DNA of 32,657 bases from Alphaproteobacteria bacterium. GTDB lineage: Bacteria; Pseudomonadota; Alphaproteobacteria; Rs-D84. The stretch is from the NCBI GenBank assembly GCA_017630405.1, contig JAGBVH010000006.1, positions 1 to 32,657 of the forward strand, written 5' to 3'. Below are positions 1 to 32,657 of this stretch, in pieces (position 1 is the stretch's first letter; the number at the start of each line of letters is the position of its first letter). The notes under the pieces were generated by a model that was not told the DNA's origin, did not search any database, and was given only the letters and a program-made list of their open reading frames with translations. The position numbers and the translations under genes are program-made.

Positions 1-12
1 TAACCCTTTTTA

Positions 13-189
13 CTAGTATTTTACATGTACAATCAGGTCGTTTCCAGTACTTTTTAGCCAAGATGTAAAAGCATTTATTTGCCCCGTCATATCAATACAG
101 CCCGCCGAACCCAAATTCCAACCACCATGAATTGAAAAATCATCACGACCATATGTGTTGGTTTCTTTTGCCAGACTAAAATTTTGCAT
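13..189 (-). pseudogene. Orphan C-terminal catalytic tip of the L,D-transpeptidase/DUF2778-like effector
   Basis: This short reading frame encodes 58 residues matching the last ~50 residues of the effector gene at 545-1567, including the His and Cys of the catalytic signature (SIHGG...GSAGCIDM). Nothing is left of the N-terminal or peptidoglycan-binding regions. Its ATG lies inside the end of the preceding membrane-protein gene, which stops at 176-178, so it would be translationally coupled if expressed. The last 99 bases of the unit (1-99) are identical to 533-631, whereas the upstream part has diverged. It is either a truncated tandem duplicate or an orphan toxin tip of the kind seen in polymorphic-toxin loci. 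Whether it folds alone is doubtful, since an L,D-transpeptidase domain is usually over 100 residues. The gene end is inside the window, but what follows is not. Confidence 0.6.
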
Positions 190-529
190 AATGATATAAC
201 AGAGTACCAAGCAAAGAATCAGTCCAAGATATTATGGTCGGACTTAACGCGATCCAGAAAGCTGCTTTATAGTTTTTCTTATACAAAAAATACAATGATA
301 CTGGAATAAAAAACAACAGCGTGGCACAAGAAGATACTAGATTTGTTAAATATACATCTGCACTACGCCATGCCCAGCCCATAGATTCGCCGCCCCATGG
401 ACAATAATGAAACGGGAACGCATCACGACATTCTTTGATAAAAAAGTCATAGTAATCGTAAAGGCCTACGAATAACAAAAACACATTTAGACAGTTTAGG
501 ATAATTGCGACCCGTTTCCATTTTTGCAT
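176..529 (-). CDS. Small three-TM membrane protein, candidate immunity protein
   Basis: A 117-aa protein of no recognised family. Three hydrophobic segments are visible: about residues 7-27, 60-82 and 88-112. A Cys/Trp/Gly-rich loop between the first two probably faces the periplasm. The gene starts 15 bases after the stop of the effector gene (545-1567). Its ribosome site (AAAAAGGG) sits in the short segment that is duplicated together with the effector 3' end, so the two genes are almost surely co-transcribed. It ends inside the orphan effector tip. Position between a peptidoglycan-active effector and an orphan copy of its catalytic end is what an immunity gene would show, and an inner-membrane protein with a periplasmic loop could guard against a periplasmic toxin. 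That role is inferred from context only. Confidence 0.65.
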   Translation of the reverse strand: MQKWKRVAIILNCLNVFLLFVGLYDYYDFFIKECRDAFPFHYCPWGGESMGWAWRSADVYLTNLVSSCATLLFFIPVSLYFLYKKNYKAAFWIALSPTIISWTDSLLGTLLYHYAKF

Positions 530-544
530 ACATAACCCTTTTTA

Positions 545-1567
545 CTAGTATTTTACATGTACAATCAGGTCGTTTCCAGTACTTTTTAGCCAAGATGTAA
601 AAGCATTTATTTGCCCCGTCATATCAATACAACCGGCGGAACCTGGCCACCACCCGCCATGTATGCTAAAATTGTCACGACCGTATGTATTTGTTTTATT
701 TGATGGTTCCAACCAGACGCGCGAATTTCCCCACGAATAAGACGAACCTGGCCATCTGCCACCATATTCCTTTCCTAATACCCTTGATAGTCCTATTGCT
801 TTATCTGTGGGTGACATAAATTGTAATCTTTGTTGTCTCGCAACGTATGTGCCTTCGGGAATCGTGCCTTTCTTTTTTACATATTGGCATTCTGGGCTTT
901 GATACCCCTTGGCGCCAGATACCGCATCCCAGGACATAATCGGTTTATCGTTTTCATACAGTGTAAATTTCTTGCCGTCAAATACCGCAACTTGATTTTT
1001 GTTTGTATTGACCGGATATTCAAATTTTGCGCCATGTGATTCAAACTTCGTATTCAACACCCGTTCTGTTTCGTCACCCGATGATATACGCCCAGTTACG
1101 GGTAAATTGTTATCGCGTTGAAAATCCTTAATCGCTGTAACCAGTTCTGTGTTTGCATATTTGTGAAATTGCTCGTCAGGTTCACTACGTTCATTGGGCT
1201 TATAGTAGTTCATTTTATACAGGTTCTTTTTCAGTTTTATAACATCGTCATCATTTGTTGTTTCATTCGATGACACTGTACCATTCAGGCTAAAATCTTT
1301 TTCTTTATTCTTATTTTCTTTTTCATCCTTATTTTCTGGTTTTTGTCCGTTATAGTGATATGGGCAAATACGCTCGTATGGGGCAACCTCGGTGCCATCG
1401 GCACGTGTGTATCCGGATACTTGAACGATTCCGTCGCATTGTTCGGTGGTTGTGTCGCCACGACCAGATTGTGGTTTCCTCTTGCTTTTTGCGTATGAAT
1501 TAACCAATGTTCCGATTGTTTGAACCCAGTCCCTGGTTCGCATAGATGTGTATTCTTTTAATGACAT
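545..1567 (-). CDS. Peptidoglycan-binding, L,D-transpeptidase/DUF2778-like effector or cell-wall enzyme
   Basis: A 340-aa protein. Residues 1-45 are polar without a signal peptide. Around 45-65 there is a GYTRADGT motif of the type repeated in phage and secreted proteins, followed by a Lys/Glu-rich linker. A PG_binding_1-like segment follows at about 110-170 (ends AIKDFQRDNNLPVTGRI). The C-terminal ~150 residues carry IHGG...GSAGCIDM with His303 and Cys313, the catalytic pair of YkuD/DUF2778 L,D-transpeptidase-fold enzymes; Tlde1, a secreted toxin that attacks peptidoglycan, has this domain. The start at 1567 was chosen for its AAAGGA site; an upstream in-frame extension would translate the leader hairpins. 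The lack of a signal peptide fits a secreted effector, or a phage-type lysin. A membrane-protein gene and an orphan copy of the tip follow. Confidence 0.7.
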   Translation of the reverse strand: MSLKEYTSMRTRDWVQTIGTLVNSYAKSKRKPQSGRGDTTTEQCDGIVQVSGYTRADGTEVAPYERICPYHYNGQKPENKDEKENKNKEKDFSLNGTVSSNETTNDDDVIKLKKNLYKMNYYKPNERSEPDEQFHKYANTELVTAIKDFQRDNNLPVTGRISSGDETERVLNTKFESHGAKFEYPVNTNKNQVAVFDGKKFTLYENDKPIMSWDAVSGAKGYQSPECQYVKKKGTIPEGTYVARQQRLQFMSPTDKAIGLSRVLGKEYGGRWPGSSYSWGNSRVWLEPSNKTNTYGRDNFSIHGGWWPGSAGCIDMTGQINAFTSWLKSTGNDLIVHVKY

Positions 1568-1583
1568 ATTTAATCCTTTTGCT

Positions 1584-1608
1584 AAAAAAACACCCGCGCG
1601 TGGCGGGT
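1584..1608 (-). terminator. Leader hairpin 2 (terminator-like), between promoter and start codon
   Basis: On the minus strand ACCCGC and GCGGGT pair around a 5-nt loop and are followed by G and seven T. It lies 17 bases before the effector start codon and downstream of its promoter, so an RNA polymerase from that promoter must read through it. It looks like an intrinsic terminator used as an attenuator. Confidence 0.7.
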
Positions 1609-1611
1609 AAT

Positions 1612-1635
1612 AAAAAAAGACGACCAAATGTCGTC
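1612..1635 (-). terminator. Leader hairpin 1 (terminator-like), between promoter and start codon
   Basis: On the minus strand GACGAC and GTCGTC pair around ATTTG and are followed by seven T. It lies immediately upstream of leader hairpin 2 and about 10 nt after the expected transcription start. Together they make a tandem terminator inside a ~76-nt leader. Confidence 0.7.
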
Positions 1636-1649
1636 CGCTGAATAAGTGT

Positions 1650-1678
1650 ATTATACCACAAAACACGAAATTTTTCAA
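1650..1678 (-). promoter_or_regulatory. Strong sigma-70-type promoter for the effector locus
   Basis: On the minus strand TTGAAA (1673-1678), 17-nt spacer, TATAAT (1650-1655). The -35 box abuts the T-run of the tRNA-His terminator. The predicted start is near 1643. Confidence 0.75.
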
Positions 1679-1702
1679 TAAAAAACGCCCCGAATGGGAC
1701 GT
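1679..1702 (-). terminator. Intrinsic terminator of the tRNA-Ala/tRNA-His unit
   Basis: On the minus strand ACGTCCC and GGGGCGT pair (one T-G pair) around ATTC, followed by six T. It sits 7 bases after the CCA end of tRNA-His. Confidence 0.75.
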
Positions 1703-1709
1703 TTATTAA

Positions 1710-1787
1710 TGGGGCGGATAACCGGACTCGAACCGGCGACATTTGGTACCACAAACCAACGCTCTAACCAACTGAGCTATATCCGCC
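1710..1787 (-). tRNA. tRNA-His (GTG)
   Basis: Cloverleaf on the minus strand. The acceptor stem GCGGATA pairs with TATCCGC, with the extra G-1 opposite C73 that marks tRNA-His. The anticodon loop TTGTGGT gives GTG, and the T-arm has TTCGAGT. CCA is encoded (1710-1712). It is co-transcribed with tRNA-Ala, 15 bases upstream. Confidence 0.95.
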
Positions 1788-1802
1788 ATACTGAATCTTA
1801 CT

Positions 1803-1878
1803 TGGTGGAGCTGATCGGACTCGAACCGACGACCCCTTGCATGCCATGCAAGTGCTCTACCAACTGAGCTACAACCCC
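1803..1878 (-). tRNA. tRNA-Ala (GGC)
   Basis: Cloverleaf on the minus strand with acceptor GGGGTTG/CAGCTCC, which contains the G3-U70 pair that defines alanine identity. The anticodon loop ATGGCAT gives GGC. The T-loop is TTCGAGT and CCA is encoded. It is the first gene of a two-tRNA transcript. Confidence 0.95.
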
Positions 1879-1890
1879 TTGCGGACTCTT

Positions 1891-1919
1891 ATTCTATATT
1901 TCTTCTTGCCAAATGTCAA
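1891..1919 (-). promoter_or_regulatory. Promoter of the tRNA-Ala/tRNA-His unit
   Basis: On the minus strand TTGACA (1914-1919), 17-nt spacer, TAGAAT (1891-1896), 13 bases before the tRNA-Ala 5' end. It is divergent from frr. Confidence 0.75.
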
Positions 1920-1960
1920 ATCAATTTGCTAATCTTTTTTTATACCAAGGAGTTTTAAAT

Positions 1961-2521
1961 ATGGATTATTCATTATTAAAAGCAGAAGTCGAACAAAAAA
2001 CCGCCCAAACGATAGAGGTTTTACGCACAGAATACGCGGGTTTGCGCACAGGACGCGCATCTGTACACTTGCTGGATGCGGTTCGTGTTCCAGTTTATGG
2101 TTCTGAAATGCCAATCAATCAGGTTGCAACTGTTTCCACCCCAGACAACCAAACTTTGTCTGTGACCGTATGGGATATTACAAATGCACCTGCTGTTGAA
2201 AAGGCTATTCGCGATTCGGGCCTGGGCCTGAATCCAATGACTGCAGGCGGTGTTATTCGCTTGAATATGCCACCTTTGACCGAAGAACGCCGTCGTGAAT
2301 TGACCAAGGTTGCCGGTAAATATGCCGAAGATGCCAAGATTTCTATGCGCAACATCCGTCAGGATGCCATGGGCAAGATTAAACGCGCCGTCACCGACAA
2401 AGAAATTTCCGAAGACGAACAGCACAAATTCGAAGAAGATATCCAGAAAGTATTTGACAAGCGTGGTGCCGAAGTCGATGCCATCGCCAAGGAAAAAGAA
2501 GCCGACATTATGTCTGTTTAA
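1961..2521 (+). CDS. frr: Ribosome recycling factor
   Basis: 186 residues, the usual size for the family (185 in E. coli). RRF works with EF-G to split post-termination ribosomes. The conserved RTGRAS segment of domain I is near residue 30, followed by the domain II strand region (VTVWD) and the C-terminal long helix (KVAGKYAEDAKISMRNIR). The ATG at 1961 has AAGGAG eight bases upstream and was chosen over an earlier in-frame start at 1913. It opens a same-strand run into uppS, cdsA, rseP and bamA. The usual upstream partners tsf and pyrH are not here; tRNA genes on the other strand take their place. Confidence 0.97.
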   Translation: MDYSLLKAEVEQKTAQTIEVLRTEYAGLRTGRASVHLLDAVRVPVYGSEMPINQVATVSTPDNQTLSVTVWDITNAPAVEKAIRDSGLGLNPMTAGGVIRLNMPPLTEERRRELTKVAGKYAEDAKISMRNIRQDAMGKIKRAVTDKEISEDEQHKFEEDIQKVFDKRGAEVDAIAKEKEADIMSV

Positions 2522-2545
2522 CCTCAAATACTGGAATATCACGAT

Positions 2546-3301
2546 ATGTTTAAACTATTTAAAAAGAAACAGGCGAAATCTGCCGAACAAACCAAAGTCC
2601 CCCAGCATATCGCATTTATTTGCGATGGCAATCGTCGCTGGGCAGAAAATCGCGGAATGCCTCCACTTATGGGGCATCAGGCTGGTATCGCCAACTTTGA
2701 AGGACTGGTTGATTGGTATATGCGCCGCGGCGTAACAACAATTACCTTCTTTGTTTTCTCAAGCGAAAACTGGTCGCGTTCCAAGGAAGAGGTCGACTTC
2801 CTTATGGACCTGTTCTATACCGAAATGAACAAGAATATGAAGAACGCGGTTGAAAAGAATTTACGCTATCGCGTGATTGGTTCGCGTGATAAATTGCCAG
2901 CCAAATTGGCAAAACTGTGCGACAAACTGGAAGAATCATCTGCCGAAAATACAGCGGGTACAGTTGTGTTTGCTTTGAACTATGGTGGTCAGCAGGAAAT
3001 TGTTGATGCAGTTAATGCGGCAATCGCGGCGGGTGAACCGGTAACACGCGAAAGTTTCGAAACATATCTGGATACGGGCGATTTGCTGCCAATCGATTTG
3101 ATGGTTCGTACCAGCAACGAAAGCCGTATATCTAATTTCTTGTTGTGGAAATTAGCATACGCAGAATTGTTGTTTGTGCCAGAGCATTGGCCAGATTTGG
3201 TAAAAAGCGAAAAATTGTGGCAGTACACATTGGATGAATTTGCAAAACGCAATCGCCGTTTCGGTGGTGGTAAAAAGGCAAATTATCTGGGCAAAAAGTA
3301 A
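2546..3301 (+). CDS. uppS: Isoprenyl (undecaprenyl) diphosphate synthase
   Basis: A 251-aa cis-prenyltransferase that builds the undecaprenyl carrier lipid for peptidoglycan and lipopolysaccharide. The DGNRRW motif at residues 27-32 carries the catalytic Asp, SSENW binds substrate, and RTSNESRISNFLLW near residue 195 ends in WPD. Two details differ from the common bacterial form: DGNRRW instead of DGNGRW, and RTSNE instead of RTGGE, though the metal-binding Glu is kept. The N-terminus has a Lys-rich extension. It lies 24 bases after frr with a weak ribosome site and is followed by cdsA. Confidence 0.95.
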   Translation: MFKLFKKKQAKSAEQTKVPQHIAFICDGNRRWAENRGMPPLMGHQAGIANFEGLVDWYMRRGVTTITFFVFSSENWSRSKEEVDFLMDLFYTEMNKNMKNAVEKNLRYRVIGSRDKLPAKLAKLCDKLEESSAENTAGTVVFALNYGGQQEIVDAVNAAIAAGEPVTRESFETYLDTGDLLPIDLMVRTSNESRISNFLLWKLAYAELLFVPEHWPDLVKSEKLWQYTLDEFAKRNRRFGGGKKANYLGKK

Positions 3302-3326
3302 TAAGAACATAGGAAAGGGGACGGTT

Positions 3327-3971
3327 ATGTCAAATACAACAAAAAGAATCATTATGGGGATGATAATGGCACTGGTTGCCATTGGTGCGGCAGTGTGCGA
3401 GCATTTTGGTTTCCCTGCGGTTCGATATCTTGGGATTTTGATTGCGTTGGGTATGATTGTGGAAATGATTTTGTGTCTGCATAATGCACCACGCAAAGTT
3501 CTGGTCAAGAACGCCGTTCCTTTTGTTGGTTTCTTGGCGTGGTTGTTTGTGATGCTGGCTGCGATAAATGTTGTTGGCGCGCGCCCTTGGATAATATTGC
3601 TGTTGTTGTTAATCATCAGTTTTGCTGATATTGGCGCATGGTTCTTTGGTCGTATGATTGGTGGTGACAAAATGTGGGAACGCCTGTCTGCACACAAGAC
3701 TTGGGCCGGTCAGATTGCAGGTATCGCATGTGGTACATTTGCATCTGTGATGTATGGCTTGTTGGGTGCAGATACATTTATGCCACAGTTGTTGTGGATT
3801 GGTATCAGTGTATCCCTGTTGTCCCAGTATGGTGACCTGACTGCCAGTTGGATTAAGCGTAAACTTGGTATCAAAGATTTTGGTAAATTACTGATGGGGC
3901 ATGGTGGTCTGCTGGACAGATTTGACGGTTGGATTTATGCGCTGCCATTGGTATGGTTGGTAATGTTATAA
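3327..3971 (+). CDS. cdsA: Phosphatidate cytidylyltransferase
   Basis: A 214-aa integral membrane enzyme that makes CDP-diacylglycerol from phosphatidate and CTP, the entry to phospholipid synthesis. The C-terminal family signature is clear: GDLTASWIKRKLGIKDFG, then MGHGGLLDRFDG with the metal-binding acidic residues. About six hydrophobic segments are visible. It is shorter than E. coli CdsA (285 aa), apparently lacking the first transmembrane helices. ATG 3327 follows AGGAAAGGGG; an upstream in-frame start at 3234 would overlap uppS and is rejected. rseP follows directly; dxr, commonly between cdsA and rseP, is missing. Confidence 0.94.
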   Translation: MSNTTKRIIMGMIMALVAIGAAVCEHFGFPAVRYLGILIALGMIVEMILCLHNAPRKVLVKNAVPFVGFLAWLFVMLAAINVVGARPWIILLLLLIISFADIGAWFFGRMIGGDKMWERLSAHKTWAGQIAGIACGTFASVMYGLLGADTFMPQLLWIGISVSLLSQYGDLTASWIKRKLGIKDFGKLLMGHGGLLDRFDGWIYALPLVWLVML

Positions 3972-3996
3972 GATTAAGCACGAAGGAAAGGTAGAA

Positions 3997-5067
3997 ATGC
4001 AGTTTATTTTGACCATAGTCGCATTGTTGGTTGTATTGGGTGTCGTGGTTTTTGTACACGAACTGGGGCACTTTTTGGCGGCTCGCTGGGCGGGTGTTCG
4101 TGTTGATGCGTTTTCAATTGGTTTTGGGCCTGCGTTGATTAAATGGACTGATCATCGTGGCACGATATGGAAGATTGCGTGCCTGCCATTGGGGGGGTAT
4201 GTTTCAATCTATGGCCAAGAAGATATGTTTAATCGCAAAAAGTACACAGAATTACCTGCGGAAAAAAAGAAGGGCCATTATCTGTCTGCGCCTGCGTGGA
4301 AACAGTTTATAATTATTGCTGCTGGCGTGTTTATGAATTTTGTTTTGGCGTGGGGTATTTATACATCGCTGTTTATGTTCAAGCCAAGTTTGGTTGGTAA
4401 TTCTCAACTGCCAGTTATCGGTCAGGTTATTCAGGAATCTGTCGCATTCAAGGCCGGCGTTAAACCAGGAGATACAATTGTTCGTATTGATGACGAAAAG
4501 ATTTCAAACTGGGGCGAAGTTATTTTGGCCAAAGAATTGGCATCAAATCGCGAAGCAGATGTTCTTATTGTTCGTGGCGATAAATTGGTTAATATAAAAC
4601 TGGCACCATCGGACAGATGGGGTATGGTTGCGGACGGTGCGCGTCGTGCTGCCCCAAAATCCCAAGGTTTGTTCCGCGCTATGTATTCTGGTGCCCGCAA
4701 AACTTATTATGAATCCAAGACATTGTTGGTGGTGCTTAAACAAATCATCACTGGCGAGCGTTCATCAAAACAACTTGGTTCATTTATAACGATTGCGGAA
4801 TATTCGGGCAAGGCGATGCTTGCTGGATTCTTTACATTATTGTCCTTGATTGCGTTGCTGTCTGTAAATCTTGGGGTGTTGAACTTATTGCCGTTGCCGG
4901 TATTGGATGGTGGCTATCTGTTGATATTGATTATCGAGGCCGTCACCCGTCGTAAACTTCAGGGGCGTGGTATGGAAATTGCGATAATGGTTGGCTGGGT
5001 TTTGATATTGGGATTATTCCTGCTGACTATGTGGAATGATTTGGCACGTGTATTTGGATGGTATTGA
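3997..5067 (+). CDS. rseP: RseP/site-2 intramembrane zinc metalloprotease
   Basis: A 356-aa inner-membrane protease that cleaves transmembrane substrates such as anti-sigma factors and signal-peptide remnants. The first helix holds the zinc motif HELGH (residues 21-25). A single PDZ domain lies about residues 125-205 (VIGQVIQESVAFKAGVKPGD). The C-terminal helix pair has NLLPLPVLDGGYLL, which supplies the third zinc ligand. E. coli RseP has two PDZ domains; only one is seen here, as in many alphaproteobacterial homologues. It stops 2 bases before the bamA start, indicating tight coupling. Confidence 0.95.
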   Translation: MQFILTIVALLVVLGVVVFVHELGHFLAARWAGVRVDAFSIGFGPALIKWTDHRGTIWKIACLPLGGYVSIYGQEDMFNRKKYTELPAEKKKGHYLSAPAWKQFIIIAAGVFMNFVLAWGIYTSLFMFKPSLVGNSQLPVIGQVIQESVAFKAGVKPGDTIVRIDDEKISNWGEVILAKELASNREADVLIVRGDKLVNIKLAPSDRWGMVADGARRAAPKSQGLFRAMYSGARKTYYESKTLLVVLKQIITGERSSKQLGSFITIAEYSGKAMLAGFFTLLSLIALLSVNLGVLNLLPLPVLDGGYLLILIIEAVTRRKLQGRGMEIAIMVGWVLILGLFLLTMWNDLARVFGWY

Positions 5068-5069
5068 TT

Positions 5070-7340
5070 ATGAAGAAAGTTTCTTGTCTTGCGATTTTAT
5101 TAGCGATATCAGGCGCAGCAAATGCTGCGACTGTTTCGCGTATAGATGTGACCGGTGCCCAGCGTATGGATGCGGAATCTGTGCGTATCTTATCTGGGGT
5201 CAATGTTGGCGATAATGTTGGTGAATCTCGTACCAATACGATTGCCAAGAAATTACAAGAAAGCGGATATTTTTCCAAAATAAATGTTCGTATGTCCGGC
5301 AATGTTTTGAAAATCGATGTTGCCGAAGCACCAATTATCAATATGGTGACGGTCGAAGGAAATGATGAAGTTTCCACCGATGATTTAAAGAAAGAATTAA
5401 AGACCAAGGAACGCACATCATACGATGCATCTGTAATCGGTGCGGATGTCCAGCGTCTGTTAACGGTGTATCAGCGTCAGGGTTTTTTCGGAACAAAAAT
5501 CGAGCCTAAAAAAATCGAACTGGATGATAATCGTGTAAATGTTGTCTATGAAATCACCGAAGGTCATCCGACATGGATTACAGATATTGAATTCGAAGGT
5601 AACAAGAATTTTTCTGACCGCACACTTCGTGGTGAAATTTTATCGCGCGAACATGCGTGGTGGCGTTTTATGACACAGTTCGACACATTTGACGAAGACA
5701 GAATCCAATACGATGGTCAAATGTTGCGTCAGTTTTATTTGCGTAACGGCTATGTTGACTTTGTGGTCAAGGATACAACTGGTACATTTACACCTGATCG
5801 CGAATATTATTCTGTTGTGTTTACGGTTGACGAAGGCGACCAATACGACTTTGGCAAATTAACCATCGATAATCCGTTCCCAGATGTTCCAACCGAAGTC
5901 TTGAACGAAGTTATAGTAATGGATGCGGGTGATGTCTATAATGTGGACAAAGTCGAAGAAACAATGTCCGCTATTCGCAGTGCTGTTGCGGACTATGGCT
6001 ATGCGTTTATCAATGTTGAACCAATTCCGACCAAGAACGATACGGATAAAACAATCGATTTAAATTTCAAGATTCAGAAAACCAATCGTATTTATCTGAA
6101 CACGATAAATATTCTGGGTAATGTTCGTACATTTGATTCTGTTATAGAACAGTTAATTCCAATGCGCGCGGGCGATCCTTTTTCTTTACAGACAATCGAA
6201 GAAGGCCGCCAGAAATTAATGCGCACACGTTATTTCAAAGATGTTCAAATGGTCCCAACCCGTGTTGCGGATTCAAATATGATGAATTTGGATATCAAGG
6301 TCGAAGAGCAGCCAACCGGTGAATTGTCGGGCGGATTTGGTTGGTCGAATATTAACGGCTTTATGGTTGATGCGGGCATTACCGAAAACAACTTTATGGG
6401 CCGCGGTCAGGTCGTGCAGTTGCGTGGTTCGATTGCTGAATATCAAAAGCAGGCATTATTCAGTTTCACAGAACCATATCTGTTTGGCCGTCAATTATCT
6501 GGTGGATTTGATGTATCATATACAATGTATGATTATTCATCTTTGGGCAGTTTTGGATACGATCGTGATTCCTTGACCATTGCGGGTCGTATGGGTTGGA
6601 GACTGACCGACCATTGGACACAAAATGTTCGTCTGTCCGCATCCTTTGACCAGAACTATGATATTCAGGCAACTGGTGGCTGGCAAAAGGCAAATCTGTA
6701 TACACTGGGGACCAGTTTCCGCTATCATAATCTGGACAGTAATTTCGCCCATAACACCCACACCGGCATTGTTGCGAATCTGGGGATTGCCTATACAGGT
6801 TTTGGTGGTACTGAATCATTTATGCGCTACAGCGGTGATATTATCGGTATGGTAAAGTTTTTCGATGACCGTTGGCAACTGCGTTCATCGTTGGACTTTG
6901 GATATATTCAGCCAATTAATGATGCGTATGTATCGCGTGTTTATCGCTATTTCTTGGGTGGTGAATCCCTGCGTGGATTTGATGTCGCTGGTGTTGGGTC
7001 GCGTCTTTGGTATAACTCAACATACGCATTGGGTGGATTGTGGAAATTAAATGGTTCGACCCAGTTAAATTTCCCAATATTTATCCCAGACGAATATCAG
7101 ATTAAGGGTTTTGTATTCTTTGATTACGGTGTGTTGGGCAAACCGCCTGAAAAAGAATATACGGACCCATATATGCATAAGCCAAATGACATTGATGATT
7201 CTTGGCGCACATCTGTTGGTGTTGGTATTTATTGGAATACACCAATGGGTCCAATGAATTTCAGTTGGGGCTGGCCATTAAAGATGACAGAATACGACCG
7301 CGAACAGCGTTTCTTGTTGTCATTTGAAACCCAGTTTTAG
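5070..7340 (+). CDS. bamA: Outer membrane protein assembly factor BamA
   Basis: 756 residues. A signal peptide (MKKVSCLAILLAISGAANA) is followed by about five POTRA repeats to residue ~410. A C-terminal 16-strand Omp85 barrel follows, with the conserved SLRGF lid-loop motif (around residue 640) and a terminal Phe (FETQF). BamA folds and inserts outer-membrane proteins. ATG 5070 begins the signal peptide and is preferred to ATG 5058, which lies inside rseP. It closes the envelope operon. No skp/lpxD genes follow, unlike the common proteobacterial order; a new promoter starts 3 bases after the stop. Confidence 0.96.
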   Translation: MKKVSCLAILLAISGAANAATVSRIDVTGAQRMDAESVRILSGVNVGDNVGESRTNTIAKKLQESGYFSKINVRMSGNVLKIDVAEAPIINMVTVEGNDEVSTDDLKKELKTKERTSYDASVIGADVQRLLTVYQRQGFFGTKIEPKKIELDDNRVNVVYEITEGHPTWITDIEFEGNKNFSDRTLRGEILSREHAWWRFMTQFDTFDEDRIQYDGQMLRQFYLRNGYVDFVVKDTTGTFTPDREYYSVVFTVDEGDQYDFGKLTIDNPFPDVPTEVLNEVIVMDAGDVYNVDKVEETMSAIRSAVADYGYAFINVEPIPTKNDTDKTIDLNFKIQKTNRIYLNTINILGNVRTFDSVIEQLIPMRAGDPFSLQTIEEGRQKLMRTRYFKDVQMVPTRVADSNMMNLDIKVEEQPTGELSGGFGWSNINGFMVDAGITENNFMGRGQVVQLRGSIAEYQKQALFSFTEPYLFGRQLSGGFDVSYTMYDYSSLGSFGYDRDSLTIAGRMGWRLTDHWTQNVRLSASFDQNYDIQATGGWQKANLYTLGTSFRYHNLDSNFAHNTHTGIVANLGIAYTGFGGTESFMRYSGDIIGMVKFFDDRWQLRSSLDFGYIQPINDAYVSRVYRYFLGGESLRGFDVAGVGSRLWYNSTYALGGLWKLNGSTQLNFPIFIPDEYQIKGFVFFDYGVLGKPPEKEYTDPYMHKPNDIDDSWRTSVGVGIYWNTPMGPMNFSWGWPLKMTEYDREQRFLLSFETQF

Positions 7341-7342
7341 TC

Positions 7343-7372
7343 TTGACGGGCCGTCCTAAAATTGCGTATAAT
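7343..7372 (+). promoter_or_regulatory. Promoter for the VirB7/VirB8-like genes
   Basis: TTGACG (7343-7348), 18-nt spacer, TATAAT (7367-7372), directly after the bamA stop. It gives the next genes their own transcript start about 18 nt before the first ATG. Confidence 0.65.
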
Positions 7373-7396
7373 TTGAAAAAGGAAAGGGGAGTATAT

Positions 7397-7543
7397 ATGA
7401 AAAAAATATTTCTTGGCATTTTGGTTGCGGTTGCACTTGCTGGCTGTGGTCAGGTTTACGACCGCGAACCGGTTGGTGTTGGCTATGACAACAACGAATT
7501 GAAATTAAGTCCTTGCGCCTGCATCATGGTATATCAGGCATAA
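7397..7543 (+). CDS. Very small lipoprotein, VirB7-like by context
   Basis: 48 residues. A lipoprotein signal peptide (MKKIFLGILVAVALAGC, lipobox LAGC) leaves a mature chain of about 32 residues with a CAC motif near its end. Start ATG 7397 has GGAAAGGGG upstream; an earlier in-frame start at 7343 would remove the signal peptide from the terminus. VirB7 proteins of type IV secretion systems are tiny outer-membrane lipoproteins that pair with VirB9. This gene is first in a transcript with two VirB8-like proteins, which suggests that role. Small lipoproteins are too short for a firm family call. Confidence 0.7.
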   Translation: MKKIFLGILVAVALAGCGQVYDREPVGVGYDNNELKLSPCACIMVYQA

Positions 7544-7569
7544 TACCGCGATATAAATGGGGGGGATAA

Positions 7570-8274
7570 TTGGAGTATCCAGCGGATTTTGACACATCCA
7601 CATTTCCAGCCGGTCGGCAGGTTGCGCTGTCACGTTTTCTAGGCGTGGCAGTTATGTCTGTATTCTTTATGATACTGGTTGCGTGTGGTTTGTTGATGTG
7701 GGCGAACCGCAGCAGTAAAATCCATCCGTTTTTAATTTCCGTAAATCAGGTGACGGGCCAGTGGGAAATTGTCGGCCATTCCCACATCCGTGGTCACGAG
7801 ATTAAGGCCGCACAGTCCCTTCAAGAATCCGTTATTTACAAGTTTATCCAGAATTGGTTTTATATCTCGTCCGATGATTCTGTTAATCAGGCAATATGGG
7901 GCGAATGCTCTGATCGCAAGGTCACATGTGGTCGTGATAATACCAGCTCTACCGAAGTTAAAGAATGCGCGCTGTACTGTATCGCAACAGATGATTTATA
8001 TGACCAATTTGTTAAAAATACATTACCAAATTATCAGCAGCGTTTTCTGCGTGGCGAAGTATGGTCTGCGGATATGTTAACACTGCAGCTGAAGCCTTTG
8101 ACCGCAATCACACCGGCTGGTAATACATGGCAGTTTCGCGTTACGGTCGTATCAAATCAAAATTCGAAAATGGATATCTTTGGTATAATTGATATCAGCA
8201 ACAACAAGCAGATTTTTGCGCCGTCGTTGGGATATCATGTATCGGGATTCTACGCATATAAAGTGAACAAATGA
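7570..8274 (+). CDS. VirB8/DotI-like inner-membrane protein (copy 1)
   Basis: 234 residues: a short cytoplasmic N-terminus, one transmembrane helix at about 25-45, and a periplasmic domain compatible with the NTF2-like fold of VirB8. The segment YKFIQNWFYI aligns with QKFVTEYFYV of the next gene, and both end with a strand around a Gly-Phe/Tyr-x-Val motif like the NPLGF end of VirB8. A 30-residue stretch (about 115-140) with four Cys suggests disulphides. The start is TTG at 7570, supported by a G-run ribosome site five bases upstream; no other in-frame start precedes the TM helix. It overlaps the next gene by four bases. VirB8 nucleates assembly of type IV secretion channels. The assignment is by architecture, not close sequence match. 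Confidence 0.6.
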   Translation: MEYPADFDTSTFPAGRQVALSRFLGVAVMSVFFMILVACGLLMWANRSSKIHPFLISVNQVTGQWEIVGHSHIRGHEIKAAQSLQESVIYKFIQNWFYISSDDSVNQAIWGECSDRKVTCGRDNTSSTEVKECALYCIATDDLYDQFVKNTLPNYQQRFLRGEVWSADMLTLQLKPLTAITPAGNTWQFRVTVVSNQNSKMDIFGIIDISNNKQIFAPSLGYHVSGFYAYKVNK

Positions 8275-8930
8275 AACGTTTATTGACACTTTTTTCGGGG
8301 GTATTGATATTGCTGGCATCTGTTGCGGCACTGTTTATCTGCGCCGCTATTTATGATTCCGCATCCAAGATACGTATCGAATCTTTCTTTTTTCAGCCAA
8401 ACAGCAGTTCCAGTTTGCGAATGGAAGACCCAGAATCGTATCGTGCACTGGGTGAAACAGCATTGCGAAATAAAATTATTCAAAAGTTTGTCACAGAATA
8501 TTTTTATGTATTACCAAATCATAACAATATTGAAAATCGCAAGAATAATCCATATTCCGGTATGCGTATAATTTCGGCCCCCAGCGTATTTGAACGCTGG
8601 CTAAAAGATGTAGCGCCTGAAATATCCAATATGGCCAACAGCAGAATGTTTCGCACCGTTTATGTGAATCCAAATGATATCGAACAAAATCAGGGCAGCG
8701 AAAGATATCTGCGTGTACCGTTTACATTAACGACATGGGCCCAGCCGAATAATTTTTCTGTTGAGCCAACCGTCAAACATGGCATAATGTATATGTCGGT
8801 ATCATATGACTTGTCAGGGCTTGTCAAAATGATTGGCGCAAAAAGTACATCCGAACATCTTGAAAGTGGTGGCGACCCACTGGCGGTATTCGGATTCAGG
8901 GTTTTGGATGTTGTTGTTGAATGGCAATAA
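8271..8930 (+). CDS. VirB8/DotI-like inner-membrane protein (copy 2)
   Basis: 219 residues with a transmembrane helix at 5-28 and a periplasmic domain. It shares with the preceding protein the helix ending KFVTEYFYV and a closing strand (DPLAVFGFRVLDVVVEW) that resembles the NPLG-containing end of VirB8. The ATG overlaps the TGA of copy 1 (ATGA), so the two are translationally coupled and may act together. Rickettsial Rvh type IV systems carry duplicated VirB8 genes, one divergent, which is a plausible parallel. No VirB4, VirB9, VirB10 or VirB11 is in the window, so any system would be scattered or lie elsewhere. Confidence 0.58.
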   Translation: MKRLLTLFSGVLILLASVAALFICAAIYDSASKIRIESFFFQPNSSSSLRMEDPESYRALGETALRNKIIQKFVTEYFYVLPNHNNIENRKNNPYSGMRIISAPSVFERWLKDVAPEISNMANSRMFRTVYVNPNDIEQNQGSERYLRVPFTLTTWAQPNNFSVEPTVKHGIMYMSVSYDLSGLVKMIGAKSTSEHLESGGDPLAVFGFRVLDVVVEWQ

Positions 8931-8933
8931 AAA

Positions 8934-9707
8934 ATGATGAAAAGAATTGTATTTTTTATGTCTTTGATTATGCCAATGGCTGTATGTGCCAGTGCGCTTA
9001 TCGAAGAATTTGATGACTTTGCCATTGCGGAAAGTGGCGATTATGATATCACCATGGAATCGGTTGAGTTAAATGATGGGGCATCACCAGTTGCGGTTGC
9101 TGGTTTTGATATCGCTGGTATTATGCTGGGTATGCCTTTTGAAGATATCCAAACTTTGTTTTACAAGTCCAAGGGTTTGTACACCCCGCGCAAGAATAAC
9201 AGTATAATATACACAATTCATCCAGACTGGCGTTATAATCTTGATTATGAATGTCGTCAACAGGGCACAGTAATCCCCAAGGATTTGGACAACTGTATCA
9301 AAACCTTGGCGCGCAGTCGTGGTTTGCTTTATGCGTCCGAGGTACACCTTGAACGCCCCCAGACTGGCGAAACGATTACGGTGTATCTGACATCCAATGC
9401 CAGTGATAATCTGGTATATCGCGTTGTTTATAATAACGATGTGGGCGAAAAAGAAGGTGCCGGTGAAAAATTTGAAAAACAATGGGAGAACAAAGTGCTT
9501 GCCTTTTGGCAAAGTGTGCTGGATAAATATGACGCACCAAATGCTGGAACAGATACTTGGATTTCTTCGACCAACGCATATGACCCGATGATGAAAGCAT
9601 ATTATGGCGCACTGGATTTAATCGACCAAGGTCGTCAAGCATCTGATTTGGCTAAAAATATTCAACAGGCGCGTGAAAACTTCAAGGCCAAGCCATATGC
9701 GTTCTAG
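8934..9707 (+). CDS. Secreted/periplasmic protein of unknown function
   Basis: 257 residues with a signal peptide (about 1-20, ending VCASA). The mature part begins acidic. It contains GIMLGMPFEDIQTLF near residue 62, a pattern seen in alphaproteobacterial periplasmic proteins of unknown role. Two Cys (around 103 and 119) could form a disulphide. The C-terminal third is helical and charged. I recognise no enzyme motif. It starts 4 bases after the second VirB8-like gene and its end overlaps yraN by 11 bases, so it belongs to the same transcript and may be an accessory part of the same envelope complex. Starts at 8934 and 8937 are equally possible. Confidence 0.7.
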   Translation: MMKRIVFFMSLIMPMAVCASALIEEFDDFAIAESGDYDITMESVELNDGASPVAVAGFDIAGIMLGMPFEDIQTLFYKSKGLYTPRKNNSIIYTIHPDWRYNLDYECRQQGTVIPKDLDNCIKTLARSRGLLYASEVHLERPQTGETITVYLTSNASDNLVYRVVYNNDVGEKEGAGEKFEKQWENKVLAFWQSVLDKYDAPNAGTDTWISSTNAYDPMMKAYYGALDLIDQGRQASDLAKNIQQARENFKAKPYAF

Positions 9708-10047
9708 TACTTCGTATCAATCTGGATTATGGGCGGAATTTTATGCGCGCATGTATTTGCGACTTCATGGCTTTCGCATCGTTCGTTCGCGCTATATTAC
9801 GGGCCGCAATACCAATCGTGCCGAAATAGATATTATTGCGCGCCGCAAAAACTTAATCATCTTTGTCGAGGTCAAGCGTCGCAAGAACCTTGATATTGCC
9901 TTTGGTGCAATTACCAATGCCCAGGCTGCGCGATTGCGTCGTGCGGCCGAAACATATCTGTCGCAAAACCGCTGGATGGGTGATGCGCGCTTTGATGTTA
10001 TTGCTGTTTGTGGGCATCGAATTCACTGGGTGAAAAACGTGATATAA
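9697..10047 (+). CDS. YraN/UPF0102 family endonuclease-like protein
   Basis: 116 residues, normal for the family. It has the restriction-endonuclease-like core: Glu43/Asp45 in AEIDIIA and Glu58-x-Lys60 in FVEVK. YraN proteins are predicted Holliday-junction-resolvase-like nucleases, but their function is not settled. ATG 9697 overlaps the preceding gene by 11 bases; a GTG at 9673 in the same frame is an alternative start. In many proteobacteria yraN lies between rsmI and an envelope lipoprotein gene; here it follows the VirB8-like group instead. Confidence 0.88.
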   Translation: MRSSTSYQSGLWAEFYARMYLRLHGFRIVRSRYITGRNTNRAEIDIIARRKNLIIFVEVKRRKNLDIAFGAITNAQAARLRRAAETYLSQNRWMGDARFDVIAVCGHRIHWVKNVI

Positions 10048-10050
10048 ATA

Positions 10051-10079
10051 TTGAATTTGGGAACTGTTTCCTGTATAAT
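10051..10079 (+). promoter_or_regulatory. Promoter for the 49-aa lipoprotein
   Basis: TTGAAT (10051-10056), 17-nt spacer, TATAAT (10074-10079). It lies directly after yraN and about 27 nt before the start codon's leader end, so the tiny gene has its own transcript. Confidence 0.75.
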
Positions 10080-10112
10080 TCATATGTTGAACTTAACCAA
10101 AAAGGAGAACAC

Positions 10113-10262
10113 ATGAAAAAATTAATGTTGGCATTGTTTGCTGTTTTGACATTGGCTGCTTGCACAGGTTCTTACAAATCTGGTAATTGCGAATATGATT
10201 TCTTGCTGCACAAAGATATTTCAGTTTCAAAAATCATCGGCAATATGACCGGCGGTTGTTAA
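10113..10262 (+). CDS. Very small lipoprotein of 49 residues
   Basis: The start codon has AAAGGAG seven bases upstream. The signal peptide MKKLMLALFAVLTLAAC ends in a lipobox, and the mature part is about 33 residues with two further Cys, one near the acylated end (GNCEYDF) and one at the terminus. The gene is isolated by its own promoter and a strong terminator, so it is a real, probably well-expressed gene. Size and the Cys-x-x-x-Phe-Leu segment recall VirB7-type lipoproteins, as does the neighbouring VirB8-like pair. An entericidin-like or structural lipoprotein cannot be excluded. It is shorter than most automatic gene callers accept. Confidence 0.8.
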   Translation: MKKLMLALFAVLTLAACTGSYKSGNCEYDFLLHKDISVSKIIGNMTGGC

Positions 10263-10269
10263 TAAAATT

Positions 10270-10299
10270 CCCCTTCGCTTGCGAAGGGGTTTTTCTTTT
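10270..10299 (+). terminator. Strong intrinsic terminator
   Basis: CCCCTTCGC and GCGAAGGGG pair around TT, followed by TTTTTCTTTT. It ends the lipoprotein transcript. Confidence 0.9.
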
Positions 10300-10303
10300 G
10301 ACA

Positions 10304-10326
10304 TAAAAAATCCCCCAAACGGGGGA
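10304..10326 (-). terminator. Terminator of ackA
   Basis: On the minus strand CTCCCCC and GGGGGA pair around GTTT, followed by TTTTTT. It stands 5 bases after the ackA stop. The same C5/G5 stem recurs at 20829 and 28375. Confidence 0.85.
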
Positions 10327-10330
10327 GTTT

Positions 10331-11572
10331 TTATTTAACGAACGAGTAATCCATTTCCAGATGATTTGGATTATATGTGCCATTCATAATCGCCAAAGTA
10401 TCTTCGACAATTACCAATTCTTCGTTTGTGGCAATCATCAAGATTTTTACGCGACTGTCATCTGTGCTGATAACGGCTTCATCAACGCCTTTGCGTGCCA
10501 ATGCCACCGCGTTCTTTTCTTTGTCCATTTTGATGCCCAATTCTTCCAAGCCTTCACAGAATTTTTCGCGCAGGTAATCGTCATTTTCACCCACGCCTGC
10601 TGTAAAGACCAAGGCATCAACATGGCCCAGTTCAGCCATGAACGCACCGATATACTTTTTCACATTGTGTGCTTCCATTTCAATGGCCAAGCGGCACAAA
10701 TCATTTTCGTCTTTGTTACCTTCTACATCGCGGCGGTCAGCATAGCATTCTGTGATGCCCATCAAACCAGAATCCTTGTTCAAATGTTTCTGCATTTGAT
10801 CTGCGTTAATACCCAAACGGTTCATTACATACAATACAACACCTGGGTCCAAGTCACCAGGGCGTGTACCCATTGTCAAACCTGCCAATGGTGTCATACC
10901 CAAAGAAGTATCAACGGAAACACCGTTTTTAATCGCAGTTGCGGATGCACCAGAACCGATATGCAATGTAATCAGGTTGCATTCATTAGCAGGCTTGCCC
11001 AGCATTTTTGCCGCACGCTTTGAAACATACAGATGGCTTGTTCCGTGGAATCCATAGCGGCGTACACCCAGTTCACGATACCAAGCGCTTGGCACTGCAT
11101 AGCGATACGCATAGTCAGGCATTGTCTGGTGGAACGCAGTATCAAACACAGCAACCTGTGTCGCATTTGGCAACAACTGTTTAGCGGTCACGATACCCAT
11201 CAACGCAGATGGATTATGCAGTGGCGCAATAGCGGACAGTTCATCAATTGTCTTGATAACTTCATCATTGATTTCAACAGAAGATGCGAATTTGTCGCCA
11301 CCCATAACAACGCGATGACCAACACCCTTGATTTCGTTCAGGTCAATAGATGCTTCGCGCAACATGAACAGCACCACATTTAATGCCTCGTCATGATTTT
11401 TCATGGATGTTTCTTTCTTTTGCTTTGTCCCATCAGGATATTTCTGGGTGACAAAAGAATCAGGCAATCCGATTTTTTCGACATTACCACCAACAATGGC
11501 GCGTTTAGAATCCGCGTCAAACACCTGGTACTTCAGGGAAGAAGAACCGCAATTCAGTGCAAGTATATACAT
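10331..11572 (-). CDS. ackA: Acetate kinase
   Basis: 413 residues (family about 400). It interconverts acetyl phosphate + ADP and acetate + ATP, giving substrate-level ATP. Seen motifs: NCGSSSLKY at 7-15, which opens the ASKHA ATPase fold; GHRVVMGGD around 85-93 with the substrate-binding Arg; DTAFHQTMP; GFHGTSH; and a nucleotide-binding FTAGVGEN near 320. ATG 11572 has AAGGAT eight bases upstream. It is a single-gene unit with its own terminator; pta, its usual partner, is not next to it. Together with gap it suggests a glycolytic, partly fermentative metabolism. Confidence 0.97.
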   Translation of the reverse strand: MYILALNCGSSSLKYQVFDADSKRAIVGGNVEKIGLPDSFVTQKYPDGTKQKKETSMKNHDEALNVVLFMLREASIDLNEIKGVGHRVVMGGDKFASSVEINDEVIKTIDELSAIAPLHNPSALMGIVTAKQLLPNATQVAVFDTAFHQTMPDYAYRYAVPSAWYRELGVRRYGFHGTSHLYVSKRAAKMLGKPANECNLITLHIGSGASATAIKNGVSVDTSLGMTPLAGLTMGTRPGDLDPGVVLYVMNRLGINADQMQKHLNKDSGLMGITECYADRRDVEGNKDENDLCRLAIEMEAHNVKKYIGAFMAELGHVDALVFTAGVGENDDYLREKFCEGLEELGIKMDKEKNAVALARKGVDEAVISTDDSRVKILMIATNEELVIVEDTLAIMNGTYNPNHLEMDYSFVK

Positions 11573-11622
11573 GTGAGATCCTTTTTTTTACGCGCCAAGC
11601 ATAGCAGATGATTTTAATATTT

Positions 11623-12198
11623 TCAATAATAAACTCGGAATATCAGCGACCAATTTTCATTATTTATTGTTGTGGTCACACCGGTTGATTTATTGCTGAC
11701 CCAATAGTTTTCGCCGCCTATCATCATACATATATATAATTTGCCATTACTTTGATATGTGTATGGGGCAGGTGCGCTGCGCGAACCGATACCAAACGCT
11801 GCAACAATATCGCCGGCCACATATCCATTTGCGTCAGATTTACACACCAAATAAGGGCGCACAATAACAGGTGTGACCTCGTCAATTATATATGTAATTG
11901 TGCTTCCGGCGTTCTTGGTCGGCACAGGTTCGGTTTCAATCATCGACAAAGAATTATTTTTGCTGTGTTGATTGACTATTTGTGCCCAAAATTCATCTGG
12001 TACGCTTGTAATGTCAAATGTACTGGTTCCGGTTGCCGTATTATTTTCGCTATTTCCGACTGTAAAACCACCAAGTGTTTCGCCATCGTGTACGCGCAGA
12101 GTCTTGGTTTCGGTATCCATTGTCAGTTCACCGTCCAGTCCAGTAAATGCATCGTTCTGTGCGGTTGTACCGCGTCTAAGTTGTAATACTTTTGCCAT
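11623..12198 (-). CDS. Phage-fibre-type protein with Mtd-like N-terminal domain
   Basis: 191 residues. The first ~45 (LQLRRGTTAQNDAFTG, GELTMDTETKTLRVHDG) match the N-terminal attachment domain of phage major tropism determinant and many tail-fibre proteins, which fixes a fibre to a baseplate or precedes a trimerising tip. The remaining ~145 residues are beta-rich without a family I recognise; this would be the receptor-binding or variable part. ATG 12198 has AAAGGA seven bases upstream. No other phage structural genes are next to it apart from the 773-aa coiled-coil gene upstream. It has its own promoter and a leader with two terminator-like hairpins, the same arrangement as the effector gene at 545-1567. 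Confidence 0.72.
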   Translation of the reverse strand: MAKVLQLRRGTTAQNDAFTGLDGELTMDTETKTLRVHDGETLGGFTVGNSENNTATGTSTFDITSVPDEFWAQIVNQHSKNNSLSMIETEPVPTKNAGSTITYIIDEVTPVIVRPYLVCKSDANGYVAGDIVAAFGIGSRSAPAPYTYQSNGKLYICMMIGGENYWVSNKSTGVTTTINNENWSLIFRVYY

Positions 12199-12226
12199 AT
12201 GTTTTTCCTTTGTTTATTTTTTAGCT

Positions 12227-12254
12227 AAAAAAATCCCCATGCGCTGGGCATGGG
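12227..12254 (-). terminator. Leader hairpin 2 upstream of the fibre-type gene
   Basis: On the minus strand CCCATGC and GCATGGG pair around a 5-nt loop, then GA and seven T. It lies between the promoter and the start codon, 29 bases from the ATG. Its ending TTTTTTTAGC is also seen after the leader hairpin at 1584-1608. Confidence 0.72.
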
Positions 12255-12258
12255 ATAT

Positions 12259-12282
12259 AAAAAAGACACCACATTCGTGGTG
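12259..12282 (-). terminator. Leader hairpin 1 upstream of the fibre-type gene
   Basis: On the minus strand CACCAC and GTGGTG pair around GAAT, then TC and six T. It could serve the upstream 773-aa gene as a terminator, but it also stands in the leader of the fibre-type gene, 3' of that gene's promoter. Confidence 0.7.
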
Positions 12283-12296
12283 CCTTATTTTCACAG

Positions 12297-12325
12297 ATTA
12301 TATCATAAAATCGATTAAAAATCAA
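12297..12325 (-). promoter_or_regulatory. Promoter of the fibre-type gene
   Basis: On the minus strand TTGATT (12320-12325), 17-nt spacer, TATAAT (12297-12302). The predicted start near 12290 gives a ~92-nt leader containing both hairpins. The promoter begins 11 bases after the stop of the 773-aa gene. Confidence 0.7.
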
Positions 12326-12335
12326 GATTATGATT

Positions 12336-14657
12336 TTACGCCGTCATACCAAAGTGTTTTGACTTATACGCCGCAATATATTCATTAAATTCATCATCTT
12401 TGACTTTATCATAATCCGCTTGATGTGTTGATTTGCTGCGCCATGTCCATTTATACTGCGAGCCCGTATGAAATGTTCGGCCTGTTTCCAACTTGTCCCA
12501 ATATGCCATCAAGTCGGCAAAGTCGCTTTGCTTGCTGTCATCAATATTATTGATTTTTTCCTGCAGGGCATCTCGTTCCGCTTTCATGGCTTCAAGCGTA
12601 CTGGTTGCTTGATTAAATTTAGTAATCTGTTCTTGTTTTTTCTGTAATCTATCCTGTGCTTTTTCAAGTTTTTTTCTTGTTGCTGTAATCTTTGGCTTCA
12701 GTTCGTTTTCATGTATTTTTTGTTCGGCATAACGCGCTTGTGCCTCAGCTAGGGCGGTTTGTGCCTGATTCAGCTGGTCGTTTGCTTCATCAATTCTGGA
12801 TTGTTCCGCACCACCATTGGTCAGGACCTGTACCTGCTTTTGCAACTTGGCTATCACCTCTTTGATTTGGTCAACTTCTTCGGTCGATGCTTCGCCTGTT
12901 TCTGGATCCAATCCCCATATGTCGCATTCTTCGCCCAGTTTATCTAGTTCGTCCTGCAAAGCCGTAATTATATTTGATGTTCTGGTTGTGTTGTATCTTC
13001 TGGCTCCACTTGTTTCGGCCTCCAGTGCGGCGATTTGCGTATCGTATGCCGCCAGTCTGTTTTCCATTCCGGTTCTTTTTGCTTCATGGGCAGCTTTGTC
13101 TCGCTCTATCATTGCCTTCAGTTCTTTTGAGTTGCCATTGAACTTTCTTCCACGTGAACGGACAAGATTTCCCGCCGCCGTCAGTCCATACCCCAGTACC
13201 TTGAATGTGAATTTAAGACTTTTATCCAATGCATTTGTCACAAACTGAACGCCGGCGTTTTTATTCAATGACAGATTTTTATCCGAGAATATTGAAAAAT
13301 CAGAACTGTTAAACGCATCCATAACTTTGCTGGTGGTCAGTCCATATTTTATAACGGACAGAACCTCCATCGCGGTTTGTGCCTCGGCCTTTTTGGGCGG
13401 ATTTGCTTCCAGTGCTTTGATTATTATTTCTGTGACCAGTTTTTTAAGTTTGCCACCGTTTCGCAATGCACCTTCAAAAGTCTTGTTCAGATTCCCATCG
13501 GAATCCAATGTCTTTAATGTTTTTATCATCCAATCAAAGTGTTCGCTTGCCTTATTAGATTTGACTTTAATGCGACCCTTGATTTTTTCCGCGGAATCTA
13601 TAATTTTTTTCAACCCATCGCTTGGCTTAATTTTTTCTTTATCAATTGCCTCGCAGATAAGTTTCGCCTGGGGCGATTTGAACACACGGTTACCAACTTT
13701 TTGGATTTTTTCAAAGTTTTCCGAATATGTATTTCCCCACCATTTTGATATACGCTCAGGAATACTCAACTCTTCTTCGGCCTTTGGTGGTATGTAATCT
13801 TTGCTGTCGGACTTATCATACTGCATGTTTTCGCGCGCTTCATTCAGCGGCTTGGATATTTTTCCCTTGTCATATTGCGAAAATACCTCGAAAACTTTCC
13901 CATTACTGTACAGGGTATTCAGCAGATTGGGTAAATCGCTTTTGAACACTTCTATGTTGTATTGTTCCATATAGTTCTTGACTTCGAATTTTTCTTTATC
14001 TGTAATTGCCGAAAAATCCGGCGCTGCCTTAAGTCCCAAAGCCTGACGTGTTTCTGCATTAGAATTCACGTGATATAATACTACTTGGGCACTTGATGCA
14101 ACCTTGCCTTTGAATTCTGGATTTGAATTATACTTTTTTTCGTCTATACCCTTTAATAAATCATCATATGACAAATCGCCAAGATAATTTCCCAGAATGT
14201 ATGACAGCTCATCGCGGTGGCTTTCCAGTAAATTACGTAAATTGGCAATTTGAGCCTCTGCTTCCGCACTTGCAGTGGGGTGCTGAAACATAGAACCAAA
14301 ATATTCGTCTAAAAATGTGGTTGCTTTATCATTGTACTTAAAGCTTTTGCGGTTAGCATCCATGCCACGAAATGCGGTTTCAAAGGCTTTATACAGTTTG
14401 CGCCATTCTTCAGGTGATAAATCCGTTTCTGGATTCAGTTGCTCTTTTTTCTTGATGCCAAAAGCGTCAAAGACATATTTATCATCCGCATCTTTTTCCA
14501 GCAAATCCGTCCACTTTTTCATGTTCCCTGCAAAGTCACCCTTACCATCATTGGCCTTGGCATAGTCACAGAAACGTGAAAACTGCTCGGCGGGCATCTT
14601 GCTAAAATGCAAGCGTCTAAAATATTCTAATAAAAAATCATCCATCTTCATTGTCAT
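12336..14657 (-). CDS. Large helical/coiled-coil protein of unknown function
   Basis: 773 residues, no signal peptide and no clear transmembrane helix. The N-terminal ~300 residues are mixed and charged. A Lys-rich helical middle follows to about 500. From about 515 to 700 there is a long coiled coil with Glu/Gln/Lys/Ala heptads (for example EAQARYAEQKIHENE), and a short globular tail rich in Trp/Tyr/Lys. I do not recognise a family. Similar layouts occur in secreted effectors, phage internal or tail proteins and cytoskeletal scaffolds. A strong promoter and an AAAGGAG site six bases before the first ATG indicate real expression. Downstream on the same strand is the fibre-type gene. Confidence 0.75.
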   Translation of the reverse strand: MTMKMDDFLLEYFRRLHFSKMPAEQFSRFCDYAKANDGKGDFAGNMKKWTDLLEKDADDKYVFDAFGIKKKEQLNPETDLSPEEWRKLYKAFETAFRGMDANRKSFKYNDKATTFLDEYFGSMFQHPTASAEAEAQIANLRNLLESHRDELSYILGNYLGDLSYDDLLKGIDEKKYNSNPEFKGKVASSAQVVLYHVNSNAETRQALGLKAAPDFSAITDKEKFEVKNYMEQYNIEVFKSDLPNLLNTLYSNGKVFEVFSQYDKGKISKPLNEARENMQYDKSDSKDYIPPKAEEELSIPERISKWWGNTYSENFEKIQKVGNRVFKSPQAKLICEAIDKEKIKPSDGLKKIIDSAEKIKGRIKVKSNKASEHFDWMIKTLKTLDSDGNLNKTFEGALRNGGKLKKLVTEIIIKALEANPPKKAEAQTAMEVLSVIKYGLTTSKVMDAFNSSDFSIFSDKNLSLNKNAGVQFVTNALDKSLKFTFKVLGYGLTAAGNLVRSRGRKFNGNSKELKAMIERDKAAHEAKRTGMENRLAAYDTQIAALEAETSGARRYNTTRTSNIITALQDELDKLGEECDIWGLDPETGEASTEEVDQIKEVIAKLQKQVQVLTNGGAEQSRIDEANDQLNQAQTALAEAQARYAEQKIHENELKPKITATRKKLEKAQDRLQKKQEQITKFNQATSTLEAMKAERDALQEKINNIDDSKQSDFADLMAYWDKLETGRTFHTGSQYKWTWRSKSTHQADYDKVKDDEFNEYIAAYKSKHFGMTA

Positions 14658-14692
14658 AAGCGACTCCTTTGGCTGCTACCCTTTAGTAATTT

Positions 14693-14721
14693 ATTATAGT
14701 ACAAACTGCCCCCTTTTTCAA
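14693..14721 (-). promoter_or_regulatory. Strong promoter of the 773-aa gene
   Basis: On the minus strand TTGAAA (14716-14721), 17-nt spacer, TATAAT (14693-14698). Same boxes and spacing as the promoter at 1650-1678. The leader is short and has no hairpins. Confidence 0.8.
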
Positions 14722-14753
14722 TATTTGTAGTACAAAAAAATAAAAAAATAGTA

Positions 14754-14759
14754 TATAAT
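14754..14759 (+). promoter_or_regulatory. Likely -10 box of the MFS transporter gene
   Basis: TATAAT 20 bases before the start codon. No convincing -35 box; the upstream bases are A-rich, which may act as an UP-like element. Divergent from the promoter at 14693-14721. Confidence 0.45.
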
Positions 14760-14779
14760 CCCAAAAAAATGGAAGGAAT

Positions 14780-16021
14780 ATGAAAAAGCGTTCGACTTTG
14801 CGACAGTTTTTAACAAATGTGTACGCATTTACTTTTTTGAACAAGTTGATGTTATTAACGCCGGTTTATGCGATTTTTATGCAGGAACATGGCATGAACG
14901 ACATGCAACTTTCGTCACTGTTCATCATTTTATCTGTTGGTACTTTTATGACCCAGGTGCCTGTCACATGGGTGACAAATAAACTGGGCCAGCGATACGC
15001 GATGGTTCTAAGCCAGATTTTAAAGGCTGTTGGCTTTTTGCTGTGGATTTATGTGCCGTCGTATTTTGGCTTTGCGTTTGGTATGTTCCTGTGGGGGATT
15101 CATGCTGCATTTTGGAATGTCGCATTCGAAGGTATGCTATATGACGAATTGCGCGCGCGCCGTCACCACGACATATATGCGCGTGTTTTGGGTGTGCGAT
15201 ATAATGTATCAGCAGTTGGCGCGGCATTGTCTGCATTTGGTTCGTTGCTGATATTTATGGGGTTTGAATGGATTACATATATTTCTATTGCTATTTTGGG
15301 ATTGTCAGTGTTGTTCTTGTTGCGGATCAAATTGCGCTCGGCCAAGAAAAACAAACAGGCCAAGGTTCGCAAGACCAGATTTTTAACCTTGTTCAAAACA
15401 GGAACGCGTATGTGTGTTCGCACGCCGTGTATATTCTTGATGATGATGCTGACATTGTTGGTCAGTAATGTTAACTATCTGGACGATTACCTTAGCCCGA
15501 TTGGTGTGGAAATTGGTTTGCCAGTGGCGTTTGTTGGTATTGTTCAGTTCTTTATTCTTGGTTGTACGATTTTGGGACAAACATTCGCTTATCGTTTCAA
15601 GCGCGTGCCAGATTGGATTCTTTATACAGCAATTTGTGTCGCGGGTGGCGGATATGTGTTGTTCTCGATGTTTTATTCTGTTGCGGGCATTTGGCTGCTG
15701 GGTATGTCCTATGTACTGTTTGCGGCGATTTTCGTATTGTTGTATTCCAGATTCCAAGATTTCTTGCCTCAGTCTTATCGTTCGGTAATCTTGTCTTTGT
15801 ACAGTATCGGCGACAATATCATCTATGTCGGTACATGTTTCTTGATTGGATTGGGTGGCACATTGGGCAGCTGGCGTTACAGTATTTTGATACTGGGCGC
15901 GTTGCTGGTCGGAATAGGGCTGTGGGCACTGCTGTTTATTCGTGATCGTTGCGCGGTTGGTACAGAACCGGTTAAAAAGACCGTCAAAACAATTCGCCCA
16001 GCCATGCAGGAAGATCTCTAG
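14780..16021 (+). CDS. MFS-type transporter
   Basis: 413 residues with about 12 hydrophobic segments split by a basic central loop (RSAKKNKQAKVRKTR, around 190-205), the usual layout of the major facilitator superfamily. A loop 2-3 motif near residue 70 (NKLGQRYAM) fits the family signature. The substrate cannot be told from the sequence; the general look is of a drug/metabolite exporter. GGAAGG stands 6 bases before the ATG. It is divergent from the 773-aa gene and is followed by a small membrane-protein gene 49 bases downstream. Confidence 0.85.
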   Translation: MKKRSTLRQFLTNVYAFTFLNKLMLLTPVYAIFMQEHGMNDMQLSSLFIILSVGTFMTQVPVTWVTNKLGQRYAMVLSQILKAVGFLLWIYVPSYFGFAFGMFLWGIHAAFWNVAFEGMLYDELRARRHHDIYARVLGVRYNVSAVGAALSAFGSLLIFMGFEWITYISIAILGLSVLFLLRIKLRSAKKNKQAKVRKTRFLTLFKTGTRMCVRTPCIFLMMMLTLLVSNVNYLDDYLSPIGVEIGLPVAFVGIVQFFILGCTILGQTFAYRFKRVPDWILYTAICVAGGGYVLFSMFYSVAGIWLLGMSYVLFAAIFVLLYSRFQDFLPQSYRSVILSLYSIGDNIIYVGTCFLIGLGGTLGSWRYSILILGALLVGIGLWALLFIRDRCAVGTEPVKKTVKTIRPAMQEDL

Positions 16022-16070
16022 GTAATCGTTCCTGTGGCACATTGTTTTTGCTTTGTAATAAAGTGTGGAT

Positions 16071-16736
16071 ATGAAGTTAAATATCCGCACTTTTTTATTA
16101 AAGTCGTTGCCGTACTTGATGTCTATTGCCGGTGGTGTGGTTCTTTACACTGATGCGATTGATAATGCCCCGACCGAGAATCTGCGGGATTTAATTATAA
16201 ATGTTTCTGCATCCCTTTTGTCGATACCGCTGGTGTTTTTATTATACGATTACACAAATTCCAGAATTACGCGTCAGATGAAACGACATATGGCAAATAC
16301 AATAGGTGACCAATTAAATACATTGATACTGAATTTGATAATGGTCCTGCGCGATTCTATGAGCGTCCGCAGTAAGTTGACGGTAGAGAATCTGAACCGC
16401 ATGTTGACCTGGCGGGTATCAGAAATATCCACGCGTTTAAAAATAGATGCCAACATTATGAATCAATTGCGCGCATATCATAATGACCTTGATACATTAT
16501 TGTATCGCAACGGCCAGACGGATGTTTTAACCAGCGACCAACTAGAAAACTTGACCGCATTGGCGCGCGATATGACGCACCTTATGAACGAGAACAAATT
16601 TCATAAAAATCGCCGGATTTCCGCAAAATATGTGGAAAATATTATGACACATATTCTTGATTGGTTGGATTCGGACAGTGTTGCCGCATTAAAGTTGTCC
16701 AAGCATTTATCGGACACACCCGCATCCCAGAAATAA
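16071..16736 (+). CDS. Membrane protein of unknown function with helical cytoplasmic domain
   Basis: About 221 residues. Two transmembrane segments near the N-terminus (about 12-28 and 40-60) form a hairpin, followed by ~155 residues of charged alpha-helix with no recognised motif. This looks like a membrane-anchored scaffold or sensor. ATG 16071 is taken as the start; a GTG six bases upstream (16065) is in frame. No good ribosome site is visible for either, so translation may be weak or leaderless. It follows the MFS gene on the same strand and is followed by the tRNA-Lys promoter. Confidence 0.7.
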   Translation: MKLNIRTFLLKSLPYLMSIAGGVVLYTDAIDNAPTENLRDLIINVSASLLSIPLVFLLYDYTNSRITRQMKRHMANTIGDQLNTLILNLIMVLRDSMSVRSKLTVENLNRMLTWRVSEISTRLKIDANIMNQLRAYHNDLDTLLYRNGQTDVLTSDQLENLTALARDMTHLMNENKFHKNRRISAKYVENIMTHILDWLDSDSVAALKLSKHLSDTPASQK

Positions 16737-16763
16737 AAAAGTACAAATTTTTATTATTTTTTC

Positions 16764-16792
16764 TTGATTTTTGATTTGAAATGTGTCAGAAT
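16764..16792 (+). promoter_or_regulatory. Promoter of tRNA-Lys
   Basis: TTGATT (16764-16769), 17-nt spacer, CAGAAT (16787-16792), with tRNA-Lys 55 bases further on. Confidence 0.5.
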
Positions 16793-16847
16793 TTGCCCCG
16801 AACCACGGAAAAAGGATAGAAATATTCTTAATTTCCGGTTCAGTTTT

Positions 16848-16923
16848 GGGGACATAGCTCAGTTGGTAGAGCAAATGACTTTTAATCATTGGGTCCAGGG
16901 TTCGAGTCCCTGTGTCCCCACCA
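16848..16923 (+). tRNA. tRNA-Lys (TTT)
   Basis: Complete cloverleaf: acceptor GGGGACA/TGTCCCC, D-arm AGCTCAGTTGGTAGAGC, anticodon loop CTTTTAA giving TTT, T-arm CAGGG/CCCTG around TTCGAGT, and encoded CCA. Its last 19 bases are repeated downstream at 17090-17108. Confidence 0.97.
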
Positions 16924-16995
16924 AAAATTCAACGACCGCTTGCCGGTCGTTTAATTTTTTCATGGGACGCGGACGAGAACCCAAAAAAGGGTTCG
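16905..16995 (+). repeat. Direct repeat copy 1: tRNA-Lys 3' end, terminator and flank
   Basis: 91 bases starting in the tRNA T-arm (AGTCCCTG...) and running through the CCA end, the terminator and a GAACCC/GGGTTC inverted repeat. Copy 2 (17090-17179) differs by about four substitutions and one A. Confidence 0.9.
16932..16960 (+). terminator. Terminator of tRNA-Lys
   Basis: ACGACCG and CGGTCGT pair around CTTGC, followed by TTAATTTTTT. It is duplicated with one base change at 17116-17144. Confidence 0.8.
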
Positions 16996-17089
16996 GAACG
17001 CCAGTTGGTGAAAACAAGCGTATGCGCCGTTTGAACCCTACGTAGTGAATGGGGCCCATCGCACCGACGCGGTGCAGATGGGGATTTAC

Positions 17090-17179
17090 AGTCCCTGTGT
17101 CCCCACCAAAAATTCAACGACCGCTTGCTGGTCGTTTAATTTTTGTATGGGGCGCGGACGAGAACCCAAAAAGGGTTCG
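17090..17179 (+). repeat. Direct repeat copy 2: truncated tRNA-Lys 3' end plus terminator (att-like)
   Basis: 90 bases nearly identical to 16905-16995. The preceding bases do not form the 5' part of a tRNA, so this is a 3' tRNA fragment, as left by integration into a tRNA gene. Its end abuts the stop codon of the HTH gene at 17182. Confidence 0.85.
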
Positions 17180-17181
17180 CG

Positions 17182-17433
17182 TTATTTTTCATCACAATCC
17201 AAAAAGGATTCAAAAATCGTAGCAAATTTCTTTGGGGTGGTATTTGTACAGACTAATACCTTGTACAATGTGTGTGTTGATATCCAGCGTGGCTTGCCGT
17301 CTGGGGACTGGCATTTGCTGTAATTAAAAGTTGTGGCATCTAATCCGCATTTTCGCGCCAGCCCAGAACGTGTGATACCATTTTCTTTGGCGATATATTT
17401 GATTGTTTCCCACAGTGCGTCATGATGGCTCAT
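17182..17433 (-). CDS. HTH-only transcriptional regulator, phage-repressor type (copy 1)
   Basis: 83 residues. The whole chain matches the N-terminal DNA-binding half of alphaproteobacterial phage-repressor/S24-type regulators: MSHHDALWETI, then SGLARKCGLDATTFNYSK as the helix-turn-helix (residues ~23-40), then GKPRWIST.TLYKVL. The S24 (LexA-like) peptidase and dimerisation domain is absent. The ATG has GGAAGGAA close upstream. It is paralogous to the gene at 17559-17813, same strand, and lies beside a duplicated tRNA-Lys end. Likely a leftover or domesticated phage regulator, perhaps acting as a short dominant repressor. Confidence 0.82.
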   Translation of the reverse strand: MSHHDALWETIKYIAKENGITRSGLARKCGLDATTFNYSKCQSPDGKPRWISTHTLYKVLVCTNTTPKKFATIFESFLDCDEK

Positions 17434-17558
17434 AATTCCTTCCTTTTGTTATTTTTTATTTATATTCAGAACGAATTATTTTCTATATCTTGTTTTTAGT
17501 CAAGGCAAACAACCTGCGGTTGAAAGCGGTGTTGAAAAACTGCGGACTATATCGGTTT

Positions 17559-17813
17559 TTAATCTTTGTATTTGTCGTCCAGAAATCCCTGAAACAGTTC
17601 AGCAAATTGAACAGGTGTGGTATTAGTATGCGTCAAGATTTTGTACAATGTTTCCGTACTAATCCATCGTGGCTGTCCGTGTACAGAAAAACGCTTGCTT
17701 GGATTGAAAGCAGTTGCATCCAGTTTACATAATCTTGCCAATCCCGAGCGTGTTTTATTGTTAATTGTTGCGATTTTATTTATTGTGTTCCAAAGTGCGT
17801 CGTGATGTGTCAT
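17559..17813 (-). CDS. HTH-only transcriptional regulator, phage-repressor type (copy 2)
   Basis: 84 residues, about half identical to the protein at 17182-17433. Shared blocks are the first nine residues apart from minor changes (MTHHDALWN), RSGLARLCKLDATAFNPSK as the helix-turn-helix, and QPRWISTETLYKIL. Like its paralogue it ends where an S24 peptidase domain would begin. No clear ribosome site precedes the ATG. The pair lies tail to head with 125 AT-rich bases between them, which fits tandem duplication. The target operators are unknown. Confidence 0.8.
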   Translation of the reverse strand: MTHHDALWNTINKIATINNKTRSGLARLCKLDATAFNPSKRFSVHGQPRWISTETLYKILTHTNTTPVQFAELFQGFLDDKYKD

Positions 17814-17923
17814 GTGCGGATGTCTTGGTATAAATTCTTGTTAGAGTTGTTATATTATGTATTTTTCGCTTTGCGCGCCATAGGTTAGTATTCTTATGTT
17901 TTGATTTAATGCGTATCTTGCAC

Positions 17924-17951
17924 TTTACTTTTGCTGTTGTTGTGATATAAT
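17924..17951 (+). promoter_or_regulatory. Possible promoter for the HD-hydrolase operon
   Basis: TTTACT (17924-17929), 16-nt spacer, TATAAT (17946-17951), 122 bases before the start codon. The 260-base gap 17814-18073 otherwise shows nothing I can name. Confidence 0.4.
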
Positions 17952-18073
17952 AGTATGTGTGGTAAAGAATCCCACGCAAATAAACCCTCCAATCTTAACA
18001 AAAATTTCACGCATGCTTTTCGTGGCATATGCGGACTGTTGTGCGTGATATATAAAAACAAAGGATTTGTGTT

Positions 18074-18622
18074 ATGACGGATAAAATTTTTTCTGCGTTA
18101 AATTTCGCGACTAATGCCCACAGTGGTCAGTACAGAAAATCAACCAGGTTTCCATATATCGTGCATCCTGTTGCAGTTATGCAATATCTGATTATGCACA
18201 ACGCCAGTGCTGATGCAATAGCGGCCGGCATATTACACGATACGCTGGAAGATACACCAACAACAGAATCCGAATTGCGTGCGGCCTTTGGTGATCGTAT
18301 AACGGATTTGGTTCTTGGGGCATCCGAACCGGACAAGTCTTTATCTTGGGAACAGCGCAAAGAACACACGATTAATACTTTGCGCACAGTTAATGATGTC
18401 GAGCAGCTGATGGTAATCTGTGCGGACAAATTAAGCAATATTTCTAGTATTGCATCAGACTTGGAAAAATACGGGGAACAAACATGGTCGCGTTTCAAGC
18501 GTGGTTATGAGCAGCAAAAATGGTACTATTGTTCACTGGCAGAGATTTTTGCGCAACATAAGGACAAGTCAGATTTGTTCCGCGAATACGCAAGCGCTGT
18601 AAAGTCTGTGTTTGGCGAATAA
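18074..18622 (+). CDS. HD-domain hydrolase, small ppGpp-hydrolase (SAH/MESH1) type
   Basis: 182 residues forming one HD domain. Metal ligands are visible: His31 (YIVHPVAV), His55-Asp56 (ILHDTLEDT) and Asp118 (CADKLSN). This is the pattern of the RelA/SpoT hydrolase domain and of stand-alone (p)ppGpp hydrolases. No synthetase or ACT domain is present, so the protein could only degrade alarmone or a related nucleotide. Bifunctional Rel must be elsewhere if present. The start has AAAGGA ten bases upstream. It heads a run with tatD-like and tcdA genes. The substrate is inferred from family only. Confidence 0.85.
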   Translation: MTDKIFSALNFATNAHSGQYRKSTRFPYIVHPVAVMQYLIMHNASADAIAAGILHDTLEDTPTTESELRAAFGDRITDLVLGASEPDKSLSWEQRKEHTINTLRTVNDVEQLMVICADKLSNISSIASDLEKYGEQTWSRFKRGYEQQKWYYCSLAEIFAQHKDKSDLFREYASAVKSVFGE

Positions 18623-18674
18623 AAATACACACAAAATACATTGCGTGACCTGTCAATCGTGGTATCATAACCAT

Positions 18675-19367
18675 ATGGTTAAATATTTTGATGCGCATTG
18701 TCATTTGCCCAAGGTACCCTATACAGGGACTGTTTCCGCGATATTTAATTCAGCGCGCATTGATGACTGGGCGCATGTTGTGGATTATCAGTGGGGCGCG
18801 ATTGGTGTTCATCCGTGGTATATTGATAATTTACCTTCTGGCTGGATTGAGAATATGGAGCGCATATTGATAGAAAATCCAGATCTGATGGTTGGCGAGA
18901 TTGGGCTGGATTCTAATCATCCAGAATTTGAAAAACAAATCGATATTTTTACTGCGCAACTTGATATCGCGGCACGCCTTTCGCGTACAGCGCATATTCA
19001 TTGTGTTGGCGCATGGGATGAAATGCTGGCTGTGTTTAATGCGCGCCCATCACACAAAATGCCACCAAGAATACTGTTTCATGGTTTTTCTGGACCTGCT
19101 GACCAGATTACACGCGTGGCGGATAAATACAATGCGTACTTTTCGTATGGTGCACGAGCACTTAAATCAGAACGAGGTTTGGCGCGTATAAAAAACACTC
19201 CGCTTAATCGTCTGTTGATTGAAAGTGATTCTGATAATCCGGATTCTGTGATTGAAATCACCAAACAGATTGCCGCGCTTTTGAACATAGACATCGCAAA
19301 ATTTGCCGATATAATATATAACAACGCTATACGGATGATTGGACATGGACAGACTGCACAGGATTAG
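18675..19367 (+). CDS. TatD-family metal-dependent hydrolase/DNase
   Basis: 230 residues, slightly short for TatD (about 260). Metal-site motifs are His8-x-His10 (FDAHCHL), GEIGLD around residue 78, HCVGAWDEM near 116, FHGFSG near 137 and the late Asp in LLIESDSDNPD. TatD proteins are 3'-5' exonucleases with a TIM-barrel fold. ATG 18675 gives the family's normal N-terminus; an earlier in-frame start would add 21 unrelated residues. The 3' end overlaps tcdA by 23 bases, which implies translational coupling. Confidence 0.88.
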   Translation: MVKYFDAHCHLPKVPYTGTVSAIFNSARIDDWAHVVDYQWGAIGVHPWYIDNLPSGWIENMERILIENPDLMVGEIGLDSNHPEFEKQIDIFTAQLDIAARLSRTAHIHCVGAWDEMLAVFNARPSHKMPPRILFHGFSGPADQITRVADKYNAYFSYGARALKSERGLARIKNTPLNRLLIESDSDNPDSVIEITKQIAALLNIDIAKFADIIYNNAIRMIGHGQTAQD

Positions 19368-20019
19368 ATTATTGATGGGCGATGCCGCAATTGAAAAACT
19401 GCAAAAATCCACAGTTATGGTTGTGGGGTGTGGCGCGGTTGGTTCTTTTGTAATCGAGGCCTTGGCCCGTAGCGGTATCGGCAATTTAATCATTGTTGAT
19501 TTTGATAAAATCGAAGAATCAAACATTAATCGCCAGTTATTTGCGCTGTCAACAAATGTTGGCGAACCAAAGGTTACAGTGGCCGCTGCACGAATTGCGG
19601 AAATTTCGCCCGATATAAATGTGACCGCATTAAATATGTTCTTTGATGCGGAAACTGAATTGGAAATCAGACCAGACTTTGTAATTGATGCGATTGATAC
19701 AGTCCCGTCCAAGATTGCGCTGGCCGCGTGGTGTGCAAAAAACAATGTGCCAATGATTGCCAGTATGGGGGCGGCACTTAAAACAGATATTACAAAAATA
19801 AAAGTTGCGCCAATTTCCAAGACTTCTGTATGCCCATTGGCGGCACGTGTTCGTCGTGCGGTGCGTGAACAAGGATTGCCAGATTTTGCGACCGTATTTT
19901 CATCCGAGACCCCCGCAGTACCTGCGTTGGCTGGGCGTAATCTGGGGTCGATGATAACGGTCACAGGTGCATTTGGATTACATTTGGCAGATTATGCGAT
20001 AAAGTACCTGATACAATAG
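19345..20019 (+). CDS. tcdA: tRNA threonylcarbamoyladenosine dehydratase (ThiF/E1-like)
   Basis: 224 residues. A Rossmann ATP-binding site GCGAVGS is at 28-34, with the E1-family residues NRQ at 62-64 and the DAIDTVPSK segment. TcdA cyclises t6A37 to ct6A in tRNAs that read ANN codons, using ATP. The order of motifs and the short length fit TcdA/YgdL rather than MoeB or ThiF, and the adenylation-site features KxxK-type metal Cys pairs of MoeB are lacking. ATG 19345 has GGA eight to ten bases upstream; TTG 19339 is an alternative. It sits within the end of the TatD gene. Confidence 0.88.
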   Translation: MDRLHRIRLLMGDAAIEKLQKSTVMVVGCGAVGSFVIEALARSGIGNLIIVDFDKIEESNINRQLFALSTNVGEPKVTVAAARIAEISPDINVTALNMFFDAETELEIRPDFVIDAIDTVPSKIALAAWCAKNNVPMIASMGAALKTDITKIKVAPISKTSVCPLAARVRRAVREQGLPDFATVFSSETPAVPALAGRNLGSMITVTGAFGLHLADYAIKYLIQ

Positions 20020-20021
20020 TT

Positions 20022-20049
20022 TTGACACAGGCGATATCTTTGTTGTAAA
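20022..20049 (+). promoter_or_regulatory. Promoter of the SIMPL-domain gene
   Basis: TTGACA (20022-20027), 16-nt spacer, TGTAAA (20044-20049), directly after tcdA. Confidence 0.6.
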
Positions 20050-20081
20050 CTTTCATTAACAAATAACAGGCGGAGGGAAAA

Positions 20082-20828
20082 ATGAAATTAACAAATAAAT
20101 TAAAATCAATTCCTGGTGTTTGGCTGGCCGTGCTGGCGATTGGTGTTGCGCTGGGTGGATTCTTTATTGGTGACGGAATCTATCGCGCTATGTCTGGTCG
20201 TACTGTCACTGTCAAAGGCTTGGCGGAACGTGATGTTGTGGCTGATACCGCCGTATGGAATATCAAAATCAATGGTGTTGGCGGCGATTTGGCGGTGTTG
20301 CAGTCTGAAATAGACAGCGATATCACGGAAATTCATAATTTCCTGACGGGCGCTGGTTTTGCGGAATCGGATATTCAGAATCTGCGTGTCCAGGTTCGTG
20401 ATAAATATGCGGGCTATTCCGATGCAGAATTAAAATCCCAGAACAATGATGGTCGTTATGTTATCGATACTGGCGTAATGGTTCGTTCGCACAATGTTGA
20501 ATTGGTTGATGCGGTGTCGCGCCGTATGGGTGAATTGGTTCGTCGTGGCATAACTGTCACCGAAGATTATTCTGGTCCTATTTATATATTTAACGGTCTG
20601 AATGATATCAAAATATCGATGATAGAGCAGGCGACCAAAAACGCCACCTCGGCTGGCGAACAATTTGCCAAAGATGCGGATGCCAAACTTGGTAAAATCA
20701 AAAGTGCCAACCAAGGTGTGTTTAGTATCGAAGCGCGCGACCCAACCGACAGCTGGTCATCGAACGAGCGTCAGGCCATAAACAAAAAAGTTCGTGTGGT
20801 TGCGACGATTACATTTTATTTGAAATAA
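20082..20828 (+). CDS. SIMPL-domain (DUF541) envelope protein
   Basis: 248 residues. An N-terminal membrane anchor or signal (about 12-35, WLAVLAIGVALGGFFIG) is followed by a periplasmic DUF541/SIMPL domain: VTVKGLAERDVVADTAVW, the RVQVRDKYAGY region and a C-terminal VRVVATITFYLK strand. SIMPL proteins form periplasmic oligomers, and some members (E. coli YggE) reduce oxidative stress; the molecular role is unknown. The start has GGCGGAGGG upstream. It is a single-gene unit with its own promoter and terminator. Confidence 0.88.
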   Translation: MKLTNKLKSIPGVWLAVLAIGVALGGFFIGDGIYRAMSGRTVTVKGLAERDVVADTAVWNIKINGVGGDLAVLQSEIDSDITEIHNFLTGAGFAESDIQNLRVQVRDKYAGYSDAELKSQNNDGRYVIDTGVMVRSHNVELVDAVSRRMGELVRRGITVTEDYSGPIYIFNGLNDIKISMIEQATKNATSAGEQFAKDADAKLGKIKSANQGVFSIEARDPTDSWSSNERQAINKKVRVVATITFYLK

Positions 20829-20857
20829 AAAATCCCCCGTTTGGGGGTGTTTTTTTG
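20829..20857 (+). terminator. Terminator of the SIMPL gene
   Basis: CCCCC GTTT GGGGG followed by TGTTTTTTT, right after the stop codon. Same stem as the terminators at 10304 and 28375. Confidence 0.85.
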
Positions 20858-20927
20858 CGGCAATTTGTTTATGTATGCATATGGTTTTCTGCGGTCTAGG
20901 TACCTTTTCCTAAATGCGGTATTGCGA

Positions 20928-20956
20928 TTGCGTGCGCATTTAAAAAGGTTTATAAT
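20928..20956 (+). promoter_or_regulatory. Promoter of the DUF378 gene
   Basis: TTGCGT (20928-20933), 17-nt spacer, TATAAT (20951-20956). The palindrome at 20964-20979 begins at the predicted transcription start. Confidence 0.65.
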
Positions 20957-20963
20957 ATGATTG

Positions 20964-20979
20964 TCTTGTTCGAACAAGA
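20964..20979. promoter_or_regulatory. Perfect 16-bp palindrome, candidate operator
   Basis: TCTTGTTCGAACAAGA, two exact 8-bp half sites with no spacer, located at the transcription start between promoter and ribosome site. Position and symmetry suit binding of a dimeric repressor. It has no T-run, so it is not a terminator. Confidence 0.55.
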
Positions 20980-21009
20980 TAGTCAAAAACCTTGAAAAGG
21001 AGAGAGAAG

Positions 21010-21225
21010 ATGAGAGGACTGACAAGCTATGTTCTAAAACCATTGACCTTTATCGGTGCCCTGAACTGGGGATTGATTGGTATCTTTGGTTTTGACTTGG
21101 TTGCATTTTTATTTGGCCCTGCAACATTGGCCAGTAATATAGTATATGCGATAATCGGTATCGCGGCCTTGATATGGCTGATATGGATTTGGGTTGACAG
21201 ACCGGAAACCCGTCGTGACCGATAA
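21010..21225 (+). CDS. DUF378 family small membrane protein
   Basis: 71 residues with two transmembrane helices: KPLTFIGALNWGLIGIFGFDLVAFLFG and a second at about 38-58. The N-terminal block with LNWGL and the DLVAxLFG end is typical of DUF378. The function is unknown; the family is often annotated as a stress-associated membrane protein. ATG 21010 follows AAAAGGAGAG; an in-frame TTG at 20992 is rejected because it precedes that ribosome site. The gene has its own promoter, an operator-like palindrome and a terminator, so it is an independently controlled unit. Confidence 0.88.
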   Translation: MRGLTSYVLKPLTFIGALNWGLIGIFGFDLVAFLFGPATLASNIVYAIIGIAALIWLIWIWVDRPETRRDR

Positions 21226-21247
21226 AAAAATTAAAGTTTCATGTCCG

Positions 21248-21272
21248 CGCCCCGCGTTTTTGGGGCGTTTTT
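21248..21272 (+). terminator. Terminator of the DUF378 gene
   Basis: CGCCCC and GGGGCG pair around an 8-nt loop, followed by TTTTT. Confidence 0.8.
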
Positions 21273-21330
21273 ATATCTTGATTTGTTATGCGTTATAGGG
21301 CAAAATTAAATCAACCAAGGGGGAAAGTTG

Positions 21331-22602
21331 ATGAAGAAAATATCCGTATTATCATGTGTTGTTGCATTGGCTGCGTGCGGCGGTGGTGATTCTGCGCACA
21401 AGATTGATACCACTAATACCAAGAATGAATTGGTGGCAATTCAGGCATTTAACAGCGAGGTTATAGGGATATCTCAGTCTGTAAACAATCAGGCCGATAC
21501 AGTATCATATGTGCATTCCGCATTGGGGATACGTGGGGCCAGTACAGTCTCGTCAACCGACAGCAGTACCGATAATCGTATCGGGCATTCAACCACACAA
21601 ACAGACAGAATTCCGGACAATATAATGGGTAAACAATATGTGGCCGCGGTTGAAAAATTAAAAACCCTTACCAAATTTTCCGATGATACAGAATTTGCGG
21701 GCCTGACCCCAACCCAATTGGTGGAAAGTTATAAAATTATTGGTGGTAAAACGGAATATTCGTCGACTGAATTATCCGATGACGATAGGGCGGCTATCAG
21801 ATCTGCTGTTCTGGCCAAATATCAGGATATTTTGAATCGCTTCTTTGATTATGATAACGATGCCGCGGATTGGCGTTGGGAACCAATGACGCGCGGTTTG
21901 TCGGATTTGGAACTGGAAACAGTTAATGGCGAAACGATAAAGTTAGTCCTGAATGACAAGGGACGCATCGTTGGTCTTGATTCTATAACGGGGGGCGGCA
22001 CAAAGTCTTTTTTGCGAACCGTCAAGAATAACTTTGAATATACTGATGGCGAAGTCGCTGGCACTGCTGTGTTGAATTCTTTGGGTGCGAAATATGGGTT
22101 AAAGTATTCGGATTTTGGTTCGCTTGCTGTTATGAAAAATGTGACTGTGGACGGCGAAACAAAGTCACAGCCAGTATCAACGGATTACTTTGTTGGTGGT
22201 TATGACATAAAACAGGTTAGCACCGCGGATATGTCGGGTGAATATCAGTTTAATGGATATGCCACAGGCGCGGTAACGGGTGCTGATGCGAAAACATTAG
22301 CGGTCAATGGTGCAACAACACTTGTGTTCAACGATGGAGACGAAACGCTGACAATGGACTTTACTGATTCCAATTGGCACAATGTGGTTGTTTCTCGTCA
22401 GGAAGGTTCTATGGCAAATGTACAGTTCACTGGTGAAACCGCCGCGGGCTTTGAAATGACCGGTGGCACATTTGCGGATACAGACAAACTGGATATTAAA
22501 TACTATGGTGATAATAATGCGCCAAGTGAATTCAGTGGTATGGCCCAGTATTCAGAATCAGACCGTCAAATGAATGTTGTATTTGGTGGTGCGAAAAAAT
22601 AA
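21331..22602 (+). CDS. Large surface-type lipoprotein, possibly with a TbpB/fHbp-like barrel
   Basis: 423 residues. The lipoprotein signal MKKISVLSCVVALAAC is followed by a Gly/Ser/Asp stretch. The middle (about 95-190) is helical; the C-terminal half (about 190-423) is beta-rich with alternating strands. It ends in a pattern (GYATGAVTG, TLVFNDGDETLTMDF, IKYYGDNNAPSEFSGM, VVFGGAKK) that resembles the C-terminal barrel of transferrin-binding-protein-like and factor-H-binding-like lipoproteins. Those are exposed on the cell surface and often exported by Slam. No Slam gene is in the window. ATG 21331 has GGGGGAAAG upstream. It converges with the P-type ATPase and shares a terminator with it. Confidence 0.72.
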   Translation: MKKISVLSCVVALAACGGGDSAHKIDTTNTKNELVAIQAFNSEVIGISQSVNNQADTVSYVHSALGIRGASTVSSTDSSTDNRIGHSTTQTDRIPDNIMGKQYVAAVEKLKTLTKFSDDTEFAGLTPTQLVESYKIIGGKTEYSSTELSDDDRAAIRSAVLAKYQDILNRFFDYDNDAADWRWEPMTRGLSDLELETVNGETIKLVLNDKGRIVGLDSITGGGTKSFLRTVKNNFEYTDGEVAGTAVLNSLGAKYGLKYSDFGSLAVMKNVTVDGETKSQPVSTDYFVGGYDIKQVSTADMSGEYQFNGYATGAVTGADAKTLAVNGATTLVFNDGDETLTMDFTDSNWHNVVVSRQEGSMANVQFTGETAAGFEMTGGTFADTDKLDIKYYGDNNAPSEFSGMAQYSESDRQMNVVFGGAKK

Positions 22603-22614
22603 AGCAGGAACATA

Positions 22615-22649
22615 AAAAGACAACCGCCGTTTCGGCGGTTGTCTTTTTA
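22615..22649. terminator. Bidirectional terminator between convergent genes
   Basis: AAAAGACAACCGCC and GGCGGTTGTCTTTTT form a near-perfect inverted repeat around a GTTTC loop with T-runs on both strands. On the minus strand it overlaps the stop codon of the ATPase gene. Confidence 0.9.
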
Positions 22650-25250
22650 TCGAGTCAGCATTTTTCTTATCGCGTTTAGTGGGATTATCATCAACGCCAT
22701 CGCGAATATGATTCCCCACTGTGACCAGTCCAGCGGTGCCAGTTGTAATACCGCGCCACCAAACATTACACATGCGACTGTGCTGGCAATTACACCAAAT
22801 GCAACCAATACAAACATTGGGTTCTTGGACAGGCCTGCAAACAGATTATATCCAACTGCACGAACGCAGAATCCATTAAATATTGCCATAATCACCAACA
22901 GCGCAAATCGTGCGGACATATATGTTTCTGGTGTGGCAAACATTGCGCGCACAAATGGAATTTCAAACAGCGCAAACACCGCAATAAACCCAAGTGTTGT
23001 CCACGCAATCTGGCGTATCACAGCCCAAGACAGCAAAGGTGCGTTTTTTTGCTGGGCAGGTTCACTAAGATACTCTGGGCGGGCGGGTTCGCCGCCGAAC
23101 GCCAATGAATTCAGACTGTCCATAACGATATTGATAATCAGAATTTGTACAGCGGTAAACGCGTCAAAGCCGAACAACAGTGGGAACAAAATGCTAAGTG
23201 TCACCAACGCAAAGTTAATCGGTAATTGAAAGCGCAAGAAGTTTATAACATTGTGTACAAAAGTGCGTCCCAACAGGATGCTGTTTGCAACGGAAACAAA
23301 GTTATTATCTGTGATGATAATATCGCTTGATTCTTTACAGACATCTGTCCCGTCACCCATTGCAAAGCCAACATCTGCGCGTTTTAGTGCGGGCGCATCA
23401 TTTGTGCCATCGCCACACATTCCGATGCATTTATTCTGGGACTGGGCCAGTTTAACTATGCGCAGTTTTGTTTCAGGTGTTGCGCGTGCGATAACCTTTA
23501 TTTTATGTAATATCTTCTTGGCCTTGGTATCGCTCATCTCGGCCAGTTCTGCTGCTGTCACCGCAATATCATCTGGCTTTGACATAATTCCACAGTCCAA
23601 CGCAATTGCGCGCGCAGTATCGATAATATCACCTGTTATCATCATCACCTGAACGCCAGATGTTGTCAGTGACTTTACAACCTGTGGCACGCCTTCGCGC
23701 ACTTCGTCACGCATTGCGACCAGTGTAATAAACACCAAATCATCGGGCAGTTTATTATCCGTCACCCACGAAGAACTGTATGCGGTTGCGACCAAGCGCA
23801 TAGCGCGTGCTGCATTTTCCTGAAGCAACGCCTGAATTTTTTTCTTGTTAATTTTATGTGTTGCTCCGTTCTGGTCCACATAGAATTTTGCGTGGGCCAA
23901 AATAACTTCTGGTGCGCCCATAAAATATGACAGATTTTTATTCACACGTGTAGCAGAAAACTTGTTTGCGCTGTTAAACACCATACGATCCATAATACGA
24001 GTGTCATTTTGAGTTTTTGTAATTTCTTTGGCGTGTTTTTTTAGTGCGCCAAACAGTGCGCGACTGGTAAGATTTCCGCCTGTCACCGCGCCGCGTGAAG
24101 TGTATGAAGAGTTATTAGTCAGCGCAATATTTGTTACGAACAGTTTTTTTACCTTGCCACCATCTGTTGTGTCAAATCCTATATCTGTGCCATCTGCTGT
24201 AAAGTTGTGTACAGGCCACAAGTATCCGCGTGTCAGTGTGCCAGTCTTGTCGGTACACAGCAGTTGAATATTTCCGGCCTCGGGTATCTTATTTGGATTC
24301 TTGGCCAGAATATTGTTCTTAATCATAGTCTTAACATTTTGGCTGGTAATAATCCCAATGATAAAGGGCAGGCCCTCGGGCACAGCGGCCACAAAGATAG
24401 TCAATGCAACGGTCAGGCAACTGAATATAATATACAGCAGTCCTGCATTTGTTGTCATGTCACCTGAATTCAGATTTACAATCATCAGCACGATAAAGAT
24501 TATTGCCGCGCACAGAGAACCGACCTTGCTGATAATTTCGGCCAAACTGTCCAACTGTAACTGCAGGGTAGTCTTGACTTCGTCAATGGACTGCAACGAC
24601 ATCATAATCTTGGCGTTTTCGGTGTCTGTTCCAACGCGTGTCACGCGCATTTTGCCTTCGCCACTAAGTACGGAAGTTCCCGCGAAAACACTGTGCTTGT
24701 CAATATAGTTGTCGCCAGTAATCGCGGCTGCGCGGTCATATTTATAGTTATGTGGAACAGGGGATTTTTCGCACTCGTCACTTTCGCCGTTTAATATAGC
24801 ATTGTTAACGCTGATTGCGCCTTCGACCATATAACCATCGGCACAGATTGTTTCGCCTGCCTGAACGATAACGATATCATCAACCACAACTTCGACACTG
24901 TTAACTTTTTTCAGAACACCATTGCGCAAAACACTAACAAATTGCAGCGAAGTACGCTTGCGCAGTTCTTCGGCACTGCGTTGACTCTTTAATTTTGTTC
25001 CAACGGTGGTAAAAGTCACGACCAGCAACACTATACCGATACCTATTGCCTCGTATATATCGCCATAACCCAGTGCGCTAAGTGCGATAAACATACACAT
25101 CATGACCAATAAAATCATATTTAGTTTATCTTTAAAGACCTCAATAAAGAACTGCCATGCGGACTTTAATTTTGGGTCCGGCATTTTATTTTCGCCGTAT
25201 TTTTTTCTGCTTGCGTTTACTTGTGCTGAATTTAAACCTTTGATATTCAT
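22647..25250 (-). CDS. P-type cation-transporting ATPase (Ca2+-ATPase type, P2)
   Basis: 867 residues. An N-terminal cation-ATPase segment (GLNSAQVNASRKKYGEN) is followed by the actuator loop NGES near 154 and PEGLP in helix 4 near 291, typical of Ca2+-type pumps. Then come the phosphorylation site DKTGTLT with Asp about 334, TGDIIDTARAIA, and the hinge GDGTNDAPALKRADVGFAMG, with about six C-terminal helices. Ion choice cannot be settled by eye; P2A/P2B Ca2+ export is most likely. The segment before the phosphorylation site (NKIPEAGN) follows the GIETAGS type seen in bacterial Ca2+ pumps. The ATG has GGGGAAGGA just upstream. Confidence 0.92.
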   Translation of the reverse strand: MNIKGLNSAQVNASRKKYGENKMPDPKLKSAWQFFIEVFKDKLNMILLVMMCMFIALSALGYGDIYEAIGIGIVLLVVTFTTVGTKLKSQRSAEELRKRTSLQFVSVLRNGVLKKVNSVEVVVDDIVIVQAGETICADGYMVEGAISVNNAILNGESDECEKSPVPHNYKYDRAAAITGDNYIDKHSVFAGTSVLSGEGKMRVTRVGTDTENAKIMMSLQSIDEVKTTLQLQLDSLAEIISKVGSLCAAIIFIVLMIVNLNSGDMTTNAGLLYIIFSCLTVALTIFVAAVPEGLPFIIGIITSQNVKTMIKNNILAKNPNKIPEAGNIQLLCTDKTGTLTRGYLWPVHNFTADGTDIGFDTTDGGKVKKLFVTNIALTNNSSYTSRGAVTGGNLTSRALFGALKKHAKEITKTQNDTRIMDRMVFNSANKFSATRVNKNLSYFMGAPEVILAHAKFYVDQNGATHKINKKKIQALLQENAARAMRLVATAYSSSWVTDNKLPDDLVFITLVAMRDEVREGVPQVVKSLTTSGVQVMMITGDIIDTARAIALDCGIMSKPDDIAVTAAELAEMSDTKAKKILHKIKVIARATPETKLRIVKLAQSQNKCIGMCGDGTNDAPALKRADVGFAMGDGTDVCKESSDIIITDNNFVSVANSILLGRTFVHNVINFLRFQLPINFALVTLSILFPLLFGFDAFTAVQILIINIVMDSLNSLAFGGEPARPEYLSEPAQQKNAPLLSWAVIRQIAWTTLGFIAVFALFEIPFVRAMFATPETYMSARFALLVIMAIFNGFCVRAVGYNLFAGLSKNPMFVLVAFGVIASTVACVMFGGAVLQLAPLDWSQWGIIFAMALMIIPLNAIRKMLTR

Positions 25251-25356
25251 TCCTTCCCCATTTGGTTAACTATGGCGATTATAGACAAGTTTCGCATCGC
25301 AAAACAAGCGCAAAAAAGTATGAAAATAAAAAAATAAAAAATATTGAAAAAAACAC

Positions 25357-25385
25357 TTGCTTTTATTCCGACAACAGTATATTAT
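25357..25385 (+). promoter_or_regulatory. Promoter of tRNA-Asp
   Basis: TTGCTT (25357-25362), 17-nt spacer, TATTAT (25380-25385), 14 bases before the tRNA 5' end. Confidence 0.65.
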
Positions 25386-25399
25386 AGGTAACGCTTTAA

Positions 25400-25477
25400 G
25401 GGGTTGTAGCTCAGCTGGTTTAGAGCGTCTGCCTGTCACGCAGAAGGTCGCGGGTTCGAGCCCCGTCAATCCCGCCA
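25400..25477 (+). tRNA. tRNA-Asp (GTC)
   Basis: Acceptor GGGGTTG/CAATCCC, anticodon stem TCTGC/GCAGA with loop CTGTCAC giving GTC, T-arm with TTCGAGC, discriminator G and encoded CCA. G73 is the tRNA-Asp identity base. Confidence 0.95.
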
Positions 25478-25483
25478 GGATTA

Positions 25484-25513
25484 CACCGTCGAATGACGGT
25501 GTTTTTTATTTTA
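25484..25513 (+). terminator. Terminator of tRNA-Asp
   Basis: CACCGTC and GACGGTG pair around GAAT, followed by TTTTTTATTTT. It lies 6 bases after the CCA end and also 3' of the miaA stop on the opposite strand. Confidence 0.88.
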
Positions 25514-25547
25514 ATAAAGTTGAAACAAAAAGTCTGGATTCATCGAT

Positions 25548-26435
25548 TTATTTAATAATATCCAGCACATCTGCGTCTGTTGGTGTATGGTCGATAATAA
25601 TATCTGGATTATATTGTGTTCTGAACCATGTGCGCTGACGCTTGGCATATTGATTGGTTTTTGTTATCCAGTTTTCGATACATTGTTCCATATCAATTTC
25701 ACCGCGTATATATCGGCACAGTTGGCTGGCCCCAATCGCGCGATTTTCATCCCAGCCAGACTTGATTACGGCGTGTGCTTCGTCCAGTGCGCCCCCGTTC
25801 AGCATTTCTGGAACGCGTACCGCAATCCGTTCACGCAGCAGGGCGGTATCTGGATTTATCAGCACGCGTGTTGCACTTGGCGCAACCGCACCCACGCGCG
25901 GTCTGGATTGAAATTCGGTCAGTTGGACCCCGGTTTCCAGCAACACTTCCAATGCGCGTGCCACACGCTGTGGGTCAGTCGCGGCAAAGTCTGCGTTCAG
26001 CATTTTGCGTGCCCCGTCAATATCAGTCGCGACCATTTCACGTGCACGCGCACGATTTTCCGGACTGATATCCGGCATAGGCGATATTCCGTTCACAAGT
26101 GCATTTATATAGTATCCCGTCCCACCAACAAATATAGGTGTGCGGCCTTCCGCGATTGCGGCATAGTATTCCGCCTGCGCCAGATTAAGATAATCTGCCA
26201 CGCTGATTTGTTCGGTCAAAGGCAATATGGAAAACAGTCTGTATGGCACACCGTCAATGTTGTCCGCGATTTCACGCCCTGCAAAAGGACTGGCGGCGAT
26301 ATTTTCGATACCACGATATATCTGGACACTGTCACAGTTTATAATTGTGCCATTTATTTTGCGTGCCAAATCATGGGCAAAACTGGATTTGCCGGATGCG
26401 GTTGGTCCTGTGATGATAAAGGCACTGTATTTCAT
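25548..26435 (-). CDS. miaA: tRNA dimethylallyltransferase
   Basis: 295 residues. The P-loop GPTASGKS is at 10-17, then DSVQIYRG with the catalytic Asp, GGTGYY near 113, and the DPQRVARALEV and QYAKRQRTWFR substrate/tRNA motifs. MiaA adds the dimethylallyl group to A37 of tRNAs that read UNN codons. ATG 26435 begins the normal N-terminus; GTG 26456 is an in-frame alternative and neither has a strong ribosome site. MiaA and tcdA in one window both modify position 37 of tRNA, though in separate units. It is divergent from gap. Confidence 0.95.
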   Translation of the reverse strand: MKYSAFIITGPTASGKSSFAHDLARKINGTIINCDSVQIYRGIENIAASPFAGREIADNIDGVPYRLFSILPLTEQISVADYLNLAQAEYYAAIAEGRTPIFVGGTGYYINALVNGISPMPDISPENRARAREMVATDIDGARKMLNADFAATDPQRVARALEVLLETGVQLTEFQSRPRVGAVAPSATRVLINPDTALLRERIAVRVPEMLNGGALDEAHAVIKSGWDENRAIGASQLCRYIRGEIDMEQCIENWITKTNQYAKRQRTWFRTQYNPDIIIDHTPTDADVLDIIK

Positions 26436-26541
26436 TTCCCGTTGATTATAGTCCACTCATTTATAAAGTAAATAAAATATTGTAATTGATAAAAATATGG
26501 TGTTAAAATAGACCTGTCCAATTAAACGAAAGGAAAATAAT

Positions 26542-27540
26542 ATGTCAAAAGTAAGAGTAGCAATTAACGGATTCGGTCGCATTGGTCGCTTGGTATTGCG
26601 TGCTGCATTGGAATCCGGTCGTGATGATATTGAATTCGTTGCGGTAAATGATTTGGCACCTGCCGAACAGAACGCCTATTTGTTAAAGTATGATTCTGTA
26701 CATGGCAACCTGCCTATGGATGTTGAATTAAAAGACGATTATATCATCGTCGGCAATCAAAAGGTTAAATGTTTGGCCGAACGTGATCCGTCTAAATTGC
26801 CATGGGGCGAAATGAATGTCGATATCGTTATGGAATGCACTGGCATCTTTACCGCCGCGGACAAGGCGCGCGTTCATCTGGATGCGGGCGCAAAACGCGT
26901 GTTGGTATCTGCGCCATCTGCTGGTGCGGACAAAACAATCGTTTATGGTGTGAATCAGGATACATTGACCGCGAACGATTTGATTGTTTCGAACGCATCA
27001 TGCACAACAAACTGTCTGGCACCAGTGGTCAAGGTTCTGAATGACAAATTCGGCTTGTTGTCGGGTTGGATGACAACTGTTCACGCATACACAGGCGACC
27101 AACAGTTGTTGGATAAAAACCACAAAGACTTTCGTCGTGCGCGCGCGGCAAACCTGTCTATGATTCCAACCAGCACAGGCGCAGCCAAGGCAATTGGTTT
27201 GGTTTTGCCTGAATTGGCGGGCAAACTGGACGGTATGGCAATTCGCGTTCCAACACCAGATGTATCTGTTGTTGAATTGGTTGCGAATTTGGCAAACGAT
27301 GCAACTGTCGAAGAAGTAAATGCTGCGATGAAGGCGGCCGAATCCAAGACATTTGGCTATAACGATTTGCCATTGGTATCGATTGACTTTACGCACGATG
27401 CGCACAGTTCTGTATTTGATGCCGGAATGACCAAGGTATTGGGCGATAAACTGGTACATGTCACCGCATGGTATGACAATGAATGGGGCTTTTCGAACCG
27501 CATGTGTGATACCGCCGTTGCAATGGGTAAATTGATATAA
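26542..27540 (+). CDS. gap: Glyceraldehyde-3-phosphate dehydrogenase (NAD-dependent)
   Basis: 332 residues. The NAD-binding motif INGFGRIGR is at 8-16, the catalytic Cys154 is in NASCTTNCLAP, and His181 is in TTVHAYTGDQ. The C-terminal WYDNEWGFSNR is complete. It oxidises glyceraldehyde 3-phosphate to 1,3-bisphosphoglycerate in glycolysis. Asp32 is not at the usual place; the segment AVNDLAPAEQNAYLLKYDSVHG is typical of the NAD form. AAAGGAAAA stands before the ATG. A TTGTAA-N18-TAAAAT promoter is possible about 60 bases upstream. A terminator follows the stop. Confidence 0.96.
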   Translation: MSKVRVAINGFGRIGRLVLRAALESGRDDIEFVAVNDLAPAEQNAYLLKYDSVHGNLPMDVELKDDYIIVGNQKVKCLAERDPSKLPWGEMNVDIVMECTGIFTAADKARVHLDAGAKRVLVSAPSAGADKTIVYGVNQDTLTANDLIVSNASCTTNCLAPVVKVLNDKFGLLSGWMTTVHAYTGDQQLLDKNHKDFRRARAANLSMIPTSTGAAKAIGLVLPELAGKLDGMAIRVPTPDVSVVELVANLANDATVEEVNAAMKAAESKTFGYNDLPLVSIDFTHDAHSSVFDAGMTKVLGDKLVHVTAWYDNEWGFSNRMCDTAVAMGKLI

Positions 27541-27547
27541 GAACACA

Positions 27548-27573
27548 GGTCCGCCTCCCGCGGACCCTTTTTA
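27548..27573 (+). terminator. Terminator of gap
   Basis: GGTCCGC and GCGGACC pair around CTCCC, followed by CTTTTTA. Confidence 0.85.
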
Positions 27574-27649
27574 TACTAACCCCTTGAATAGGGGACTATC
27601 ATTTCGTCTTAAACAATGAAAGAAATAGCATAAATTTTTTGGTTTTACC

Positions 27650-27677
27650 TTGACAAAATTGAATCGCGTATTACATT
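27650..27677 (+). promoter_or_regulatory. Promoter of the 216-aa membrane-protein gene
   Basis: TTGACA (27650-27655), 16-nt spacer, TACATT (27672-27677), 43 bases before the start codon. Confidence 0.65.
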
Positions 27678-27719
27678 ATAAGGCAGGAAAAGAGCCAAGA
27701 ACTATAAAAGGAATTTAAA

Positions 27720-28370
27720 ATGGCAGAAAATAAAAGTGTAATTATGACCAAAATTTCGATGGCTAAACGCGCTTCGAATATTGAAAAGATTAAAAGAAAA
27801 AAAGCGCAAGAACGAATGGAACGTGAATATGAATTGGATGAAGTACAATTCACACATAATACAAATGTTTACATGGATGCGACATCCAAGGAAGAAAAAT
27901 TGGCACCCCTTGGCGATGTAAACATGTTTGCATATGGTGCGGCAGGTGTGCTTGCCAGTATCACTTTCTGGAGCATGCAAGTTTCAACGCAAATGTTTGA
28001 AAATGATAACTTTGCATCCCATTTTATTAATTCTACTGCTGTTGTGTTTACTTTTGCCTCGTTTTTTTCAGCCCTCAGCAGCGCTGGCGAATTACAGTAT
28101 ACATGTGCTGAACAGACTGATATGATTTTGCGCATTATGAGCGAGCAGGGCTACAAACCAACCGAAAAGCAAAGCGAAGCATTATATAAAGAACTGATTG
28201 CGTTGCGCCGTAAACCAAAAGCCTGGTTCGTATCATTGGGCCGTCTTATCAAGAAAGACCCACAGGTTTTGACCAAGATTCACTCGGTTGCGGGTTTTGA
28301 TAAATTCTTGTTGGATAAAATGTATCCAGAAAGTATGGCGTTAAAGTATATACCTGTTAAAACCAGATAA
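27720..28370 (+). CDS. Two-TM membrane protein of unknown function
   Basis: 216 residues. The first ~45 are strongly basic and helical (KRASNIEKIKRKKAQERMERE), probably cytoplasmic. Two transmembrane segments follow at about 70-88 and 102-120, then an ~95-residue basic cytoplasmic domain. I recognise no motif. The promoter, an AAAGGAA site eight bases before the ATG and a downstream terminator show it is an independent gene. It could be a membrane anchor for a cytoplasmic partner. Confidence 0.75.
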   Translation: MAENKSVIMTKISMAKRASNIEKIKRKKAQERMEREYELDEVQFTHNTNVYMDATSKEEKLAPLGDVNMFAYGAAGVLASITFWSMQVSTQMFENDNFASHFINSTAVVFTFASFFSALSSAGELQYTCAEQTDMILRIMSEQGYKPTEKQSEALYKELIALRRKPKAWFVSLGRLIKKDPQVLTKIHSVAGFDKFLLDKMYPESMALKYIPVKTR

Positions 28371-28374
28371 CCAA

Positions 28375-28400
28375 TCCCCCAAACGGGGGATTTTTTTATT
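28375..28400 (+). terminator. Terminator of the 216-aa gene
   Basis: TCCCCC AAAC GGGGGA followed by TTTTTTTATT, 5 bases after the stop. Confidence 0.88.
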
Positions 28401-28459
28401 ATTTCTCTTGTTATTTAGTCGAATAATTTTTATCATATACCACCGTACGGGGGATATTT

Positions 28460-29386
28460 ATGCTGGTTGATTTTTTACTGTTGGCGTTTGGATTTATATT
28501 GCTGATACGCGGTGCTGACTATTTTGTCGAAGGTGCATCCGCGCTTGCCGCGCGCCTTTGTATCCCGCCAATTGTAATCGGGTTAACAGTTGTTGCTATG
28601 GGAACCAGTGCGCCAGAGGCGGCGGTCAGTATTGTTTCCGCACTTCAGGGTTCAAATGGTATTGCGCTGGGTAATGTTATCGGCTCGAATATTGCGAATA
28701 TATTATTGATACTTGGTGTGACATCTGTGATTAGTTCGCTGACGGTACAAAAAACAACCGTCCGTTACGAGTTACCATTTATGGGCGCGATAACTTTGCT
28801 GTTGTGTATTATGGGTGCGCACTATGGTATGGTCACACGCGGCTGTGCATTTGTTCTGCTGGGGCTGTTTGTGGCGTTTTTGGTTTATTTATATTTCTTT
28901 TCATGTGACGGCAAATGCGAAACACCGGAAATTAGGCCTTTAAGTCGCCCCAAGATAGCGCTCTATGTAATTCTTGGTATTATCGCGCTTATCTGGGGCA
29001 GTAATCTGACCGTAGAATCCGCATCGGATATCGCACGCCACCTTGGTGTGTCTCAGCGTTTAATCGGTCTGACCATTGTTGCACTTGGTACCAGCTTGCC
29101 GGAATTAGTTATCAGCATAATCGCCGCCAGAAAAGGACAGGCGGATCTGGCCATTGGCAATATTATCGGGTCTAATATCTTTAACATTTTATTTGTGCTG
29201 GGATTGGCGGGCGCTATATTGCCTATAGCATTCAGTCCAGCATTTTTGTTTGATTGTGCGATGGCCTTGGTCGCGGTTGCATTACTTATGCTGTTTGTGT
29301 CGCGTGACTGCCTGTTAAGCCGTTCAAATGGTATGGTGTTTTTGGTTGTGTACGCGGCCTATATCTTGCACCTTGCAATGGCCTAG
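28460..29386 (+). CDS. Na+/Ca2+ exchanger family antiporter (CaCA, YrbG-like)
   Basis: 308 residues, about ten transmembrane helices in two inverted repeats. Both alpha-repeats are plain: GTSAPEAAVSI with GNVIGSNIANI in the first half, and GTSLPELVISI with GNIIGSNIFNI in the second. The acidic residues in SAPE and SLPE bind the cation. E. coli YrbG has the same layout. With the P-type ATPase at 22647-25250 this gives the cell two Ca2+-type export routes. A G-run ribosome site lies 6 bases before the ATG. Its TAG stop overlaps that of the convergent gene at 29383 (CTAG). Confidence 0.93.
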   Translation: MLVDFLLLAFGFILLIRGADYFVEGASALAARLCIPPIVIGLTVVAMGTSAPEAAVSIVSALQGSNGIALGNVIGSNIANILLILGVTSVISSLTVQKTTVRYELPFMGAITLLLCIMGAHYGMVTRGCAFVLLGLFVAFLVYLYFFSCDGKCETPEIRPLSRPKIALYVILGIIALIWGSNLTVESASDIARHLGVSQRLIGLTIVALGTSLPELVISIIAARKGQADLAIGNIIGSNIFNILFVLGLAGAILPIAFSPAFLFDCAMALVAVALLMLFVSRDCLLSRSNGMVFLVVYAAYILHLAMA

Positions 29387-30768
29387 CCCAATTTACTTCC
29401 CGATTCTCTCACCTGAATGGCATCTAGGTATGCTTTCAGGTCTTCTTTGGATTTGATTTTTTCCTTCATAGATTTTATCAGTCTGTCCCTCGCCGCATTA
29501 AAACCGTCTACGACATAGTTTATTTTTCTATTGTGGTAATAAAGTTTTGTGGGGACTTCATCGCCCAAAATATATTTTTCCACCCATTTTGTTACTTCTT
29601 CTTTCGTGTCAGGTGATATTTTTTCTCCTTTTTCAATAGACAGTATGGCTGCCTCTATATGATACCTGGCTGGGTCTATATATGAGTCACTAGAAACGTG
29701 AGCATATTTTCCCCCGGGGGTAAAGCCTTGTTCCGCGGCAATGTTTCGATACTTTTCTAAAATGGTTTCATTGCTTATGACATTCCCGTCCTGATAGTCA
29801 AAACCATTTTGAGCCATTATTTGTTGTGTGGCATAATCTCGTGATAGTTGCGCCAGCAATATGTTGTCATCGGAATTGGTGCCCAGTTTTCTCTTATGTT
29901 CATCTGTAAAATCACAGTTTCTATAATAAACATGGTTGTTTTTGGTTATTATATGAAGTTTATCAGCGGGCAGGCGATCTGATGGCTCAACAATCATAAC
30001 AGAGTCAGGTAATAACAGACCTTTATCCTGATCTGGCAAGAAAAACGTATCGACGGCACCAAAAACCTCTGGATTACCATTTTCTTTAATTACATCGCAC
30101 AGCGGCGCAAGTATAATATATGGCGAATGTGCCCAATTGCCCTCTGTATGCGATTCAACAATATGATTACATGTAAAATGTACGGTCGGGCGTGGCAACA
30201 GATAATTTGTTGCGTGTGCGGTTGTTTCAATTACATAACGACCGTCCGAGTTTTTTTGTGGATAGAAACTTGTCGCATGAACCAAGCAAATTGTTTGCAA
30301 GTTTTCTGTGTTTGATTTGTGATTTTCTCGGCGTTTTGTGTAATTTTTTTGTCTTTGCAGTTCTTTTTGCTTGTCGATAAAGTTTCTCGCCTTGCTTCTT
30401 GCTTTTTTGCGCAAATCATCACATTGTTCGGCAAATAAGCCAACAACCGTTTTATCTTGTTTTTCTAAAAGCCCCTTAATAATATCGTGCGATGTAGTTT
30501 TTTGGATAATTTTGTTGACTGGTTTGCTGAAAATATGTCGTTTATGAGTTTTTATTTCAAAGAATTCTTGTGGTATATGTTTAATTGGTAAGCGGCTATC
30601 GTCGTTCCAATCCTCAAGCTCTTCAGCCCAGATATTATCAGATTGTTTCCGACATTTAAATTGACCCATATACTGATCTAGCATCTCTTCTATAATCTTA
30701 TTGAATTTATTCGGGTTCATATCGCCATAAACATATTCAACAAGTTTTTCAAGTGTTTTAAGATACAT
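29383..30768 (-). CDS. 461-aa protein of unknown function, possible ADP-ribosyltransferase-like fold
   Basis: 461 residues, soluble, no signal peptide. A charged helical N-terminus (about 1-155, ending KKNYTKRRENHK) precedes a central domain opening with CLVHATSFYP, then RPTVHFTCNHIVESH and YIILAPLCDV, with a C-terminal helical part. The His-Ala-Thr after a hydrophobic strand followed by a PTVHFT strand recalls the first two elements of ADP-ribosyltransferase-type folds. No clear catalytic Glu could be placed, so this is only a hint. Own promoter and an AAGGGG site before the ATG. It lies in the AT-rich island beside the HEPN gene, same strand, which suggests an accessory effector or defence role. 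Confidence 0.7.
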   Translation of the reverse strand: MYLKTLEKLVEYVYGDMNPNKFNKIIEEMLDQYMGQFKCRKQSDNIWAEELEDWNDDSRLPIKHIPQEFFEIKTHKRHIFSKPVNKIIQKTTSHDIIKGLLEKQDKTVVGLFAEQCDDLRKKARSKARNFIDKQKELQRQKNYTKRRENHKSNTENLQTICLVHATSFYPQKNSDGRYVIETTAHATNYLLPRPTVHFTCNHIVESHTEGNWAHSPYIILAPLCDVIKENGNPEVFGAVDTFFLPDQDKGLLLPDSVMIVEPSDRLPADKLHIITKNNHVYYRNCDFTDEHKRKLGTNSDDNILLAQLSRDYATQQIMAQNGFDYQDGNVISNETILEKYRNIAAEQGFTPGGKYAHVSSDSYIDPARYHIEAAILSIEKGEKISPDTKEEVTKWVEKYILGDEVPTKLYYHNRKINYVVDGFNAARDRLIKSMKEKIKSKEDLKAYLDAIQVRESGSKLG

Positions 30769-30790
30769 GTCGAACCCCTTCTCAAATTTT

Positions 30791-30818
30791 ATTGTAAAAA
30801 GAAATGCCAGGTTGTCAA
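30791..30818 (-). promoter_or_regulatory. Promoter of the 461-aa gene
   Basis: On the minus strand TTGACA (30813-30818), 16-nt spacer, TACAAT (30791-30796), giving a leader of about 15 nt. It lies between structured repeat A and the gene. Confidence 0.7.
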
Positions 30819-30842
30819 GAAATATTTGTTTTTGTGCCTGTA

Positions 30843-30917
30843 TTATCGAACTGTAGAAAAGCTTGGAAATCCAAAGAAAAACCGCTCTTTAATAGGACGG
30901 TGTAAACTGTGGCTCGG
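30843..30917 (-). repeat. Structured direct repeat, copy A (tandem terminator-like hairpins)
   Basis: 75 bases matching 32263-32337 with the same length and about ten differences, most of them in one hairpin loop. Read on the minus strand it forms a CGGT-closed hairpin followed by TTTTTC, then TTGG/CCAA with a four-base loop followed by GCTTTT. It lies 101 bases downstream of the HEPN gene, so it could terminate that transcript. Confidence 0.85.
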
Positions 30918-31018
30918 CGCGGCTTGTTCATACCGTCACGAAACCCCAACAGAATTTACAATCATTACTAGACTTTGTGAAATTTTTTGTCGTATTTGAC
31001 CATTACAAATAGTTGATG

Positions 31019-32158
31019 TTAAATTGAATAATCATCTGTTGTATCTAGAAATAGGTGCGAATTTATATTTATAAGGTCAATTACTGCATTGCAACGCACA
31101 ATAGTAGTCCATATTTCATGAACGTTTATGGTGTTGTTGCTTGTAATGGGGGCACCATGTGCTGTTGCGTTTCTAACAGATCTGAAATTCATAATATTTT
31201 CAACAGTTTGTTCCGAAATTAGATTGTATTCAGATAATTTTTTCATTATCTCATTGTTTTTCTTTTGTCCAAACGCCTGAACTATTGTGTTCAAATAATC
31301 AGTATAAAATAACACAAAATGTAATAATCTGTCTATATTATACTGTTCCCTTGTTGAGATGGCTAGCGAGGAAGTACGTATGATGTTATTAAAATCTGCG
31401 CCTGCATTTGATGCGTATTTTATCCACCTTTCTGTGAAATTAGACATGCTATCAATGATGCCGTGTTCGATTTTTTGTAGAACAAACCTATTCGGATCGG
31501 CTAATTCCTTATAATGTCTAAATGGATGGGATAAATAATTTCTTATTTCATTATATTGCAAAAAATCGTCAGCACATTTTATATACCCCAGCTTTTCTGC
31601 AGAATCATAAATAGATCGCTTGTCTTTATTTATTTGCAGGCCATCTATTTTGGTTAGTGTATAAAACAATAACTTACGATGCGTTTCGATAAGTGCGATA
31701 AAGCTTTTTGACATATGCGCTAAATACAAAAATGTTTTGTTTGGTATTTGTAAAATATTGATTTGTTCATAGTGTTTATTCTTAATAATATCTTGAATAT
31801 GTTTTTTTCTAATTTTCGTATACTCATCAAATCGACAATACTCATATAAATCTTCAGCGGAATCTATATGTTGCGCAATTGTTTTGCCAAATTTGCTGTC
31901 AGAAATCGATATTATGTCCAGCGGTTTTGCTGGCATTATTAGATGTATTTTTAGTTCCCCGGTGGCCTTATTATACGTTTCTGTGCGTGATATTGGATGC
32001 GTTCTTTTATCTTGTGGGTGTCTGCTATGATAAAGCGCATCGGCATAATAATATATTAGTGCCATCGAAAATTGTCTACGTGCTTCAATAAAATTATTAA
32101 ACAATAATCGCGCTTCATCTGTTAGCCAAAGATCATTATTTATCGCATTGTGTGTCAT
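31019..32158 (-). CDS. Protein with two HEPN RNase motifs (putative RNase toxin/defence protein)
   Basis: 379 residues, all helical and AT-rich in codon use. Two sites match the HEPN R-x4-6-H signature: Arg206-x4-His211 in EIRNYLSHP and Arg329-x4-His334 in VRNATAHG. Both follow an amphipathic helix, as in HEPN ribonucleases (abortive-infection, toxin and CRISPR-effector families). The protein therefore looks like tandem HEPN domains that could form the active dimer within one chain. The first ~120 residues match nothing I know. The start has AGGA 13 bases upstream and an extended -10 box. No nucleotidyltransferase antitoxin (MNT) gene is beside it. The 75-bp repeats lie on both sides. Confidence 0.72.
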   Translation of the reverse strand: MTHNAINNDLWLTDEARLLFNNFIEARRQFSMALIYYYADALYHSRHPQDKRTHPISRTETYNKATGELKIHLIMPAKPLDIISISDSKFGKTIAQHIDSAEDLYEYCRFDEYTKIRKKHIQDIIKNKHYEQINILQIPNKTFLYLAHMSKSFIALIETHRKLLFYTLTKIDGLQINKDKRSIYDSAEKLGYIKCADDFLQYNEIRNYLSHPFRHYKELADPNRFVLQKIEHGIIDSMSNFTERWIKYASNAGADFNNIIRTSSLAISTREQYNIDRLLHFVLFYTDYLNTIVQAFGQKKNNEIMKKLSEYNLISEQTVENIMNFRSVRNATAHGAPITSNNTINVHEIWTTIVRCNAVIDLININSHLFLDTTDDYSI

Positions 32159-32185
32159 AGCTATATAATATCCTATTTAGCCTTT

Positions 32186-32194
32186 ATTATAGCA
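32186..32194 (-). promoter_or_regulatory. Extended -10 promoter of the HEPN gene
   Basis: On the minus strand TGCTATAAT, an extended -10 element, 27 bases before the start codon. No convincing -35 box, as is usual with TGn promoters. Confidence 0.55.
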
Positions 32195-32262
32195 TAAAGC
32201 ACAAAGTATACATAGCACATTATAGTTCGGCTTTGTAAAAAAATGATATGTTTGAAATAAGG

Positions 32263-32337
32263 TTATCGAACTGTGAAAAAGCTTGGAAATCCAAAGAAAA
32301 ACCGCCATTTTTATGGACGGTGTAAATTGTGGCTCGG
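32263..32337 (-). repeat. Structured direct repeat, copy B (tandem terminator-like hairpins)
   Basis: Same element as 30843-30917. On the minus strand the main hairpin pairs ACCG-CCAT with ATGG-CGGT with a 4-nt loop and one bulged base, followed by TTTTTC; the TTGG/CCAA hairpin and T-run follow. It stands upstream of the HEPN promoter and 225 bases downstream of the partial gene at the window end. Confidence 0.85.
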
Positions 32338-32562
32338 GTGTATAAGCTTCAGTAGTACAAGAGATGTCTTAGATTTACTTAGCCTTGGTAGCAATATTCA
32401 AAAAATCCTTAGCCGTATACAAGCATAAAACATATCTACAGCTTTACACCAATCCACCTGCCGACACCAATGTCATAAACTCCGCTCCAATTTTTTTCTT
32501 TCCATGCATATGATAAGTGCGAACCTGGTTCGCACCTAAGAACACATTTTCTTATAAATCGA
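32338..32562. other. Intergenic stretch without a supported gene
   Basis: 225 bases between repeat B and the partial gene. It holds one perfect palindrome (32517-32535), described separately. I see no credible promoter or reading frame otherwise. Confidence 0.6.
32517..32535. promoter_or_regulatory. Perfect 19-bp palindrome
   Basis: GTGCGAACC-T-GGTTCGCAC, nine exact pairs around one base, 27 bases past the stop of the partial gene. It lacks a T-run on either strand, so it is more like a protein site or RNA-end hairpin than a terminator. Confidence 0.5.
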
Positions 32563-32657
32563 TTATCGTTTTTCTGGCAAACTATATTTGCGGCCTTTGT
32601 TTTGACCGGTGGCAACCAAGAAACCTTTGTTAACCAATGCGACAAACAGTTGGCGTA
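32563..32657 (-). CDS. C-terminus of a winged-helix-like protein (partial, runs off the window)
   Basis: Thirty codons before a TAA stop are open to the window edge in this frame. They read as a winged-helix end: RQLFVALVNKGFLVATGQNK, then GRKYSLPEKR. The leading helix with 'LVNKGFL' and the wing strand 'GRKYSL' is the common closing element of DNA-binding wHTH domains, for instance in Fic-family or AlbA_2-type ATP-binding regulators. The start and main domain are outside the window. A longer overlapping frame at 32436-32645 encodes nothing recognisable and is taken as the shadow. Confidence 0.7.
   Translation of the reverse strand, partial: RQLFVALVNKGFLVATGQNKGRKYSLPEKR

Follow-up and report, generated by a model that had tools for sequence, protein, structure and literature searches.

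What is a second copy of only the catalytic tip of an effector doing behind the complete effector gene and the gene of a small membrane protein? This question is raised by one end of the window, the whole stretch of 32,657 bases analysed here, which is an entire contig (C1) with base 1 at its end. The elements concerned are these:

545..1567, minus strand: predicted antibacterial effector of 340 aa (ATG at 1567, stop at 545-547), with an N-terminal domain at aa 1-100, PG_binding_1 at aa 106-161 and a Tlde1/YkuD catalytic domain at aa ~196-340
548..721, minus strand: tip of the effector (aa 283-340), comprising a strand, H303, C313, a helix (317-330) and a last strand (333-338)
533..702, minus strand: repeat copy 1 by DNA alignment, the end of the effector and the region ahead of the 117-aa gene
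176..529, minus strand: hydrophobic 117-aa protein with three transmembrane (TM) segments and the loop motif PWGxE..GWxYxSxxxY, likely the immunity protein
13..189, minus strand: ORF of 58 codons with homology at 16-171, the orphan tip, likely the 3' remnant of a displaced effector
1..170, minus strand: repeat copy 2, the end of the tip and AAAAAGGG at 4-11, with the contig end at base 1

The anatomy given in the preliminary description, an effector, a three-TM protein and a second copy of the tip only, all on the minus strand, is confirmed. The orphan tip matches effector aa 290-340 at 90% and copies only the last 52-58 codons, and the DNA of 1-170 is 87% identical to that of 533-702, far above chance; AAAAAGGG at 4-11 (minus strand) is the same stretch that is found ahead of the 117-aa gene. 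The catalytic His and Cys are present in the copy, while the first half of the domain is missing, leaving ~40% of the catalytic domain. The coupled starts that had been proposed stand in part: counted from its ATG, the ORF of the tip does share 14 nt with the 117-aa gene, but the coupling is weak for the tip since no RBS-like motif precedes this ATG. A tandem duplication of the tip and the immunity gene may have taken place in the window and, because base 1 is a contig end, the array may run on past it. A search of the same genome with L178 DNA as the query did not pick up the array on any other contig: among the 46 matches, it appears only in the window's own, and the rest are tRNA-like or short. 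The preliminary description forecast another small membrane protein past base 1. In the two relatives (G084, locus L178, and G004, locus L036) where a tip lies right behind the homologue of the 117-aa protein, a gene for a 117/118-aa three-TM protein does come next.

The domain content of the effector is clear from Pfam, which places PG_binding_1 at aa 106-161 (E 9e-9), Tlde1_dom (PF10908) at aa 215-324 (37.2 bits, above the curated cut-off of 30.1; E 4.5e-9) and YkuD at aa 199-328 (E 7e-7). A profile of 43 relatives compared with the PDB sequences had Tlde1a (7uma, 7uo3 and 7uo8) as its only match (E 1.5e-6), and H303 and C313 are unvaried across 43 sequences. AlphaFold2 predicted the catalytic domain (192-338) with high confidence except for aa ~251-280; the name cap, used here for aa ~251-277, is borrowed by analogy from the capping subdomain described for Tlde1a (PMC9638812). 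Read by eye, the N-terminus has no evident signal peptide. By these matches, the effector is a Tlde1-domain protein, which we file apart from the T6SS effectors, and its predicted activity is that of an L,D-transpeptidase/carboxypeptidase.

Is the small membrane protein a regular companion of this domain? Its gene starts 15 nt past the effector stop, and the pairing extends to the relatives. We collected 77 tip matches in 57 fetched stretches (17 and then 40) plus the window: 42 have a nearly whole catalytic domain, 29 are orphans, and six have an intermediate start position or are cut. Intact tips, which reach the C-terminal end without a stop, account for 66 of them, and the 11 with a stop or a cut end were set aside. 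A partner ORF (85-160 aa, at least two predicted TM segments, starting within 60 nt) lies behind 58 of the 66, while the same rule selects only 6 of 308 other ORFs of at least 150 aa in these loci. Two of the eight intact tips without a partner by this rule sit at contig ends (window_171 and L044_387), and six lie away from them (L034_5196, L045, L048, L159, L165 and L184). Of the 17 stretches in the first fetched set, seven have a homologue of the 117-aa protein itself next to a tip. Similarly, beyond the genus, an ORF of 80-160 aa with at least two TM segments occurs within 130 nt of 20 of 28 Tlde1-type genes, a set hand-picked from record titles (Magnetospirillum, Cupriavidus, Nostoc, Pseudoalteromonas, Geobacter and others); five of the eight genes without such an ORF are from Ensifer/Sinorhizobium. 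Pfam returned no match above the cut-off for the 117-aa protein. An alignment of 22 partners has zero invariant columns, yet the loop motif PxGxE..GWxYxSxxxY is common to them, located by the predicted topology between TM segments 1 and 2. The preliminary description had reckoned with the case that no homologous locus keeps the pairing; this does not hold, as relatives do keep it, and the same pairing supports its central proposal of a polymorphic effector/immunity locus of the Tlde1 type.

The partners, which the chosen clustering level divides into 11 groups, also vary together with the effectors. Across 35 unique effectors with a whole catalytic domain, the Mantel correlation with partner distances was 0.66 for the tail (last 26 residues), 0.64 for the tip, 0.57 for the upstream catalytic part and 0.38 for the middle of the tip, with partial correlations of 0.53 for the tail given the upstream part, 0.65 for the tail given the middle and 0.37 for the upstream part given the tip (p<=0.0002). 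When the partner family was predicted from the nearest neighbour with one effector left out, the tail was correct for 24 of 35 and the upstream part for 23 of 35; because the tail predicts no better than the upstream part, ancestry explains part of the co-variation. The columns linked to the partner are 56-67 and 76-82 (effector aa ~251-277, the cap) and those of the C-terminal helix and strand, with little in the catalytic motif. For 24 non-redundant effectors, the mean z was 1.85 in the tail, 0.97 upstream and 0.77 in the middle, and only three columns exceeded z 4. We infer from this pattern that the partner grips both sides of the active-site groove. The conserved pairing and the co-variation with the C-terminal tail and the cap make the 117-aa three-TM protein the likely immunity protein of the effector. 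Moreover, small three-TM partners with a common loop motif could be tested as a family that confers immunity to Tlde1 enzymes in general.

The nature of the orphan tips is the next step in the argument. We defined an orphan as a match beginning no earlier than column 70 of the 145-column model (n=29; columns 72-120), so their partial state is true by definition; 17 of the 29 begin at columns 72-94, corresponding to effector aa ~267-289. Five have an in-frame stop, six have lost the C-terminal end, and 11 lack an in-frame start codon. Not one of the 29 is intact with both a start and an RBS-like motif; among the effectors, 28 of 42 have an ATG and the motif. A missing motif is no proof of a silent tip, since it was found within 30 codons in just 24 of 63 partner ORFs. 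A membrane-protein ORF (at least two TM segments, 70-160 aa) follows within 260 nt behind 20 of the 29 orphans. Where defined, dN/dS between cassette copies (18 pairs) is mostly below 1 for tip and partner, and it is also mostly below 1 between orphan and effector tips, which we counted against reading the orphans as remnants. L167 departs from the general picture: its two displaced copies start as early as column 18, retain a nearly whole catalytic domain and each have their own partner. With their start signals missing and many of them decayed, the orphan tips fit better as displaced 3' remnants ahead of kept immunity genes than as stored warheads. Thus, two parts of the preliminary description found no support: the tip as a stored, expressible warhead, given that it spans ~40% of the domain and that none of the 29 orphans is intact with start signals, and a locus that actively swaps or amplifies its tips, for which displaced remnants are the better account, with L167 as a caveat.

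How such remnants could arise is suggested by the order of the modules in different genomes. In G084 (L178), a different effector/partner pair is followed by counterparts of three window elements, the tip of the effector, the 117-aa gene and the tip after it: positions 737..16 of the window align to L178 4820-5542 at 89%, the boundary of the alignment falls at effector residue 278, and the whole effector of the window aligns elsewhere, to L178's own effector. In L178, the window-type orphan cassette is then followed by a second tip and a third partner gene. Other modules occur in both states too: the effectors of L160 and L167 have their counterparts among the orphans of L047 and L183, and that of L181 has its counterpart in L161; arrays with a displaced order are also found in L034, L036 and L044. 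In addition, when orphan or shortened cassettes were compared with the effector tails, the closest tail had the same partner family as the cassette in 13 of 20 cases, whereas shuffling gave a mean of 4.06 and reached 13 in 5 of 9999 runs. The insertion of a new 3' end together with its immunity module is the simplest account of modules found in both states, and we take the direction, with the new module coming in and the old one being pushed downstream, from this same comparison.

We therefore consider it probable that the locus is an effector-immunity module followed by the scar of an older one, produced by new modules that displace old effectors while the immunity genes are kept. In this scenario, the 340-aa effector would bind peptidoglycan and, through its Tlde1-type domain, attack stem peptides in the periplasm of a rival, and the 117-aa membrane protein would block it by touching the C-terminal helix and strand and the cap that flank the active site. 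A new effector 3' end with its immunity module would recombine into the catalytic domain, with a break often near aa 267-290 (near aa 213 in L167), and would shift the previous 3' end downstream together with the immunity gene that belongs to it. There, the old immunity gene could remain useful against relatives, while the displaced tip, without start signals, would decay.

The surroundings of the locus may bear on how such modules arrive and how they are expressed. Four further features of the window are relevant here:

1582..1684, minus strand: conserved leader with a sigma70-like promoter (1678-1650) and hairpins at 1636-1618 and 1609-1591
1710..1878, minus strand: tRNA-His and tRNA-Ala, directly upstream of the effector
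12225..12331, minus strand: the leader again, its second occurrence in the window (55 bits, E 2e-7)
11623..12198, minus strand: 191-aa protein that follows the second leader and has an Mtd_N domain (major tropism determinant N-terminal)

The effector ATG at 1567 lies ~140 nt from tRNA-His, and a tRNA on the same strand ends within 800 nt upstream of 17 of the 37 nearly-whole-domain matches that have 800 nt of upstream sequence, compared with 11 of 324 control ORFs. An exact repeat of 14-28 nt of the tRNA 3' end is present downstream in 9 of 18 loci, a count that comes without a chance control; in L186 a 27-nt repeat of this kind occurs also at +1838 behind the module, and none was found at the window locus. 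The short repeats may point to site-specific insertion.

The leader consists, in order, of the promoter (11 of 12 positions matching, a 17-nt spacer, and TG ahead of the -10, the second hexamer), two terminator-like hairpins, an RBS-like site and the ATG. Rfam reported only tRNA-His and tRNA-Ala at the gathering score in window positions 1-2000. A BLAST search with the leader gave 30 matches in the fetched loci including the window, most of them ahead of effectors with unrelated N-termini and three without a 60-aa ORF behind. Across 23 leader copies, 6 of the 10 hairpin pairs vary on both sides and 97.8% of the cells are paired; none of 500 shuffles was as high on any of five measures, and slid partners pair at 31-65%. 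A leader model matched 95 of 97 genomes of the genus, including 69 of 69 near-complete ones, with five copies in the window's genome. Among 20 loci searched later, two of which had been used in the model, the leader was present in 14 and absent from six, and it also stands at effectors outside the model building (for example L158, L182, L157 and L179). An ORF of at least 80 aa follows 40 of 42 sampled leaders, a non-random sample made of the window and the top scorers among the matches listed. Scanned with Pfam, these 40 proteins include 11 phage lysozymes, eight EcoRI-type DNA methylases, six GH108, five MuF, four Mtd_N, one C5 methylase and the window effector, the remainder having no such names; one protein may count under two names in this tally. 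The viral contigs were searched for the leader pattern, the MuF-like N-terminus and protein P0004, and none of the three had a relative there. It is suggested by these associations that the leader marks a dispersed, phage-derived and co-regulated gene set.

Could the orphan tips nevertheless be donor cassettes that recombine into the effector, a functional reservoir like the orphan modules of the Rhs and CDI systems? The modules that belong to an effector in one genome and to an orphan cassette in another (window and L178, and the L160/L167 and L181/L161 cases above) speak for this, as do the two nearly complete catalytic domains retained behind the L167 effector. So does the finding that, in some cassette pairs, the dS of the tip is very unlike that of the partner (0.77 and 0 in L034/L188, from few codons), as if recombination breaks fell within the tip, although such values are no more than a hint of breaks there. 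However, a store would have to work with tips that are without start signals and in many cases decayed, specificity may partly reside in the cap, which most tips are missing, and no switch within a strain was seen among genomes represented by one assembly each. We regard this explanation as unlikely. A local tandem repeat or an assembly artefact, a one-off with no biological meaning, is extremely improbable: the contig does stop at the repeat, where assemblers often stop, but tip copies recur in many genomes and, in L178 and L036, one occupies the corresponding position behind the homologue of the 117-aa protein, so the relatives largely refute it.

The phage-type genes behind the leader invite another explanation, in which the enzyme is an endolysin and the three-TM protein a holin, together forming a phage-type lysis pair from a dispersed or decayed prophage. 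In line with it are the leader-linked lysozymes, GH108, MuF and Mtd_N proteins of the 40 scanned, a weak holin_SPP1 match of the 117-aa protein (E 0.21) and the presence of distantly related domains in 10 viral contigs and two phage records. Holins are not expected to track the tail of an enzyme or to build multi-family arrays. The partner of the Tlde1 domain does both, P0002 is unmatched among 50,697 phage records, and the window locus adjoins tRNAs and housekeeping-type genes, with no phage structural gene among the neighbours scanned. A lysis pair is thus very unlikely, and we did not assign the locus to the endolysin-holin class on a holin_SPP1 match of this quality, a P0002 without phage match and non-structural neighbours. 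The displacement of old effectors with retention of their immunity genes is the explanation we carry forward.

Where do these effectors occur and how might they be delivered? An effector search of 59 genomes, the window's and its relatives', matched 20, of which 19 belong to the window's genus, and a profile search found relatives in 60 of 157 genomes of the genus, the window's included; according to the record titles, the matching genomes come from buffalo rumen, goat, horse, mouse and similar sources. The T6SS sheath (PF05943) was found in none of 149 genomes of the genus, the window's included, with a positive E. coli control, and the phage sheath (PF04984) was found in 4 of 97 genomes and was absent from the window's own. 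VirB4 is present in 82 of 97 genomes of the genus, VirB10 in 53 of 59 and VirD4 in 57 of 59, each time including the window's genome, in which Pfam detected VirB3, B4, B8, B9 and B10. A VirB/D4 T4SS is therefore available as a possible candidate delivery route; T4SS genes are also present in genomes without an effector match (for example G018 and G060). A phage-derived particle is another possibility. The N-terminus of the window effector was found in 7 of 149 genomes, always in an ORF with the catalytic domain. A MuF-like N-terminus was found in 58 of 149; many relatives of the effector have this type, with PF04233 under the cut-off in the three Tlde1 effectors tested. Judged partly by eye against Pfam, the MuF-like N-terminus is also fused to GH24, GH108 and another lysozyme-like domain, and some of these lytic fusions are followed by small lipoprotein-like genes. 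The Tlde1 domain itself stands behind at least three different N-termini. At the level of gene content, the locus thus has the traits of polymorphic toxin-immunity systems, a co-varying small gene and exchangeable N-terminal modules.

It is tempting to speculate further that the effector and other single, scattered phage-type genes (for lysozymes, GH108, MuF fusions, DNA methylases and Mtd_N proteins resembling tail fibres) form one regulon throughout the genus. Its strong promoters would be held off by the leader hairpins until antitermination, and its products would arm or build a domesticated, phage-derived particle, similar to a gene-transfer agent, that enters kin, but we find this proposal doubtful. 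If it were true, the immunity arrays would protect against earlier variants of the wall-attacking effectors. The leader offers a handle for listing the whole arsenal and for asking how it is switched on and delivered.

Several known systems resemble this one in part. Like the Salmonella Tlde1/Tldi1 pair of the SPI-6 T6SS (PMC9638812), the window locus has a Tlde1 domain with catalytic His and Cys and an adjoining gene that is likely to confer immunity; unlike that pair, its effector has an additional PG_binding_1 domain and another N-terminus, and its genus has no T6SS sheath. MuF polymorphic toxins (PMC3482391) are resembled in part by the weak MuF-like N-terminus joined to lytic domains on many relatives in the genus, whereas the window protein has another N-terminus. 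The VirB4, VirB10 and VirD4 genes, together with predicted lytic effectors and small partner genes, are reminiscent of the bacteria-killing T4SS with XVIPCD effectors (PMC10989847). In contrast to XVIPCD effectors, the catalytic domain reaches the C-terminus of the window effector, so there is no room for a C-terminal signal domain. The literature searched, with most subscription papers outside its scope, held no description of Tlde1-domain arrays in such bacteria. Finally, new modules displacing old effectors with the immunity genes retained have been proposed for the Vibrio T6SS (PMC5361080). There, another effector family is involved, while here no T6SS sheath is found, the junction falls within a catalytic domain of ~145 residues, and the loci are dispersed and often beside tRNA genes. 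Our reading of the window would extend displacement with kept immunity genes to Alphaproteobacteria of the animal gut that are without T6SS sheath genes.

The leader, a promoter with a double terminator-like hairpin, is carried by 95 of 97 genomes of the genus, and the genes that follow it are unrelated to one another and for the most part phage-type. In the window and elsewhere in the same genome (G000), leader copies and linked genes include the following.

Window 1582-1684, minus strand: leader, promoter and double terminator-like hairpin, conserved
Window 12225-12331, minus strand: leader copy, conserved
Window 11623-12198, minus strand: lone Mtd_N (phage tail-fibre-type) gene after the leader
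G000, contig C16, 35672-35774: leader copy, conserved
G000, contig C16, 33000-36500 (stretch L303): second leader-linked candidate effector

The candidate effector in L303 is a 201-aa protein with a MuF domain, and the next gene encodes a 165-aa lipoprotein-like product. Acetate kinase is encoded directly after the Mtd_N gene.

The leader also precedes EcoRI-type DNA methylases (stretches L326, L327, L330, L334, L335 and others); in many cases the methylase is succeeded by a protein whose N-terminus is signal-like, with a shared start. In L316, L318, L323 and L338 it precedes a 216-aa protein, to which we assign no family name, and then a small gene that we take to be DUF488-like; this is also found downstream of the effectors in L032 and L040.

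Exact copies of tRNA 3' ends (14-28 nt) lie downstream of the tRNA in L035, L158, L161, L163, L166, L177, L178, L182 and L186, and in L186 a 27-nt repeat sits behind the effector/partner module. Two displaced, nearly complete catalytic domains follow the effector in L167 (G141, contig C4), each with its own 3-TM partner. In G016, two contig ends, the end of L044 (C68) and the start of L043 (C23), resemble the two parts of a single small membrane gene within a tip array; they were kept as separate contigs.
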